A stretch of DNA of 64,000 nucleotides. It comes from Hymenobacter citatus (GTDB taxonomy: Bacteria; Bacteroidota; Bacteroidia; Cytophagales; Hymenobacteraceae). Shown here one piece after another: positions 1 to 64,000 of the stretch. The notes beneath the pieces are model-generated. The model made no database searches. It had not been told where the DNA came from and saw only the letters and a list, made by a program, of their open reading frames with translations. The stretch's first letter is position 1. Each line of letters starts with the position of its first letter. The stretch spans positions 62,001 through 126,000 of the forward strand of contig NZ_JACSCY010000011.1 in assembly GCF_014333615.1 (NCBI RefSeq), read 5' to 3'. Position numbers and translations under genes: made by a program.

Positions 1-314
1 TGGTTGCTACGCTTACGAATACGGTGACCGCGACCTTGAGGGGCTGGGCGTAGACGCTTCAACTGGCGACCTTCGTCAACGAAAATTGTCTTGATGTAAA
101 GATTAGCATCTTCGATACGCTCATCTTCGTTTTGCTGCTGCCAATTAGCCAGAGCTGACAAAAGCAGCTTCTCAATTTTAGCGGCGCCCGAGTTGGCTTC
201 GAATTTCAGCAGGCCTAAGGCACGAGTCACTTTCTGACCACGAACCATGTCGGCTACCAAGCGCATTTTGCGCGGCGAGGTAGGCACATTGCGGAGTTTA
301 GCTACTGCTTCCAT
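1..314 (-). CDS. rplV: 50S ribosomal protein L22 (3' part missing at left edge)
   Basis: Large-subunit protein that binds 23S rRNA and lines the exit tunnel. The frame opens with an ATG at 314 and reads [20 protein letters not shown], then [10 protein letters not shown] and ALGLLKF, all typical of the L22 N-terminal half. It stays open to base 1, so about 104 codons are present and the C-terminal end lies outside the window. The start is one base from the rpsS stop at 316, as expected in the S10 operon. The last visible residues, [10 protein letters not shown], match the conserved basic stretch near the L22 C-terminus. Confidence 0.95.
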
Positions 315-315
315 C

Positions 316-594
316 TTAGCGCTTGCCTTTATCTTTCTTGGCTACGTGGCCACGGAAGTTACGCGTAGGCGCAAACTCACCGAGCTTGTGACCGACCATG
401 TTTTCGGTCACGTATACCGGAATAAATTTATTGCCGTTGTGTACGGCGAAGGTGTGGCCAACGAAGTCCGGAGAAATCATCGAGCGGCGCGACCAAGTCT
501 TCACCACTGATTTCTTGCCGGCTTCATCCATTGCCGTTACTTTCTTCTCGAGCCGAAAGTCAATGTACGGCCCTTTTTTTAGCGAACGTGCCAT
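316..594 (-). CDS. rpsS: 30S ribosomal protein S19
   Basis: Small-subunit head protein that binds 16S rRNA with S13. The 92-residue product starts [12 protein letters not shown] and contains [22 protein letters not shown] and the [11 protein letters not shown] stretch, all family signatures. Length is normal. It lies 3 bp after rplB and 1 bp before rplV, so it is translated within the same S10-type operon. No oddity seen. Confidence 0.97.
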
Positions 595-597
595 TGG

Positions 598-1425
598 TTA
601 TTTCTTGCCTTTACGGTTAACGATGAGCTGCTCGGAGTACTTGTTCTTATTACGGGTCTTCTGTCCTTTCGAGAAGATACCGTTGCGGCTGCGTGGGTGA
701 CCACCCGACGACTTGCCTTCGCCACCACCCATTGGGTGATCGACAGGGTTCATAGCTACACCACGAACGCGAGGACGGCGGCCCAACCAACGGTTACGAC
801 CAGCTTTGCCCAGGCGCACATTCATGTGGTCGCCGTTTGAAACAGTGCCTACCGTAGCCATGCAGGTAACCAGTACCATACGCATTTCACCAGAGGGCAA
901 TTTCAAAGTTGCGTACTTATCTTCGCGAGCTACAAGCTGTGCGTAAGTACCTGCCGAGCGCGCCATGGCAGCACCATTGCCAGGCATGAGTTCGATGTTG
1001 TGTACAATTGTACCTAGTGGCATCTCACGCAAAGGAAGCGTGTTACCCACTTCGGGTGCTACACCGGAGCCCGAAACAATCGTAGCACCTACCGTTAGAC
1101 CGGCGGGCGCAATGATATAGCGCTTTTCGCCGTCAGCATAGTTTACGAGTGCGATACGGGCAGTGCGGTTTGGATCGTATTCAATCGTCTTCACCGTGGC
1201 TGGAACACCAGCTTTATCACGCTTGAAGTCGATAACACGATACTTTGCTTTGTGTCCACCGCCAATGTAGCGGTTCGACATTTTGCCCGAATTGTTACGG
1301 CCACCAGAGTTTTTGAGGGGTGCCAACAGCGACTTCTCCGGCGTCGACGTCGTAATCTCGTCGAAAGCCGGGGCGATGCGGAAGCGCTGACCCGGTGATG
1401 TTGGTCTTAGTTTTTTGAGTGCCAT
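598..1425 (-). CDS. rplB: 50S ribosomal protein L2
   Basis: Core 23S rRNA-binding protein needed for subunit association and peptidyl transfer. The 275-residue protein starts [15 protein letters not shown]. It has the RNA-binding region [10 protein letters not shown] and the C-terminal signature [20 protein letters not shown], which holds the conserved His of the peptidyl-transferase region. It follows rplW by 30 bp and precedes rpsS by 3 bp. Length and domain order are ordinary. Confidence 0.97.
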
Positions 1426-1455
1426 TACTATAGCTGGTTTGCTCTATCAGAAGGC

Positions 1456-1743
1456 TTAGATACCGCTGTAGAAGTCGATTACGTCGCCTTCTTTCACGGT
1501 TACAATAGCCTTTTTGCCATGAGGGCGGCGGCCGCTTACAGCACCACCCTTCGTGAATTTCGATTTTACTTTACCATTCGTGCGGATGGTGCTAATGCCC
1601 GTAACCGTCACGCCGTAAAATTGCTCGACATCCTTTTTGATTTGAACCTTGTTAGCCGTACGAGTTACTTCAAACACGTACTGGCCTTTTTCGTTCAGGC
1701 TGGTAGCCTTTTCGGTTACAACCGGTTTTTTCAGCGTGCTCAT
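1456..1743 (-). CDS. rplW: 50S ribosomal protein L23
   Basis: L23 sits at the exit of the ribosomal tunnel and is the docking site for trigger factor and SRP. The 95-residue product has the family core KPVVTEKATSLNEKGQYVFEV and the basic RRPHGKKAIVTV stretch near the end. Its ATG overlaps the rplD stop codon by one base, which implies translational coupling. Length is normal for Bacteroidota. Confidence 0.95.
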   Translation of the reverse strand: MSTLKKPVVTEKATSLNEKGQYVFEVTRTANKVQIKKDVEQFYGVTVTGISTIRTNGKVKSKFTKGGAVSGRRPHGKKAIVTVKEGDVIDFYSGI

Positions 1744-2381
1744 TATTCAGCAGTGGTATAAAGTTGTTCTAAAGACTTCAGACCATCTTCTGACAACAGC
1801 AAGGTGTCAGTGTTCAGCAAGTCGTGCGTGTTCAACGCTACTGGAGTAGCTACGCTTACTTTCTGAATGTTGCGAGCCGACAGAACAACGTTCTTATCAA
1901 CTTCACCAGTTACTAGCAGGGTCTTCTTACCGTTGTTCAGCTTCAGACCGGCTAAGATGTTCGCGAAATCTTTTGTCTTTGGAGCCGACAGCGTGATGTT
2001 CTCTACCAGAGAAATTTTGCCATCTTTCGCCAGTGAGCTGAGAGCCGACAGACGAGCCAGACGTTTGGTTTTCTTGTTAAGCTTGAAGCCGTAGTCGCGG
2101 GGCTGTGGGCCGAAAACACGGCCACCACCGATAAATACAGGCGACTTCATGCTACCAGCGCGAGCACCGCCCGTACCTTTTTGCTTCTTCAGCTTTTTGG
2201 TCGTGCCGCTTACTTCGTTACGCTGCTTTGCTTTGTGCGTTCCCTGACGTTGGTTAGCCAAGTACTGCTTCACGTCGAGATACATGACGTGCTCATTCGG
2301 CTCAAGACCGAAAATAGCGTCCGACAGGGTCACTTTGCGACCAGTGTCTTCGCCTTTGATGTTATATACTGACAGTTCCAT
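1743..2381 (-). CDS. rplD: 50S ribosomal protein L4
   Basis: L4 binds 23S rRNA and its extended loop reaches the exit tunnel; in some bacteria it also autoregulates the S10 operon. The 212-residue product carries the loop sequence QKGTGGARAGSMKSP and FGPQPRDYGFKLNKK, both diagnostic. It lies 6 bp after rplC and overlaps rplW by one base. No leader resembling the E. coli L4 attenuator was recognised. Confidence 0.96.
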   Translation of the reverse strand: MELSVYNIKGEDTGRKVTLSDAIFGLEPNEHVMYLDVKQYLANQRQGTHKAKQRNEVSGTTKKLKKQKGTGGARAGSMKSPVFIGGGRVFGPQPRDYGFKLNKKTKRLARLSALSSLAKDGKISLVENITLSAPKTKDFANILAGLKLNNGKKTLLVTGEVDKNVVLSARNIQKVSVATPVALNTHDLLNTDTLLLSEDGLKSLEQLYTTAE

Positions 2382-2387
2382 CTCGCC

Positions 2388-3008
2388 TTATTTTTCCAGG
2401 ACCACGTAAGAATTCTTCGCGCCGGGAACCGAGCCGCTCACTACAATCAGGTTCTTATCAGCCACGATACGCATTACCTTCAGGTTCTGCACCTTCACGC
2501 GGTCATTACCCATGCGGCCACCCATGCGCATTCCTTTGAACACGCGAGAGGGCCAGGAGCAAGCACCGATAGAACCGGGGTGACGACCACGGTTGTGCTG
2601 GCCGTGCGTTTGACCACCTACACCGGCAAAGTTGTAGCGTTTCACAACGCCTTGGAAACCTTTACCTTTTGAGGTACCCACTACGTCTACGAACTCGCCT
2701 TCTTCGAACAGATCAGCTTTCAATTCGCTGCCAGCCGAATAGCTAGTTACGTCATCAACGCGAAACTCAACGAGCTTCTTCTTAGGGGTGGTACCGGCTT
2801 TGGCGAAGTGGCCAGCCAGCGCTTTTGTGGTATTTTTCGCTTTTTTCTCGCCGTAGCCGAGTTGAACAGCGGTATAACCGTCGTTCTCGAGCGTTTTCAC
2901 CTGCGTCACTACGCACGGACCCGCCTCAATGAGGGTACAGGGAACATTCTTCCCGTCCGGAGTGAAGAGGCTTGTCATACCGATTTTTTTACCGATGATG
3001 CCAGGCAT
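2388..3008 (-). CDS. rplC: 50S ribosomal protein L3
   Basis: L3 is an early-assembly 23S rRNA binder near the peptidyl-transferase centre. The 206-residue protein starts [15 protein letters not shown] and contains the signature [12 protein letters not shown] followed by [18 protein letters not shown] and [11 protein letters not shown]. It is the first gene after a 313-bp gap and a strong terminator that close the rpsJ unit, so it probably heads its own transcript (rplC-rplD-rplW-rplB-rpsS-rplV and on). Confidence 0.96.
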
Positions 3009-3073
3009 TCTATTAGATGTTTATGAAAAAGACACAGTGAAAACGCCCAGATAGCGTTTTCGTAATGGGAGTG

Positions 3074-3081
3074 CAAAGCTA
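3074..3081 (-). promoter_or_regulatory. Candidate -7 element upstream of rplC
   Basis: On the minus strand the sequence is TAGCTTTG, which fits the Bacteroidota -7 consensus TAnnTTTG. It is about 65 bp upstream of the rplC start and downstream of the rpsJ terminator, where a new promoter is needed. No clear TTG lies 19-20 bp upstream, so the call rests on the -7 box and the position. I see no gene in the rest of 3009-3321. Confidence 0.4.
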
Positions 3082-3250
3082 GGCAAAGTTTTTATAAGAA
3101 GCCAGCGTCATTCTAAAATATTTTCATGCTGTGGCTTTCAGTTTATCTCTAACAATCAAATACTTTACTGCTGCTAAGACAACATCATTATCCTTCTGAG
3201 CGTGCTTTATCTTGCTTACAGTGCAGACCCTTTTTAAGCAGAATTCTATA

Positions 3251-3290
3251 CAAAAAATCGCCCTATCAACTGGGATAGTTGATAGGGCGA
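3251..3290 (-). terminator. Intrinsic terminator after rpsJ
   Basis: A perfect 13-bp stem (3258-3270 with 3278-3290, arms TCGCCCTATCAAC and its complement) with a 7-nt loop. On the minus strand it is followed directly by TTTTTTG. It lies about 31 bp past the rpsJ stop and separates the str unit (rpsL-rpsG-fusA-rpsJ) from rplC. Confidence 0.88.
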
Positions 3291-3321
3291 CTCTTCCTAA
3301 TTAGTCGGAGAAATTAAATCC

Positions 3322-3627
3322 TCAGACTTTAATTTCAACGTCAACACCGCTAGGCAGCTCCAGCTTCATGAGAGCATCTACTGTTTTCGACGAAGTCGAG
3401 TAGATATCTACAAGACGTTTGTAGGTGCAAAGTTGGAACTGCTCACGCGACTTCTTGTTCACGTGGGGCGAACGAAGTACGGTGAACTTCTCTTTGTTAG
3501 TGGGCAGTGGGATGGGGCCGCTAACAACAGCGCCCGTAGCCTTCACCGCCTTCACAATCTTCTCCGACGACTTATCCACCAAGTTGTGGTCGTAGGATTT
3601 GAGTTTGATGCGAATTTTCTGGTTCAT
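3322..3627 (-). CDS. rpsJ: 30S ribosomal protein S10 (NusE)
   Basis: Small-subunit head protein that also acts as NusE in antitermination with NusB. The 101-residue product starts [18 protein letters not shown] and contains [21 protein letters not shown], the family signature with the NusB-contacting loop. It lies 21 bp after fusA. The terminator directly downstream makes it the last gene of the str unit; in most bacteria it heads the S10 operon. Confidence 0.97.
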
Positions 3628-3648
3628 TTCTATAATGTGAAAGCGGAT

Positions 3649-5790
3649 TTAGCGAATGGCGTTACCTTTTTGCTTGGCGATGATGCCATCAGCCAAGTTG
3701 GTAGGCACCTGGTCATAGTGCGAGAAAGTCAGCGAAGCTGAAGCACGACCCGACGTGATAGTACGCAATGATGTTACGTAACCGAAAAGCTCTGATAGAG
3801 GCACATCGGCTTTCACCACGTTGGCACCACCTTTTGTGTCCATGCCTTTCATGATACCACGACGACGGTTCAGGTCACCTGTTACGGAACCGGTGTACTC
3901 GTCTGGTGTTACTACCTCTACTGCCATGATGGGCTCAAGCAGTTTAGGGCCAGCCTGACGAGCTGCTTCACGGAAACCACCGCGGGCAGCTAGTTCAAAC
4001 GACAAGGCATCGGAGTCAACATCGTGGTACGAACCGAAGAACAGACGCACTTTCATGTTGTCGAGCGGGAAGCCAGCTAATGGGCCGTTCTTCATTGCTT
4101 CCTCAAAGCCCTTCTGTACCGGTGCGATGAATTCGCGGGGGATTACACCACCCGTAATATCATTCACAAACTCCAGACCTGGTTTCTCCGGATCAGTCTC
4201 TTTCGGGCCAAGTTCAAATACGATGTCGCCAAATTTACCACGACCACCCGTCTGCTTCTTGTACGTTTCGCGGTGCTCTACTTTTTTGGTCAGAACCTCT
4301 TTGTAAGCAACCTGCGGAGCACCTTGGTTGATTTCAACCTTGAACTCACGACGCATGCGGTCGATGATAATCTCAAGGTGAAGTTCACCCATACCACGCA
4401 ATACCGTCTGACCAGTTTCCTGGTCGGTCTGTACCGATAGGGTAGGATCTTCTTCTACGAGCTTGGCAATGGCCATACCCATTTTGTCTACGTCAGCTTG
4501 CGTCTTCGGCTCGATGGCGTAACCAATTACAGGCTCAGGGAACGACATTGACTCCAGCACCAGAGGCTTGCCTTCAGCAGTCAGCGTGTCACCTGTTTTG
4601 ATGTCTTTGAAACCTACACCAGCTGCAATGTCACCCGCTTGAATCTTCTCAATTGGGTTTTGCTTGTTGGAGTGCATCTGCATCAAACGCGAGATACGCT
4701 CTTTCTTCTGCGTGCGGTTGTTGAACACATACGAACCAGCATCAAGCTGGCCACTGTAGCAACGGAAGAAGCACAAACGACCTACGAATGGGTCGGTAGC
4801 AATTTTGAACGCCAGCGCAGTGAAAGGCTCATCGTTGTCGGGGTGACGCTCTACCTCTTCACCGGTATCAGGGTTGGTACCAATAACAGCAGGCATATCA
4901 AGAGGCGAAGGCAGGTAAGCCATAACGGCATCCAGCATAGCCTGCACACCTTTGTTTTTGAATGCTGAGCCGCACATTACGGGCGAGAACTTCATGTCGA
5001 TAACCGCTTTGCGGATTACGTCCATCATTTCCTCACGCGTGATGCTGTCTGGGTCGTCGAAGAATTTCTCCATCAACGTGTCATCGTATTCAGCAACGCT
5101 TTCTACGAGTTTCTCACGCCACTCCGCAACCGTATCCACGAGGTCTTCGGGGACCGGCACCTCTTTGTAGGTTTTGCCTTGAGTAGCATCATCCCACACA
5201 ATGGCTTTACCAGTCAGCAGGTCAACTACACCTTTGAATGTGTCCTCAGCACCGATTGGAATCTGCAACGGTACAGGTGTAGCACCGAGCTTCTCCTTAA
5301 TCTCGTTGACAGCTTTGAAGAAGTCAGCGCCGGCACGGTCCATCTTGTTGACGAAGCAGATACGTGGCACTTTGTATTTGTCAGCCTGACGCCATACAGT
5401 CTCAGACTGAGGCTCAACACCAGACACGGCGCAGAACAGTGCCACAGCACCGTCCAGCACGCGCAACGAGCGCTCTACCTCTACCGTAAAGTCAACGTGA
5501 CCGGGGGTATCAATGAGGTTGATTTTGTATTGCTTGGTATCAGGAGTTGGGTCGCCCTGTACGGTAGGATAGTTCCAGAACGTAGTGGTAGCGGCCGAGG
5601 TAATGGTAATACCACGCTCCTGCTCCTGCTCCATCCAGTCCATCGTGGCAGCACCTTCGTGCACTTCCCCGATTTTGTGGGTTTTGCCGGTGTAGTAGAG
5701 AATGCGCTCCGAAGTCGTGGTCTTACCGGCGTCGATGTGCGCCATAATCCCGATGTTCCGGAGGTATTGCAGGTCTTTATTAACAGCCAT
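3649..5790 (-). CDS. fusA: Translation elongation factor G
   Basis: GTPase that drives translocation of tRNA and mRNA on the ribosome. The 713-residue protein has the P-loop AHIDAGKTT (about 17-25), the switch region [16 protein letters not shown] (94-98) and NKMD (148-151), followed by the EF-G domains II-V, including [10 protein letters not shown] and [17 protein letters not shown] near the end. Length is normal for EF-G1. It follows rpsG after a 99-bp gap holding a long inverted repeat and precedes rpsJ by 21 bp. The start [20 protein letters not shown] is canonical. Confidence 0.98.
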
Positions 5791-5808
5791 TGCTTTATTA
5801 AGTGTTAT

Positions 5809-5882
5809 TTAAGGGCTTAGGGTCTTGGGCACCTAGTAAGCTTCAAAGAGAAAACTAAGTTCCTAAGACCCTAAGTCCTTAA
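5809..5882 (-). repeat. Long intercistronic inverted repeat between rpsG and fusA
   Basis: The arms 5809-5829 and 5862-5882 pair over 21 positions with only two or three wobble or mismatch positions (core TTAGGGTCTT with AAGACCCTAA). The loop is about 32 nt. There is no U-run, so it looks like an mRNA processing or stability hairpin, not an intrinsic terminator. It fills most of the 99-bp gap between the two genes. Confidence 0.65.
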
Positions 5883-5889
5883 CAACGAT

Positions 5890-6357
5890 TTAGAATCGGA
5901 AGTGCGAGAAGGCTTTGTTGGCTTCAGCCATGCGGTGGGTGTCGTCTTTTTTCTTAACGGCAGCACCTTCACCTTTGGCGGCAGCAATAATTTCGCCAGC
6001 CAGCTTGTCTTTCATGGTTTTCTCACCACGACGACGAGCATATTGGATCAACCATTTCGAGCCAACAGCAATACGACGGTCAGCACGAACTTCGATCGGC
6101 ACCTGGAAGGTAGCACCACCTACGCGGCGGCTCTTCACTTCTACAGTTGGCATCACGTTGTTCAGGGCTTTGCGCCACATTTCCAAGCCACTCTCTTTGG
6201 TGCGTTGCTCCACTAGGTCGCAAGCATCATAGAAAATAGTGTAGGCTAGGTTTTTCTTCCCGTCGTACATCATGTAGTTGACGAAACGGGTTACCAGCGT
6301 CTCCTTGTATTTGGGGTCGGGCAGGAGAATGCGCTTCTTCGGTTTTGACTTTCTCAT
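5890..6357 (-). CDS. rpsG: 30S ribosomal protein S7
   Basis: Primary 16S rRNA-binding protein that nucleates the head of the 30S subunit. The 155-residue product has the signature region [21 protein letters not shown] and ends [13 protein letters not shown], both typical. It lies between rpsL and fusA in the str operon, with inverted repeats in both flanking gaps. In E. coli S7 represses this operon by binding the rpsL-rpsG gap; whether the hairpin here does this is not known. Confidence 0.97.
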
Positions 6358-6380
6358 TGTCGGTTATATTGTAGCTGCTC

Positions 6381-6430
6381 GTTGTCAGTCATTAGTTGTT
6401 AGCAAAGCAGAGCCTCTAACAACTGACAAC
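6381..6430 (-). repeat. Inverted repeat between rpsL and rpsG
   Basis: GTTGTTAG (6395-6402) pairs perfectly with CTAACAAC (6416-6423), and the outer GTTGTCA (6381-6387) pairs with TGACAAC (6424-6430). It occupies the 94-bp rpsL-rpsG gap, where S7 autoregulation acts in E. coli. The local sequence is simple and repetitive (CAACTGACAACT-like), so chance self-complementarity is possible. Confidence 0.5.
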
Positions 6431-6451
6431 TATCAACTGCCAACTAACTAT

Positions 6452-6880
<429 letters not shown>

Positions 6881-6929
6881 CTACGGAATGGTTTGTCCAG
6901 GAGGGTCTTCTCCCAAAAAATTAGGCTTG

Positions 6930-6961
6930 CAAAGGTAGAGAAAGTGTTTTGAAATAGCAAA
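6930..6961 (-). promoter_or_regulatory. Promoter of the rpsL-rpsG-fusA-rpsJ unit
   Basis: On the minus strand TTTG (6958-6961) is followed after 20 bp by TACCTTTG (6930-6937), a full match to the Bacteroidota housekeeping promoter. It lies about 50 bp upstream of the rpsL start. The rest of 6962-7111 shows no gene. Confidence 0.8.
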
Positions 6962-7111
6962 CAGGTTGAAATAGTTTGTCTTAGAGAAATTACGAGAATA
7001 TCCCTTTATAACCTTTCGCTCTTTCTCAACCCCTACCCTACTACACGGAAAGCAGCATTACAAATTCCGCTCAACAAAGAATTTGCTTTCAACTGCGTGG
7101 TTGCTCGCTAA

Positions 7112-7441
7112 CTATGCTTCCCCCATTGTCCCTCCGAAATTCATCGGAAAGCTTGGCATCTCAGGTTGCGAGTTAATAGGGCCAAATGTCTGCTCGAAGC
7201 GCTCCACGTTATCGGCCAGTGCGGCAAGCAAACGCTTGGCATGCTCTGGCGTAATGACAATACGAGCTTTCACTTTGGCTTTGGGTAAGCCAGGCATCAA
7301 CCGAATGAAGTCAATTACGAACTCGCTACTGCTGTGCGCAATCATTGCTAGGTTGGCATATTGCCCTTCAGCAATATCTTCCGGTAGCTCTATGTTGATG
7401 GCGTTGGGGTCTTGGGGCTGGTGGTCGTTATTTGCGTCCAT
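7112..7441 (-). CDS. DUF3467 domain protein
   Basis: Small acidic protein of 109 residues. It matches the DUF3467 pattern: an N-terminal acidic stretch (INIELPEDIAEGQYANLAMI), then EFVIDFIRLMPGLPKAKVKARIVITPEHAKRLL and a C-terminal FGPI element. The family is widespread in Bacteroidota and is usually found next to rpoC, as here. Its biochemical role is unknown to me. The start overlaps the end of the preceding small membrane gene by 14 bp, suggesting coupled translation. No signal peptide or membrane segment. Confidence 0.85.
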   Translation of the reverse strand: MDANNDHQPQDPNAINIELPEDIAEGQYANLAMIAHSSSEFVIDFIRLMPGLPKAKVKARIVITPEHAKRLLAALADNVERFEQTFGPINSQPEMPSFPMNFGGTMGEA

Positions 7442-7709
7442 CTACATTATGTTTCTTTGGTGTGTACATTTTATAACTATAAATAGCGCTGCATGTAGCT
7501 ACTAGAAAGAGAACAGCGACACTAATGATAATTCTAATGTCTGACGGATGCTGAGGCAGTAATAGCTCATCCAACTTTCGTAACCAAGGCAAACGAGTTA
7601 GTATAGATAAGAGCTTGTTTAAGCATCCCAGCAAATACAGTAAACCTGTAATACACAGAATAAATCTAACTATCTCAGGTAGGTTGTTCCATTTAGCCTG
7701 AATATTCAT
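7428..7709 (-). CDS. Small two-helix membrane protein, unknown function
   Basis: A 93-residue product with two hydrophobic segments, about residues 14-37 (IVRFILCITGLLYLLGCL) and 57-82 (DIRIIISVAVLFLVATCSAI), separated by a short charged loop. I do not recognise the family. It lies between the rpoC terminator and the DUF3467 gene, overlapping the latter by 14 bp. Base composition is AT-richer than its neighbours, which may indicate a recent arrival. It could be a spurious frame, but the overlap and clean membrane topology favour a gene. Confidence 0.55.
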   Translation of the reverse strand: MNIQAKWNNLPEIVRFILCITGLLYLLGCLNKLLSILTRLPWLRKLDELLLPQHPSDIRIIISVAVLFLVATCSAIYSYKMYTPKKHNVDGRK

Positions 7710-7720
7710 AAGTACAAAGA

Positions 7721-7757
7721 AAACAAAACGGCCGGTCGGATTACTCCAACCGGCCGT
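7721..7757 (-). terminator. Intrinsic terminator after rpoC
   Basis: A 9-bp GC-rich stem (ACGGCCGGT at 7728-7736 with ACCGGCCGT at 7749-7757) and a 12-nt loop, followed on the minus strand by TTTTGTTTTC. It lies 22 bp past the rpoC stop. Confidence 0.85.
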
Positions 7758-7779
7758 CTCTTATTAATCTTTTATCGGA

Positions 7780-10700
7780 CTATTCCGATACCGACTCACG
7801 CTTGGCGCGTGAAGTCCGCTTAGGAGCTACGACTTCTTCGGTTGCCCGGGCATTCTGCAATGCTTCGAGTTCCTCTTTCGAGCCTACTACCTGACGCGTG
7901 TATTCGCGCAAGCCAGTACCGGCCGGGATGAGGTGACCTACGATTACGTTCTCTTTCAGGCCCAACAGTTCGTCGGCCTTGCCACGGATGGCAGCTTCCG
8001 ACAGCACCTTGGTCGTTTCCTGGAACGAAGCGGCCGAGATGAACGACTGCGTACCCAACGATGCCTGCGTAATACCTTGGAGGGTAGGACGCGATACGGC
8101 GGGCTGAGCTTCCCGCACTTCCACCAGTTTCAGATCCCGACGACGGAGCGACGAGTTTTCATCGCGCAGCTTACGAGCCGATACAATCTGGCCGGGGCGC
8201 AGGTTGGTCGAGTCACCGGCTTCCGTTACCACCTTCATGTCGATGATGGTATCGTTTTCTTCCATGAAGATCACCTTGTCGATAACCTGGTGCTCCAGGA
8301 AGCTCGTATCGCCGGCGTCGAGAATCACAACTTTCTGCATCATCTGGCGCACTACCACCTCAATGTGCTTATCGTTGATTTTCACACCCTGCAAGCGGTA
8401 CACTTCCTGAATCTCGTTCACGAGGTATTCCTGCACGGCGCCCGGACCCTGAATGCTCAGGATATCGTTCGGCGTGATGGCACCATCGGAAAGTGGCATA
8501 CCGGCCCGGATGAAGTCGTTGTCTTGCACTAGGATGTGCTTCGACAGCGGCACCATGTATTTCTTCTTCACACCGTCTTTCGACTCGACGAAGATTTCAC
8601 GGTTACCACGCTTCACGGTACCATAGCTTACTACACCGTCGATTTCCGACACAACGGCCGGGTTCGAGGGGTTACGCGCTTCGAACAGTTCCGTAACGCG
8701 GGGCAGACCACCGGTGATGTCGCGGGTCTTACCCACGGCACGTGGAATCTTGGCCAAGATGTAACCAGCCTTGATTTTCTGACCATTCTCCACGTTTAAG
8801 TGAGAGCCTACCGGTACGCTGTAGCCTTTTTGAGACTCTTCAGCGTCCTTCTTGCTCGACTTCACGATGATGGACGGGTTCTGCGTCTTGTCGCGCGATT
8901 CGATAATTACCTTCTCACGGTGACCAGTCTGCTCGTCCGATTCCTCACGGTAGGTTACGCCTTCCGTAATCGAATCGTACTGAATCGTACCGTCGAACTC
9001 CGCCAGGATAACCGCGTTGTACGGGTCCCAGTTGTTGAGTTCCTGACCTTTTTCCACTTGCTGACCTTCGTCAACGAGCAGGAAAGAGCCATACGGAATG
9101 TGGTGCGAGATGTACACTTTGCCAGTACCTGGCTCCACGATACGAATCTCACCCGAACGACCCATTACAACCTTCACCGATTCGCCCTCGGCATTGGTAG
9201 TATCTACTGTCCGTACGTCTTCAAACTCGATGACGCCGTTGAACTTAGCACGCGTGCTGGCTTCTACCGCAATGTTAGAAGCAGTACCACCTACGTGGAA
9301 AGTACGCAGCGTGAGCTGAGTGCCGGGCTCACCGATGGACTGCGCAGCAATAACACCTACTGCCTCGCCTTTCTGGACCATACGGCCCGACGACAAGTTA
9401 CGGCCGTAGCACTTGGCACAGATACCGCGCTTCGATTCGCAGGTCAGTACCGAACGGATTTCCACCGATTCGATGCTGGTCTGATCAATACGACGCGTTA
9501 CCTCTTCGGTGATTTCGTCGCCGGCCGTCAGGATTACTTCGTCGGTCAGCGGATCGATGATGTCGTGTACTGCAACCCGACCCAGGATACGCTCGGCCAA
9601 CGATTCTACGATGTCCTCGTTATCCTTCAGTGCGAAGGTCTCGATGCCACGCAGTGTGCCGCAGTCTACCTCGTTCACAATAACATCCTGCGACACGTCT
9701 ACCAGACGACGCGTCAAGTAGCCGGCGTCGGCCGTTTTCAGTGCCGTGTCGGCCAGACCTTTACGGGCACCGTGGGTAGAGATGAAGTACTCGATTACGT
9801 CCAGACCTTCTTTGAAGTTAGACAGAATCGGGTTTTCGATAATCTCCCCTACCGAACCTTGCAACGACTTCTGCGGCTTGGCCATCAGACCCCGCATACC
9901 GCCGAGCTGGCGAATCTGCTCGCGTGAACCACGGGCGCCGGAGTGCATCATCATGTAAATCGAGTTGAAGCCCTGGTTCTCCTTTTCGAGGCGACCCATG
10001 AGGGTTTCGGTGATTTGGTTGTTGATGCGCGTCCAGATGTCAATAACTTGGTTGTAACGTTCATTGTCCGTAATCAGACCCATCTGGTAGTTCTGGGTTA
10101 CGGCTTTCACGTCGTTCTGAGCTTGCAAAATCAACTCGTCCTTCTCCTGCGGAATCTGGATATCACCCAGACCCATCGACAGACCACCTTTGTAAGCTGA
10201 CTGGAAGCCCAGCGTCTTGATGTCGTCGAGGAACTGTGCGGTGCGGGCCATACCGGTCCGCTTGAACACCAGCGAAATGATCTGCTGAAGTTTCTTTTTG
10301 GTCAGCAGTTCGTCTACGAATCCCACCTCCTCAGGTACGAGTTGGTTAAATAGCACACGACCAGCAACGGTTTCGATGATTTTGGTAACGAGGTTGTCGT
10401 CTTCATCTCGAACCTTCGTGCGTACCTTAATATAAGCGTGCTTCGAAAGTTGTTTCTCGTTGATGGCAATTACTACCTCTTCATCCGAGTAGAACATCCG
10501 GCCTTCTCCTTGGATCTTCTCGTCGTCGGTCGAGCGCTTGCCTTTGGTCACATAGTATAGACCCAGAACCATATCCTGCGACGGTACCGCGATGGGTGCG
10601 CCGTTGGCTGGGTTCAGGATGTTGTGCGAAGCCAGCATGAGCATAGAGGCTTCCAAGATAGCAGCAGGTCCCAGGGGAACGTGCACAGCCATCTGGTCAC

Positions 10701-12129
10701 CGTCAAAGTCAGCGTTGAAGGCCGTACAAACAAGCGGGTGCAACTGGATAGCCTTGCCTTCGATGAGACGCGGCTGGAATGCTTGGATACCCAAACGGTG
10801 CAGGGTAGGAGCACGGTTCAGGAGAACAGGGTGGCCTTTCAGCACATTCTCCAGAATATCCCATACTACGGCATCCTTACGGTCAACAATCTTCTTAGCC
10901 GACTTCACCGTCTTCACAATACCGCGCTCAATGAGCTTGCGGATGATGAACGGCTTGAACAGCTCAGCAGCCATGTTCTTGGGCAAGCCGCACTCGTGCA
11001 GCTTCAACTCAGGACCTACCACGATAACCGAACGACCAGAATAGTCGACGCGCTTACCGAGCAGGTTTTGGCGGAAGCGGCCCTGCTTGCCTTTCAGCAT
11101 ATCAGATAGCGACTTCAGCGCACGGTTGCCCTCAGCACGCACGGCATTCACCTTACGCGAGTTGTCAAACAGCGAGTCTACAGCTTCCTGGAGCATGCGC
11201 TTCTCATTCCGCAGAATTACTTCAGGAGCCTTGATTTCAATCAGGCGCTTGAGACGGTTGTTACGGATGATAACACGGCGATACAAATCATTCAAGTCGG
11301 AGGTAGCAAAGCGGCCACCATCCAACGGCACGAGTGGGCGCAGTTCCGGCGGAATCACCGGCACCATGCGGATTACCATCCACTCAGGCTTGTTCTCAAT
11401 GCGGGTAGCGGCATCACGGAACGCTTCCACTACGCGCAGACGCTTCAAAGCCTCAGCCTTCCGCTGCTGCGATGTTTCGTGGGCAGCAGAGTCGCGCAGA
11501 GAGTAGGACAGCTCATCCAAGTTGGTACGCTCGAGCAGCATTTGCAGCGCGTCGGCACCCATCTTAGCGATGAATTTGTTTGGATCTTCATTGGGCAACA
11601 TCTGGTTCTCGCGGGGGAGACGGTCGATGATATCCAAGTACTCGTCTTCTGTAAGGAAGTCGAGTTGCTGTACGCCTTCTTCAGCCAGAATACCTGGCTG
11701 CACGACAGCGTAACGCTCGTAATAGATAATCTGATCGAGCTTCTTGGTGGGTAGGCCCAGCAGGTAGCCAATCTTGTTAGGTAGGGACTTAAAGTACCAG
11801 ATATGCGCAACGGGCACCACTAATTCGATGTGGCCCATCCGCTCCCGGCGTACTTTCTTCTCGGTTACCTCCACGCCGCAACGGTCGCAGATGATACCCT
11901 TGTAGCGAATCCGCTTGTATTTGCCGCAGTGGCATTCCCAGTCCTTCACAGGACCGAAGATTCGCTCGCAGAATAGACCGCCCATTTCGGGCTTGTACGT
12001 CCGGTAGTTGATCGTCTCAGGTTTCACTACTTCACCGTTCGACCGCTCCAAAATGGATTCGGGCGAGGCCAGCGAAATGGTGACTTTCGAGAAGTCCTGT
12101 ACCAGTTTCTTGTTTTTTGCAAACGCCAT
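7780..12129 (-). CDS. rpoC: RNA polymerase beta' subunit
   Basis: Catalytic beta' subunit of RNA polymerase. The 1449-residue protein has the N-terminal zinc ribbon ([20 protein letters not shown]), the rudder/lid region, the active-site motif NADFDGDQ at about 472-479 whose three Asp hold the catalytic Mg, the second zinc site ([13 protein letters not shown]) and the trigger loop and bridge helix region ([16 protein letters not shown]). Length is typical for Bacteroidota, which lack the large proteobacterial insert. It starts 347 bp after rpoB, an unusually wide gap, and ends at an intrinsic terminator. Confidence 0.98.
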
Positions 12130-12476
12130 GTAGGGTAGCTGTTGTTAGCTGTTGGCTTTATCTGTTTGTTGGTTCCGCCAGTCTTAAGGCGGGTCGGAAA
12201 GAACATAACAGTTCGACTCTACGAAAAGTGCTCTGTGGGTCGGATAGGTACGCCACGCAGTAGGTTTTCGCCAGGTCTTATTAGTTAGTTGATTCAGAGA
12301 CTGAATCGGATTGCGGCCAACCACCGCCGGAGGTTACTATTGTTCTGACCATATCTCGGAACAACGCCGGTAGCGGCTGTTATCGGTTTCCCGAACCACA
12401 GGCACTTTATACTATTCTAACTGACTTGAAAAGTGGCTGCCGATACCGAAGCATCAGCAGCCACTACTTTCAAACT
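12130..12476 (-). other. Wide rpoB-rpoC gap with a hairpin abutting the rpoB stop
   Basis: No gene is visible in these 347 bp. At 12426-12473, four bases past the rpoB stop, TTGAAAAGTGGCTGC pairs with GCAGCCACTACTTTCAA apart from a 2-nt bulge. There is no U-run beyond the stem, so it is more likely a processing or stability hairpin than a terminator. The remaining 300 bp show no recognisable promoter or RNA family. Confidence 0.5.
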
Positions 12477-15400
12477 TTAGTCGAGCGTGATTTCCAAAGC
12501 TAGACCGCGCAACTCGTGAATGAGTACGTTGAATGACTCAGGGATATTCGGCTTAGGCAGCACGTCGCCCTTTACAATGGCTTCGTACGCCTTAGCACGG
12601 CCAATCACGTCGTCCGACTTCACAGTGAGGATTTCCTGTAGCACATTGGATGCTCCGAAGGCTTCCAGTGCCCACACTTCCATCTCACCGAAACGCTGAC
12701 CACCGAACTGTGCCTTACCACCCAGCGGCTGCTGCGTAATGAGAGAGTACGGCCCGATAGAACGAGCGTGCATCTTGTCGTCAACCAAGTGACCCAGCTT
12801 CAGCATGTAGATCACGCCTACCGTTACGGGCTGGTCAAACCGGTCACCCGATAAGCCATCGTGCAGATAAGCACGACCCCAATCAGGTAGGCCAGCCTCG
12901 GTCAGCTCTTTCGCTACTTCATCTTCGGTAGCACCGTCGAAAATTGGGGTAGCATAGGTGCGACCCATTTTCAAACCGGCCCAGCCAAGTACTGTCTCGT
13001 AGATCTGACCGATGTTCATGCGGCTTGGTACACCCAGCGGGTTCAGCACAATGTCCATCGGCGTGCCGTCGGGTAGGAAAGGCATGTCCTCGTCGCGCAC
13101 GATACGGGCTACTACCCCCTTGTTACCGTGACGACCAGCCATCTTATCCCCTACCTTCAGTTTACGCTTTTTGGCGATGTATACCTTGGCCAACTGCACG
13201 ATACCAGCGGGCAACTCGTCGCCTACCTCCAACGTAAACCGGTCACGCTTGAAGCGGGCCGTGATAGTGTTGCGGCGCTTCGCGTAGTTTTTCACTAGCT
13301 CAGCCAACATGCTGTTCACCTTCTCGTCAGCTGTCCAGCCTTCCAGAATAAGGTCTTTGAACATGTTCACCTCTTCCGGCACAGCGTAGTTGCTTTCATC
13401 CTTATAAGGGTTCTTGTCTGGGAAGAGAGCATCAGTGATATTCTTCTTGCCAAACTTGGCCCCCTTCGTCAGGATTTCATCGCCAAACTTATGCTTCACG
13501 CCCTGTGACGTTTTGCCGTCAAGCAATTGCACCAGCTTGTCGATCATCACCGCTTTCACGCCACGAAGCTCTTTCGCGTAAGAGTCCTTCAACTCTTCCA
13601 CTTCCTTCTTCGACTTAGCGCGCAAATTCTTATCCTTCTTCGGACGCGAGAACAGCTTCGTGCCGATTACCACACCGTTTAAAGATGGTGGTGCCTTAAG
13701 CGAAGCGTCTTTCACATCGCCAGCCTTATCACCAAAGATGGCGCGGAGCAGCTTCTCTTCCGGGGTAGGATCAGTTTCACCTTTTGGTGTGATCTTACCG
13801 ATAAGAATATCGCCTTCACGAACCTCAGCACCCAGACGGATAATACCGTTGTCGTCGAGGTTGCGTACAGCTTCTTCGCTTACGTTCGGAATCTCCGACG
13901 TTAGCTCTTCTTCGCCACGCTTGGTCTCACGTACCTCCAACTCGAATTCCTCAATGTGAATCGAGGTGAAGATATCGTCGCGCACTACCCGCTCCGAGAT
14001 GACAATAGCATCCTCAAAGTTGTAACCCTGCCATGGCATAAAGGCCACTTGCATGTTGCGTCCTAGTGCCAGTTCGCCGTTGTTGGTGCCGTAACCCTCA
14101 CACAGCGGCTCCCCTTTGCTCACGCGCTGACCGCGCTTCACGATAGGCGACAGGTTGATGCACGTATCCTGGTTCGTACGACGGAATTTGATTAAGTCGT
14201 ACGTGATACGCTCCGCATCGAAGCTCACGAGAATGTCATCAGCCGTCAGATCATATTTCACAATGATCTTGTTGGCATCCACATAATCGATTATCCCGTC
14301 ACCTTCGGCAACTACCAGCGTCCGCGAGTCGATGGCCACGCGGCCCTCCAGACCCGTGCCTACGATAGGCGCAGTGGCCTTCAGTAGCGGTACAGCCTGA
14401 CGTTGCATGTTCGAGCCCATCAGGGCGCGGTTAGCATCGTCGTGCTCCAGGAACGGAATCAGCGAAGCAGCTACCGATACAATTTGGTTCGGCGCTACGT
14501 CCATATAGCTATACTCGTCGGGACCTACCACCGGGAAGTCACCTTCAAAACGACCTTTTACCAGCTCGTTCACGAAGTTACCCGACTCATCCAGGCGGGC
14601 GTTGGCCTGCGCGATGTGGTGGGTATCCTCTTCCTCAGCCGTCAGGTACTTCACGTTCTCGGTCATGTCGACCTTGCCGCTTTCTACCGTACGGTAGGGC
14701 GTCTCAATGAAGCCCATCGAGTTCACGCGAGCGTGCACGCACAGCGACGAAATCAGACCGATGTTCGGACCTTCCGGCGTTTCGATGGTGCACAAGCGAC
14801 CGTAGTGCGTGTAGTGTACGTCACGTACCTCAAAACCAGCACGCTCCCGCGATAGACCTCCTGGCCCCAGTGCCGATACGCGACGCTTATGCGTCACCTC
14901 GGCCAGCGGGTTGGTTTGGTCCATAAACTGCGACAACTGGTTGGTACCGAAGAACGAGTTGATTACCGACGACAACGTCCGGGCGTTGATCAGATCAACT
15001 GGCTTGAAGTCCTCGTTGTCACGCACGTTCATGCGCTCCTTGATAGTACGCGCCATACGGGCCAAGCCTACCCCAAACTGGGCGTAGAGCTGCTCCCCTA
15101 CCGTGCGTACGCGGCGGTTGCTCAAGTGGTCAATGTCATCGACAATGGCCTTCGAGTTGATCAACCCAATGAGGTATTTCACTATGAGTACGATGTCCTC
15201 ATTGGTCAGCACGCGGGCTTCCCAGTTGGTATCGATACCCAGCTTCTTATTAATACGGTAGCGTCCTACGTCGCCGAGGTCGTAGCGCTTATCCGAGAAG
15301 AACAGTTTTTGGATGATGTCGCGAGCCGTCTCTTCGTCAGGAGCTTCCGTGTTACGGAGCTGACGATAGATTTGCTCTACGGCTTCCTTCTCCGAGTTCG

Positions 15401-16367
15401 AGTTGTCCTTCTGCAGCGTGTTGTAAATAATTGCGTAGTCCGCAATATTCACATTCTCGCGGTGCAGAATAACGGATTTCGTACCCGAGTTGATGATTGT
15501 GTCAATATCATCTTCTTCAATCGTCGAGTCACGTTCCAGCAATACCTCATTGCGGTCAATCGATACTACTTCACCGGTGTCTTCGTCTACGAAGTCCTCC
15601 GTCCAAGTGCGGAGCACCCGAGCTGCCAGTTTACGGCCTACTGCCTTCTTCAGGATTTTTTTATCGGCTTTCACTTCCTCCGACAGTCCGAACAAATCCA
15701 GAATGTCTTTGTCGGTACCATAGCCGATAGCACGCAGTAACGTAGTAACCGGAAATTTCTTCTTCCGGTCGATGTACGCGTACATCACGTTGTTCACGTC
15801 CGTGGCAAACTCAATCCACGAACCTTTAAACGGAATGATACGAGCAGAATATAGCTTCGTACCGTTCGTATGCTTGCTTTGCGCGAAGAATACGCCCGGC
15901 GAACGGTGCAACTGCGATACGATTACGCGCTCTGCACCATTGATAACGAAGGAGCCTTTTTCGGTCATGTATGGAATATTTCCCAAAAACACTTCCTGCT
16001 CAATCGTCTCAAAATCTTCGTTATCCGTATCATTACAGATAAGGCGCAACTTTGCCTTCAGTGGCACCGAATAAGTCAAGCCACGGTCAATACATTCATC
16101 CACCGAATACTTCGGTGGGTCAATGTGATAATCGATAAACTCCAGAACGAAGTTCTCGCGCGAGTCCGAAATAGGGAAGTTCTCCGCGAACACCTTGAAC
16201 AACCCTTCATCGGTGCGGTTCTCGGCGGCCGTCTCCAACTGGAAGAAGTCCTGGAACGACTGCAACTGCACGTCCAGGAAATCCGGATACTCAATAACCT
16301 TTTTAATCTTGGCGAAGTTGATCCGCTCGTAGGCTTTCTGCAAAGCCGTTTCTTTCGGTGTAGCCAA
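12477..16367 (-). CDS. rpoB: RNA polymerase beta subunit
   Basis: Catalytic beta subunit, forming the other half of the active-site cleft and the rifampicin pocket. The 1296-residue protein has the Rif region [19 protein letters not shown] and [12 protein letters not shown] with the wild-type residues expected of a sensitive enzyme, then [15 protein letters not shown] and the C-terminal [20 protein letters not shown]. It follows rplL after 195 bp that include a stem-loop. Length and domain order are ordinary for Bacteroidota. Confidence 0.98.
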
Positions 16368-16498
16368 TGGGTAGGGGTTTATAAAATGGACACTGAGAGG
16401 GCACTTGATAACTAAACTACAGTCCTATGCGTTTAGCCACGAAAAGCCGCAAAGCGGCGCGTAAAAGGACTTTCGTAAAGTTTATTACCTACAAACAG

Positions 16499-16525
16499 GA
16501 AAAGACCTGGCTTAGTTGCCAGGCC
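16499..16525 (-). terminator. Attenuator-like hairpin between rplL and rpoB
   Basis: GGCCTGGC and GCCAGGTC pair over 8 bp (16504-16511 with 16518-16525, one G-U pair, 6-nt loop). On the minus strand the stem is followed by a short TTTTCC. Partial terminators at this point are known in other bacteria, where they set the ratio of ribosomal protein to RNA polymerase. The U-run is short, so read-through is likely. Confidence 0.6.
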
Positions 16526-16562
16526 TATCCTTATTTGTGAGGTAAGATGCTAGGCAGCAGAA

Positions 16563-16940
16563 TTACTTAACTTCTACTTCAGCGCCAGCTTCTTCCAGTT
16601 GCTTCTTCAGCGAATCGGCTTCGTCCTTAGCTACGCCTTCTTTCAGAGGCTTGGGAGCACCGTCAACCAGTTCTTTGGCTTCTTTCAAGCCTAGGCCCGT
16701 CAGGTCTTTCACCAGCTTCACAACAGCCAGTTTCTGACCACCAGCAGCCTTCAGGATTACGTCGAACGACGTTTTCTCTTCAGGAGCTTCAGCAGCAGCA
16801 GCGCCACCACCAGCTACAGCTACGGGAGCAGCAGCAGCAGGCTCGATGCCGTACTCGTCTTTCAGGATAGTAGCCAGTTCGTTTACTTCTTTCACCGTCA
16901 GGCTAACGAGCTGCTCAGCGAATGCTTTCAAATCTGCCAT
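16563..16940 (-). CDS. rplL: 50S ribosomal protein L7/L12
   Basis: Stalk protein that recruits translation factor GTPases. The 125-residue product has an N-terminal dimerisation domain, an Ala-rich hinge at about 35-52 and the C-terminal domain starting [20 protein letters not shown] with [17 protein letters not shown]. Very acidic, as expected. It lies 64 bp after rplJ and is followed by an attenuator-like stem before rpoB. Confidence 0.97.
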
Positions 16941-17004
16941 TTCTGTAGATTGTTAAAAAAGAGTTGTTGAATTATAAATTGAAAGTGAAAAAGATGAGCA
17001 GCGG

Positions 17005-17559
17005 TTAGCCTGCAACCTCTTCTTTTTCGGAAAGCGTTTTGAGGAGACCAGCCAGAATGTTGCCACCGCTCGACAGAGCAGAAATAACATTTTTGGCAGG
17101 CGACTGCAGAAGGCCAATAACCTCGCCGATAAGCTCGTTTTTGCCTTTCAGCGTTGAGAGCGTATCCAACTGGTTAGCGCCGATGTAAATGCTTGCGTCA
17201 ATGTAAGCACCCTTCAGCGCTGGCTTCGGTTCTACGTTCTTGCCGTAGTTCTGCGCCTTGTAGAAATCCTTCAGCAATTTGCCGGGAGCATTGCCTGCCT
17301 CTTTCGAAAACAGTACACCCGACTGACCTTTCAGAGCCACGTCCATTTCCGAAGTATCGCCACCGAGGGTATCGAGGGCTTTACGGATGAACGTATTCTT
17401 GTAGACCTTATATTCCAGACCGCGCGTGAAGCACAGGCGACGGAACTCGTTGATTTTTGCCACCGACATTCCCGAAGCATCGGCAATGTAGAACGCGTTG
17501 TGCGATTGAAACTTCTCGCTCAACTCGTCGACGAGGGCTTGTTTTTCTTCCCGGGTCAT
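17005..17559 (-). CDS. rplJ: 50S ribosomal protein L10
   Basis: Base of the ribosomal stalk; carries the L12 dimers on its C-terminal helix. The 184-residue protein starts MTREEKQALVDELSEKF and has the core YKVYKNTFIRKAL with an Ala-rich C-terminal helix. It lies only 17 bp after rplA, so there is no room here for the L10-binding mRNA leader found upstream of rplJ in many bacteria. Confidence 0.96.
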   Translation of the reverse strand: MTREEKQALVDELSEKFQSHNAFYIADASGMSVAKINEFRRLCFTRGLEYKVYKNTFIRKALDTLGGDTSEMDVALKGQSGVLFSKEAGNAPGKLLKDFYKAQNYGKNVEPKPALKGAYIDASIYIGANQLDTLSTLKGKNELIGEVIGLLQSPAKNVISALSSGGNILAGLLKTLSEKEEVAG

Positions 17560-17576
17560 ATCGTTTTGATTGTAGT

Positions 17577-18272
17577 TTAAGCGGAAGTAACCGAAGTATC
17601 AACCGGAACGGCTGGGCTCATCGTGCTCGACAGCGTGATGCTCTTAATGTAAGTTCCCTTAGCTGAAGATGGCTTCAGGCGCTGCAGCGTTTGAATAACC
17701 TCGATAGCGTTTTCAGCTAGCTTCTGATCATCAAACGATACTTTACCTACTGAGCAGTGAATAATACCCGTTTTATCAACTTTAAAGTCGATTTTACCAG
17801 CCTTCACTTCTTGTACTGCCTTCGCTACATCGGTTGTAACCGTACCCGACTTGGGGTTTGGCATCAGACCACGAGGACCCAATACCCGGCCTAGACGGCC
17901 AACCTTAGCCATTACAGCAGGCATGGTGATGATAACGTCGATGTCAGTCCAACCTTTCTCAATTTTCGAGATGTAGTCGTCCAGACCAACGAAATCAGCA
18001 CCAGCAGCCGTAGCTTCAGCTTCCTTATCAGGAGTTACTAGGGCTAGTACACGAACAGTTTTACCAGTACCATGGGGCAACGTGGCTACACCACGCACCA
18101 TTTGGTCGGCTTTACGGGGGTCAACGCCCAGACGAACATCGATATCAACAGAAGCGTCAAACTTGGTATAGGTGATATCCTTTACCACTTTAGCAGCTTC
18201 TACCAGATTACGAACCTGCGTCAGGTCGTGCTTAGCAAGGGCTTCCTTGCGCTTTTTGCTAACTTGTGCCAT
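17577..18272 (-). CDS. rplA: 50S ribosomal protein L1
   Basis: L1 stalk protein that helps release deacylated tRNA; in many bacteria it represses the rplK-rplA operon. The 231-residue product contains [21 protein letters not shown], the signature [14 protein letters not shown] and [13 protein letters not shown]. It lies 20 bp after rplK and 17 bp before rplJ. A structured stretch upstream of rplK could be its autoregulatory site, which is an inference. Confidence 0.96.
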
Positions 18273-18292
18273 GTTGATTCTGCTTCGTTTAA

Positions 18293-18736
18293 TTAGTTAG
18301 CGAAAGGAGAATCCCCTTTGATGGTGATACCCATGCTGCGAGCCGTGCCGGCTACCTGACGCATGGCTGCTTCCACTTCGAAAGCATTCAGGTCGGGCAT
18401 TTTGGTTTCGGCAATGGTACGAACCTGGTCCCACGACACCGAGCCTACCTTGTTACGGTTGGGCTCTTTCGAACCGCTCTGGAGCTTTGCGGCATCCATC
18501 AGCAGTACAGGCACCGGTGGTGTTTTCACCACGAAGTCAAACGACTTATCGGTGTACATGGTAATCAGTACCGGACAAACTTGGCCAGCCTTATCTTGGG
18601 TCCGCGCATTGAACTGCTTGCAGAACTCCATGATGTTAAGGCCTTTGCTACCAAGTGCAGGTCCTACCGGCGGTGCAGGGTTTGCAGCGCCTCCCTTTAT
18701 CTGAAGCTTCAGATAACCTCTAATTTCCTTGGCCAT
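18293..18736 (-). CDS. rplK: 50S ribosomal protein L11
   Basis: Binds the GTPase-associated centre of 23S rRNA and is part of the stringent-response trigger. The 147-residue protein starts [20 protein letters not shown] and has [22 protein letters not shown] and the C-terminal RNA-binding part ending [13 protein letters not shown]. Length is normal. A 125-bp gap with self-complementary sequence separates it from nusG. Confidence 0.97.
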
Positions 18737-18748
18737 TTGGTTTAAAAA

Positions 18749-18814
18749 GGCTTCCGTTTCTTGCGTGGTAACACACGCGAAACGTCAGTTGAAAAGTGCT
18801 CCTATGTGGAAGCC
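18749..18814 (-). promoter_or_regulatory. Structured nusG-rplK intergenic leader
   Basis: An outer pair GGCTTCC/GGAAGCC (18749-18755 with 18808-18814) encloses an inner hairpin GTTTCTTGCGTG/CACGCGAAAC (18756-18767 with 18774-18783). It lies just upstream of rplK, the place where L1 binds its own mRNA in E. coli. I cannot confirm the L1-site consensus, so the role is inferred from position. Confidence 0.4.
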
Positions 18815-18861
18815 CCGCCGGTCGGAGCGAATAACCAGCGACGTATTTTATATAGTCAGTA

Positions 18862-19422
18862 CTAAGACTCTTTCTCTACCTGGGTATAACTCAACTCCAT
18901 AGGAGTGCTACGGCCAAATATCTTCACGATAACGTTGAGCTTCTTCCGCTCTTCGAACACCTCGGAAACCGTACCAGAGAAGCCGTTGAAATTGGTATCT
19001 ATGATTTTCACCAAGTCTCCTACGATGAATGGAGTTTCCAGCGTAGCTGTTTGCTCTTCCGTCTCGTCCACAATACCTAGAATACGGTTTACCTCTGACA
19101 TACGAAGAGGCACTGGTTTGCCAGCTGTATTCTTACCCTCGTTTTCGCTGAGAAAACCAATCACACCAGGCGTGCTTGTGATGATGTGGTCCACTTCGCC
19201 ATGCGACAAATCAGCATGAATCAGTATATAGCCAGGAAAGAAGTTACGCTCACGTACGCGCTTTTTACCATTGCGCATTTCGTAAACCTTCTCTGCTGGA
19301 ATTAATACCTCAGGCACTAACTCAGAAAGGCCATGACGTCCTATCTCTGTTTCGAGATAGGTTTTGGCTTTCTTTTCCTGCCCGCTAACTGAGCGTACTA
19401 CATACCATTTCAACTCTCCCAT
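18862..19422 (-). CDS. nusG: Transcription termination/antitermination factor NusG
   Basis: Links RNA polymerase to the leading ribosome and to Rho. The 186-residue protein starts MGELKWYVVRSVSGQEKKAK (NGN domain) with the FFPGYILIHA motif, and ends in a KOW domain at about 130-180 (PFIVGDLVKIIDTNFNGFSGTV). It lies 12 bp after secE, the conserved secE-nusG pair. No large insertion, so this is the housekeeping paralogue and not a capsule-type NusG. Confidence 0.97.
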   Translation of the reverse strand: MGELKWYVVRSVSGQEKKAKTYLETEIGRHGLSELVPEVLIPAEKVYEMRNGKKRVRERNFFPGYILIHADLSHGEVDHIITSTPGVIGFLSENEGKNTAGKPVPLRMSEVNRILGIVDETEEQTATLETPFIVGDLVKIIDTNFNGFSGTVSEVFEERKKLNVIVKIFGRSTPMELSYTQVEKES

Positions 19423-19434
19423 TTCTTCTACTAC

Positions 19435-19629
19435 TTAACGGAACGAGTTGTAAAATGCTTCCAAACCTGTTTTGAAAATGATATCCATGATACCAACAAC
19501 AGCAGCAAATACCAGCGAACCGATCAGCACTAGACCAGCGCTCTTCTGTAATTCCGAAGAAGTTGGCCACGTTACTTTGTAACGCATTTCCTCCGTGGTG
19601 TCGCTAAAGTATTTTGTCAGCTTGCTCAT
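19435..19629 (-). CDS. secE: Preprotein translocase subunit SecE
   Basis: Small essential subunit that clamps SecY in the inner membrane. The 64-residue protein starts MSKLTKYFSDTTEEMRYKVTWP, holds the SecE signature (W-P-T before the helix) and one transmembrane segment at about 31-52 (AGLVLIGSLVFAAVVGIMDI). A longer reading is possible but would run into tRNA-Trp, so this ATG is chosen. It lies between tRNA-Trp and nusG. Confidence 0.93.
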   Translation of the reverse strand: MSKLTKYFSDTTEEMRYKVTWPTSSELQKSAGLVLIGSLVFAAVVGIMDIIFKTGLEAFYNSFR

Positions 19630-19680
19630 GGTTAGGACCGGGTTTGGCTGAAATAGATGTGGTCTGATGACCAAGTAAAG

Positions 19681-19751
19681 CACGGGCGGAGAGATTCGAA
19701 CTCCCATCAAAGGTTTTGGAGACCTCTATTCTACCCTTGAACTACGCCCGT
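19681..19751 (-). tRNA. tRNA-Trp (CCA)
   Basis: Acceptor arms ACGGGCG and CGCCCGT pair fully, discriminator is G. The anticodon loop CTCCAAA gives anticodon CCA, and the T-loop TTCGAAT is present. CCA is not encoded. It lies upstream of secE in the same direction, behind its own promoter. Confidence 0.95.
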
Positions 19752-19790
19752 AGAATATTTCCCAGCAAACTTTCGTTTTAATTGGGAGTG

Positions 19791-19820
19791 CAAATGTACA
19801 GCAATCTATAGACAAAACAA
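19791..19820 (-). promoter_or_regulatory. Promoter of tRNA-Trp-secE-nusG-ribosomal operon
   Basis: TTG (19818-19820) and TACATTTG (19791-19798) on the minus strand, spaced by exactly 19 bp, fit the Bacteroidota promoter. The -33 box overlaps the foot of the tuf terminator. Confidence 0.8.
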
Positions 19821-19850
19821 ATCCGCCCCCGAAAAAATCGGAGGCGGATT
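19812..19850 (-). terminator. Intrinsic terminator after tuf
   Basis: An 8-bp stem AATCCGCC/GGCGGATT (19820-19827 with 19843-19850), extended inward by CCGA/TCGG, followed on the minus strand by TGTTTTGTC. It lies 15 bp past the tuf stop. Confidence 0.8.
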
Positions 19851-19865
19851 GTCTTATCTTAAAGA

Positions 19866-21053
19866 TTAGTCGAGGATTTCGGTCACCTGACCGGCACCTA
19901 CCGTACGGCCACCTTCGCGGATAGCGAAACGCAGACCTTTCTCCATCGCTACCTTGTTGATCAATTCAACCGTGATAGTGATGTTGTCGCCAGGCATTAC
20001 CATTTCAACACCTTCGGGCAGGGTAATGATACCCGTAACGTCAGTGGTGCGCAGGTAGAACTGGGGACGGTAGTTGTTGAAGAACGGGGTGTGACGACCA
20101 CCTTCTTCTTTCGACAGAACGTATACCTCAGCCTTGAACTTTTTGTGAGGAGTTACCGAACCGGGCTTGCAGATAACCATACCACGACGGATGGCTTCTT
20201 TCTCAATACCACGGAGCAGCAGACCTACGTTGTCACCAGCTTCGCCACGGTCCAGAATCTTACGGAACATCTCAACACCAGTCACAGTCGACTTCAGACC
20301 TTCAGCACCCATGCCGAGGATGTCAACTTGCTCACCCGAGTTGATGATACCACGCTCGATACGACCGGTAGCAACCGTACCACGACCCGTGATGGAGAAT
20401 ACGTCCTCTACGGGCATCAGGAAGGGCAGGTCGGTCAGACGAGCTGGGATTGGAATGTACGAGTCAACAGCGGCCATCAGTTCCTCAATCTTGGGAACCC
20501 AGTTAGCATCGCCATTCAAGCCACCCAGAGCCGAGCCTTGGATTACAGGAATGTTGTCACCGTCGAAGTCGTAGAACGACAGCAGCTCACGGATTTCCAT
20601 TTCCACCAGCTCGAGGAGCTCGGGGTCATCCACCATGTCTACTTTGTTCATGAATACTACCAGCTGAGGAACACCTACCTGGCGAGCCAGCAGGATGTGC
20701 TCACGGGTTTGGGGCATCGGGCCATCGGTAGCAGCTACCACGAGGATAGCACCGTCCATCTGGGCAGCACCCGTTACCATGTTCTTCACGTAGTCAGCGT
20801 GACCAGGGCAGTCAACGTGTGCGTAGTGACGGTTTTCGGTAGCGTACTCTACGTGGGCAGTGTTGATCGTGATACCACGCTCTTTTTCTTCAGGAGCGTT
20901 GTCGATCGACGAGAAGTCACGCTTAGCGGCTAGACCTTTGTTCGCCAGTACCGTCGTGATAGCAGCAGTCAGGGTGGTTTTGCCGTGGTCGACGTGCCCG
21001 ATCGTACCGATGTTCACGTGCGGTTTGGAACGATCAAAATTTTCTTTAGCCAT
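19866..21053 (-). CDS. tuf: Translation elongation factor Tu
   Basis: GTPase that brings aminoacyl-tRNA to the ribosome. The 395-residue protein has GHVDHGKT (about 19-26), the switch region with [20 protein letters not shown] and NKVDMVDD, then domains II and III with [13 protein letters not shown] and the C-terminal [12 protein letters not shown]. It is read after tRNA-Tyr, tRNA-Gly and tRNA-Thr, the same arrangement as around E. coli tufB. Ends at an intrinsic terminator. Confidence 0.98.
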
Positions 21054-21217
21054 TGTAAAGAGATTAGAGGAATTTTGTAGTGAAGTGGGAAAAACGTGGT
21101 GAAGCTATACTCAAAGAAAGCGAAACACAGCTCCGTTTAGTAGGGACTGCACGTCGCTTTACTCTATTCATAGCGCCAACTACTCAATTATTGCGCAAGT
21201 TGGTACTCGTCATTCTG

Positions 21218-21289
<72 letters not shown>

Positions 21290-21374
21290 TAATATTGTTT
21301 GAACCCTGAGCATCTTGCAGAGAATAGCAGGCTGCTTGATTGCTCAAGTTCACTTTTAACAGTGTAAAAGAAAG

Positions 21375-21447
21375 AGCGGGAGACGAGGTTCGAACCCGCG
21401 ACCTGCAGCTTGGAAGGCTGCCGCTCTACCAACTGAGCTACTCCCGC
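21375..21447 (-). tRNA. tRNA-Gly (TCC)
   Basis: Acceptor GCGGGAG pairs with CTCCCGC, discriminator T. The anticodon arm GCAGC-CTTCCAA-GCTGC gives anticodon TCC. T-loop TTCGAAC present. It lies between tRNA-Tyr and tRNA-Thr. Confidence 0.95.
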
Positions 21448-21460
21448 GTAGAAGCAATTT

Positions 21461-21504
21461 AATGATTTAGTACTTGAGCGCTTTCACTCAAGTACTAAAT
21501 CATT
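21461..21504 (-). repeat. Perfect 18-bp hairpin between tRNA-Tyr and tRNA-Gly
   Basis: AATGATTTAGTACTTGAG (21461-21478) and its exact complement (21487-21504) flank an 8-nt loop. No U-run follows on the minus strand. It fills the space between two tRNAs of one transcript, so an RNase III-type processing site is a reasonable guess. Confidence 0.7.
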
Positions 21505-21513
21505 ATTTCACTG

Positions 21514-21593
21514 TGGGGGTAACAGGACTCGAACCTATGAACCCGAAGGAGGTGAGTTACAGTCACCCGCAATTGCCGCTATGCGATACCCCC
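21514..21593 (-). tRNA. tRNA-Tyr (GTA)
   Basis: Acceptor GGGGGTA pairs with TACCCCC, discriminator A. The anticodon arm GGTGA-CTGTAAC-TCACC gives anticodon GTA, and there is the extended variable arm (TCCTTCGGG region) of class II tRNAs. First gene of the tRNA-tuf transcript. Confidence 0.94.
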
Positions 21594-21670
21594 AGTTAAA
21601 GGCGCTCCGTCTGAGCTACTTTTTCATCCTTTTGATTCTATCGTTGTGCGGTATCTTTCAAAAGGAGTTG

Positions 21671-21700
21671 CAAAATTAACGGGTTTCTGATGTAAGTCAA
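21671..21700 (-). promoter_or_regulatory. Promoter of the tRNA-Tyr-Gly-Thr-tuf operon
   Basis: TTG (21698-21700), a 19-bp spacer and TAATTTTG (21671-21678) on the minus strand, a full match to the Bacteroidota promoter. It lies about 78 bp upstream of tRNA-Tyr. Confidence 0.82.
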
Positions 21701-21828
21701 GCCCTACTTCCAGAAAGAGCTAATATTTTTTTGTTACTACCGTTCTTATTTTCCTTTGCACGAGTGATAAGACTTTGATTATGTTTTAGATGCTGCATTG
21801 TTTCACCTGCTACTAACAATCTGAAAAA

Positions 21829-24423
21829 TTATTGCAACATCGTATAGATAGTAGCTAGGTTCTTATCCTTTTCGCGGCTGCGGATGTCTTGCAAGGTGAG
21901 TTTTACACTTGGGCTGCTCGCTACCAGCATACTCAATCCCTTATATGCTCCAAGTCGGGCGTATTGATTGGGGTAGGAACGGGCAATTGCTTCGAGGCGT
22001 GCAATGCCTTTATCGCGTTCCACTGGAGGCATGCGTAGCATTAGCGCAGCAAAGTTTTGTAAAAACTGATATAGCGCTTCATTGCGCACATCGTTGCTTC
22101 GCCGCAAGAACCACTCATATTGGTCCGCTGTACCGTTGAGAGCGAAGTAGTTGGATACCGCATCTATAAGCGCGGCATTTTTAGTTTCCTGAAGCGCCGT
22201 CACCTCTTTTAGTGAAGTGACGGTAGGCGCTTTGGTTAAAGCGTTAACAGCTGCACTTGCTACTACATAAGAACTGTCTGTAAGAGCAGCAGTGTATAGC
22301 TGGCCGTAGTCTTCATTCTGAAAGGCAGCTAAAGAATTGATAGCGGCAGCTCTTACTTGGGTTCTAGAGTCGTTGGCGGCTACCCTCTGTAAATCTTTCC
22401 GTACAGCAGTACCTTCTGAGCCTTTATAGCGTCGCAACGCTTCTACGGCTGTTTGCCGCACGGCCCAGAAGTCGTCGCTCAGCGCATTGCGCAACATGGC
22501 ACTTACGGGCAACTCCATTGTCTTACCGCGCAGAAGTGTAATAGCTTCATACTTCTGCAGGAAGTTTTGTGCGTGGTAGAATTGATACAGTAGTTCCTCT
22601 GTAGAGCGCTCTTCCTCTATTTCACCCAAGAGCTGTCCGGCGGCATCAAACTTTACCAAAGTAGGGCGTTGAGTGACTGGCAAGGCGAATGTTTGATCCG
22701 CTTTGGTGACTGTAATGCGATGATTAACAGGTTGATTGTTAACCCATGTGGTAACCGTGACAGGCAGCTGATAAATAGGTGAGAAAGTGGAATCCTGTAC
22801 TTGTCGCACACGCAATGCCACCTGATTACCGGAATACGAATGCGTAATTTGTAACTCAGGATGCCCCCGCTTCAGAAACCATTGATCAAAAAACCACATT
22901 AAATCTTCGCCTGTTACTTCTTCAAAGGCAAGCCGAAGCTCTGCTATTTCTACAGACGAAAGCTTATTGCGCGTCAGGTAACGGTTAAGTGAAGCGAAAA
23001 AGGCTTCGTCGCCCACGTATTGCCGCAGCATATGTAGTACCCGCCCTCCTTTGCTGTAGGAATGCCGGTCGAACATATCTTCTCGGTCGGCATAGTGGTA
23101 GCGAATGAGAGGCTCGCGTTTGGTCTGAGACTCTTCTAGGTAGGCGGTTAGCGCTTTTTGCTGTACTAGAGCTGCTTCAGCCGAGCCGTATTTGTGTTCG
23201 GCCCATAGGAACTCAGAATAATCAGCAAAGGCCTCATTGAGTGGCAGGTTGGACCAAGACTCGCTGGTTACGTAATCGCCAAACCATTGGTGAAATAGCT
23301 CGTGTGCCACCACGGATTCTGGTTCGTAGGTGATATCCAGCAGTTCGCGCGGCGTAAACTGAGTAAGCTTATCCTGAAACGTAGAAGCAGTCGTGTTTTC
23401 CATCGCCCCCGATACAAAATCGTGTACGGCTACCTGTGCATATTTCTCCCAAGGAAACTCTACCCCTAGCTTAGTTGAAAAAAACTCCAGCATTTCGGGT
23501 GTATGACCGAAGACAGCCTTTGCCGTGGTGCTATAGGGTGGATCTACGAAGTACTCAACGGCTTTGCCTCGCCACGTATCACTAACTACAGCAAACTCGC
23601 CTACAGCCAGCATAGTAAGGTAGGGAGCAGCGGGCAGGGTTTGCTTCCAAATGTCTGTGCGGGTTCCATCCGCGTTTTTTCGGGATGAAATCAACAGGCC
23701 ATTGGACATAGTGCGAAACTTATCCTCCACCGTCAGCGCAATTTCCTGAGTCATGCGCTGGTTGGGCTTGTCGATGGTAGGAAACCAGGCTGAATTCGCC
23801 TCAGTTTCGCCCTGCGTCCAGATCTGCCGAGGCTTGGTCTTATCGGCACCGAGTGGGTTGATGAAGTACAACCCCTTGTTGTTGGTAATAGCTGCGCTGC
23901 CGCTCGCTGGTAACTCGTTAGGCTTGGCAACGTAGCTGATTCGCACTTGGTAGGCCTCCGTGCGGGGGTAACTACGATCCAGCGTTACTGTTAGCTTTTG
24001 TTTATCGTAGGCGTAGGTTAGGTTTTTTTCCTTGCCATTTACTAATAGCCGTACCGATTTAACGTCGAAGCCCTTGGCATCAAGCACCACTTGGTTTTGA
24101 GGGTAGAAGTGCGGCCGCAAGGTAAGCGTAGCCGTGCCCAGCAGCCACTGCTTTGCCCAGTCGAAACGCACATCGAGCTTGGTGTCCAGCACGTTGGTAA
24201 CGACAGTAGCCGCTGGTTGCACCGGATTGTCTGGTGGGAGCCACGAAGGAATGATAACAATATTCTGTTTCGGCGCGGCTACCGGAGCCTCATTAGCGGC
24301 CGGTGTTTTATGGCGCGCGCCATTCTTATCGGTATCTGATTTTCCGGCTTTGCCCGTCTGGGCCAAAGTAAGGCCATTATGAAGCAGCACTACGCTAAGC
24401 AAGCCAAGAACTCGGTACTTCAT
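21829..24423 (-). CDS. M1 family metallopeptidase (aminopeptidase N-like)
   Basis: Zinc aminopeptidase predicted to be exported. From the ATG at 24423 (a TTG lies four codons upstream) the protein has about 864 residues with a signal peptide MKYRVLGLLSVVLLHNGLTLA. It has the exopeptidase motif GAMEN in SGAMENTTAS and the zinc site HELFHQW at about 374, followed by the downstream Glu in NEAFADY. The C-terminal third (from about residue 620) looks like HEAT-type helical repeats (AVRKDLQRVAANDSRTQVRAAA). Likely periplasmic, trimming peptides. It is transcribed alone, divergent from the biotin carrier gene. Confidence 0.9.
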   Translation of the reverse strand: MKYRVLGLLSVVLLHNGLTLAQTGKAGKSDTDKNGARHKTPAANEAPVAAPKQNIVIIPSWLPPDNPVQPAATVVTNVLDTKLDVRFDWAKQWLLGTATLTLRPHFYPQNQVVLDAKGFDVKSVRLLVNGKEKNLTYAYDKQKLTVTLDRSYPRTEAYQVRISYVAKPNELPASGSAAITNNKGLYFINPLGADKTKPRQIWTQGETEANSAWFPTIDKPNQRMTQEIALTVEDKFRTMSNGLLISSRKNADGTRTDIWKQTLPAAPYLTMLAVGEFAVVSDTWRGKAVEYFVDPPYSTTAKAVFGHTPEMLEFFSTKLGVEFPWEKYAQVAVHDFVSGAMENTTASTFQDKLTQFTPRELLDITYEPESVVAHELFHQWFGDYVTSESWSNLPLNEAFADYSEFLWAEHKYGSAEAALVQQKALTAYLEESQTKREPLIRYHYADREDMFDRHSYSKGGRVLHMLRQYVGDEAFFASLNRYLTRNKLSSVEIAELRLAFEEVTGEDLMWFFDQWFLKRGHPELQITHSYSGNQVALRVRQVQDSTFSPIYQLPVTVTTWVNNQPVNHRITVTKADQTFALPVTQRPTLVKFDAAGQLLGEIEEERSTEELLYQFYHAQNFLQKYEAITLLRGKTMELPVSAMLRNALSDDFWAVRQTAVEALRRYKGSEGTAVRKDLQRVAANDSRTQVRAAAINSLAAFQNEDYGQLYTAALTDSSYVVASAAVNALTKAPTVTSLKEVTALQETKNAALIDAVSNYFALNGTADQYEWFLRRSNDVRNEALYQFLQNFAALMLRMPPVERDKGIARLEAIARSYPNQYARLGAYKGLSMLVASSPSVKLTLQDIRSREKDKNLATIYTMLQ

Positions 24424-24523
24424 GTAACTAATCAACGAGGGGATGAAACCTCAATTTCTGAATTTATTTCAAATTTGGCCTATCTTTAAGCCCCTTTAGC
24501 TCGTCCTATTTCTTCCTTCTTTT

Positions 24524-25027
24524 ATGCTACAGGTACAGACCGGTCCGGCCCAAAACTGGGAAGTTGATTTCCGTGCCAACGACAACATTTTGCTGAACGG
24601 TGAGCCTTTTGCATGGGACATTGTAGCACTCGGCCAACAACGATACCACATTTTGTATCGAGGCAGTTCTTTTGTTGCGGAAGTGTTGGAGGCAGACTAT
24701 GCTACCAAGATAATTCGTTTGCAACTCAACGGCCAAATAGTAGAGATACAGGCAAAAGACCGCTTCGACCTGCTACTAGACAAGTTGGGAATGAGCGCTG
24801 CGGCCAGTCAAAAAATAAATGAGTTGAAGGCACCCATGCCGGGCCTGATTGTAGACGTGCGTGTGACTTCGGGACAATCTGTCCAGAAAGGCGATCCGCT
24901 GTTGGTGCTGGAGGCCATGAAGATGGAGAATATTCTGAAAGCTCCCGGCGATGGCACCATAGCGGCCATTAAGGTGCAGCTGCGCGATAACGTCACGAAG
25001 GGACAGGTATTGATTCAATTTTCGTAA
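24524..25027 (+). CDS. Biotin carboxyl carrier (biotin/lipoyl attachment) protein
   Basis: A 167-residue protein whose C-terminal half is a biotinyl domain: KAPMPGLIVDVRVTSGQSVQKGD, then the biotinylation motif EAMKMEN with the acceptor Lys at about residue 133, and the closing VTKGQVLIQFS. The N-terminal 90 residues are a beta-rich domain of the kind found in Bacteroidota carriers of acyl-CoA carboxylases or decarboxylase complexes. No carboxylase subunit is adjacent, so the partner is not known. It lies 62 bp upstream of pyrH and may share its transcript. Confidence 0.85.
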   Translation: MLQVQTGPAQNWEVDFRANDNILLNGEPFAWDIVALGQQRYHILYRGSSFVAEVLEADYATKIIRLQLNGQIVEIQAKDRFDLLLDKLGMSAAASQKINELKAPMPGLIVDVRVTSGQSVQKGDPLLVLEAMKMENILKAPGDGTIAAIKVQLRDNVTKGQVLIQFS

Positions 25028-25089
25028 TGCAGTGGCCGATGGATGCTCTCTATCGGCCACTCATTTTTTAATCTTAACATTTCCTCGTT

Positions 25090-25851
25090 TTGAAGTACAA
25101 CCGAATCCTGCTGAAACTGAGCGGCGAGGCTCTCATGGGGGAGCAACAGTATGGTATTGACGCCGTACGCCTCATGCAGTATGCCGAAGAAATAAAAGCC
25201 GTAGCGGCCACGGGCACACAGGTAGCCGTAGTGATTGGTGGGGGCAACATTTTTCGGGGAGTGCAGGCCGCGGCTTTCGGCCTCGACCGGGTGCAAGGCG
25301 ACTACATGGGTATGCTGGCTACCGTCATCAACTCGATGGCGCTGCAAAGCGCGTTGGAGAAACTGGACGTAAGCACGCGCTTGCTCTCGGGACTTACGAT
25401 CCAGCAAGTGTGTGAGCCCTACCTGCGGCGGCGGGCATTGCGGCACTTGGAAAAAGGTCGGGTTGTGATTTTTGGTGCGGGCATTGGCTCTCCCTACTTC
25501 ACCACGGACTCGGCGGCCTCGTTGCGTGCAATTGAGATAGAAGCCAATGTAGTACTGAAAGGCACCCGTGTAGACGGCATTTACACGGCTGACCCCGAGA
25601 AAGATCCTACGGCGGTGCGCTACCCAGAAATCACCTTTGACGAGGTGATGGCCAAAAATCTGAACGTAATGGACATGACGGCCTTTACGCTGTGCAAGGA
25701 GAATAACCTGCCTATTATCGTGTTCGACATGAACAAAACCGGCAATTTACAGCGCCTTATCGAAGGGGATACGATAGGCACGTTGGTAACCATGGATGGC
25801 CCTAGTACCGTACAGAATCCCGGTGACAGCGAATTGAAGCCTACCCTGTAA
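25090..25851 (+). CDS. pyrH: UMP kinase
   Basis: Phosphorylates UMP to UDP in pyrimidine synthesis; a hexameric enzyme of the amino-acid kinase fold. The 253-residue product begins with a TTG codon and reads [17 protein letters not shown], then [13 protein letters not shown] and [20 protein letters not shown]. The family start aligns exactly with the TTG, and there is no nearby in-frame ATG. It is followed 101 bp later by frr, a conserved pyrH-frr pairing. Confidence 0.95.
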
Positions 25852-25952
25852 CTCCATACACTGCCGTTGAAAACGGACGGTTATCCACCTTTGCGGCTTT
25901 TCCACGCAATACGGTCATCGGTTTTAACATTTCAACTTAACACTCTTAACCA

Positions 25953-26516
25953 ATGGACGAAGAAATTCAGTTTTACCTAAGCGAAGCCGAGGAATCGATG
26001 GGCAAAGCCCTGGAACACACTGGCGTGGAACTAAGCCGCATTCGGGCAGGGAAAGCCAGTCCGGCCATGCTTGATTCGCTGCGGGTAGACTATTATGGCA
26101 CGCCTACCCCCGTGGCACAGGTAGCCAACATTTCGACGCCGGATGCCCGCACACTGTTCATCAAGCCCTGGGAGAAGAACATGATTAGCGAGGTAGCCAA
26201 AGCTATTAAGAATAGCGACCTGGGTCTCAACCCACAATCTGATGCGGAAGGTGTACGGCTCAATATTCCACCTATGACGCAAGAGCGTCGCCGCGACTTG
26301 GTGAAGCAGGTAAAAAACGAATCGGAAAGCGGCAAAGTACGCATCCGGGGTATTCGCAAGGATGTGAACGACTCGCTACGCAAACTACTGAAAGAAGGTG
26401 CTTCTGAAGATGCCATTAAAGATGCCGAAGCGAAGGTGCAGAAGGCCACCGATTCCTACATTGTACGGGTAGATGAACTCGTCAGCAAGAAGGAGGCAGA
26501 AATTATGACTATCTGA
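25953..26516 (+). CDS. frr: Ribosome recycling factor
   Basis: Splits post-termination ribosomes together with EF-G. The 187-residue protein has ELSRIRAGKASPAMLDSLRVDYYG, then the central beta domain and NIPPMTQERRRDLVKQVK, and a C-terminal coiled-coil. Normal length. It lies downstream of pyrH and ends at a strong terminator. Confidence 0.96.
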   Translation: MDEEIQFYLSEAEESMGKALEHTGVELSRIRAGKASPAMLDSLRVDYYGTPTPVAQVANISTPDARTLFIKPWEKNMISEVAKAIKNSDLGLNPQSDAEGVRLNIPPMTQERRRDLVKQVKNESESGKVRIRGIRKDVNDSLRKLLKEGASEDAIKDAEAKVQKATDSYIVRVDELVSKKEAEIMTI

Positions 26517-26534
26517 TGACGCTTTTACGTCAAT

Positions 26535-26572
26535 GAAAAAGCCCCCGCACTGAGTAGTGCGGGGGCTTTTTC
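26535..26572. terminator. Bidirectional terminator between frr and nadD
   Basis: An 11-bp perfect stem AGCCCCCGCAC/GTGCGGGGGCT (26540-26550 with 26557-26567) flanked by A5 and T5. It serves frr on the plus strand and nadD on the minus strand, which converge here. Confidence 0.9.
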
Positions 26573-26601
26573 ATAAAAAACTTTTTTGAGCTTTTGCTAC
26601 T

Positions 26602-27192
26602 TTATTCTTGCCAATAGTGCTTCTCTTGAATGCGCTTCTCCACTTCGGCAGGTACTAAATAGCGGATCGATTTACCTGCTCGCACACAATCGCGCACAAA
26701 AGTGGCCGATATATCCAGCAACGGCGCATCTACGATGCGCACATTTGCCGGGCTGACTATTGTGGTAGCCTCAATACCCGGCCGTGGATACACGTAGATT
26801 TCGTACTCGGCTATAATCCGGTCAGCAGCTTTCCAGCGGGGTAGGCCGGGCAGGTTGTCTTCTCCCATCAGCAGCACAAATCGATGATGGGGGTAGTGCT
26901 GATGCAATTCCTCCAGCGTATCAATGGTGTAGTTTGGCTTAGACATAGAAAACTCCACGTCTGAAACTCGCAATTGGTCATTGCCTGCAATGGCTGCTTC
27001 CACCAGTTCATACCGAGCACGCTCTGGCAGTAGCTCCTGGCCTACCTTAAAGGGACTCTGAGGTGACACAACCAGCCACACCGCGTCGAGGTCGGTGTGC
27101 GTGGCCATAAAATGCGCCAGGATAAGGTGCCCAGTGTGAATGGGGTTGAAGGAACCAAACAACAGGCCTACCTTCGGGGCAACGGCACTCAC
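26602..27192 (-). CDS. nadD: Nicotinate-nucleotide adenylyltransferase
   Basis: Makes deamido-NAD from nicotinate mononucleotide and ATP. The 196-residue protein has the nucleotidyltransferase motif GSFNPIHTGHLILA near the N-terminus and the C-terminal ISATFVRDCVRAGKSIRYLVP, the equivalent of the ISSTxIR motif. It overlaps gmk by 4 bp, so the two are translationally coupled. Confidence 0.94.
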   Translation of the reverse strand: MSAVAPKVGLLFGSFNPIHTGHLILAHFMATHTDLDAVWLVVSPQSPFKVGQELLPERARYELVEAAIAGNDQLRVSDVEFSMSKPNYTIDTLEELHQHYPHHRFVLLMGEDNLPGLPRWKAADRIIAEYEIYVYPRPGIEATTIVSPANVRIVDAPLLDISATFVRDCVRAGKSIRYLVPAEVEKRIQEKHYWQE

Positions 27193-27773
27193 AGCACGTC
27201 GGGAGAGGTAGCAATGAAATTGCGCACCAGTCGTTCCGCTTCATCCGTAGCCTCGTCCAAGTCATCGTTGACAACGGTTACATCGAACCGGTCTTCAAAC
27301 GTCAACTCAAATTCAGCCTTATACAAACGGCTGGAAATGCTGGCGGCCGAATCGGTAGCGCGGCCGCGCAAACGAGCCTCTAAGGCCTCCACAGAAGGCG
27401 GTTTCACAAAAATGGCCAACGCCCGGTCTTTATAGAACTCCTTGATGCTGAGCCCACCCTTTACATCCACGTCCAAAATGGCGTGGCGGCCGGTGGACCA
27501 AATCCGCTCAATTTCCGATTTCAGAGTGCCGTAAAAAGCACCTTCGTACACCTCCTCCCACTCCACAAATTCATCGTGTCGGATTTTCTCCTGGAACTCC
27601 GTCACGGAAATGAAGTGGTAGTCCTTGCCGTTGGCTTCAGTACGACCACGCCGGTCGCGTGTGCACGCTGAAATAGAGAAGCTTAGCTCCGGAATCCTAT
27701 CCATGAGCCGGTGAACAATCGTGGTTTTACCGGCTCCGGAAGGCGCTGAAAAGACAATAATTTTACCCTGCAT
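27189..27773 (-). CDS. gmk: Guanylate kinase
   Basis: Phosphorylates GMP to GDP. The 194-residue protein has the P-loop FSAPSGAGKTTIVH at the N-terminus, the GMP-binding SACTRDRRG stretch and YHFISVTEFQEKI, with DVDVKGGLSIKE. Normal length. It overlaps nadD by 4 bp and lies 9 bp downstream of the anti-sigma-like gene, so all four genes from the sigma factor to nadD probably form one operon. Confidence 0.95.
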   Translation of the reverse strand: MQGKIIVFSAPSGAGKTTIVHRLMDRIPELSFSISACTRDRRGRTEANGKDYHFISVTEFQEKIRHDEFVEWEEVYEGAFYGTLKSEIERIWSTGRHAILDVDVKGGLSIKEFYKDRALAIFVKPPSVEALEARLRGRATDSAASISSRLYKAEFELTFEDRFDVTVVNDDLDEATDEAERLVRNFIATSPDVL

Positions 27774-27782
27774 CGGGCAAAA

Positions 27783-28067
27783 TTAGGCCATTTTCACTTG
27801 CAAACGATTCATAATAGTTTCAGGCAACGAAGAAGGAGCACCTTTACGGCCTACATGCTGCGCCAAGAAGTCGATGAAGATGTGCTGCTTATCGATGCTA
27901 TCGAAGCAGGGCGAACAATCTTCGGCATGGCTGATGAAGTACTCTTCATCTTCCAGGGTAGGGTCGTTGCCCACAATAATTTGGTCGAGAATCGTGTTTA
28001 CACGTTCACAATCGGGGCCATCAGTAGCAGTGGCCTGGGAGACTAGGGGCGTAGCAGTTGGTTTCAT
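27783..28067 (-). CDS. Zinc-finger anti-sigma-like protein
   Basis: A small protein of about 94 residues. Its centre holds HAEDCSPC, the H-x3-C-x2-C zinc motif of ZAS-type anti-sigma factors, followed by a helix (FDSIDKQHIFIDFLAQHVG). There is no membrane segment, so it would act in the cytoplasm. The frame extends upstream into the sigma gene, but the ATG at 28067, 16 bp past the sigma stop, gives the cleanest start. Directly downstream of an ECF sigma gene, it most likely binds and holds that sigma factor. The function is inferred from motif and position. Confidence 0.75.
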   Translation of the reverse strand: MKPTATPLVSQATATDGPDCERVNTILDQIIVGNDPTLEDEEYFISHAEDCSPCFDSIDKQHIFIDFLAQHVGRKGAPSSLPETIMNRLQVKMA

Positions 28068-28083
28068 AACAGTGCCTGAAAGG

Positions 28084-28731
28084 TTATTCTGAGGGGTTAT
28101 CTTCAATGTCTTCATCTGCCGCATCGTTGGAGTTGCCATAGCCCATTGTTTTGGCATATTTTTCAAGTTTTTCCTTCAAGAAGTTTCGGGCGCGGTGCAA
28201 ACGCGACCGAACCGTTCCGATAGGAATGTCCAGTACTTTCGCCATTTCTTCGTAGGTGAACCCTTCCAGGTCACAGAGAATGATGACGGTGCGAAAATCC
28301 ACGGGCAACGAGTTGAGCGCGCGGGCTACCTCATCGCCGATGAGGTCACGCACGGCTTGCTGCCGCATGTCCGACGAGGTGCTACCCGCGTCGCCCTCGG
28401 CCTCCACGTCTTCCGAATTGTAATAGCTCTCAATTTCGTTGTAGTCGACCTTGGCGGGCTGCTTACTCTTTTTTCGAAAGTCGTTGATGAACGAGTTTTT
28501 CAGGATGCGGAACAGCCATGCTTTGGCGTTGGTTCCCTGCTCGAAGTACTCGAAGAAGCGGTAGGCCTTCAAATAGGTCTCCTGGACGAGGTCGTTGGCA
28601 TCGTCTTCGTCAAGCGTAAGGCGGTAGGCGAAATTGTACAAAGAGTCGATTACCGGCATCAGTTCAGCCTGAAACCGTCGGTCTTTCTCTTCTTTGCTCA
28701 ATTTGGGTACCCGTTCGGAAGAATCGCTCAT
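28084..28731 (-). CDS. ECF RNA polymerase sigma factor
   Basis: A 215-residue sigma-70 family protein of the ECF group. Region 2 is FAYRLTLDEDDANDLVQETYLKA with the core-binding and -10 recognition helices, and region 4 is LPVDFRTVIILCDLEGFTYEEMAKVL with the helix-turn-helix IPIGTVRSRLHRAR. The linker between them is acidic and longer than usual, and the C-terminus ends in an acidic tail. It is followed by a ZAS-type partner and gmk-nadD. The regulon is unknown. Confidence 0.92.
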   Translation of the reverse strand: MSDSSERVPKLSKEEKDRRFQAELMPVIDSLYNFAYRLTLDEDDANDLVQETYLKAYRFFEYFEQGTNAKAWLFRILKNSFINDFRKKSKQPAKVDYNEIESYYNSEDVEAEGDAGSTSSDMRQQAVRDLIGDEVARALNSLPVDFRTVIILCDLEGFTYEEMAKVLDIPIGTVRSRLHRARNFLKEKLEKYAKTMGYGNSNDAADEDIEDNPSE

Positions 28732-28815
28732 TAGACTGAAAAATTACGGCTTAAAATGCAAAAAAAGTACGCAGACAGAAAACAAATGGATGGATTAACC
28801 TTCCCGGGTAGATCA

Positions 28816-30087
28816 TTATTTTGTTAAATCTGCACTCTGTCGCTCTGTCGCCACCAACAAAAAGCCGTAGCAGAACACGAAGAGATTAAAGCTGATCTGA
28901 ATTTCCAGCAAGGAATCGACTAACATGGCGGCGCCTTGAATGAGTAGGAAATTATACACGTACGGATTACGACGCAGGGCAGGTTGTGCTAATGGTCCCA
29001 ACAGGACCAGCAGCCACAAGGCTAAGCCCAGAAATCCTCCGCTCAGCAAGAAGTGCAGATACTGATTGTGCACCATAACCCGATTGATGGGTAGCAATCC
29101 GAACGAGTGTAGGCTGTATTGCATCATCATTTCGTCGGTGGCATCGGCTGCGCCTACCCCCAGCCACGGATTATTGCGTGCTACCGCTGTGGCTGTGTGC
29201 CAGGCAGCCAGACGTTTCGCCAGGGAGTAGTTGTTGATATCTTCTTTCCAATCGAACTGCTCAATATCGTATTGGCTATCTGCTATCTGTCGGGATACGG
29301 ATGGAATAGTGTAGTAAGCTGCCACCGGAGCGGCTACCAGCAATACCAGCAGCACTACCCCCAGCTTCCACCAGCGCCTGCTTGCCAGCAAGCGTAGGGT
29401 ATTGCACGAAAGCATTGCATAAAAGGCCAGCAGGCCCGTACGGTACACAAGTACGTGCAGAATCAGGGCACTTATAAAAGCACTTATCCACAACAGCCAG
29501 CGGCTACCCAAGGTGCGGGCATTTTGCCCCAGCAAGACACCAAAAGCACACGCCATTGCCAGCATCACGCCGAAATGGATGTGAAAAATACCCGTTACGG
29601 ATTGCAGGTTGGTTGCTTCACGCAGTTCCTCGTTGCCATTGCTGGGAGAAAGCCAGTAGCGCCCGGCTGTAGCCAAACCAATAGCTGTGATGCCTACCGT
29701 AAATGCTACCCCTACCCAATAGCGTTGCCGCGGACGAAGGGGCACAGCCAACGCAAAAGCCAGCGGAATGGCCAGGAAGGGCAGTTTGCGGTATAACTCG
29801 TGGCGCCAGACGGCCCAGGCGCTGGTGTATAGCCCACTGCATAGTAGCAGTGCATACAGCGAGGCCAGCCACCAGGCACTTTGGTTGCGTAGCCAGACCG
29901 GCACAGCTGCTCGCAGGGTAGGATTGGTTAGTGCCGCTACCACGCCCACCACCGGGCTGATGGCAACCAGTGCACGGGATGCCAGCAACCCGGCTACGCC
30001 AGCCAAACATGCCAGCAGCAGCAGATATTGAGAAAGAAGTCCTTGCTGATAGAAGTATTTCAGCCGCTGCATTGCTAATACGCGCAT
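28816..30087 (-). CDS. O-antigen ligase/polymerase-like membrane protein
   Basis: A 423-residue integral membrane protein with about ten to twelve hydrophobic segments. The long periplasmic loop (about 250-320) contains WHTATAVARNNPWLGVGAADA, followed by MVHNQYLHFLLSGGFLGL, which is the Wzy_C/O-antigen ligase signature with the conserved His. It would transfer or polymerise lipid-linked glycan at the periplasmic face. It lies 26 bp after the GT9 gene in a three-gene envelope glycan operon. A second ATG five codons in is also a possible start. Whether it is a WaaL ligase or a Wzy polymerase cannot be told from sequence alone. Confidence 0.82.
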   Translation of the reverse strand: MRVLAMQRLKYFYQQGLLSQYLLLLACLAGVAGLLASRALVAISPVVGVVAALTNPTLRAAVPVWLRNQSAWWLASLYALLLCSGLYTSAWAVWRHELYRKLPFLAIPLAFALAVPLRPRQRYWVGVAFTVGITAIGLATAGRYWLSPSNGNEELREATNLQSVTGIFHIHFGVMLAMACAFGVLLGQNARTLGSRWLLWISAFISALILHVLVYRTGLLAFYAMLSCNTLRLLASRRWWKLGVVLLVLLVAAPVAAYYTIPSVSRQIADSQYDIEQFDWKEDINNYSLAKRLAAWHTATAVARNNPWLGVGAADATDEMMMQYSLHSFGLLPINRVMVHNQYLHFLLSGGFLGLALWLLVLLGPLAQPALRRNPYVYNFLLIQGAAMLVDSLLEIQISFNLFVFCYGFLLVATERQSADLTK

Positions 30088-30113
30088 AGAGCCGCAAATA
30101 ACACAGCAAATGC

Positions 30114-31160
30114 TTACAAAACTGTATCAGCGGCTGGCAGCGGCTGCCAATCTGCTACCGTCTCCAGTACCTGTATGGGTAGCAATGCCTTGATGCAGGT
30201 GCACGTAGCGGGCTGGCTACGGCAATCTGTACAATTGGGGCGGTCGAAGACCAGGTAGTTGGCGTGCGGCCCCAGGGGTGCCCAACGGCCGGGGTGCATG
30301 GGCCTGATGGGTGGGTAGAGGCCTAGCGCATGGCGGCCCAGCGCCGCGGCCAGATGCAGTGGCCCGGTGCTACCCGCCACCAGTCCATCGGCGGCGGCGA
30401 TGAAGGCAATGAACTGCGGTAAGCTAAGCTGGCCTGTGAGGTCGGCGGCCAGGTAGGGCTGATGCTCTTGTAGCCACTCAGCCAACTCCGCGCCTTCGGC
30501 GGCGGTGCCAGTCACCCATACGCGGTGCCCGGCTGCGTGGAGCAGTCGGGCCAGCTCACCAAAGTGAGGCAGGCCCCATTCGCGGGCGCTTCCGCGGCTG
30601 CGCGGGTGCAAAATGACGTTGAGTTGGCCTGGACGACGCGCGTGCACTAACTCTTGTATAGCAGTTGGCACTGGTACCCGCGGTTGCAGACGCATCCACT
30701 CCCCTACCCTATCCAGAGGCAAATCGGGTAGGTAGCCTAGCGGCTTCAACAGGTGCAGATTGAGCTGGGCCTCATGCAGTGCCGAATTCCGACGGCTTAG
30801 AGCCACCAGCTTTGTGCACGTCAGCCAATGAAACCATCGATTGCGAGTACCTATGCGCACCGGAATATTTGCCAACCGCGTTAACTGAGCTACTGCTTTA
30901 TTGGGAAAGACGTGCAGTACGACATCTGCCTGCACCTGCCGAACCTGCTGCACTTGCGCAGCCAGCGGTAGCGCCAGCAGCTCATCAAAATTGAGAAAAC
31001 TATCTACCCAGGGGCAGGCGTCGGCAACGGCTTGCGTGTAGGTGCGGCCCAGCAGCACTACCCGGCACCCTGGAAACGTCTGCTTCAGCCAGCCGGCTAC
31101 GGGAAGCGTGAGCACCACATCGCCAATGGCATCGGTGCGGCTAATGAGGAAGGTTTTCAT
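30114..31160 (-). CDS. Glycosyltransferase family 9 (heptosyltransferase-like)
   Basis: GT9 enzymes move heptose or related sugars onto lipopolysaccharide core. From the ATG at 31160 the protein has 348 residues and starts MKTFLISRTDAIGDVVLTLP, the GT9 opening. The C-terminal half carries LNVILHPRSRGSAREWGLPHF and GLVAGSTGPLHLAAALG, the nucleotide-sugar site. The C-terminus has a Cys cluster (NCTDCRSQPATCTC) typical of this clade. A frame extension upstream is less likely. The start overlaps the end of the GT2 gene by 20 bp. Confidence 0.9.
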   Translation of the reverse strand: MKTFLISRTDAIGDVVLTLPVAGWLKQTFPGCRVVLLGRTYTQAVADACPWVDSFLNFDELLALPLAAQVQQVRQVQADVVLHVFPNKAVAQLTRLANIPVRIGTRNRWFHWLTCTKLVALSRRNSALHEAQLNLHLLKPLGYLPDLPLDRVGEWMRLQPRVPVPTAIQELVHARRPGQLNVILHPRSRGSAREWGLPHFGELARLLHAAGHRVWVTGTAAEGAELAEWLQEHQPYLAADLTGQLSLPQFIAFIAAADGLVAGSTGPLHLAAALGRHALGLYPPIRPMHPGRWAPLGPHANYLVFDRPNCTDCRSQPATCTCIKALLPIQVLETVADWQPLPAADTVL

Positions 31161-31920
31161 GGGTAGAGGCACGGGTACGCAGCTTGGCAAATTTCAGAAA
31201 TACGCCCCAGGCAGAAATGGTAGCGATGCTTAACCCAGCAAAGCCATCCAGAAAACCCAGCCGCAACACGTAGCCATGCACGAATTTCCAGATAGGTTTC
31301 AGCACCAATTGAAACGGAGTAACCCGCGTTTTACCACGCAGAGCTAGCTCTTCGGCCGCAATGCTGGTGAAGCGATTTAGCTGCGCCACATGCTGCTCTA
31401 CTGATGTATACGAGTAGTGTAATAGGTCGCCCGCCAACTCCCCTACCGACTGAAACGGTTTTTCGATGAACTGCTCGTGCAGCAACAGGCCCTGCCAGCT
31501 ACCCAGGCGCCGGTCGTAGAGGCGCAGCTTGCGGTCGGGGTACCAGCCGCCGTGGCGTACCCAGGTGCCGCAGTAGTTGGTGAGGCGCTTGAGGGTGAAG
31601 CCTGCTACGGGCGGCCAATTGGCTTTCACTTGCCGGATGCTCTGGCGCAGCTCGTCGGTCAGCACCTCGTCGGCATCCAGTTGCAGCACGTGGTCGTACC
31701 GGGCCTGGGCGGTGGCGTAGTTTTTCTGCTCCACGTAGCCGGCGAATTCGTGCTGTACAACTCGTGCGCCGTGCTCCTCGCAGATGGCTACGGTGCGGTC
31801 CGTAGAGTACGAGTCGACCACCACTACCTCATCGGCCACACCCTGTACTGCTTCTAGGCAGCGGGCAATATTAGCTTCTTCGTTGAAGGTGATGATGACA
31901 ACCGAAAGCGAGATGGACAT
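31141..31920 (-). CDS. Glycosyltransferase family 2 (WaaE/KdtX-like)
   Basis: A 259-residue GT-A fold enzyme. It begins SLSVVIITFNEEANIARCLEAV, has VVVDSYSTDRTV and the metal-binding LQLDADEVL, then GGWYPDRKLRLYDR, a pattern seen in WaaE/KdtX-type LPS core beta-1,4-glucosyltransferases. A short hydrophobic stretch near the C-terminus may attach it to the membrane. First gene of the operon with GT9 and the O-antigen ligase-like gene. Acceptor and donor sugar cannot be read from sequence. Confidence 0.87.
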   Translation of the reverse strand: MSISLSVVIITFNEEANIARCLEAVQGVADEVVVVDSYSTDRTVAICEEHGARVVQHEFAGYVEQKNYATAQARYDHVLQLDADEVLTDELRQSIRQVKANWPPVAGFTLKRLTNYCGTWVRHGGWYPDRKLRLYDRRLGSWQGLLLHEQFIEKPFQSVGELAGDLLHYSYTSVEQHVAQLNRFTSIAAEELALRGKTRVTPFQLVLKPIWKFVHGYVLRLGFLDGFAGLSIATISAWGVFLKFAKLRTRASTHENLPH

Positions 31921-32052
31921 AAGCAGGGCAAATATCGGAAATAGCCTCGGCTCCCTGGCAGAGCAGAACAGGTTTCCGACGCAAACCTAACCAATAGCGG
32001 CCGGCGGCGCGTACACTTCTGCACAGAACCTCATCCTTATATCCTTTGCTTC

Positions 32053-32922
32053 ATGACCAGCTTACAAGACAAAACTATTCTCGTAACGGGCGCTACTTCC
32101 GGTATTGGTCAGATTACGGCGCAGGAACTCGCCAAACAGGGCGCCTACGTGGTACTGCTGGCTCGCAACCCCGACAAAGCCGAGCAGGCACGCCGCGACA
32201 TTGTTGCCGCCGCGGGCCACGACCGGGTAGGCATTCTGCTGGCTGATCTTTCCGATTTGGACCAAGTACGCAAAGCCGCTGCGCAGTTCAAGGCCACCTA
32301 CCCCCGCCTCGATGTGCTGGTAAATAATGCAGGTTTATTACCGAAGAAAGAACGCGAAACTTCTGCCCAAGGGTATGAAATGGGTGTGGCAGTAAACCAC
32401 TTAGGCCCCTTTCTGCTGACCAGCTTGTTGCTACCCATGCTCCAGGCAAGTCCTGCGGCACGCATCGTGAATGTAGCATCGGAGGCCTACCATTTTGCCA
32501 AGCCTGATCTGGCTGATTTTCAGTCGGAGCAGCACTTCAGCGCGTTGCGGGTGTACAGCAACACGAAGCTCTACAACATCATGTTCACGCAGGAACTGGC
32601 GCGGCGCCTACGCAGCCACGGCATTCGCAACGTGACCACCAACGTGTTGCACCCCGGCGCCGTAGCCAGCAGCTTTGGTGGCGACAGCACCGGGCTGATG
32701 GGTATTGCCATGTTGGTAGCGCGGCCCTTCATGATTTCGCCGGAGCAAGGCGCCCAAACCAGCATCTTTCTGGCTTCCGATCCGTCGGTGGCCGATATTA
32801 GCGGTGGCTACTATGATAAGAAGCAGACCAAAGCGGTGAAGCACTCCTTCAACACGGTGGAACACGCCCGGCAGCTGTGGAAAATCAGCGAGGAACTGAC
32901 GGATACGCAGTTTTTGGACTAA
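32053..32922 (+). CDS. Short-chain dehydrogenase/reductase (retinol dehydrogenase-like)
   Basis: A 289-residue Rossmann-fold oxidoreductase of the classical SDR family. The N-terminal NAD(P) motif is VTGATSGIGQ, followed by LVNNAG and the catalytic YSNTK (Y-x3-K). The basic residue in LARNPDKA after beta-2 points to NADP. Overall layout resembles retinol dehydrogenase-type SDRs. The substrate is unknown. It is divergent from the GT2 gene and lies 77 bp upstream of the LLM oxidoreductase. Confidence 0.9.
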   Translation: MTSLQDKTILVTGATSGIGQITAQELAKQGAYVVLLARNPDKAEQARRDIVAAAGHDRVGILLADLSDLDQVRKAAAQFKATYPRLDVLVNNAGLLPKKERETSAQGYEMGVAVNHLGPFLLTSLLLPMLQASPAARIVNVASEAYHFAKPDLADFQSEQHFSALRVYSNTKLYNIMFTQELARRLRSHGIRNVTTNVLHPGAVASSFGGDSTGLMGIAMLVARPFMISPEQGAQTSIFLASDPSVADISGGYYDKKQTKAVKHSFNTVEHARQLWKISEELTDTQFLD

Positions 32923-32999
32923 CCGCCAGCTATTCTTGCCGAAACATTTACGGGCCGTAGACGCTTGCTGCTTCTATATTCACTTGCTTACCTGAACTT

Positions 33000-34040
33000 A
33001 TGGAACTAGGCATCAGCTCTTTTGGCGAGGTAGCCCCCGCCCACGTAGCCGGCCAGGATTACGCCGCCCAACAACGTATGCAGGAGTTGCTGGCTTTGGG
33101 CCGGCGGGCCGATGAGGTAGGGCTGGATGTGCTGGCCGTGGGCGAGCATCACCGCCCCGATTATGTAGTGTCGGCGCCCGAGGTGGTGCTGGCGGCGGTG
33201 GCTGCTACCACCCAGCGCATTAGGCTGGCCAGCGCCGTTACGGTGCTCAGCTCGGCCGATCCGGTGCGTACATTTCAGAACTTTGCTACCGTTGACCTTA
33301 TCTCGAATGGTCGGGCCGAGATTATTGCAGGGCGCGGCTCCTTTATTGAGTCATTTCCGCTTTTTGGGTATGATTTGAAGCACTACGACGCATTGTATGC
33401 CGAGAAGCTGGAGCTTCTGCTAAAAATCAACGAGCAGGAAATCGTGAGTTGGCAGGGTAAGCACCGACCCAGCTTCTCACAGAAAGGCGTGTACCCACGC
33501 CCGGTGCAACCGCGCCTACCCATCTGGATTGGGGTAGGAGGCACACCGGCATCGGCCCAACGAGCTGGCACATTAGGCCTAGGCCTCACCATTGCCATCT
33601 TGGGTGGCGCACCAGCGCAGTACGTGGCCTTCGCCGACCTCTATCGCCAGGCAGCCCAACAAGCCGGCCACGACCCAGCGGCCCTACCCCTCTGCCTCAA
33701 TTGTCACTTCCACGTGGCCGAAAACTCCAAGCAAGCCGCCGATGAGTTCTTCCCAGCCTATGCCACCGTGATGAACCGCATCGGCCGCGAGCGGGGCTGG
33801 CCGCCCATGTCGCGGGCGCAGTTCGACTACCTGCGCGGGCCGCAGGGACCGTTGCTGGTAGGTAGTCCGCAGGAGATTATCGACAAACTGCTCTACATCA
33901 GCCAGCTTTTCGGCAATACCCGTTTCCTGGGCCAACTAATGCTTGAGGGCATGCCGCATGAGCAGGTGATGCGCTCTACCGAGCTTTTCGGCAAGGAGGT
34001 AGCGCCTGTGGTGCGCGAGCAACTAGGAGTGACGGTGTAG
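33000..34040 (+). CDS. LLM class flavin-dependent oxidoreductase
   Basis: A 346-residue TIM-barrel protein of the bacterial luciferase superfamily. It starts MELGISSFGEVAPAH and has AVGEHHRPDYVVSAPEVVLA, TQRIRLASAVTVLSSADPV and ISNGRAEIIAGRGSF, the FMN-site segments of this group. Such enzymes use reduced FMN for monooxygenation of small molecules; the substrate cannot be inferred. It may be co-transcribed with the SDR gene and ends at a strong terminator. Confidence 0.92.
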   Translation: MELGISSFGEVAPAHVAGQDYAAQQRMQELLALGRRADEVGLDVLAVGEHHRPDYVVSAPEVVLAAVAATTQRIRLASAVTVLSSADPVRTFQNFATVDLISNGRAEIIAGRGSFIESFPLFGYDLKHYDALYAEKLELLLKINEQEIVSWQGKHRPSFSQKGVYPRPVQPRLPIWIGVGGTPASAQRAGTLGLGLTIAILGGAPAQYVAFADLYRQAAQQAGHDPAALPLCLNCHFHVAENSKQAADEFFPAYATVMNRIGRERGWPPMSRAQFDYLRGPQGPLLVGSPQEIIDKLLYISQLFGNTRFLGQLMLEGMPHEQVMRSTELFGKEVAPVVREQLGVTV

Positions 34041-34056
34041 TGTACCCTTTTTCTTT

Positions 34057-34104
34057 GAAAAGCAGTTCGGCCCTGGCGCAATGCACCAGGGCCGAACTGC
34101 TTTT
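34057..34104 (+). terminator. Intrinsic terminator after the LLM oxidoreductase
   Basis: A 16-bp perfect stem (34061-34076 with 34086-34101, core TTCGGCCCTGG) with a 9-nt loop, running into TTTT. It lies about 20 bp past the stop codon. Confidence 0.9.
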
Positions 34105-34202
34105 GGTAATAATGTATAAAATATTGATTTTTAGCCAACTATATATTCATTAGCGTGCTTTCTTTTCTATATTTAATATAACCTATTTTTTATTCGACAC
34201 CT

Positions 34203-34712
34203 ATGGAAACTATAGCTTGGACCGCGCTCAATGTTATTCTGCTTATTCTTATCGTATACGCTTGGATTAAAGTACTTGCAGTACTCCGGCGGCAGATTGG
34301 TATTGGGCTAGCAGCGCTTTTTCTATTAAGCTTGTCGGCTTTCAGAAGCAGCTCCAATAGCAGCCCTGACTTATCGGAAAATTTGCTGGCTACCAACAAC
34401 AGGCCTACTCAGTCTGGCAATTGGAGCAACTATAGGTACACCCAACTCAATCCGGTTAACAAGCTATTCTTTTTGGTTGAGGGCAAAAAAGACCAAGGTA
34501 CCGTGCAGCCTACCGGCTTCCACGTTACCACCTCTGGCCTACTACTTGGGCACGAATGGCGGCCCATCATGGGCAGTGCTACCTTTTCGTACCCAAATGT
34601 TTACTATCATGCAGTAGTCCTGCACGACTGGAAGCTACTAGGAATGAAGCTTTATACTACCACAGAGGAGTATTATGGCTACGTTCCTAGCACTAAAAGC
34701 AAAAAAGGGTAA
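34203..34712 (+). CDS. Hypothetical membrane-anchored protein
   Basis: A 169-residue product I do not recognise. Residues 5-25 (AWTALNVILLILIVYAWIKVL) form one transmembrane segment and 32-48 (IGIGLAALFLLSLSAF) a second, so the N-terminus is a hairpin anchor. The remaining 120 residues are polar and Tyr-rich (FSYPNVYYHAVVLHDW) and would lie outside the membrane. It stands alone between two terminators, with an AT-rich upstream region and codon use less GC-rich than its neighbours. Confidence 0.65.
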   Translation: METIAWTALNVILLILIVYAWIKVLAVLRRQIGIGLAALFLLSLSAFRSSSNSSPDLSENLLATNNRPTQSGNWSNYRYTQLNPVNKLFFLVEGKKDQGTVQPTGFHVTTSGLLLGHEWRPIMGSATFSYPNVYYHAVVLHDWKLLGMKLYTTTEEYYGYVPSTKSKKG

Positions 34713-34720
34713 ACAATAAA

Positions 34721-34757
34721 CAAAAGGCCGCTCAGCGCAATGCTGAGCGGCCTTTTG
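34721..34757. terminator. Bidirectional terminator
   Basis: A 15-bp perfect stem AAAAGGCCGCTCAGC/GCTGAGCGGCCTTTT (34722-34736 with 34742-34756) with a 5-nt loop. It separates the hypothetical gene on the plus strand from ahcY on the minus strand. Confidence 0.9.
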
Positions 34758-34774
34758 TAATAGATCAGGATTTC

Positions 34775-36103
34775 CTAGTAACGGTACAGGTCCGATTTGA
34801 ACGGGCCTTCTACCTCTACCCCGATATACTGGGCCTGCTTAGGACGCAGCTCGTCCAACTCTACCCCAATCTTGGCGAGGTGTAGGCGAGCTACTTTCTC
34901 ATCAAGGTGCTTGGGTAGGGTGTATACCTGGTTTTCGTAGGCGTCGGCGTTGGTCCACAACTCAATCTGGGCCAGCGTTTGGTTGGTGAAGGAGTTCGAC
35001 ATCACGAACGAAGGGTGGCCGGTGGCGCAGCCCAGGTTCACCAAACGACCTTCGGCCAGGATGATTACCTCTTTGCCGTCGATGTTGTAGAGGTCTACTT
35101 GCGGCTTCACAGTGTCTTTGGTGCTGCCGTAGGTTTTATTCAGCCACGCCATGTCAATCTCATCGTCGAAGTGACCGATGTTGCAGACAATGGCTTTATC
35201 CTTCAGTGAGCGGAAGATTTCCTCTGTGATGATGTCGCAGTTGCCGGTAGCCGTCACGATGATGTCGGCTTGAGGGGCAGCGTCTACCATTTTCTTCACC
35301 GCGTAGCCGTCCATAGCGGCTTGCAGGGCGCAAATGGGGTCGATTTCCGTTACGATAACGCGGGCGCCAGCACCACGCAGCGAAGCAGCGGTACCTTTTC
35401 CTACGTCGCCGTAGCCGGCTACTACGGCTACTTTGCCGGCCATCATCACGTCGGTAGCGCGGCGGATAGCATCCACAGCCGACTCTTTGCAGCCGTATTT
35501 GTTATCGAACTTCGACTTGGTAACCGAGTCGTTGATGTTGAAGGCGGGAATGGGTAGGGTACCGGCTTTCACACGGTCCAGCAGGCGCAGCACGCCCGTG
35601 GTGGTTTCTTCCGAAATACCTTTGATGCCGGCGGCCAGCTCGGGGTACTGGTTCAACACCATGTTGGTCAGGTCGCCGCCGTCGTCCAGAATCATGTTCA
35701 GGGGCTGACGCTCCTCGCCGAAGTACAGCGTTTGCTCGATGCACCAGTTAAACTCTTCCTCGTTCATGCCCTTCCAGGCATACACCGGAATACCGGCAGC
35801 CGCAATGGCAGCGGCAGCGTGGTCTTGGGTAGAGAAGATGTTGCACGACGACCATGTTACATCGGCGCCCAGGGCAATCAGGGTTTCGATGAGCACGGCC
35901 GTTTGGATGGTCATGTGCAGGCAGCCGGCAATGCGGGCGCCTTTCAATGGCTGCGAGGGGCCATATTCCTCGCGCAGTGCCATCAGGCCCGGCATTTCAG
36001 CCTCAGCCAGACGAATTTCCTTACGGCCCCACTCGGCCAGGGAAATATCTTTTACTTTATAGGGGACGTAGGTCGTCGCCGTGGTTGGGTTCGTATCGAG
36101 CAT
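34775..36103 (-). CDS. ahcY: Adenosylhomocysteinase
   Basis: Splits S-adenosylhomocysteine to adenosine and homocysteine, removing the product inhibitor of methylation. The protein has about 442 residues from the ATG at 36103 ([17 protein letters not shown]). It carries [41 protein letters not shown], the NAD motif [10 protein letters not shown] and the C-terminal KSDLYRY. A start ten codons upstream is less likely because it would overlap the -7 promoter box. Monocistronic. Confidence 0.96.
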
Positions 36104-36130
36104 GATGCAGGTAGTTTGGCGTTTCAACCA

Positions 36131-36138
36131 CAAAGGTA
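36131..36138 (-). promoter_or_regulatory. -7 element of ahcY
   Basis: TACCTTTG on the minus strand matches TAnnTTTG and lies 28 bp upstream of the chosen ATG. No good TTG at the usual distance. Confidence 0.5.
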
Positions 36139-36185
36139 GCCAAGTTGTTGGGGAATTTTGGGATGATGCCCTGCTAGTTTAAGGG

Positions 36186-36878
36186 TTACAGCTCCTCCAC
36201 ACTCAGCGCCAGCGAGCCAGGGGTGGTGGTCGTGGCTGCGGCGCCACGCAACACCACATTATATAGTTTGCCTGCCCGCAAAATGGAAGGCTGGGAGGTA
36301 GTAGCCACCACAGTGCCACTAGGTTGCACGGCACGCAGCGTTACGGTATCCGGATCAATCACCAAAAAGCCGGTATTGCTACGGAAAGCTACATCCAGAA
36401 CGTAGGGGGTAGAGCCTGCCTTGTGATTACGCAGTGTGATGCGCGGCGCCTCGTACCCCAGATTGATGAAACGCAAGTGCGCCTTGCCGGCTGAAGGAAT
36501 GGTCAGATCATCCATGAGGCTTAGGGCGGCTACCTGGGTAGAGCTGCTGTTATAGATGTATACCGAGTGAAACTTTCGGCTGTTAATCGTGAGGGGCACG
36601 CTCAATTGGTTGGATGGGGTAGCAACAGCTTCGACTACCAATGTATGCGCCCCGGCGCTTAGCTCATTGTAGCCAGTGCTCTGGCCGTAATAAAGTGTTT
36701 TGGCAGTCTGCTCATCCACCCGCGCATTCACAGAAGTTGGTACCGCAGAGGCCACGTGCACAATGCTCAACTTACCAGCAGCGGGCGTATTCTCAGTGTC
36801 GTTACAGCTAGTTAAGGCCAGCAAGGCTGGTACGAATATCGTCCCGATACGTGAGACAGGGAATAGAATACGGGTCAT
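36186..36878 (-). CDS. DUF4397 lipoprotein
   Basis: From the ATG at 36878 the protein has 230 residues and a lipoprotein signal, MTRILFPVSRIGTIFVPALL then ALTSC with the lipobox Cys. The rest is two beta-sandwich-like repeats of the DUF4397 type (LSIVHVASAVPTSVNARVDE, then AHLRFINLGYEAPRITLRN). The family is common in Bacteroidota and is thought to be surface or periplasmic. Function unknown. An upstream in-frame extension of 42 residues lacks a signal and is rejected. Confidence 0.8.
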   Translation of the reverse strand: MTRILFPVSRIGTIFVPALLALTSCNDTENTPAAGKLSIVHVASAVPTSVNARVDEQTAKTLYYGQSTGYNELSAGAHTLVVEAVATPSNQLSVPLTINSRKFHSVYIYNSSSTQVAALSLMDDLTIPSAGKAHLRFINLGYEAPRITLRNHKAGSTPYVLDVAFRSNTGFLVIDPDTVTLRAVQPSGTVVATTSQPSILRAGKLYNVVLRGAAATTTTPGSLALSVEEL

Positions 36879-37139
36879 GATTATTTTCTTTAAAGGATAT
36901 GAATTCCTAAAGAAAACAGATTCTTTGATAACAGTTAAATACCCTGCTGTATTGCCCGTTATTATGCAGCCAGAGAATGCGTTAAGAAAGCATTTGAAAG
37001 CCACTTATGATCAATTCAGCTAGCAGCCGCAGCAATCCGCAGAACGAATCCATCCGAAAGGATGTTCGGCAAAAAATAGGACTCTTTTTTGCTATTGGGG
37101 CGAATCAGTTCTATTCAGACACTTTTTATTGTCGCGTCT

Positions 37140-37748
37140 ATGCGCCTCTCTGTTACGACGATCTGCCGTCGCACTGCTCTGTTGTTCTTTTTTCTGCTGG
37201 GCTTCTCCCAGGCGTATGCACAGCAGCCTACCCCCATGGGGCAATTTATCCGGCTGAGCCCCGAGGATAAGGACCGGGGATTGAACGGGCAGCAAACCAA
37301 TTTTTACTTTGCCACCGACACCAGCACCGACTACCGCAACGCAGGCTATTTTGGGCAGAAGCTGCGCCCCTACCTAGCCGACAACCCCGAGGCGCTGGAA
37401 TTTCTCAACGACTACCGGCGGCAGAAAGCACTGCACCTGGCCGAGCGGCTGGTGTTTGTGGGCTCCGTAGCGCTGTACGGTCAGCAGGTGCTGGCCGGTG
37501 ATGAGCGGCAGTATTTCAACAACACGCAGAAGGTGGCCGCGGGCGTGGCCGTCTTCAGCCTGATAGTCAATGTGCTCATCTCACGCAATACCAACACCCA
37601 CATGCTGCGGGCGGTAGAAGCGCACAATAGCATGCTGCCTGCGGCGCGACATGGCGCTTTGTGGCAGCGTTACCGCCCTACCACAATAGGCATGAGCGCC
37701 ACCGCTACCGGCAGGCCTTTGCTGGCATTGAGCTGGCAGTTGCACTAA
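37140..37748 (+). CDS. Exported protein of unknown function
   Basis: A product of about 202 residues from the ATG at 37140. It has a clear signal peptide ending ALLFFFLLGFSQAYA with cleavage before QQPTP. Residues 95-145 include hydrophobic stretches (LAERLVFVGSVALYGQQVLAG and VAAGVAVFSLIVNVLI) that could be two membrane helices. No family recognised. It lies 27 bp before the methyltransferase gene and may be co-transcribed with it. Confidence 0.7.
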   Translation: MRLSVTTICRRTALLFFFLLGFSQAYAQQPTPMGQFIRLSPEDKDRGLNGQQTNFYFATDTSTDYRNAGYFGQKLRPYLADNPEALEFLNDYRRQKALHLAERLVFVGSVALYGQQVLAGDERQYFNNTQKVAAGVAVFSLIVNVLISRNTNTHMLRAVEAHNSMLPAARHGALWQRYRPTTIGMSATATGRPLLALSWQLH

Positions 37749-37775
37749 TTTGCCCGTTTTTGCGTAGATAGGGGC

Positions 37776-39011
37776 ATGGAATATCCGTTGCCCGCGGCGG
37801 CCCGGCAGTATGTAGCCGACCACCTGCACCACGATCCGGCCCAGCTGGCGTTGCAGGCCCGCCGCTTTCCGGGGCTCCCCGTCCCCGAGCTGGTTCGCCA
37901 GATTCAGGCCCGCCAAAAGGCACGCACCAAGCTGCCCGCCTGGGCCGAAAACCCCGAATTGATTTTTCCACCGGCCTTGTCGGTGGAGCAGGCTTCGTCG
38001 GACCGCACGGCGGCGTTCAAGGCCGATCTGGTTGGCGGACAGCGCCTGGCTGACCTCACGGGTGGCTTTGGTGTAGACACCTGCTATTTCGCCAGCCGCG
38101 TGGCCGAGGTGCACTATGTGGAGCGCAATTCGCAACTGGCCGAGGTGGTGCAGTACAACCTGGGCCTGCTAGGTGTGCGCAATGTGCACTACCATACCAC
38201 CGATGCGCTGGCATTCCTGAAAAGCACGCCCGAGACATTCGACTGGCTCTACCTCGACCCGGCCCGCCGCGACACGGCCTCGCGCAAAATTTTCCGGTTG
38301 CAGGACTGTGAGCCGGATGTGCTGCGCATTCTGCCCCTGCTATTGCACAAGGCCCCTCGCATTTTGCTTAAGACCTCGCCTATGCTCGATATTGAGCTGG
38401 CTATTCAGGAGTTGAAACACGTGCGGCGCGTGTGGGTGCTGGCTGTGGATAATGAATGCAAGGAGGTGCTGTATGAGCTGGGCGAGGAACCCGCCGTAGA
38501 CCCCGAGCGCTACGCCGTGAACCTCACCCGTACCGGTGAGCAGCAGGAGTTCCGCCTGAACCGCGCCCGGGAGGCCCGCGCCATATCGCGCTACGCCGAG
38601 CCACAGACTGGGCAGTATCTCTACGAACCCAACGCAGCCATTCTGAAAGCAGGTGCTTTCCGTAGCATCGGCAATGCCTTCGAGCTGTTGAAGCTGCATC
38701 AGCATAGCCATTTGTATATGTCTGATGAGTTGCGCGCCGATTTTCCGGGGCGCATTTTCCGCATTCAGGCCGTGGAGCGCTATGATGCTGATGCCCTCTT
38801 ACCCTACCTCGGTCCTGAGGCGCGTGCCCACGTTACTACCCGCAATTTTCCGGATACGGTAGCCGTATTCCGGCAACGCACCGGCATCCGGGAGGGCGGC
38901 CATATTTATTTATTTGCTACTACTGATTTGCGGGGCCGCTTGATGGTGTTGGTGTGCGAGAAAGTGAAGCGCTGGAGTGGGGAGCTAGTGGCGGCAGCCC
39001 AATCGGCATAA
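37776..39011 (+). CDS. Class I SAM-dependent methyltransferase, PG_1098/THUMP-like type
   Basis: A 411-residue protein of a Bacteroidota-typical methyltransferase family. The SAM site is LADLTGGFGVDTCYFA, followed by VHYVERNSQLAEVV and the catalytic-region motif LYLDPARRD. The C-terminal part (from about 310) resembles the THUMP-like domain of this family (RFRSIG-type segment, then VTTRNFPDTVAVFRQRTG). The fold suggests an RNA methyltransferase, but the target is not known to me. Confidence 0.85.
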   Translation: MEYPLPAAARQYVADHLHHDPAQLALQARRFPGLPVPELVRQIQARQKARTKLPAWAENPELIFPPALSVEQASSDRTAAFKADLVGGQRLADLTGGFGVDTCYFASRVAEVHYVERNSQLAEVVQYNLGLLGVRNVHYHTTDALAFLKSTPETFDWLYLDPARRDTASRKIFRLQDCEPDVLRILPLLLHKAPRILLKTSPMLDIELAIQELKHVRRVWVLAVDNECKEVLYELGEEPAVDPERYAVNLTRTGEQQEFRLNRAREARAISRYAEPQTGQYLYEPNAAILKAGAFRSIGNAFELLKLHQHSHLYMSDELRADFPGRIFRIQAVERYDADALLPYLGPEARAHVTTRNFPDTVAVFRQRTGIREGGHIYLFATTDLRGRLMVLVCEKVKRWSGELVAAAQSA

Positions 39012-39020
39012 CTTACTCTA

Positions 39021-39629
39021 TTACTTGGCCGGACTGGTCCACGGGCTGTCGTTGATGCGGAAGCGCCAAAGCAGCCCGGCTGCTTCCGCACCGGCGTAGG
39101 CCAGCCCTACCCTGGTGCTGGCCCGCACCTCCGCATCAGGCACATCCTCGTCGTGGTCTTCCAACCAAAGCACGTCGCCTTGCAGGTCGGTACCGGTGAG
39201 GGCGGGCGTGACGCCTAGCGCTTGCGTGAGCAAGCCAGGACCGGCGGTGAGGTTGCGGGCTATGGCCGTCAGACCGCGCCGACGTAGCATTGTATCAATA
39301 CCCACAGTGGGCTCAATAGCGCGAATCAGGACGGTGTTGGGCACATCGGCGGCATTAGTGACGATGTTGAAGAGCGTGTGCCGCTGGTACACCGTGTAGA
39401 GGTAAGCGCGGCCGCCCGGCTCGTATAGCGCTTGCCCATGCTGGCCGCGTCGCTTCAGGTGCATCGTCAGGGAGTTGTCCCCTTGATGAGAATACGCTTC
39501 CGTTTCGACGATGCGGCCGCCAGTCAGCTCCCCATCTATGCGAGAGAAGACGTACTTGCCCAGCAGCTCGCGGGCAATCTGGGTAGGGTCGGGGCGCTGG
39601 AAGAAGGCGGCAGGAATTGTCTGAACCAC
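39021..39629 (-). CDS. DNA-3-methyladenine glycosylase (AAG/MPG family)
   Basis: Removes alkylated purines from DNA. The 202-residue protein starts at a GTG and contains GGRIVETEAYSHQGDNSL with the catalytic Glu, then YEPGGRAYLYTVYQRHTLFNIVT and AIEPTVGIDTM, plus TAGPGLLTQALGV. This is the AAG fold and not AlkA. The GTG start lies in the outer arm of the inverted repeat that begins at 39620, so the N-terminal residues are encoded by repeat DNA. Confidence 0.92.
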   Translation of the reverse strand: MVQTIPAAFFQRPDPTQIARELLGKYVFSRIDGELTGGRIVETEAYSHQGDNSLTMHLKRRGQHGQALYEPGGRAYLYTVYQRHTLFNIVTNAADVPNTVLIRAIEPTVGIDTMLRRRGLTAIARNLTAGPGLLTQALGVTPALTGTDLQGDVLWLEDHDEDVPDAEVRASTRVGLAYAGAEAAGLLWRFRINDSPWTSPAK

Positions 39630-39857
39630 GGATTTGCTCGGATTTTCTGGATTACACGAATTTTGTAGGCGAGGGGTTCAACCTACTTGTCATCCCAAAC
39701 CTGCGAAGGACTTTCTCACGCATAAACGAGTCGTTGTTCTAATACTCGTTGTGCCGCGAAAAGGTCCTTCGCAGGCTCAGGATGACAGACGCCTCCTTAC
39801 GCCCCCATCCACAAAATCCGTGTAATCCAGAAAATCCGAGCGAATCCGTGGTTCAGA
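39620..39857. repeat. Nested inverted repeat (composite palindromic element)
   Basis: The outer arms, about 48 bp each, begin at 39620 and end at 39857 and are near identical inverted (core CTCGGATTTTCTGGATTACA). Inside lies a second palindrome of 99 bp, 39689-39787, with ends TGTCATCC and GGATGACA and arm core CTGCGAAGGAC. The centre around 39735 is also self-complementary (AACGAGT and ACTCGTT). No coding region. The left arm overlaps the start of the glycosylase gene; the right arm ends just before the riboswitch promoter. Confidence 0.85.
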
Positions 39858-39860
39858 CAG

Positions 39861-39868
39861 TATCTTTG
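39861..39868 (+). promoter_or_regulatory. -7 element of the cobalamin riboswitch transcript
   Basis: TATCTTTG matches the Bacteroidota -7 box TAnnTTTG and directly precedes the riboswitch aptamer. No good -33 TTG is seen; the repeat arm occupies that space. Confidence 0.6.
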
Positions 39869-39869
39869 T

Positions 39870-40080
39870 GGCGTAGCGGTGGCCGGACCCCAATTGTGGG
39901 GCGAGGCTGAAAAGGGAATCTGGTTCAAAGCCGGAGCTGTCCCCGCAACTGTACGCTTCAAGAGTGGGCACATCACGCAGCTGCCACTGTTTCGCAGAAC
40001 GCCAGGTTTCAATTATGAAACTTAGCTGGAGAAATGGGAAGGCGATGTGCCCGAAGCAAGCCAGGAGACCTGCCACTACG
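39870..40080 (+). promoter_or_regulatory. Cobalamin riboswitch aptamer
   Basis: The conserved blocks are all present in order: AAAAGGGAA (about 39911), GCTGTCCCCGCAACTGTA (39937 onward), GCCACTG (about 39983) and AGCCAGGAGACCTGCC ending at 40074. The 5' GTAGCGGTGGC and 3' GCCACTACG close the base helix. It senses adenosylcobalamin or a related form and controls the btuB-btuG transcript. Confidence 0.93.
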
Positions 40081-40127
40081 TTTCCCATGTTCAGCGCCTT
40101 CGGAGGAAAGGCGGAGAACGAATGCAG

Positions 40128-40154
40128 CGGGCGGCCCCGGCCACCCGGTTTTTT
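40128..40154 (+). terminator. Candidate riboswitch expression-platform terminator
   Basis: CGGGCGGCC (40128-40136) pairs with GGCCACCCG (40139-40147) with one mismatch and runs into TTTTTT (40149-40154). It sits between the aptamer and btuB, with a second small hairpin CGCCTT/AAGGCG just upstream that could act as the alternative fold. This suggests transcriptional control by B12. Confidence 0.65.
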
Positions 40155-40231
40155 CTGTTTTCGGCCTCGGCTACGCGGCGGGTTTCGGCTCGCGGCGGAG
40201 TTTTGAACTGACTTTTCCTACCCCGGAAATT

Positions 40232-42211
40232 TTGGTTCGGATACGTTTTTTACGCGCTGCTTCCTCCATCCCTACCCACGCACTACGTGTGCTGGCGGTA
40301 GCAATAGGCCTGTTGCCAACCGCAGCAGTGCAGGCCCAGCGCACACCCATCGATACCAGCGCTAGCACGCCCCATTTGCTTCCTACGGCTGTGGTAGAAG
40401 CCGCCCGCCTGAGCCGCTACGCCGTGGGCAGCCGCCGTACTACCCTCGATTCGGTGGCCGTGAATCAGTTGCCAGCGGGCACGCTGGCAGAGGCATTGGG
40501 CCGGCTTACACCCATCTATTTGAAGAACTACGGGCCGGGGCAGTTGTCGTCTATCACGCTGCGCGGCACCTCAGCCCGCCACACGGCTGTGCTCTGGAAC
40601 GGCTTCAACATCAACCTCCCTACCCTGGGCGAGGCCGATTTTGCCCTGCTCCCCGTGAATGGGGCCACCCGCATCACGGTGCAGCCCGGCCCGGCCAGCG
40701 CGGTTTATGGCAACGGCGCGTTGGGCGGCACGGTGCTGCTGTCGTCGCCGGTGCAGTGGGGGGCAGGGTGGCGCGGACAGGCTCAGGGTGACGTGGGCAA
40801 TTATGGAATGCGGGCGGGTAGCGTTGAGAACAGCTTCAGCAACGAGAAACTAGCCCTGCGCACAGCTGCATCCTACCGCGAGGGCCAGAACGATTTTCCC
40901 TACCAAGAGCGCACGATTGATGGCCTGGTAACACGCCGCCAGACCAACGCCGCCTACCGTCAATGGAGCCTCACCCAGGATGCTACCCTGCGCCTGGGCC
41001 AGCATGGCGAGCTAATGGGCGCCGTGTGGCTGACAGATGCTGACCGCCGCATACAGCCCGGCATCGGGGCCGCCAACGACAATGCCCAGGAGCGCGACCA
41101 GAGCCGCCGTTTGCTGGCTGGCTACCGCCACGTGGCCGGGCGCCACGAAACGGGCGTGCGCGCAGCTTGGTTTGAGGATATCCTGAACTACCGCAGCAAC
41201 ACCGTGGTACAAAGCAACTCGCGTGTGCGCACCAGCCAAGTGCAGGCCGACCACAGTCTGCAACTGCTTTCTACCCTGAGCGTGCGGGTAGGCGGCGAAG
41301 CCCAGCACTTTGCGGCCCGCGTAGATGGCTATGGCCAAGACCTCACGGAAAACCGCTTCTCCGGCTACGCTCTGGTGCGCTACGACCCGCTTCCTACCCT
41401 TCGCCTCACGGCCAACTTCCGGCAGGCCTTTATACCGGGCCACCGGCCGCCCCTGGCCCCTACCCTGGGCGGCGAGTGGCAAGTGTGGCAACACGACGCC
41501 CACACACTACTGCTGAAAGGCAGCGCCGCCCGCAGCTACCGCGTGCCTACCCTGAACGAGCGGTACTGGCGCCCCGGTGGCAACCCCAACTTACTGCCCG
41601 AAACCAGCCTGGGCTACGAGGCCGGCGTGCAGCACACCTTCAAGCCTACCCCTACCCTCTCGCTGGCCACGGAGCTGACGGCCTACCGCCAGCAGGTACG
41701 CAACTGGGTGCAGTGGCTGCCCGGCGACACGGTGAGCTACTGGTCGCCGCGCAACTTGCGCCGGGTGCGGGCGCAGGGGGCAGAGCTGAGTTCGGAGCTG
41801 AGCTGGCAGCCGGGACGCTACGCCCTCACGGCGCGGGTGGCCTATGCCTATACCCAGTCGCAAAAGGTGAGCGGCTACACATTCGACTCTGATCCTGTAG
41901 GCGTGCAATTGCCTTATGTGCCGCTGCATACAGTGGCTTTCACCACGCGCCAGAGTTGGCGCGGCTGGCAGTTGCTCACGCAGAGCACCTTCACCAGCTT
42001 CCGCTACACCGATGCCTCGGCTACCACCTTCCTACCCTCCTACTTTCTATTGAGTGGGTCGTTGGGCTACACCTTCACTATTCATAACACCTGGAGCCTA
42101 ACCGCGCTGGTACAGGGCTTCAACCTTACCAACCTCACCTATAACAGCTACGAAGCCCGCGCTATGCCCCCGCGCAACGGCGTGCTGAGCCTGCGCGTGA
42201 GCTGGCGCTGA
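40232..42211 (+). CDS. btuB: TonB-dependent cobalamin receptor (BtuB-like)
   Basis: Outer-membrane beta-barrel for B12 uptake. From the TTG at 40232 the protein has 659 residues with signal peptide MVRIRFLRAASSI to TAAVQA. A plug domain (LAEALGRLTPIYLKNYGPGQ, SSITLRGTSARHTAVLWNGF, YGNGALGGTVLL) is followed by barrel strands to the terminal NGVLSLRVSWR. An upstream ATG at 40034 lies inside the riboswitch and is rejected; no ATG lies between. The riboswitch upstream and the BtuG-like gene 28 bp downstream make B12 the likely ligand. The plug lacks the CarboxypepD-like domain of SusC. Confidence 0.9.
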   Translation: MVRIRFLRAASSIPTHALRVLAVAIGLLPTAAVQAQRTPIDTSASTPHLLPTAVVEAARLSRYAVGSRRTTLDSVAVNQLPAGTLAEALGRLTPIYLKNYGPGQLSSITLRGTSARHTAVLWNGFNINLPTLGEADFALLPVNGATRITVQPGPASAVYGNGALGGTVLLSSPVQWGAGWRGQAQGDVGNYGMRAGSVENSFSNEKLALRTAASYREGQNDFPYQERTIDGLVTRRQTNAAYRQWSLTQDATLRLGQHGELMGAVWLTDADRRIQPGIGAANDNAQERDQSRRLLAGYRHVAGRHETGVRAAWFEDILNYRSNTVVQSNSRVRTSQVQADHSLQLLSTLSVRVGGEAQHFAARVDGYGQDLTENRFSGYALVRYDPLPTLRLTANFRQAFIPGHRPPLAPTLGGEWQVWQHDAHTLLLKGSAARSYRVPTLNERYWRPGGNPNLLPETSLGYEAGVQHTFKPTPTLSLATELTAYRQQVRNWVQWLPGDTVSYWSPRNLRRVRAQGAELSSELSWQPGRYALTARVAYAYTQSQKVSGYTFDSDPVGVQLPYVPLHTVAFTTRQSWRGWQLLTQSTFTSFRYTDASATTFLPSYFLLSGSLGYTFTIHNTWSLTALVQGFNLTNLTYNSYEARAMPPRNGVLSLRVSWR

Positions 42212-42239
42212 TTCTAACTTTCACACTTTTTTCCTTTAT

Positions 42240-43352
42240 ATGACACAACGTTTTCTTTCCTTCAGTGCGCGCACAGCCCTGATCCTAGCCAGTGGCCTAT
42301 CCCTCTGGAGCTGCGACCCCGACGACAAAAACGACGCCTCGCCGGCCGGCAGCAACGTGTTTATCGTGCAGGAAGGCAACTTTCAGCGGTCTAATTCTGA
42401 AGTGGTAGGCTTCAACAGTGAAGTAGGTGCCATTATCAACGCTGCTTTGTTCCGCTCGGTGAATAACCGCATTCTGGGTGATGTGGCACAGTCGATGACT
42501 GTGGTGGGTGACCTGGGCTATATCGTGGTGAATAATAGCCGTAAGATTGAAGTGGTGTCGTTGCCAGATTTCAGTGAGAAGGCAACCATTTCGACTTTCA
42601 CCAATGCCGCTGGGCAAGCAGACACCCTACGCTTACCCCGCTATTTTGCTACCAGCAACAACAAGGGCTACGTATCGCAAACGGTAAATTATTCTGTTCC
42701 GAACGGCCTCATAGGTGTCATTAATCTGACAACCAATCAAGTAACCAAAACTATTCCGGTAGGAAAGCAGCCCGAACAAATGGCTGTAGTTGGGAACAAG
42801 CTGTTTGTGTCGAACAACGGCGGTAATACCGTCAGCGTCATCAATACTCTGACCGACGTGGTAGAAGCCACTATCACCGTAGCCGACAGCCCCGCCAGCA
42901 TGGTAGTGGATAAGAACAATGCCGTATGGGTGATGTGCTCCGGCCAAAGCACCTATAGCTCCACCCCTCCCTACGCACCCATCGTGACAGTACCAGGCAG
43001 CCTCGTGCGCATCGACCCAGCTACCAACGCCGTGACGACTACCCTACGCTTTGCGGCGGGCCAGCAGGCTGGTGGCCTGCGCACCAACGGCGCAAAAGAC
43101 CAGCTGTTTTTCCGCCGCCAAGCGGGTGTATACCGGATGGCTATTACGGATGCGGCCCTACCTACCGCGCCGTTATTTCAGCGCCGGGGCGGCTTCTATA
43201 GCCTTGATGTAGACCCGCGCACGGGTGTTATCTACGGCTCGCCCGAGAACTTCAGTGGCACGGCTCGTTTCTTCCGCTACCAGACCACCGGCCAAGTTAT
43301 CGACTCCTTCACGATTGGGACCAGCGCCAATAGCTTTGTGTTCTATAAATAG
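42240..43352 (+). CDS. BtuG-like surface beta-propeller lipoprotein (YncE/DUF5074 type)
   Basis: A 370-residue lipoprotein with signal MTQRFLSFSARTALILASGL and the lipobox Cys at about 25. The rest is a seven-bladed propeller by pattern: repeats such as LFVSNNGGNTVSVINTLTD and NAVWVMCSGQ at regular spacing. In gut Bacteroides, BtuG is a surface propeller with very high B12 affinity that caps BtuB. Position behind a B12 riboswitch and btuB supports that role here. The 28-bp gap indicates one transcript. It could also be a generic YncE-like protein. Confidence 0.82.
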   Translation: MTQRFLSFSARTALILASGLSLWSCDPDDKNDASPAGSNVFIVQEGNFQRSNSEVVGFNSEVGAIINAALFRSVNNRILGDVAQSMTVVGDLGYIVVNNSRKIEVVSLPDFSEKATISTFTNAAGQADTLRLPRYFATSNNKGYVSQTVNYSVPNGLIGVINLTTNQVTKTIPVGKQPEQMAVVGNKLFVSNNGGNTVSVINTLTDVVEATITVADSPASMVVDKNNAVWVMCSGQSTYSSTPPYAPIVTVPGSLVRIDPATNAVTTTLRFAAGQQAGGLRTNGAKDQLFFRRQAGVYRMAITDAALPTAPLFQRRGGFYSLDVDPRTGVIYGSPENFSGTARFFRYQTTGQVIDSFTIGTSANSFVFYK

Positions 43353-43408
43353 ACGCGTTGCCCTACTTATCCTAGGGTACCGTGCCGCTGCTCTAGCGGC
43401 CTATTGCC

Positions 43409-43444
43409 ACAACGGCCCCGTACAGATCTGTACGGGGCCGTTGT
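43409..43444 (+). terminator. Perfect hairpin after the btuG-like gene
   Basis: ACAACGGCCCCGTACA pairs exactly with its complement (43409-43424 with 43429-43444) around a GATC loop. No proper U-run follows (TAGTATATAA), so it may work as a terminator in both directions only weakly. It lies between the convergent btuG-like and small lipoprotein genes. Confidence 0.65.
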
Positions 43445-43471
43445 AGTATATAAACTGGTCATAAGGCTTGC

Positions 43472-43753
43472 CTAATCAGCCTTGCCGTCGTGGTTGTGGT
43501 CGGTGGCTTTTAGGGTTTGATCGTACTGCTGCTCGATAGTCTTGCGGCCGGCTGTATCTGGAATAGCGCGGGTGGAGGCCATCGTGTCCAGGTCGCGGCC
43601 GGGGGTAGCGTCTGACATGCCAAAGTCTTTGTTAGCGCCAACTTCTACGTTGGTATCAGCATCGTTGGTACCGGTGCTACATGCACTTAACAAGGACGCA
43701 GAAGAGACAAATAACGTGGCGGCTAGCAGGCGCAGGGTCGAAAGAGTTTTCAT
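43472..43753 (-). CDS. Small lipoprotein of unknown function
   Basis: A 93-residue product from the ATG at 43753. The signal is MKTLSTLRLLAATLFVSSAS with lipobox LLSAC. The mature part is polar and Asp/Thr-rich and ends KATDHNHDGKAD, where D-x-N-x-D-G resembles a calcium-binding EF-hand/dockerin-type loop. No family recognised. It stands alone, convergent with the B12 locus. Confidence 0.7.
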   Translation of the reverse strand: MKTLSTLRLLAATLFVSSASLLSACSTGTNDADTNVEVGANKDFGMSDATPGRDLDTMASTRAIPDTAGRKTIEQQYDQTLKATDHNHDGKAD

Positions 43754-43848
43754 GGGGTAGGGAAAGCAAAAAATCAACGAGGAGAAAGTAATGGTACGGC
43801 GGAAGGGCGTCGCGGTTTTCGTTGTCTTTCTGAACTGTCAGGTAATGA

Positions 43849-43856
43849 TATATTTG
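43849..43856 (+). promoter_or_regulatory. -7 element upstream of the membrane protein/AraC pair
   Basis: TATATTTG matches TAnnTTTG and lies 20 bp before the ATG at 43877. A TTG occurs 24 bp upstream, which is longer than usual. Confidence 0.5.
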
Positions 43857-43876
43857 TAGTCCATTGCTTTGCACTT

Positions 43877-44236
43877 ATGGCCCGTACGTTCACTTCTACC
43901 ATTAACTATCCGCGGTTGCGGCGGCAGGTTGGCATCTTGGCTGGCGTGAGCTTATTATTGGCTTTGCTGCTGATTGGCTACACTTTTGGCGTAGGAAATC
44001 ATTTTTTTGGTCGACTTTTCTCTGCCTTTTTTATATTTTTCTGGCTGTTGGCAGTCACTTTTCTGGGCATCGTACCGTTTGTGAACTGGGCTGCCCGTAG
44101 CTGGTTTGGTAAAGAGTGGGCCGCCGACTCTTTACCAAAAACTGCTATCCGTCGTTCATCTGCCTCAACCTCACCTTCGTCTGCGCGTACACCTACCCGA
44201 ACTGCCTCTCGATCCAGCCAAAAACGACACCCGTGA
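43877..44236 (+). CDS. Small two-helix membrane protein
   Basis: A 119-residue product. Two hydrophobic segments, about 18-40 (VGILAGVSLLLALLLIGYTF) and 46-70 (LFSAFFIFFWLLAVTFLGIV), are followed by a basic, Ser/Thr/Arg-rich tail. No family recognised. Its stop overlaps the GTG start of the next gene (GTGA), which supports it being real and translationally coupled to the regulator. A shorter cousin could exist, as the tail looks low-complexity. Confidence 0.65.
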   Translation: MARTFTSTINYPRLRRQVGILAGVSLLLALLLIGYTFGVGNHFFGRLFSAFFIFFWLLAVTFLGIVPFVNWAARSWFGKEWAADSLPKTAIRRSSASTSPSSARTPTRTASRSSQKRHP

Positions 44237-44805
44237 AAACCACACTCCTACACATCAAGAACATGGTGTGCCCCCGGTGCATCGACGCCGTACGCACCGT
44301 GTTGGAACAAGCCGGATACCGGCCTACTGAAGTAACGCTGGGCCAAGCTCAGCTAGACCGCACCACCCCCGCCGACCCAACAGCCGTAGCGCCCATCCTG
44401 CAAGAGGCAGGATTTGACGTGCTAACCGGCCGGGCCGAACAGCTCACCGAGCAAATCAAAACCTCCCTCACCGAGTACCTGGAGCACCTGCGCACGGCTA
44501 GGATGCCCCTCACCACTTCGGCCTTTCTGACGGAACGCTTTGCCGCTACCTACTCGCACCTGAGCAAGGTATTTTCGCGCACGGCCAACCTCACCATCGA
44601 GAAATACCTGATTCGCCTCAAGATTGAGCGCGTGAAGGAAATGCTGAGCTACGGCGAGCTGACCCTAAGCGAAATTGCCGACCAGATGCGTTACAGCTCG
44701 GGGCAGCACCTGAGCAATCAGTTTCGCCAGGTGACGGGTCGCTCCGTAAGCGAATTCCGCCGCGACCTGATGCCCAAGCGCTTATCACTGGATAAGCTGG
44801 GGTAG
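44233..44805 (+). CDS. AraC-family regulator with N-terminal metal-binding (HMA-like) domain
   Basis: A 190-residue protein starting at a GTG that overlaps the previous stop by 4 bp. The N-terminal 70 residues look like a heavy-metal-associated fold with TLLHIKNMVCPRCIDAVRTV, where M-x-C-x2-C is the copper-type metal site. The C-terminal 100 residues are an AraC double helix-turn-helix (IEKYLIRLKIERVKEML, then LSEIADQMRYSSGQHLSNQF). Likely a DNA-binding regulator responding to a metal ion. A terminator follows. No copper pump or chaperone is nearby. Confidence 0.85.
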   Translation: MKTTLLHIKNMVCPRCIDAVRTVLEQAGYRPTEVTLGQAQLDRTTPADPTAVAPILQEAGFDVLTGRAEQLTEQIKTSLTEYLEHLRTARMPLTTSAFLTERFAATYSHLSKVFSRTANLTIEKYLIRLKIERVKEMLSYGELTLSEIADQMRYSSGQHLSNQFRQVTGRSVSEFRRDLMPKRLSLDKLG

Positions 44806-44828
44806 CGTAGCAACTAATTGCCAACATG

Positions 44829-44873
44829 AAGCCGTGGTTTCAGAAGCTATTCTTCTGGAACCACGGCTTTTTT
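44829..44873 (+). terminator. Intrinsic terminator after the AraC-type regulator
   Basis: AAGCCGTGGTT pairs with AACCACGGCTT (44829-44839 with 44859-44869), extended inward by CAGAAG/CTTCTG, and runs into TTTTTT (44868-44873). Confidence 0.9.
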
Positions 44874-44969
44874 ATGCTTTCTCGCAGATTTTCGCGGAAC
44901 GCCAACGCCAGAACATTGCAAACCGCTACGAGAAATTGGTTTGGCTTCCAACAGCTACGCGCCGTGCTG

Positions 44970-44977
44970 TACCTTTG
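44970..44977 (+). promoter_or_regulatory. -7 element of the radical SAM gene
   Basis: TACCTTTG fits TAnnTTTG. It lies after the terminator and 38 bp before the GTG at 45015, which supports that start over the upstream ATG at 44826. Confidence 0.55.
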
Positions 44978-45014
44978 CGGGCACCTTTGCCGCGCCGTTG
45001 CGGTTGTTGCTCCC

Positions 45015-47336
45015 GTGCCCACGTTGCCTACTCCTCGCATCCTGCTCATCACGCCGCCGCTCACGCAGCTGAACACGCCCTATCCGGCCACGGCCTATAT
45101 TAAAGGCTTTCTGACGGGGCGCGGCTACCAGGTCACGCAGGCCGACCTGGGGCTGGAGCTGGTATTGAAGCTGTTCTCGCAGGAAGGATTGAAGCGCGTG
45201 TTTGCCGCTATCGAACAAGGCAGCTTCGAACTGAGCGACAACGCGCGTCGCATGGTGCGCCTGCAACGCAGCTACCTCACTACCATCGGGCCGGTGATTC
45301 GCTTCCTGCAAAACAAGGATACCACCCTGGCGCCGCGCATCTGCCACGCTCGCTACCTGCCCGAAGCCAGCCGTTTCGACAACGTGGCCGATCTAGAAAG
45401 CGCTTTCGGTACGATGGGCCTCACCGACCAGGCCCGCCACCTGGCTACGCTCTACCTCGAAGACCTGGGCGACTTGATTAAGGAAACGGTAGGGCCGCAG
45501 TTTGGCTTTTCGCGCTACGCCGAAAAGCTGGGCATGTCGGCTACGTCGTTCGATCCGCTGCACGAGGCGCTGCAAGCTACGCCCAACCTGCTGGACCAGA
45601 TGCTGGAGGAATTGCTGGACGCGCTAGTGGCCCGCGTGGAGCCGGATGTAGTAGGCTTCTCAGTGCCGTTTCCGGGTAACCTGTACGGGGCATTGCGGCT
45701 GGCGGGCCGGGCTAAGCAGCTGCGCCCCCACATTAAAACCCTGATGGGTGGCGGCTACCCCAACACCGAGCTGCGCCAACTGAAAGAGCCGCGGTTTTTT
45801 GATTACGTCGACTACCTCACGCTGGACGACGGCGAGGGGCCGTGGCTGCGGTTGCTGGAGTATTTGGGTGAAGAATTGGCGCGAAAAGAGCGTCATTCCG
45901 AGCTTGTCGAGGAATCTCGCGTGCTGATGGCAGATAGTAATTTTTTGCAGGAGTCAGCACACGAGATTTCTCCCGCTGGTCGAAATGACGGATTAGCCTC
46001 TGCCCTACCCTTTCAGCGCACCTTCCTGCGCAATGCGGCCGGCGAGGTGGAATACGTGAACCAGCCTTTCCCCGACATTCCACACCCTGAGGTAGGCACG
46101 CCCGACTACTCCGATTTGCCGCTCGCCGACTACCTCTCGGTGATTGAGGTACTGAACCCCATGCACCGCCTCTGGAGCGACGGCCGCTGGAACAAGCTCA
46201 CCATTGCCCACGGCTGCTACTGGAAGCGCTGCTCTTTCTGCGATGTAACGCTGGACTATATCAGCCGCTACGAAACCGCGCCCGCTACCCTGCTGGTCGA
46301 CCGCATCGAGCAGATTATTGCCCAGACGGGTCAAACGGGTTTTCACTTTGTGGATGAGGCTGCCCCGCCCCTGGCCCTGCGCGACTTGGCCGTGGAGCTA
46401 TTACGCCGGCGCGTGAGCATTACGTGGTGGGGCAATATTCGCTTCGAGAAAACCTTCTCGCCCGATTTGTGCCGGCTGCTGGCCGCTTCGGGCTGCATTG
46501 CTGTGAGTGGGGGTCTGGAAGTGGCCTCCGACCGCCTGCTGGCCCTCATGGAGAAGGGCGTCACCATTGCCCAGGTAGCCCGCGTGACAGATGGCTTCAC
46601 GCAGGCTGGCATCATGGTACATGCCTATCTGATGTATGGTTTCCCTACCCAGTCGGCGCAGGAGACGGTAGACTCGCTGGAAGTGGTGCGGCAGTTGTTT
46701 GGGGCGGGCATTGTGCAAAGCGGCTATTGGCACCGCTTCTCGATGACGGCGCACTCGCCTGTGGGCAAGAATCCGGCAAAGTACCAGGTAGAGGCCATTG
46801 GTCCCAAGCCCGGCACCTTCGCTTGGAACGACCTGTGGCACGACGACCCTACCGGCACCGACCACGAGCGGTTTGGTCCCGGCCTAGCCAAGGCGCTTTA
46901 CAACTACATGCACGGCGTGGCTTTACAAGAGCCACTTTCCTTCTGGTTCGATTTCAAAACGCCCCGTTCTACCGTGCCACGCCATCTTATTCAGCAGGCG
47001 CTGCAAGAGCCCGGCAAACCCGACTTTGCTCGGCAGAATAACCGACTGTTCTGGCTGGGCAACGCGCCCGAACTGCGTCAGGAAGCCGGCAAAAAAGGCG
47101 CCCGCGCCGTGCTTACGTTTTACGAACAGGCCGAGGATTTCGAACTGAAGACCAGCCCTACCCTCGGTACCTGGCTGCACGCGCTGCTTACCCGCCTCAC
47201 TACTGACTACAATACCAAACAGTTGCTCAAGGAAGCGGCGGCTACTTTCCCAACAGAAGCTGGTCAGTCGTTTGAGGCGTTTTTACAATCCCCTACCTGG
47301 CAACTGCTGCGAGAAAAGGGGCTACTGCTGATTTAA
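45015..47336 (+). CDS. B12-binding-domain radical SAM protein
   Basis: From the GTG at 45015 the protein has 773 residues and starts MPTLPTPRILLITPPLTQLN. The N-terminal part resembles a cobalamin-binding Rossmann domain (YIKGFLTGRGYQV, then VVGFSVPFPGNLYGAL and MGGGYPN), but the usual D-x-H-x2-G motif is not seen. The radical SAM cluster motif is HGCYWKRCSFCD, spaced C-x4-C-x2-C and not the common C-x3-C-x2-C. Residues about 293-325 are encoded by a palindromic repeat (45891-45990) in the linker between domains. Function unknown. The upstream ATG at 44826 lies in a terminator and is rejected. Confidence 0.82.
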   Translation: MPTLPTPRILLITPPLTQLNTPYPATAYIKGFLTGRGYQVTQADLGLELVLKLFSQEGLKRVFAAIEQGSFELSDNARRMVRLQRSYLTTIGPVIRFLQNKDTTLAPRICHARYLPEASRFDNVADLESAFGTMGLTDQARHLATLYLEDLGDLIKETVGPQFGFSRYAEKLGMSATSFDPLHEALQATPNLLDQMLEELLDALVARVEPDVVGFSVPFPGNLYGALRLAGRAKQLRPHIKTLMGGGYPNTELRQLKEPRFFDYVDYLTLDDGEGPWLRLLEYLGEELARKERHSELVEESRVLMADSNFLQESAHEISPAGRNDGLASALPFQRTFLRNAAGEVEYVNQPFPDIPHPEVGTPDYSDLPLADYLSVIEVLNPMHRLWSDGRWNKLTIAHGCYWKRCSFCDVTLDYISRYETAPATLLVDRIEQIIAQTGQTGFHFVDEAAPPLALRDLAVELLRRRVSITWWGNIRFEKTFSPDLCRLLAASGCIAVSGGLEVASDRLLALMEKGVTIAQVARVTDGFTQAGIMVHAYLMYGFPTQSAQETVDSLEVVRQLFGAGIVQSGYWHRFSMTAHSPVGKNPAKYQVEAIGPKPGTFAWNDLWHDDPTGTDHERFGPGLAKALYNYMHGVALQEPLSFWFDFKTPRSTVPRHLIQQALQEPGKPDFARQNNRLFWLGNAPELRQEAGKKGARAVLTFYEQAEDFELKTSPTLGTWLHALLTRLTTDYNTKQLLKEAAATFPTEAGQSFEAFLQSPTWQLLREKGLLLI
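45891..45990. repeat. Palindromic element inside the radical SAM gene
   Basis: A 100-bp inverted repeat with ends CGTCATTCCGAG and CGAAATGACG; the first 37 positions of the two arms match at 28. It reads in frame as RHSELVEESRVLMADS and SAHEISPAGRNDG. It belongs with 39689-39787 and 52351-52446, which have similar length and GTCAT/ATGAC ends. Confidence 0.8.
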
Positions 47337-47362
47337 GCACTTGCATTCGTACGACGTTGCGT

Positions 47363-47394
47363 GGCTAGGTCCGGAGTACACTCCGGGCCTAGCC
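47363..47394. terminator. Strong hairpin after the radical SAM gene
   Basis: GGCTAGG-CCGGAG (47363-47376) pairs with CTCCGG-CCTAGCC (47381-47394) around a TACA loop, with an outer TACGAC/GTCGTA. No U-run, so termination is only likely. Apart from this and the direct repeats at 47624, nothing is seen in 47337-47687. Confidence 0.55.
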
Positions 47395-47623
47395 TGGTCG
47401 TAACATTCGACACTTCGCTGTTATTCAAGTAGCCCAAAGCTGTTCTGTAAACCGGTTACACAAGCTCAACAGGGCTATTTCCTTGCCTGTGGGCAATATG
47501 TTTCGAAGCAAGACGCACCTAAACTAGCTGGTTAGTGCTCCTACTCACATAGTTATGGTATAAGTATCATTCCTCGCTATTCGAGGATAGCAAAAAAATA
47601 TACGCGCTCGAAAAGGATTTCTG

Positions 47624-47655
47624 CAAACGATTTCGATATATTTCAAACGTTTTCG
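47624..47655 (+). promoter_or_regulatory. Direct-repeat operator candidate upstream of susC
   Basis: CAAACGATTTCG (47624-47635) and CAAACGTTTTCG (47644-47655) are spaced 20 bp start to start, two helical turns apart. Their AACGWTTTCG core resembles LacI-family operators. The second lies 33 bp before the susC ATG. No regulator gene is adjacent. Confidence 0.45.
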
Positions 47656-47687
47656 GTACAAATTCCCACACTTCATTCTTTCAGCGT

Positions 47688-50600
47688 ATGAACAACAATT
47701 ACATGTGGTATCACTCGTCTGTGCCAGCTACGGCCCGGCAAACGAGTAGCCGCCAAACCTGGCATGTGACTTTGCTGATGGTTCTGGCGGCTTTGTTTGT
47801 TTTTCTCCCTTTTTCCGGTCTGGCGCAAGCTACCCGGTCTATTTCGGGTAGAGTAACAGACGCTAATTCTAACGCTTTGCCAGGCGTTACGATTATCATT
47901 CCCGGCACCACCGTCGGCACTAGCTCCGGCTCCGATGGTTCGTTTGAGCTGCAAGTGCCCGCAGCTACCACTACCCTGGCGATTTCGTCGGTAGGCTACA
48001 CCTCGCAGCGCGTCGACATCACGGGTAAGTCTACCGTGCAAATCAGCTTGCAGGAAGACTCCAAGGCTTTGGGCGATGTGGTGGTGGTAGGCTACGGTAC
48101 GGCCCGCAAGGAGGACGTGACCGGCTCCGTGACGACTCTGACGGAAAAGGAGTTTAACCGGGGCACTTTCACCTCGCCCGACCAGCTGATTCAGGGCCGG
48201 GTATCGGGTGTGCAGGTGAGCAACAACAGCGGCCAGCCCGGCGGACCGGCCACTGTTCGCATCCGCGGCAACTCGGCTGTAACGGGCACCGGTCAGCCGC
48301 TGTATGTAGTAGATGGCGTGCCGCTTGATGGCCGTACGGCCCGGCCGGGCCTGGTGGCTTCTACCGATGTAGGCGCGGGCGCAGATAGCAACCCGCTCAA
48401 CTTCCTCAACCCCGACGATGTGGAGGCAGTAACCGTGTTGAAAGACGCTTCGGCTACGGCTATCTACGGTTCACGGGCGGCCTATGGCGTAGTGCTGATT
48501 ACCACGAAAAAAGGCAAAAGCGGCGCTCCGATCCTGAACGTGGGCATCTCCAATGGTTTCTCTACCCTGCTGCGGCGGCCCGAGTTCCTGAATGCCAGCC
48601 AGTATCGTGAGGCTATCACCTATTATGGTGCTCCGGCTGCCAACGACAAAGGTGGCGATGTGGATGCGCTCAAAGAGATTCTGCGCACCGGCTACCTCCA
48701 GAACTACAACGTAGCCATGAGCGGGGGCGGCGAAACCGGCCGTTACCGCCTCTCTATTGGCTACCTCGACCAAAATGGTATTGTAAAGAAGACAGGGTTT
48801 AAAAAGTACAGCGCCAACCTGTCTACCAACTTTCAGTTTCTAGAAAGCAAAAAGCTTGGGCTGGATGTGAACATTGCCACCAGCCAGTTCCGCGAGCAAT
48901 TGGCCAACATCACGACAGATGCCGGCTTCCGGGGCAGTCTCATTGGCCAGGCGTTGCAGTGGAACCCTACCCAACCCTTGCGCAACCCCGATGGCACGCT
49001 GTTCGTGCAGCCCGGCGACGTGGTAAACCCCGTAGCCAGCCAGGAGTACTACAACGACAACTCCCGGGTGACAACCATTTTGGCCAGTGCCGCTCCCTAC
49101 TACAAGTTCACGGACTGGCTTCAGTATCGGATGCTGGTGAGCGTCAACTACAACACCGGCGAGCGGCGTACCTCCATTGATCAGCGCCTTATCAACTACC
49201 CTGGTATTCAAAATCAAGGTTTCGCCAGCATTGGCCAAAATGAACTGACGACCCAGCAAATTGCGCATACCCTCACCTTCAACAAGCAGGTGACTGATGG
49301 CTTGAACATCAACGCGCTCCTGGGCTACGAATACACGAAGTTTGCGAACCAGGGCTCCAACGTGAATGCGTACGGCAACCCCGAGCAAGGTGGCTTCGGT
49401 AACTATGGCCTCGATTACACGAACTACATTCAGAGCGCTTCCTCGGGGTCTCGTTTGCTGTCCTCTTTCGTTGATCCTTCCTCGGAGCTACAGTCTGTAT
49501 TTGGCCGGGCCATTCTGAACTACAAAGACCGGTACGTGCTAACCGGCACGCTGCGCCGGGACGAGAGCAGCAAGTTTGGTCCGAACAACCGGGTAGGCTA
49601 CTTCCCTTCTTTCGCTATTGCCTGGGATCTGAGCCAGGAGTCTTTCTTCCCAACGGAGCGTCTTACCCAGTTGAAGCTGCGGGCTGGCTACGGCCGCACC
49701 GGCAACCAGGAATTCCCGGCTGGCTCGGCTCAGGGGCGCTACTCCTTCAACAACCTGGGTGCCCAGGCGCCCCTCAACGATGCCAACCCAAACCTGAAAT
49801 GGCAGTCGGATGCGCAGTACAACGCTGGTATTGATGTAGGGGTGTTCAACAACCGCTTAACCCTTACGGCCGACTACTTCTACAAAACCACCACCGACTT
49901 GCTGTTTCCGCAGCTGCCAGGCCAGCCTGCGCCGCCAGTGCAGGCCATTCGCTGGACTAACCTCGATGGTGAGATTGTGAACCGCGGGGTAGAGCTGGCG
50001 CTGGGTACTACCATCGTAACCAATGAGAAGGTAGAGGTAGGCTTTAATGCCAACGCTACCTTCATCCACAACGAAGTGAAAAACCTGCGGACGGCCGATA
50101 TCACCACTGGGGCCATCAACGGCCAAGGGTTGTCGGGCGTGTTGGCGCAGCTCATCACGAGCGGCTACCCCATCAACGCCTTCTTCCTACCCCAATATAC
50201 CGGCCTCAATGAGCAGGGCTTAGCCAATACGCCTGGCGCCATTGCTTACTCTGGTAGCCCCAACCCGAAGACACTGCTAGGCCTGAGCACCAACATCCGC
50301 TACGGCAAACTTTCGCTGGTTGCGAACATGACCGGTGCCTTTGGGCAGTACATCTACAATAACACGCTCAACGCGGTAGGGAACGTAGGTCAGATTGGAG
50401 CAGGCAAAAACATTGCGCTTTCCACCTTCGAAAATCCAGTAAAAGAATCTATTGGCAACCCCTCGGCGGCTACTACCCGCTACCTCGAAAAGGGCAACTA
50501 CCTGAAGATGTCGAACCTAACGCTGGCGTACTCCTTCGGCAACATTGGTTCGGTGTTTAAAGGCGCCCGCGTGTATGCTACGGGCCAAAACCTGTTCGTC

Positions 50601-50738
50601 ATCACCAAATACGACGGTTTCGACCCTGAGATTAATACCATTAAGCGAGGAGCCAACCAGGTGCCTTCTGTGGGCATTGACTACCTGGCTTACCCAAGCG
50701 CCCGCACCTTCACGTTCGGCGTCAACTTCTCCCTGTAA
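47688..50738 (+). CDS. SusC/RagA-type TonB-dependent outer-membrane transporter
   Basis: A 1016-residue outer-membrane transporter for glycans or oligosaccharides. After a long N-terminal signal region ending LFVFLPFSGLAQA there is a CarboxypepD-like domain (RSISGRVTDANSNALPGVT), then the plug with GDVVVVGYGTARKEDVTGSV and QLIQGRVSGVQVSNNSGQPG, and the barrel to the C-terminal SARTFTFGVNFSL. It pairs with the SusD gene 21 bp downstream. With the GH65 gene the locus probably imports a short alpha-glucoside; this is inferred from the enzyme family. Confidence 0.95.
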   Translation: MNNNYMWYHSSVPATARQTSSRQTWHVTLLMVLAALFVFLPFSGLAQATRSISGRVTDANSNALPGVTIIIPGTTVGTSSGSDGSFELQVPAATTTLAISSVGYTSQRVDITGKSTVQISLQEDSKALGDVVVVGYGTARKEDVTGSVTTLTEKEFNRGTFTSPDQLIQGRVSGVQVSNNSGQPGGPATVRIRGNSAVTGTGQPLYVVDGVPLDGRTARPGLVASTDVGAGADSNPLNFLNPDDVEAVTVLKDASATAIYGSRAAYGVVLITTKKGKSGAPILNVGISNGFSTLLRRPEFLNASQYREAITYYGAPAANDKGGDVDALKEILRTGYLQNYNVAMSGGGETGRYRLSIGYLDQNGIVKKTGFKKYSANLSTNFQFLESKKLGLDVNIATSQFREQLANITTDAGFRGSLIGQALQWNPTQPLRNPDGTLFVQPGDVVNPVASQEYYNDNSRVTTILASAAPYYKFTDWLQYRMLVSVNYNTGERRTSIDQRLINYPGIQNQGFASIGQNELTTQQIAHTLTFNKQVTDGLNINALLGYEYTKFANQGSNVNAYGNPEQGGFGNYGLDYTNYIQSASSGSRLLSSFVDPSSELQSVFGRAILNYKDRYVLTGTLRRDESSKFGPNNRVGYFPSFAIAWDLSQESFFPTERLTQLKLRAGYGRTGNQEFPAGSAQGRYSFNNLGAQAPLNDANPNLKWQSDAQYNAGIDVGVFNNRLTLTADYFYKTTTDLLFPQLPGQPAPPVQAIRWTNLDGEIVNRGVELALGTTIVTNEKVEVGFNANATFIHNEVKNLRTADITTGAINGQGLSGVLAQLITSGYPINAFFLPQYTGLNEQGLANTPGAIAYSGSPNPKTLLGLSTNIRYGKLSLVANMTGAFGQYIYNNTLNAVGNVGQIGAGKNIALSTFENPVKESIGNPSAATTRYLEKGNYLKMSNLTLAYSFGNIGSVFKGARVYATGQNLFVITKYDGFDPEINTIKRGANQVPSVGIDYLAYPSARTFTFGVNFSL

Positions 50739-50759
50739 CCTCTCAGTTCTTTACACATC

Positions 50760-52325
50760 ATGACGTACCATAAGTTTACGCGTGCGGCTGCCTTGCTGGC
50801 CGTGCTTCAGCTGGCTAATAGCTGCGACGTTAGTGAAAGGCTAGCGGGCCAACTAAGTGATTCCCAAATTCCGGCGGGCGACCCTGCTGCCCTGCTCACC
50901 GGCGTATACAACGCCCAACGCGACCCAATCCAAGGCTGCGTGAGCGTATTTGCGCTAGAGGAAGTATCAACCGATGCCCGGATTATGCCTACCCGTGGGC
51001 CAGACTGGGACGACAACGGCAAATGGAGGGAGCTGTTCAACCATACCTGGACTCCCAACAACGAGCGGGTACGCGACACGTTTACGCAGCTCGAGGGCAT
51101 CATTTATTCCTCTACCGACCTGTTGCGCTTTGAGCCCAGCACGCAGCAGCAGGCCGAGGCCCGCTTCATTCGGGCGTGGGCTACCTATCTGCTGCTCGAC
51201 CTCTACGACCAGGTGTTGTACCGTGACCCCGGCGAAAACCTGGGTACGCAGGCACGGGTACGCAAAGGCACCGAAGCGCTTGATTTTGTTCTGAGCGAAA
51301 TCAATGCCGTGCAGAAAGACCTGCCTGATGGACCAGCCGGCCGCGCTAATAAAGATGCTGCCCGGGCCCTGCTGATGAAGTGCTACCTCAACAAAGGGGT
51401 GTACGCCAACCGCCAAGCGCCTACCTTCAGTGCGGCCGATATGAACCAGGTGATTAAACTGGCCGATGAGATTATCAACAGCGGCAAGTACTCATTCGCC
51501 CCCAGCGTTTTCGACAATTTTGCGCCCAACAACACCGTCATCGGCCGCGAAAACATCTTCACGCAGGAAAACACCTTCGGCAACGCCGGGCCCACGCGCG
51601 ACTTCTGGAAGTTTGTGTCGCACTACAACATGGCGCCCGTCAACGGCTATAACGGGCCGGCTACTACTTCTGAATTTTACAGCCTGTTTGAGGCCAACGA
51701 CAAACGGCGGGGCGTGGCTTACAAAACGGATGGTGGGCCACCCAACCCCGGCAACCGCATCAATGTGGGCTTTCTGGTTGGTCAGCAATACGACCTCACT
51801 ACCGGGGCTATCGTTAGAACCCGCAGCGGAGCTCCTTTGATGTTCACCCAGGATATCAACCTCTTTGAAACGGGTGCTGATCTGGAGTCGAAAGGTATAC
51901 GTCCCATCAAATACCCCGTCGACTACGTGAGCGAGGCCAAGGGCGGCAACGGATGCGAGAATGACCACGTGACCTTCCGCCTGGCCGATGTGCTCTTGAT
52001 GAAGGCCGAAGCCATTTTGCGGGGAGGCACGCCTACCTCTGCCGGGCCGTATGGTGGCACGGCCCTGGCCATCGTCAACTCCATTCGCACTGACCCAGGC
52101 CGTGGAGCCAGCGCCTTCACCACACTCACGCTCGATATGCTCCTCGCAGAACGCGGCCGGGAGTTATACGGCGAGTCGTGGCGCCGGCAGGATATGATTC
52201 GCTTCGGCAAGTTTCTGCTACCCCGCAAAGACAAGCCCCAAAGCGACCCAAAGTACCTGATCTATCCTATTCCCAAGTCTCAGGTCGACATCAACTCCAA
52301 CATCACGCAGAACCCAGGGTACTAA
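50760..52325 (+). CDS. SusD/RagB-type glycan-binding lipoprotein
   Basis: A 521-residue surface lipoprotein that caps the SusC barrel. The signal MTYHKFTRAAALLAVLQLAN ends at the lipobox Cys in ANSCD. It has TPR-like helices (RFIRAWATYLLLDLYDQVLY), then NDHVTFRLADVLLMKAEAIL and LLAERGRELYGESWRRQDMIRFG, the SusD C-terminal signature. It lies 21 bp after susC, on one transcript. Confidence 0.95.
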   Translation: MTYHKFTRAAALLAVLQLANSCDVSERLAGQLSDSQIPAGDPAALLTGVYNAQRDPIQGCVSVFALEEVSTDARIMPTRGPDWDDNGKWRELFNHTWTPNNERVRDTFTQLEGIIYSSTDLLRFEPSTQQQAEARFIRAWATYLLLDLYDQVLYRDPGENLGTQARVRKGTEALDFVLSEINAVQKDLPDGPAGRANKDAARALLMKCYLNKGVYANRQAPTFSAADMNQVIKLADEIINSGKYSFAPSVFDNFAPNNTVIGRENIFTQENTFGNAGPTRDFWKFVSHYNMAPVNGYNGPATTSEFYSLFEANDKRRGVAYKTDGGPPNPGNRINVGFLVGQQYDLTTGAIVRTRSGAPLMFTQDINLFETGADLESKGIRPIKYPVDYVSEAKGGNGCENDHVTFRLADVLLMKAEAILRGGTPTSAGPYGGTALAIVNSIRTDPGRGASAFTTLTLDMLLAERGRELYGESWRRQDMIRFGKFLLPRKDKPQSDPKYLIYPIPKSQVDINSNITQNPGY

Positions 52326-52350
52326 TCCTTGGGTAGGTAGTGCATGATAG

Positions 52351-52446
52351 AACGTCATGCTGAACGGAATGAAGTTTCCTATGTGCTGTGGTACCCTTGC
52401 CGGACTGTACCCGCACTTCAGGCTTCAGGCCGTTTAGCATGACGTT
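52351..52446. repeat. Palindromic element between susD and the GH65 gene
   Basis: A 96-bp inverted repeat with ends AACGTCATGCTGAACG and CGTTTAGCATGACGTT (52351-52366 with 52431-52446), matching further inward (GAAGTTT and GCTTCAGG). It is the third element of this kind in the window and lies between two genes expected to be co-transcribed. Confidence 0.75.
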
Positions 52447-52495
52447 TTATTGTGTCTTCTCTATTCGCTGCTACACCTTTTCTTTTGCTTACACG

Positions 52496-54541
52496 ATGCG
52501 TCTTTCCCTACCCTCCTCCCTTGCGGCCCTGCTCCTGTTGCTTTGCTTGCCATCAGTCGCACAATCGCCCGACCCGTGGGTGCTATCGGCCGACAAAGTG
52601 GATCCGGCGGCTTATTACGGCGTGACGGTGGCCAACGGTATGCTGGGCGTGGTGTCGTCGCCCGAGCCGTTTAAGGTGAAAAGCGTGGTGCTGGCTGGCG
52701 CCTACGACCAGTATGGCCGGGGTAGGGTCAGCAATTTCCTCAACGGCTTCAACCTGCTGAACATGTACTTGGAAATTGACGGTCGGCGGCTGGGCCCGGC
52801 CGACGCCCGCAACTTCCGGCAGCAGCTCGATATGCGGGGCGCCTCGCTTACCACCACCTTCGACTATGGCGACAAGGCAACCATCAGCTACACCTACCGC
52901 GCCTTGCGACACCTCCCCTACTGCGTGCTGATGGACGTAACCATCACCGCCAAAAAAGACCTCACCCTAACGGCCGCCAGCGTAATGGAAGCTCCTGATG
53001 CGCTACGCGACGTGCAGAACTACTACAACGAAATCGACCGCCCGCACGTCACCATCAGCCTGCTTACCTCCACAGCCCGCAGCCCTACCGGTAAGCTGCA
53101 ACTGTGCGCCAGCACTAGCTTCTTATTCTCGGAACCGCACGGGCAGGAGCCGCGTGTCATTCATGAGATGTGGGACAGCAACATGCACCTGATGAAGTTC
53201 GGCAAAACGCTGAAGGCGGGGCAGGCTTATACCTACGGTGTGACGGGCGCTACCCTCACCTCCGCCCACGACGCCGACCCCTTGAATCAGGTAGAGCGCC
53301 TCACGGTGTTTGCCCGGCTGGAAGGCAAGGAGCGTCTACTGGCTTTCCACCAGAAAGCCTGGCAAGACCTGTGGCAAAGCGACATTCAGATTACCGGCGA
53401 CGCGCAGGCCCAGCAGGACGTGCACAGCATGCTCTACCACCTCTACAGCTTCTCGCGGGCCGGCACCGATTTTTCGCCTTCGCCCATGGGCCTCTCGGGC
53501 TTGGGCTACAACGGCCACGTGTTCTGGGATACGGATCTGTGGATGTTTCCGGCCCTACTGGTGCTGCACCCCGAAATTGCGAAGTCGCTGGTGGAATACC
53601 GGTTCAACCGGCTGGAAGCAGCCCGGCGCAACGCGTTTGCGCACGGCTACCAGGGCGCCATGTTTCCGTGGGAAAGTGCCGACTCGGGCGTGGAGGAAAC
53701 GCCGGTGTGGGCGCTGAGCGGGCCGTTTGAGCACCATATCTCGGCCGATGTGGCGCTGGCCGCCTGGCAATATTACTGCGTGACGCAGGACAGAGCCTGG
53801 CTCCGCGAGAAAGGCTGGCCCATCTTGCAAGCCACCGCCGACTTTTGGGCCAGCAGGGTAGAGCGCAACGGCCCCGGCCACTACGACATCAAGAACGTGG
53901 TAGCCGCCGATGAGTGGGCTGAAAACGTGGACAACAACGCCTTCACCAATGCCGCCGCCAAAGTAAATCTGCAAAATGCCACTGCCGCGGCCAAGCTGCT
54001 AGGCCTACCCGCCAACCCCGACTGGGCGCTGGTGGCCCAAAACATTCCTATCCTGCGCCTACCCAATGGCGTGACACAGGAACACGCCACCTACCAAGGC
54101 GAGGGCATCAAGCAGGGCGACGTCAATTTACTGGCCTACCCGCTGAAGGTGATTACCGATCCAGCACAAATCAGAAAAGACCTGGAGTACTACGAAACCC
54201 GCGTGCCCAACGAAGGCACTCCGGCCATGACCCAGGCCATTTTTGCCTTGCTCTATGCCCGCCTGGGCGATGGTGCAAAGGCGCGGCAGTTTTTTCGGGA
54301 TGCATACGAGCCTAATCTGCTGCCGCCATTCCGGGTTATTGCCGAAACCAAGGGCGGCACAAACCCCTACTTTGCTACGGGCGCGGGCGGGGTACTGCAA
54401 GCCGTGCTAATGGGCTTTGGCGGGCTTGACATTACACCCGCTGGCATTGTGCAACGCAAAACCACGTTGCCTACCGGCTGGCAATCGGTGAAGATAACGG
54501 GGATAGGTCCGCAGCACAAAACGTATTCTGTTGCCCGCTGA
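52496..54541 (+). CDS. Exported glycoside hydrolase family 65 protein
   Basis: GH65 enzymes split or phosphorolyse alpha-glucosides such as maltose, trehalose or kojibiose. From the ATG at 52496 the protein has 681 residues with signal peptide MRLSLPSSLAALLLLLCLPSVA. It has the N-terminal beta-sandwich, then the (alpha/alpha)6 barrel with GHVFWDTDLWMFPALLVLHP, GAMFPWESADSGVEETP and the general-acid motif AADEWAENVDNNAFTN with Glu at about residue 473. A start 36 codons upstream lies in the repeat and is rejected. Being exported and next to SusCD suggests it acts in the periplasm. Hydrolase or phosphorylase cannot be decided here. Confidence 0.9.
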   Translation: MRLSLPSSLAALLLLLCLPSVAQSPDPWVLSADKVDPAAYYGVTVANGMLGVVSSPEPFKVKSVVLAGAYDQYGRGRVSNFLNGFNLLNMYLEIDGRRLGPADARNFRQQLDMRGASLTTTFDYGDKATISYTYRALRHLPYCVLMDVTITAKKDLTLTAASVMEAPDALRDVQNYYNEIDRPHVTISLLTSTARSPTGKLQLCASTSFLFSEPHGQEPRVIHEMWDSNMHLMKFGKTLKAGQAYTYGVTGATLTSAHDADPLNQVERLTVFARLEGKERLLAFHQKAWQDLWQSDIQITGDAQAQQDVHSMLYHLYSFSRAGTDFSPSPMGLSGLGYNGHVFWDTDLWMFPALLVLHPEIAKSLVEYRFNRLEAARRNAFAHGYQGAMFPWESADSGVEETPVWALSGPFEHHISADVALAAWQYYCVTQDRAWLREKGWPILQATADFWASRVERNGPGHYDIKNVVAADEWAENVDNNAFTNAAAKVNLQNATAAAKLLGLPANPDWALVAQNIPILRLPNGVTQEHATYQGEGIKQGDVNLLAYPLKVITDPAQIRKDLEYYETRVPNEGTPAMTQAIFALLYARLGDGAKARQFFRDAYEPNLLPPFRVIAETKGGTNPYFATGAGGVLQAVLMGFGGLDITPAGIVQRKTTLPTGWQSVKITGIGPQHKTYSVAR

Positions 54542-54555
54542 TGTTGCTAGCTAGT

Positions 54556-55650
54556 CTACCGTATGGTTTGCTGCCGCAGCCAGGTCAGCAAGTCGCTTAC
54601 GTAGCCGGGAGCCGGCTGGGGCCACTGCCACTGGCCTTGGGCATTGGTGTAGCCTACCACCGTCAGGTTGCGGTTGGCATTAGGGTAGAGGCGCACGGTG
54701 CTGGCCCTACCCTTCAGCGCCGGGCGCAGGTATCGGACACTCTCCCGCACATTCAGGGTAGTATCGGCCGCGCCGTAGAGGCCCAACACGGGCAGCTGCC
54801 GAGCCAGTAGCTGGAATGGCTGCGCCTGAGCCCGCGACACGACGGGCACGCCTTCCAGCACCGCAAACCGGCATTTGGATTGGGCTTGCAACGCCGCTTG
54901 CGTAGCCAGCGCCGCATTGGCACCGCGCACCCACAAGCCCACATGGGCCGTATCGATGCTGCTCTCGGTGCGGCAGGCGGCTAGCCCGGCACTGGTGGTA
55001 TGGTAGGCCACCGAATCGGCCGCATTGGCTGAATCGGCGGCTACGGCTGGCAGGAGTAGCACCACGAAGCCGTGGCGGGCCAGCAAGTCGGCGCGGGTAG
55101 CGGCGGCGCCTGCCGTAGCCTGGTCGGGTAGTATCACCACTGCCGGGTAGCGCAGCGCCGTATCCTGCGGAATCAGCAGCGAGGCCATAGACTTGACCGC
55201 CAGCCCTGGAAGCCGTACCGACTGCTCGCGATAGGGCCGCGGGGCCGCTTGCCCGCGCCGTACCCACACAAACTGTGTCTGAATGGTGTCCCAGGTGAAA
55301 ATGCCGCGCAGGAAGTCGCCCTCGCGCACAGCATTCACCGTGATGCTACCCGGCTGCCCTGGCTGCTGCTCGAAGTGCAGCTGCGGCTCCCGGTAGCGCA
55401 GGTTGGCCACGGGAAAACTGATACCAGGAATTTCGGGGAAGTGCATGTCGGCCTGAATCTGGCCCGGCGTTGTTTCGCGCACATCCAGTACCACCCGCAA
55501 ATCGGTGCCTTGATACGTAACGGGTCCCTCAAAGTGACCCGTCAGAACCGGCAAATCCGCTTTCTCGGGCTGACTTGAACAGGCACTCAACAGCAGTATT
55601 ATGCTCAGCCATCCTACCCGGCATAGCACCTCTACCCCCACCGCCGACAT
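54556..55650 (-). CDS. Alpha/beta-hydrolase-fold lipoprotein lacking the nucleophile
   Basis: From the ATG at 55650 the product has 364 residues with signal MSAVGVEVLCRVGWLSIILL and lipobox LLSAC. A beta-rich N-terminal domain (to about 150) is followed by an alpha/beta hydrolase-like domain (YPAVVILPDQATAGAAATRA, then GLYGAADTTLNVRESVRYL). The nucleophile elbow, normally G-x-S-x-G, reads VGLWVRGANAAL, so the catalytic Ser is absent. It may have lost activity or act as a binding protein. The -7 box at 55697 makes the longer start at 55692 unlikely. Convergent with the GH65 gene. Confidence 0.7.
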   Translation of the reverse strand: MSAVGVEVLCRVGWLSIILLLSACSSQPEKADLPVLTGHFEGPVTYQGTDLRVVLDVRETTPGQIQADMHFPEIPGISFPVANLRYREPQLHFEQQPGQPGSITVNAVREGDFLRGIFTWDTIQTQFVWVRRGQAAPRPYREQSVRLPGLAVKSMASLLIPQDTALRYPAVVILPDQATAGAAATRADLLARHGFVVLLLPAVAADSANAADSVAYHTTSAGLAACRTESSIDTAHVGLWVRGANAALATQAALQAQSKCRFAVLEGVPVVSRAQAQPFQLLARQLPVLGLYGAADTTLNVRESVRYLRPALKGRASTVRLYPNANRNLTVVGYTNAQGQWQWPQPAPGYVSDLLTWLRQQTIR

Positions 55651-55696
55651 GGTTATTCTTAGTACCGATATACTTTTGGTAAGATTATTCACACCA

Positions 55697-55704
55697 CAAA
55701 GGTA
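55697..55704 (-). promoter_or_regulatory. -7 element of the hydrolase-like lipoprotein gene
   Basis: TACCTTTG on the minus strand, 47 bp before the ATG at 55650. No clear -33 TTG. It places the transcription start at about 55691. Confidence 0.45.
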
Positions 55705-55738
55705 ACGCTGCCACCGAATGCATCGTATCCGGCCGCCC

Positions 55739-56275
55739 TCATAGCCCTTTGCGCAGAATTAAATCTGTCTGCACATCAGAGCCCAGCGTGAAGTCGTGCT
55801 GGCCAATTTCTTTGAAGCCGAACCGTTTGTAAAAGCCAATAGCGCGCGTATTTCGCTCCCACACGCCCAGCACCACCGTGCGGCATCCGTGCGCCCGAGC
55901 TTCTTCTAGGGTCCGGCGCATCAGGGCAGCACCTAAGCCAGTGCCTACCCAATCTTCGCGCACGTAGAGGCGCGCTATTTCCAGGCGGTTATCCACCGCT
56001 TTGCCCGGTTCCAAGCCCAGGTCCGATTTCAAACGGAGCATAGCATAGCCCACTAGCTCCTGCTGCATTTGAGCTAACAGGAAAATGACACTGGGATCTT
56101 GCAGCTCCTGTAGCTGTTGCTCTGCCCCGAAGGTAGTCGCCAAGTAGGCGTCCATGTCAGCAGGTGTATTATCGGCAGCAAACGTCTCATAAAACGTCTG
56201 GCGACCCAAGGCAGCGAGCTTCTCGGCCGTTTCGGGGGTGCGCTTTGCTACCAGTATGCGAAGGGGTAGGGACAT
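55739..56275 (-). CDS. GNAT family N-acetyltransferase
   Basis: A 178-residue acetyltransferase from the ATG at 56275 (MSLPLRILVAKRTPETAEKL). The acetyl-CoA motif is LYVREDWVGTGLGAALMRRT (motif A, R/Q-x2-G-x-G/A), followed by RTVVLGVWERNTRAIGFYKRFGF, the motif B region. Substrate unknown. It is read after the two small membrane genes and may belong to the same transcript. Confidence 0.9.
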   Translation of the reverse strand: MSLPLRILVAKRTPETAEKLAALGRQTFYETFAADNTPADMDAYLATTFGAEQQLQELQDPSVIFLLAQMQQELVGYAMLRLKSDLGLEPGKAVDNRLEIARLYVREDWVGTGLGAALMRRTLEEARAHGCRTVVLGVWERNTRAIGFYKRFGFKEIGQHDFTLGSDVQTDLILRKGL

Positions 56276-56288
56276 AACTCTAGTGAAA

Positions 56289-56516
56289 TCAACGACGCAG
56301 GCGACGAATGCCCCATCTTCCAAGCCACAAAGATACCAGTATGGCCAGTGCCAGCGTCAGCAGGTAGCCAATGGTATTGCCGGTAGCTAAACTGGTAGTA
56401 GGCGCTGCCGGGGGAGCCATTAGATACGTGATGGTGCTTACTAACACGCGCACCAGTAGAGCAGCGCTCAGTAGCAGCGCCACAACGCCCAGCAGTTTCG
56501 GCACAACAGGACTCAA
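56289..56516 (-). CDS. Small membrane protein A (two helices)
   Basis: A 75-residue product with two hydrophobic segments, about 5-33 (VPKLLGVVALLLSAALLVRVL) and 48-66 (TIGYLLTLALAILVSLWLG), and a basic C-terminal end. No family recognised. It overlaps the next upstream gene by 4 bp, a coupled pair with similar size and topology. Confidence 0.65.
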   Translation of the reverse strand: MSPVVPKLLGVVALLLSAALLVRVLVSTITYLMAPPAAPTTSLATGNTIGYLLTLALAILVSLWLGRWGIRRLRR

Positions 56517-56740
56517 TCCAGCAGATTATTTTTGCCGCGACGCATTTCCCAACCGGCCCGCAAAAAGTAGCCCGCCAGAATTAGCAAGGCAATATTGATG
56601 ACAAAGCCGAAGGTATTGAAATTGCCTGCCTGCCACTCGGTGTAGCGGCCAAACAACAAGTACAGTTCCACCAGTAGCAGTACGCCACCAACCAGCAAAT
56701 GAATAGTACCGCCGGAGCGAGAATTGGGCGTTGCAGCCAT
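56513..56740 (-). CDS. Small membrane protein B (two helices)
   Basis: A 75-residue product from the ATG at 56740 (MAATPNSRSGGTIHLL). Hydrophobic segments at about 12-30 and 44-64 (FGFVINIALLILAGYFLRAG) end in a basic tail. Its stop overlaps the start of protein A by 4 bp. A longer reading from 56815 would run toward the tRNA promoter region and is less likely. Function unknown. Confidence 0.65.
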   Translation of the reverse strand: MAATPNSRSGGTIHLLVGGVLLLVELYLLFGRYTEWQAGNFNTFGFVINIALLILAGYFLRAGWEMRRGKNNLLD

Positions 56741-56820
56741 AATTGAAAGAAAGAAGCGGTTGGGAACCAGAGAGGCGCTTGCCAGCGCAAGCAACCTATA
56801 GAAACCCATACGCACAAGTA

Positions 56821-56850
56821 TTGGAAATTGGTTTCTGCGGTGTATTTTTG
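56821..56850 (+). promoter_or_regulatory. Promoter of tRNA-Gly(CCC)
   Basis: TTG (56821-56823), 19 bp, TATTTTTG (56843-56850): a full match to the Bacteroidota promoter, 17 bp before the tRNA. Confidence 0.82.
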
Positions 56851-56867
56851 CCTTACCAAGTATTTCA

Positions 56868-56940
56868 GCGAGAGTAGCTCAGTTGGTAGAGCATCAGCTT
56901 CCCAAGCTGAGGGTCGCGAGTTCGAGCCTCGTTTCTCGCT
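56868..56940 (+). tRNA. tRNA-Gly (CCC)
   Basis: Acceptor GCGAGAG pairs with TTCTCGC (one G-U), discriminator T. The anticodon arm TCAGC-TTCCCAA-GCTGA gives anticodon CCC. T-loop TTCGAGC present. A complete single-gene unit with promoter and terminator. Confidence 0.95.
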
Positions 56941-56951
56941 CATTTGTATAA

Positions 56952-56988
56952 AAGCCACTTATCCCAACGCAGGTAAGTGGCTTTTTTT
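56952..56988 (+). terminator. Terminator after tRNA-Gly(CCC)
   Basis: AGCCACTTA (56953-56961) pairs with TAAGTGGCT (56974-56982), followed by TTTTTTT. Confidence 0.9.
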
Positions 56989-57256
56989 ATGCGGTACAAT
57001 GGGTGGAAATAGAAAATCAGCTTATTGTTTGTTTGACTCTGCTTTTCTAAGCAGCAGTATTTATATAACTATTCACAGTCAAATAGTCATCTACATTTCA
57101 TTGAGTTCTGAGCACTTTCGCACATAACCTATTGCCTGATATAATTTTATTGAAAATGTATTACAAAGCATAGCACTATTTTAATTTATATTATATTAAT
57201 AAAATTACATTTTTTCGTTGATTAATTAGGTATACAGGAAGAAATTGGCGCTATTG

Positions 57257-57294
57257 GGCTTTGTAACTGCTTGTTAACAGACAGTTACAAAGCC
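57257..57294. promoter_or_regulatory. Perfect 13-bp inverted repeat upstream of the S8 protease gene
   Basis: GGCTTTGTAACTG (57257-57269) and CAGTTACAAAGCC (57282-57294) flank a 12-bp spacer, ending 24 bp before the ATG. Either a dimer-binding operator or a 5' leader hairpin. The preceding 56989-57256 is AT-rich and shows no gene. Confidence 0.6.
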
Positions 57295-57318
57295 ATTCAT
57301 CCACTCTTACTTCCTTTC

Positions 57319-58818
57319 ATGTATACCAAACCTCTTACCCAAAAAATCCTTCCTCTATTCAGCTTAGGCTTGCTTTTTACGTTTGGCTGCGCGAAAGAAG
57401 ACCTGACGCCTACCGAAGATTTCAGTGCTACTTCTGCCCAACAAGCCACGCAAGATGGTCCTACCGTTACGCTAGACTCTAAACGGTACATTATCATTGC
57501 CTCCGGCGACCAATTGCCTAGCGACATTACTGCTCGGGCTAAATCGGCCAATGGCACCGTCACCTCGCTGCTTAGCGAGGCAGGCATTGCCGTTGCTACC
57601 TCCGATGACCCACAATTCGCCGCCAAGGCTTCCAAAATTACCGGCGTACGCTCTGTGGTGCGCGACTTCACCTACCAGGCTTTCGATCCACAAAAGGAGC
57701 GCTCGGCCGATGTAGCTGCCAACAACGTGAACCCGCCCAGCACCGGTGACAGCAACCCCTACTTCCCGCTGCAATGGGGCCACACGGCCATTCAGGCACC
57801 GCAAGCCTGGAACACGGGCGCACAAGGCGAAGGCGTAGTGGTAGCTGACCTAGACAGCGGCTTCGACCTGACCCACCCCGATTTGCAGCCCAACATTGTA
57901 GGTAGCGTGTCGTTTGTGCCCGGCGAAGATGCTCAGTTTCGGGGCGCAGGCTCCAGCCACGGCACCCACACGGCTGGTACTATTGCCGCGGCCGACAACA
58001 ACATTGGCGTTATTGGCGTGGCACCTAAGTCCAAGCTTCTGCTAGTTAAAGTACTGCGTGACAGCGGATCAGGCTCGTTTTCCTGGATGATGAGCGGCAT
58101 TGTGTATGCGGTGCAGAACAACGCAAAAGTCATCAATCTGAGCCTGGGTGCGGCCTTCCTGCGCAATGGCAAGTTCCTGAATGACAACGGCACACCAAAC
58201 GATCCATCGGATGACTTTATCGAGCACGATGCCAAAGGCACGCAGGAGTTGCTGGTAGCCATCAGCAAGGTAACCAGCTACGCTGCCAAGCAGGGCGTTA
58301 CCATCATTGCATCGGCGGGCAACGATGCCAACAATGGCAACAAAGATCAGTCACTGGTACACATTCCGGCCGATGCCACGGGCGTTATCTCGATTTCGGC
58401 CACTGGCCCCATGGGCTGGGCGCTGAATCCGCTCACAACGAATCTGGACCGGTTGGCTTCGTACTCCAATTACGGCACGTCGGCCATCGATTTTGCAGCT
58501 CCTGGCGGCGACTTCGCCTACCCCGGCAGTGAGATAGTGGTCTTCAAAGGGGTGCGCCAGTACGTATGGGCCCTCGATATGGTGCTGAGCACGGCCAAGA
58601 ATGGTGGCTATACCTGGATGGCGGGCACCAGCATGGCTGCTCCGCATGCTACTGGGGTAGCCGCCCTCATCATTGGCAAAAACGGCGGCCAAATGGACCC
58701 TGCCCGCGTGAAAGCAGTTCTGCGCGCTTCGGCTGACGACCTGGGCAAGCCCGGCCGCGACGCCGCCTACGGCCACGGCCGCGTGAATGCCTTCCGTGCA
58801 GTATCGCAGGCACTATAG
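57319..58818 (+). CDS. S8 family subtilisin-like serine protease, lipoprotein
   Basis: A 499-residue protease from the ATG at 57319. The signal MYTKPLTQKILPLFSLGLLF ends at a lipobox Cys (FTFGC). Residues 56-120 resemble an I9-type inhibitory prodomain (RYIIIASGDQLPSDITARA). The catalytic domain has Asp179 (VVADLDSGFD), His214 (GSSHGTHTAGT) and Ser438 (AGTSMAAPHATG), so the triad is complete. Expected at the cell surface or periplasm. No C-terminal sorting domain is present. It stands alone with a terminator. Confidence 0.93.
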   Translation: MYTKPLTQKILPLFSLGLLFTFGCAKEDLTPTEDFSATSAQQATQDGPTVTLDSKRYIIIASGDQLPSDITARAKSANGTVTSLLSEAGIAVATSDDPQFAAKASKITGVRSVVRDFTYQAFDPQKERSADVAANNVNPPSTGDSNPYFPLQWGHTAIQAPQAWNTGAQGEGVVVADLDSGFDLTHPDLQPNIVGSVSFVPGEDAQFRGAGSSHGTHTAGTIAAADNNIGVIGVAPKSKLLLVKVLRDSGSGSFSWMMSGIVYAVQNNAKVINLSLGAAFLRNGKFLNDNGTPNDPSDDFIEHDAKGTQELLVAISKVTSYAAKQGVTIIASAGNDANNGNKDQSLVHIPADATGVISISATGPMGWALNPLTTNLDRLASYSNYGTSAIDFAAPGGDFAYPGSEIVVFKGVRQYVWALDMVLSTAKNGGYTWMAGTSMAAPHATGVAALIIGKNGGQMDPARVKAVLRASADDLGKPGRDAAYGHGRVNAFRAVSQAL

Positions 58819-58837
58819 CCCTACCGCATTACACACA

Positions 58838-58880
58838 ACAAAAAAGCCCCGCTGGCCTCTGTGCCGGCGGGGCTTTTTGT
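58838..58880. terminator. Bidirectional terminator
   Basis: AAAAAGCCCCGC (58842-58853 region) pairs with GCGGGGCTTTTT (58867-58878). It serves the protease gene on the plus strand and the phosphopantetheinyl transferase gene on the minus strand. Confidence 0.88.
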
Positions 58881-58904
58881 TGCCCGGTGTTTGATTTCAC
58901 CTTC

Positions 58905-59684
58905 CTAATTGCCTAGTATTGTCTGATACCATAGCGGCTGTAGATGATAAAAAACAGGCCTCATTGCTGTGACAGTTGCAGGGTAGGCTAGTGCGCCCAA
59001 GTGTTGCGCGTCGACTATGAAGCTAGCCAGCACCCAACTGGCATACCGCTGCGTTTGCGCCTGCGGCACGGTGTGCATACCGTCTAAAGCGGGTAGACCA
59101 CCGAAGTAGTCATCGATACCTGTGCCCAGCGCCTTTGCCATTGCTTCCTTGCGGGTCCAGGACTGAAAGAAAGCCACGGCCGGGTCTTTGGCAGCAGCAA
59201 CATACTGCTGCTCTGGTTCAGAAAAGCAGCTTGCTGCTACATCGCCGTACGCAAACTCCGGCTTTATTTTTTCGATATCTACCCCTACCTCTGCTCGGGC
59301 AATAGCTACTATCAGCCACGCATCGTCGTACGAAATAGAAAGATGCCACTCTGGCGCGTTGGCGCAGTACAGCTTGCCGGCTTGACTAGTAGCTAATTCT
59401 ACCATTTCTGCGGGCCTCCCCATCAGATTGCCCAGCACCAAGCGCAGGGTAGCACGCCCAAGCAAAAACCGCTCGGCATGCCTGGCGTGATAATACCCCG
59501 CCGCCCGTCGTTGCTCACCTGCTTGCACGTATTTCCCTAGACAGCCGGCTACTTCAGCATAGTCAGCTACCTGTACCCTGAACACCATGGGCGCAGCTAC
59601 GGGCGGCAGCTGCACCGCACGTTGCCACTCCGCGTGGGCAATAGTTGTGCAGTTGATAGAAATAGAGCAAGCCTCTGTCGGCAT
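58905..59684 (-). CDS. 4'-phosphopantetheinyl transferase (Sfp-like)
   Basis: Attaches the phosphopantetheine arm from CoA to carrier-protein serines. The 259-residue protein has the magnesium-binding motif VGVDIEKI at about 133-140 and the catalytic SWTRKEAMAKALG at about 175-187, both complete, and the two-lobe layout of the Sfp group. It lies 62 bp after the NRPS gene on the same strand, so it probably primes that carrier domain. The operon ends at the bidirectional terminator. Confidence 0.93.
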   Translation of the reverse strand: MPTEACSISINCTTIAHAEWQRAVQLPPVAAPMVFRVQVADYAEVAGCLGKYVQAGEQRRAAGYYHARHAERFLLGRATLRLVLGNLMGRPAEMVELATSQAGKLYCANAPEWHLSISYDDAWLIVAIARAEVGVDIEKIKPEFAYGDVAASCFSEPEQQYVAAAKDPAVAFFQSWTRKEAMAKALGTGIDDYFGGLPALDGMHTVPQAQTQRYASWVLASFIVDAQHLGALAYPATVTAMRPVFYHLQPLWYQTILGN

Positions 59685-59746
59685 ACATCACTATAAAAAG
59701 CTGCTTATAAGCATACGCAAGTCTATTCTATCCTAATGATAAACAG

Positions 59747-62700
59747 CTATTTAATACTATTATCTAGTGCGGCTTGCAGGGTAGCTGCCAGTGACTTGTC
59801 GTGTGGGGGAGAGAACAGGTAATTGTGGTCACTCTCTACCTCGTGAATGCGAATGCCCTGTTGCGCGTAGGGTTTCCAGCCTAGGAACTCGAAGTCTTCC
59901 ATGTAGTGCGTTTTCTCCTTCACCCGGAACAAATCGATTTTGATGTTTTCGGGTGTCAGCTTGTAGGCGTAATACGCTCTATTGTTGGCGCTGCCTACTG
60001 CGGCAGCTGCTTTTGTTTCTTCCTGCTTGCGTTTGGTTAGTTTCTGCCAGCTGTCTCGTAGCGACATCACTTTGTAGCGGATGGTAGTACGGGGGCTATT
60101 TTTTAGCAGTACCAGGAAATATAGCCACTTCATGGTGAACAGCTTTAGAGTACGCACTACCCTTGCCGCCTGCGAAGCGGGTATTTCTCCTTCGTGTGCG
60201 TAGGTGTCAAACAGGCCCAGAAACTGTACCTGCTTGCCGCGGGCCAGCAGCTGGCGCGCCATCTCATAGGCGATGATACCCCCAAAAGAATAGCCAGCCA
60301 GGGCGTAGGGCCCGTTCGGGTTCGTTTTTTCGATGGAGTTGACGTAGTGCGCTGCTATATCCTCAATGGTTTCCAGCGGCTTCTCTTCCCCATTGAGGCC
60401 ACAGGCCTGCAGACCATAGATGGGCTGCTCAGGGTCCATGTAGCGACTCATGGCCTGGTACAGCAGCACGTTCAGGCCGGCGCCGTGCACAAGGTAGAGC
60501 GGCGTCTTGGAGCCCTGCGGCTTGATGGGCACCAGCGAATCCCAGGTGATGAATTGACTATCGTGTTCCAGCAACCGCGCCAGCTTCTCTATGGTAGAGT
60601 GCTCGAAGAGAGTAGCTAGGGGCAGGCGCTGACCGATTTCCTTTTCGATGCAGGCCATGACGCGCACGGCCAGCAGCGAGTGCCCGCCCAGCGCGAAAAA
60701 ATCAGCAAAAATATCGACCTGATCCATTCCCAGGCAGGTTTTCCAGATATCGGCAATGCGCTGCTCCATGGCCGTGCGAGGGGCCGTAGGCGCCGGTAGA
60801 CCCGGCGATTCGGGAGCGAGTAACGCCAGGGCCTTACGGTCTACTTTGCTGTTGAGCGTCAGGGGTAGGGCGGGCAGCGTCACGTACGCATCGGGGACCA
60901 TGTAGGCGGGCAGGCGAGCGGCCAATAGCTGCTTCCAAGTAGCGAGTTGCGCAGCCGAAGCACGGAGGCTGCCTTGTGCATCTTTGGGCACCAAGTAGGC
61001 CACCAGCCGCTCGTCGCCGGGGCGCGAGCCCTGGGCTAGTACGGCAGCAGCCTGCACATCGGGGCAGGAAAGAAGCAGTTGTTCAATCTCGCCCAACTCG
61101 ATGCGGTAGCCCCGGATTTTCACCTGCTGATCCAGACGGCCCAGACACTGTAGCTCTCCGCTGGGCAGCAGGCGACCCAGGTCACCGGTACGGTATAAAA
61201 GCGCATCGGGAGTAGCGCCGAACGGATTTGGGAGGAAGCGCTCAGCCGTTAGATCGGGGCGGCGCCAGTAGCCGCGGGCCACACCGTGGCCGGCAATGCA
61301 CAGCTCGCCTACCTCCCCGGCAGGCACCACTTGCTGTTGCTCATCCAGCACGTAGAACTGCGTGTTGGCAATGGGCTTTCCAATGGTGATGACCTCTTCC
61401 GTGCCAGTTACCTGCTGCACCGACGACCAGATGGTAGTTTCCGTAGGGCCATACATATTCCAGACTGCCTGACACTTACCTGCCAGGCGGGTAGCCAATT
61501 CGGGCAGCAGCGCTTCGCCTCCACACAAGGCTGTAAGGGGTAGGGGCTGCTCCCAACCGGCCTCCAGTACCATGCGCCAAGTGGCGGGCGTAGCCTGCAT
61601 GAGCGTAACGCTAGCCGTTTGCATGAGCTGGAGCAGCGCCCGGCCGTCGCGGGCGGTTTCGGTGTCTGCCAGCAGGATGGTAGCGCCGCTGATGAGCGGC
61701 AGAAATAATTCCAGCCCTGCAATATCAAAGGAGATGGTGGTGAGTGCCAGCAACGTATCGGCGGCCGTGATGCCCGGCTGCTGCTGCATGCTGCGCAGGA
61801 AGTTGACCACGTTGCGGTGCGTAACGGCTACTCCTTTAGGCCGGCCGGTAGAGCCGGAGGTGTAAAGAATATACAGTAGTGCGTCGCTGGTCAGGTGCAG
61901 GGTGGGCAACGGCATCAGGCTGGTGCCGGCATCCTCCAGGCGCAACACCGTGGCCGGGGTCTGAAAATCCAGCGTAACGCTACCCGCCGTCAGCACAAAG
62001 GCCGCTGCGGAGTCCGTCAGCATAAACGCCAACCGCTCCGAGGGGTAGGCCACATCGAGCGGCACGTAGGTGGCACCGCACCGCATAATAGCCAGCAGGG
62101 CAACCAGCAACTCGGGCGAGCGTTCCACAGCTAGGCCTACCACGTCGCCGATGCCTACTCCGCGGGCAGTGAGGTAGCCAGCTACCTGTTCGGCCCGGCG
62201 CAGCAGCGCTGCATACGACATTTCGGTAGCGCCAAAGCGAATAGCCGTTTGCCGGGGCGTAGCCCGCGCCTGCGCGGCAATCAATTGAAACAGCGTAGCC
62301 TCGCCGGGGTAGGGTTGCGCAGTGGCATTCAGTTGCCGGTAGGCTGCGTCTGACACAGTGGTAGTGGACACCGGCTTGCCTAAGCGCATGGCAGGATTCT
62401 GAACGATGGCACGCGCCAGCTCTTCAAACTCCGTCATCATGCGGGCAATGGTGGCCACCTCAAACAGCGTGGTGTTGTACGACCACTCCAGCACTAGGGC
62501 CTGCTCGGTACCACTGATATTCAGAAACAACTCAAACGCCTCGTACTCACGGGGGTTGCTGTGCAGCGTGTAGGTAAGGCCCTGAAACTGCACACCGTTG
62601 GCCATGCCCATATCCACATTGAACATGACCGGTACCAGCGGTATGCGCCCCGGATTGCGCGGAAGGCTGAGCTTTTTGAGCAGACCGCCAAAGGTGAGCT

Positions 62701-63760
62701 GCTGCTGCTCGTAGGCGTCGAACAGGGCTGTTTTGCGCTGTTGAAGGTAGTCGGTGAAACGGGCGGTGGGGGTAGGCCGACTGCGGAGCGGCAGCAGGTT
62801 TACGCAGTGTCCAATCAGGTTTTGCTTTTCCAGCAACGACTGCCCGGCAGTAGGTAGCCCCACTACCAGGTCTTGCTGGCCCGTCTGGCGGTGAAGCCAC
62901 ACTTCAAAGGTGGCCAGCAGTGTGGTGACGAAGCTGCACCCGTGGCGCTGGCCCAGGGCTTTTAGCCCGGCTACCACGTCTGGCGCCAGGGGGTAGTCGG
63001 CGCGGCTGCTTTTGTAGGTGCGCACGGCGGGGCGGGGCGCATCGGCTGGCAGCGTCACGGCGGGTACCGCGTCGGTATACTGCCCTAGCCAATAGGATTC
63101 TACGGCCTGGTACGCCGCACTGCGGTTGAATAGCAGTTGCTCATCGGCATAATCACTGAACAGCGGAGCGGCGGGCAAATCCGGAAACAGACCTTGTACG
63201 TTGGCGGAGTACAGCTGCCCCAGCTCCTGCAACAAAATTCCCAGCGACCACCCATCGCAGATGATGTGGTGGGCCGTGAGCACCAGTTCATAGGCCGTGG
63301 GGGCTAGCTGAAGCAGCCCGGCCCTCAGCAAAGGCCCATGCAGCAGATTGAACAGGTGGCGGGCATCCTGTCGCACGTAGGCTGCTACTAGCTCGGCCTG
63401 TTCGGCGGCAGTGTGATGCGCAATGTTCTGAAAGGACAGCTCAATGGGCAACTCCCGGAACACGCACATATACTGGCCATCGGCGCTAAAAGCCGACCGC
63501 AACGCCTCGTGTCGCCGCACCAGCTGCGCCAGCGCCTGGCGCAACGCTACCCGATCGAGCACGCCCGTGAGCCGCAAGGATACCGACTCGTTGTAAGCAC
63601 GGCTGGCGTCGTCGCCGCCTACCACGCAAGCAGTCCAGATTTCCGCTTGCGACTCCGTGATGGGTACTACCCGCACCATTTCCGGCCCCGCGAATGGATC
63701 GAACGCGGGAGCTTCGGAAACAGACTTGGCGGGAGCAACAACAGTAGAAATTTGCACCAT
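59747..63760 (-). CDS. Nonribosomal peptide synthetase, C-A-PCP-TE module
   Basis: A 1337-residue single-module synthetase with a release domain. The condensation domain (about 30-460) has HHIICDGWS at 164-172. The adenylation domain (about 480-980) has YTSGSTGRPKG at 633-643, the core YGPTETTIW and NSKVDRKAL. Aligned to GrsA positions, the code residues read D-I-L-Q-L-G-M-I-W-K, matching the glycine code. The carrier domain has LGGHSLLAVR with Ser1028. The thioesterase has GYSFGG with Ser1158 and a C-terminal ESDHNY His. The N-terminal condensation domain implies an upstream donor. It lies 6 bp after the partial gene and 62 bp before the Sfp-like gene. Confidence 0.93.
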   Translation of the reverse strand: MVQISTVVAPAKSVSEAPAFDPFAGPEMVRVVPITESQAEIWTACVVGGDDASRAYNESVSLRLTGVLDRVALRQALAQLVRRHEALRSAFSADGQYMCVFRELPIELSFQNIAHHTAAEQAELVAAYVRQDARHLFNLLHGPLLRAGLLQLAPTAYELVLTAHHIICDGWSLGILLQELGQLYSANVQGLFPDLPAAPLFSDYADEQLLFNRSAAYQAVESYWLGQYTDAVPAVTLPADAPRPAVRTYKSSRADYPLAPDVVAGLKALGQRHGCSFVTTLLATFEVWLHRQTGQQDLVVGLPTAGQSLLEKQNLIGHCVNLLPLRSRPTPTARFTDYLQQRKTALFDAYEQQQLTFGGLLKKLSLPRNPGRIPLVPVMFNVDMGMANGVQFQGLTYTLHSNPREYEAFELFLNISGTEQALVLEWSYNTTLFEVATIARMMTEFEELARAIVQNPAMRLGKPVSTTTVSDAAYRQLNATAQPYPGEATLFQLIAAQARATPRQTAIRFGATEMSYAALLRRAEQVAGYLTARGVGIGDVVGLAVERSPELLVALLAIMRCGATYVPLDVAYPSERLAFMLTDSAAAFVLTAGSVTLDFQTPATVLRLEDAGTSLMPLPTLHLTSDALLYILYTSGSTGRPKGVAVTHRNVVNFLRSMQQQPGITAADTLLALTTISFDIAGLELFLPLISGATILLADTETARDGRALLQLMQTASVTLMQATPATWRMVLEAGWEQPLPLTALCGGEALLPELATRLAGKCQAVWNMYGPTETTIWSSVQQVTGTEEVITIGKPIANTQFYVLDEQQQVVPAGEVGELCIAGHGVARGYWRRPDLTAERFLPNPFGATPDALLYRTGDLGRLLPSGELQCLGRLDQQVKIRGYRIELGEIEQLLLSCPDVQAAAVLAQGSRPGDERLVAYLVPKDAQGSLRASAAQLATWKQLLAARLPAYMVPDAYVTLPALPLTLNSKVDRKALALLAPESPGLPAPTAPRTAMEQRIADIWKTCLGMDQVDIFADFFALGGHSLLAVRVMACIEKEIGQRLPLATLFEHSTIEKLARLLEHDSQFITWDSLVPIKPQGSKTPLYLVHGAGLNVLLYQAMSRYMDPEQPIYGLQACGLNGEEKPLETIEDIAAHYVNSIEKTNPNGPYALAGYSFGGIIAYEMARQLLARGKQVQFLGLFDTYAHEGEIPASQAARVVRTLKLFTMKWLYFLVLLKNSPRTTIRYKVMSLRDSWQKLTKRKQEETKAAAAVGSANNRAYYAYKLTPENIKIDLFRVKEKTHYMEDFEFLGWKPYAQQGIRIHEVESDHNYLFSPPHDKSLAATLQAALDNSIK

Positions 63761-63766
63761 CGAAAA

Positions 63767-64000
63767 TCAGTTTAAGTTGATTTGCAGGTAATGGTCGGGC
63801 TGTTCCGGATCGGTTATGAACCAGGCGGGGTTGCCTGCCTGGTCGCGGCCCAGGCGGGCGCCGGGCACCGGGGGCTGGTTGAGCGCCCGCGTGGTGCCGG
63901 CCGGGGCAGGCGCCGTGGCGTGGTCTGGGCTGGCAGGTAGGAAGCCCGCTGCTACCAGCTCATCAATGCTACTCAGGCAAAGCGCTACCACACGGTCTAC
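63767..64000 (-). CDS. C-terminal end of an upstream gene, probably a synthase (cut by right edge)
   Basis: The frame is open to base 64000 (VDRVVALCLSSIDELVAAGF at the visible start) and ends 6 bp before the NRPS start. The last 40 residues read PPVPGARLGRDQAGNPAWFI then DPEQPDHYLQINLN. I recall similar tails at the C-terminus of NRPS or PKS-type proteins, but I cannot verify this here. The tight spacing says it belongs to the same biosynthetic operon. No catalytic motif lies in the visible part. Confidence 0.6.
   Translation of the reverse strand, partial: VDRVVALCLSSIDELVAAGFLPASPDHATAPAPAGTTRALNQPPVPGARLGRDQAGNPAWFITDPEQPDHYLQINLN

Follow-up and report, generated by a model that had tools for sequence, protein, structure and literature searches.

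Mycosubtilin synthase (MycA) takes a fatty acid as its starter, and its pathway yields a long lipopeptide. It is a hybrid like the one described here, with a class III aminotransferase at the border of its PKS and NRPS modules (6kfm, 6kfr and 6kfu; PMC3870968), whereas the line found in the window (the whole 64,000-nucleotide stretch of DNA analysed) has an amino acid starter, a single final module predicted to add glycine, and its condensation (C) domain on a separate protein. The puwainaphycin synthetase (PMC4219810) is alike in that an NRPS/PKS hybrid gives a beta-amino product, and differs in its fatty-acyl ligase starter and its lipopeptide product. PKS-NRPS hybrids with a cis aminotransferase are a known general kind, and the layout has been on record since 2013, when the accessible part of PMC3870968 listed Pedobacter heparinus C6XWU5 (table row 4) as Nrps-t1pks with the same A-CP-KS-AT-CP-PLP1 order and the prediction Nrp-Mal-Gly-Pk. 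That row gives the starter as Nrp and names no product; kinship rests on layout and phylum. We found no product or named family for the layout in the literature, subscription papers being mostly outside reach, and PMC3870968 alone lists it; the accessible text of three surveys of Bacteroidota clusters (PMC12181424, PMC9248904 and PMC11925752) does not name it.

The pocket of the second adenylation (A) domain of the line, A2, has its best PDB match in AB3403 (4zxh, 4zxi), which belongs to a different pathway. AB3403 is a four-domain termination protein, and we know of no beta-aminating PKS partner for it. In tyrocidine synthase 2 (TycB) and gramicidin S synthase 2 (GrsB), the proline domain comes after a C domain, whereas the first A domain here, A1, heads the line and supplies a ketosynthase (KS). 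Synthetases of the iturin/mycosubtilin type begin with a fatty-acyl ligase; a lipopeptide line of this type was rejected for the window, since the line opens with an A domain for an amino acid instead of such a ligase.

Gene order and extent of the line

The assembly comprises 5.08 Mb in 31 contigs, and the window covers contig positions 62001-126000 (G000:C2). The sequence-only reading had reported an open frame that ends 6 bp upstream of the NRPS and runs past the window, and had pointed to the sequence beyond 64000. The results confirmed the frame: the stop codon of the upstream gene (63767-63769) and the NRPS ATG (63758-63760) are separated by 6 bp, and the gene reaches would-be window position 70462 (L007:7767-14462, contig 125767-132462). 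A domain search of this frame gave, in order, AMP-binding, PP-binding, ketoacyl synthase, acyltransferase (AT), a second PP-binding and Aminotran_3, which makes the upstream donor an A-PCP-KS-AT-ACP-aminotransferase hybrid; its A domain stands at the N-terminus, and the DNA immediately before the gene has an in-frame stop. The acyl or peptidyl donor implied by the N-terminal C domain therefore exists, but it is a hybrid PKS with an aminotransferase rather than an ordinary NRPS module. On the other strand, upstream of the hybrid gene, lie a short ORF (L007:14915-15226) and then a histidine-kinase-like ORF (L007:15273-16670; named by reading).

Table 1. Features of the locus in window coordinates; the 83 loci are defined in the section on relatives.
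Feature	Position	Strand	Evidence
NRPS, 1337 aa, C-A-PCP-TE, second gene of apparent operon	59747..63760	-	ORF list and Pfam
PPTase-like ORF, 259 aa, third gene, 62 bp downstream of NRPS	58905..59684	-	PF01648
C-terminal end of 2231-aa hybrid, first gene	63767..64000 (in-window part)	-	domain search of frame past window
Condensation domain (HHIICDG)	62354..63670	-	PF00668, 288 bits; HH...DG invariant in 83/83 loci
Adenylation domain A2, code D-I-L-Q-L-G-M-I-W	60845..62278	-	PF00501 and PF13193
PCP (LGGHSLLA)	60569..60763	-	PF00550
Thioesterase (GYSFGG), putative chain release	59774..60502	-	PF00975; Ser and His invariant in 83/83 loci

In the NRPS, Pfam matches above their cut-offs were obtained for Condensation (residues 30-468, numbered from the second codon), AMP-binding (494-831), AMP-binding_C (890-971), PP-binding (999-1063) and Thioesterase (1086-1328). 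The protein thus has the four domains of a termination module in order with their catalytic residues present: HHIICDG, YTSGSTG, GYSFGG and the TE histidine were all found, and every residue checked among them is the same in 83/83 loci. These results bear out the earlier claims of a complete set of catalytic motifs and of a chain-releasing last module with an upstream donor, the C domain standing at the start, the TE at the end and the hybrid upstream.

The closest relative, L133, retains the three genes with identical order, orientation and spacing, and dN/dS against it was 0.077 for the NRPS, 0.117 for the hybrid and 0.180 for the PPTase, which argues that the arrangement is not due to chance. 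A decaying or inactive cluster is very improbable: in L145 (G118, same genus) the hybrid gene is in pieces with stops, but the window's two genes are open, with every checked residue in place, and both synthetases show a dN/dS of about 0.1 relative to L133.

Condensation was matched once in the assembly, in the window's NRPS, and two of the five AMP-binding matches are within this line; the two proteins with the neighbouring PPTase may therefore be the whole line, and the single Condensation match also led us to reject a long NRPS that would extend beyond the window. The four other ketoacyl-synthase matches of the assembly sit in open frames of 417-431 aa. Some A domains need an MbtH-like protein, and none was found in the genome. 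The PPTase (PF01648, 53 bits) is of Sfp type, taken here as a PF01648 domain in a protein of more than 200 aa. The sequence-only reading had called it a dedicated enzyme; it does adjoin the synthetases, but "dedicated" is only plausible, given a second PF01648 protein elsewhere in the genome and 19 loci without a PPTase within 4 kb downstream on the same strand among the 68 related loci that extend at least 800 bases downstream (49/68 have one).

We consider it rather unlikely that the line forms part of a larger pathway, either through trans enzymes or because its product is a building block used elsewhere in the cell. The hybrids of L055, L058 and L142 are without a C-containing NRPS after them (in L142, from the window's genus, the PPTase directly follows the hybrid), and a dimodular NRPS adjoins the pair in L053, L135 and L136. 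However, the window's assembly shows no second Condensation domain, and a C-containing NRPS comes next on the same strand in 74 of the 79 related loci with the hybrid order (from the best 80 of at least 556 stretches), at a median gap of 4.5 bases; the NRPS stands before the hybrid in L115, L120 and L129.

Predicted substrates, beta-amination and release

The aminotransferase has MycA 6kfm as its nearest solved structure (390 bits, against 180 bits for the next protein), and the hybrid shows the MycA kind of layout, in which KS-AT-ACP is followed by a class III aminotransferase. The PLP lysine and aspartate are invariant in 83/83 loci. HAFH, the motif of malonyl-type ATs, is whole in 82/83, and the domain search gave no ketoreductase match within the hybrid. 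In MycA, the aminotransferase takes its amine from Gln and delivers it to a beta-ketothioester bound to the ACP (PMC3870968). Beta-amination by the window's aminotransferase is highly likely, and since the donor is a hybrid with a cis aminotransferase, the acyl chain that is passed on should carry a beta-amino group.

A1 is an amino acid adenylation domain (TIGR01733, 374 bits against a cut-off of 317) with Asp at position 235, and its code reads D-V-Q-F-M-A-Q-V-V. At E<=1e-15 its pocket stretch matched two PDB sequences only, TycB (9bfd_B) and GrsB (8p5o_A), whose A domains we take to be proline-activating. Six of the nine positions (D, V, Q, A, V, V) are common to A1 and the aligned TycB code, D-V-Q-S-I-A-H-V-V, while F278, M299 and Q322 replace S, I and H of TycB/GrsB. 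The textbook code of these proline domains is DVQLIAHVVK; the fourth position depends on alignment placement, and one residue earlier gives L in A1 and TycB alike. A word search for proline codes with Q322 found none, but it missed the textbook proline code equally and so carries no weight. In PMC12283262, Val236 with Gln239 occurs in 25 proline codes (n = 59/71 proline domains). With moderate confidence, A1 is predicted to take proline or a close cyclic analogue; proline is likely rather than settled, mainly because of Q322.

A different A1 substrate within the same assembly logic, for example azetidine-2-carboxylate or pipecolate, would change the start of the product. The three code positions unlike TycB/GrsB speak for it, as do the azetidine-2-carboxylate code DMQLVSQQVK, likewise with Q at 322 (PMC12283262), and the 30 A1 codes found on the same core across 83 loci, which suggest that the core tolerates many starters. 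It is nevertheless unlikely, since only TycB and GrsB match the pocket stretch in the PDB at the above threshold and Val236 with Gln239 is a common proline signature, and we keep proline as the starter below.

For A2, the nine-letter code was re-read identically to the sequence-only reading, and the tenth letter, K, is presumably the A10 lysine, placed by motif. The aligned code of AB3403, which we take to be a glycine enzyme, is DILQLGVVW. The accessible text of PMC12283262 counts DILQLGMIWK as a glycine code and describes four glycine domains with a monooxygenase that have it in common; the domain search found no monooxygenase-type insert in the window's A2. The earlier match to glycine thus stands at the level of the code, and we have strong confidence that A2 activates glycine.

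In the route that we propose, both substrates, the beta-amination, the direction and the mode of release are predicted. A1 would adenylate an alpha-amino acid (proline being the best candidate) and load PCP1; since no C domain stands ahead of A1, the starter amine would stay free. The KS would join the starter to malonyl supplied by the AT and, without a ketoreductase, the cis aminotransferase would convert the beta-ketone to a beta-amine; with proline as the starter, the intermediate would be 3-amino-3-(pyrrolidin-2-yl)propanoyl-ACP. On the second protein, the C domain would couple this chain to A2-loaded glycine, and the TE would hydrolyse or cyclise the product. The domain order, the intact catalytic residues, the single Condensation match and the conservation are observed directly. 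We hold with good confidence that the two proteins form a self-contained hybrid NRPS-PKS line, accompanied by a neighbouring PPTase, that would combine Pro, a malonyl unit (beta-keto to beta-amino) and Gly and release the product.

A product ending in glycine, as the sequence-only reading had it, would require that the TE release it by hydrolysis and not by cyclisation. Calculated by hand, the expected [M+H]+ is 216.134 for the linear form (C9H17N3O3) and 198.124 for the cyclised form (C9H15N3O2). Cyclisation of the beta-amine or the pyrrolidine nitrogen onto the glycine carbonyl would give a small lactam without a free glycine end. Such a release is possible though somewhat doubtful: free amines are expected because nothing lies ahead of A1 in the hybrid, and the TE is a PF00975 member, but the seven- and eight-membered rings that would form are strained. 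The probable output of the line is a small, doubly aminated compound of the Pro-acetate-Gly type, and no report of such a molecule was found in the literature.

Distribution and divergence of related loci

We searched for relatives with the ACP-aminotransferase region. In the genus, 23/120 genomes matched at E<=1e-60 (20/114 good ones) and 97/120 gave no match, and in the family 23/204 genomes matched, in 1/6 genera; the distribution within the genus is patchy. In the phylum sample, 18/395 matched at E<=1e-80; twelve of these, including the window's own, have a frame of 2176-2269 aa (G572 among them has a stop inside the match), and the frames of the other six range from 1804 to 4384 aa. Among 14 genus genomes, the hybrid was matched in 13 and the NRPS in 13 over at least half of their length, while the flanking ORFs were matched by L133 only, so that the cluster seems to occupy different genomic places.

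A set of 80 related loci was taken as the best-scoring of at least 556 stretches encoding an ACP-aminotransferase relative (tblastn E<=1e-3). All 80 are from Bacteroidota, one of them being from Flavobacterium (L122), and 79/80 have the A-PCP-KS-AT-ACP-aminotransferase order. Two C domains were found in L088 and L127, and two Condensation stretches in L078. The second A domain is interrupted by an insert in 17/74 loci of this best-scoring set; Pfam searches of three such domains (L057, L075 and L088) showed a methyltransferase domain in each, and N-methylglycine is likely in these three. No shared neighbour betraying a role was found: once the synthetases and the PPTase (55 loci) are set aside, the most widely shared families occur in 27/80 and 26/80 of the best-scoring loci. 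These two families are glycosyltransferase-like by reading and lie mostly on the other strand.

The 80 loci, the 14 genus genomes and the window gave 95 loci, of which 83 with all seven segments were counted and 12 incomplete or odd ones dropped. Mean identity was 74% for the aminotransferase (a high value due in part to selection of the loci by ACP-aminotransferase score), 68% for KS, 57% for AT, 50% for C, 47% for A2, 45% for A1 and 43% for TE. The checked positions, sixteen in KS, AT, aminotransferase, C and TE plus one per A domain, were invariant in 83/83 loci except for one AT position (82/83). The C and TE domains are as divergent as the A domains, and sequence divergence alone does not mark out the latter. 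They stand out instead by their code changes and by how weakly A1 follows KS and A2: correlations of distances over the 83 loci were 0.60 for KS-C, 0.53 for KS-aminotransferase, 0.39 for TE-KS, 0.38 for A2-KS, 0.27 for A1-KS and 0.07 (Spearman) for A1-A2. The 83 loci hold 30 A1 codes, 26 A2 codes and 50 pairs, with DVQFMAQVV in 39/83 and DILQLGMIW in 23/83.

On a quick KS+aminotransferase tree (21/80 inner branches weak), six A1 classes required at least 16 changes, compared to a shuffled mean of 32.4 with 0/200 shuffles as low, and four A2 classes required at least 14; the classes were set by us, and labels like Asn or Asp are our own naming of the codes. The end modules thus appear to have changed repeatedly, yet remain clustered by descent. 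A broader and tentative reading, to which we give slightly less than even weight, is that Bacteroidota widely carry minimal two-gene lines in which a fixed beta-aminating PKS core with exchangeable ends would make small free-amine compounds, a class not yet isolated. These would be vicinal 3,4-diamino acyl chains with one amino acid cap, sometimes N-methylated.

Significance for Hymenobacter and Bacteroidota

That Cytophagales clusters are little studied, as the sequence-only reading had remarked, holds for Hymenobacter, from which, according to the accessible text of PMC11925752, no secondary metabolite other than pigments had been reported. The same source gives Hymenobacter psoromatis an "NRPS, T1PKS" region lacking any similar known cluster, and this region could, but need not, be the line described here. 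One survey of the phylum (PMC9248904) placed just 12 of 306 gene cluster families together with known clusters.

According to reviews, an NRPS-PKS cluster of Flavobacterium is essential to suppression of Rhizoctonia in roots (PMC7680756, PMC13211072). A tie of the present family to this cluster, BGC298, was dropped, as the accessible text of the reviews gives no domain layout. An ecological link to the Rhizoctonia-suppressing cluster may be considered, given the one Flavobacterium member of the family (L122).

If our reading is true, the two proteins and the PPTase would be small enough for reconstruction in E. coli, and the relatives would form a natural end-swapped set around one conserved beta-aminating core. 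This would help to find a class of compounds in this phylum and would shed light on the exchange of A domains.

Other genes in the window and its genome

The gene cluster comprises a hybrid gene (A-PCP-KS-AT-ACP-aminotransferase), an NRPS gene (C-A-PCP-TE) and a PPTase gene, and we recorded further features of the window, its genome and its relatives. The S8 peptidase of the window had a match in L133, the closest relative, alone among 14 genomes of Hymenobacter. A second PPTase-like protein (L148) was the sole other PF01648 match in the genome.

Coordinates of additional features in the window, its genome and related loci
Feature	Location	Strand	Basis
Subtilase family S8 peptidase	window 57271-58818	+	PF00082; convergent with cluster
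Three consecutive ORFs, putative SusC/SusD outer-membrane pair and glycoside hydrolase	window 47688-54541	+	translations read
Second PPTase-like protein	G000:C26:165297-165605		PF01648
Broken hybrid region	L145 4183-15816	-	reading frames
Hybrid-PPTase region without C-A-PCP-TE gene	L142 8011-15638	-	gene order
Second NRPS (A-PCP-C-A-PCP-TE)	L053 16301-22174	-	domain order
Second NRPS (A-PCP-C-A-PCP-TE)	L135 2-4759	+	domain order
Second NRPS (A-PCP-C-A-PCP-TE)	L136 2-4723	+	domain order
Second protein with two Condensation stretches	L078 11056-15756	+	domain content

Gene content and order in relatives

Within Hymenobacter, the hybrid gene of L145 was split over three frames, with long NRPS and PPTase frames, and in L142 the PPTase gene followed the hybrid by about 320 bp with no C-A-PCP-TE gene in between. 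Downstream of the hybrid in two Fibrella loci (L055 and L058), a C-containing NRPS was absent; the next long ORF in L055 encoded a putative amidohydrolase, named by reading its translation. The C-A-PCP-TE gene preceded the hybrid in three Maribacter loci (L115, L120 and L129), and the L120 hybrid (2475 aa) carried additional sequence ahead of its A domain.

Extra NRPS and Condensation sequence

The second protein of L078 contained a single A domain preceded by two Condensation stretches. At three Hymenobacter loci (L053, L135 and L136), a second NRPS was convergent with the hybrid-NRPS pair. Because this NRPS adjoins the pair, the pathway may be longer in these relatives.
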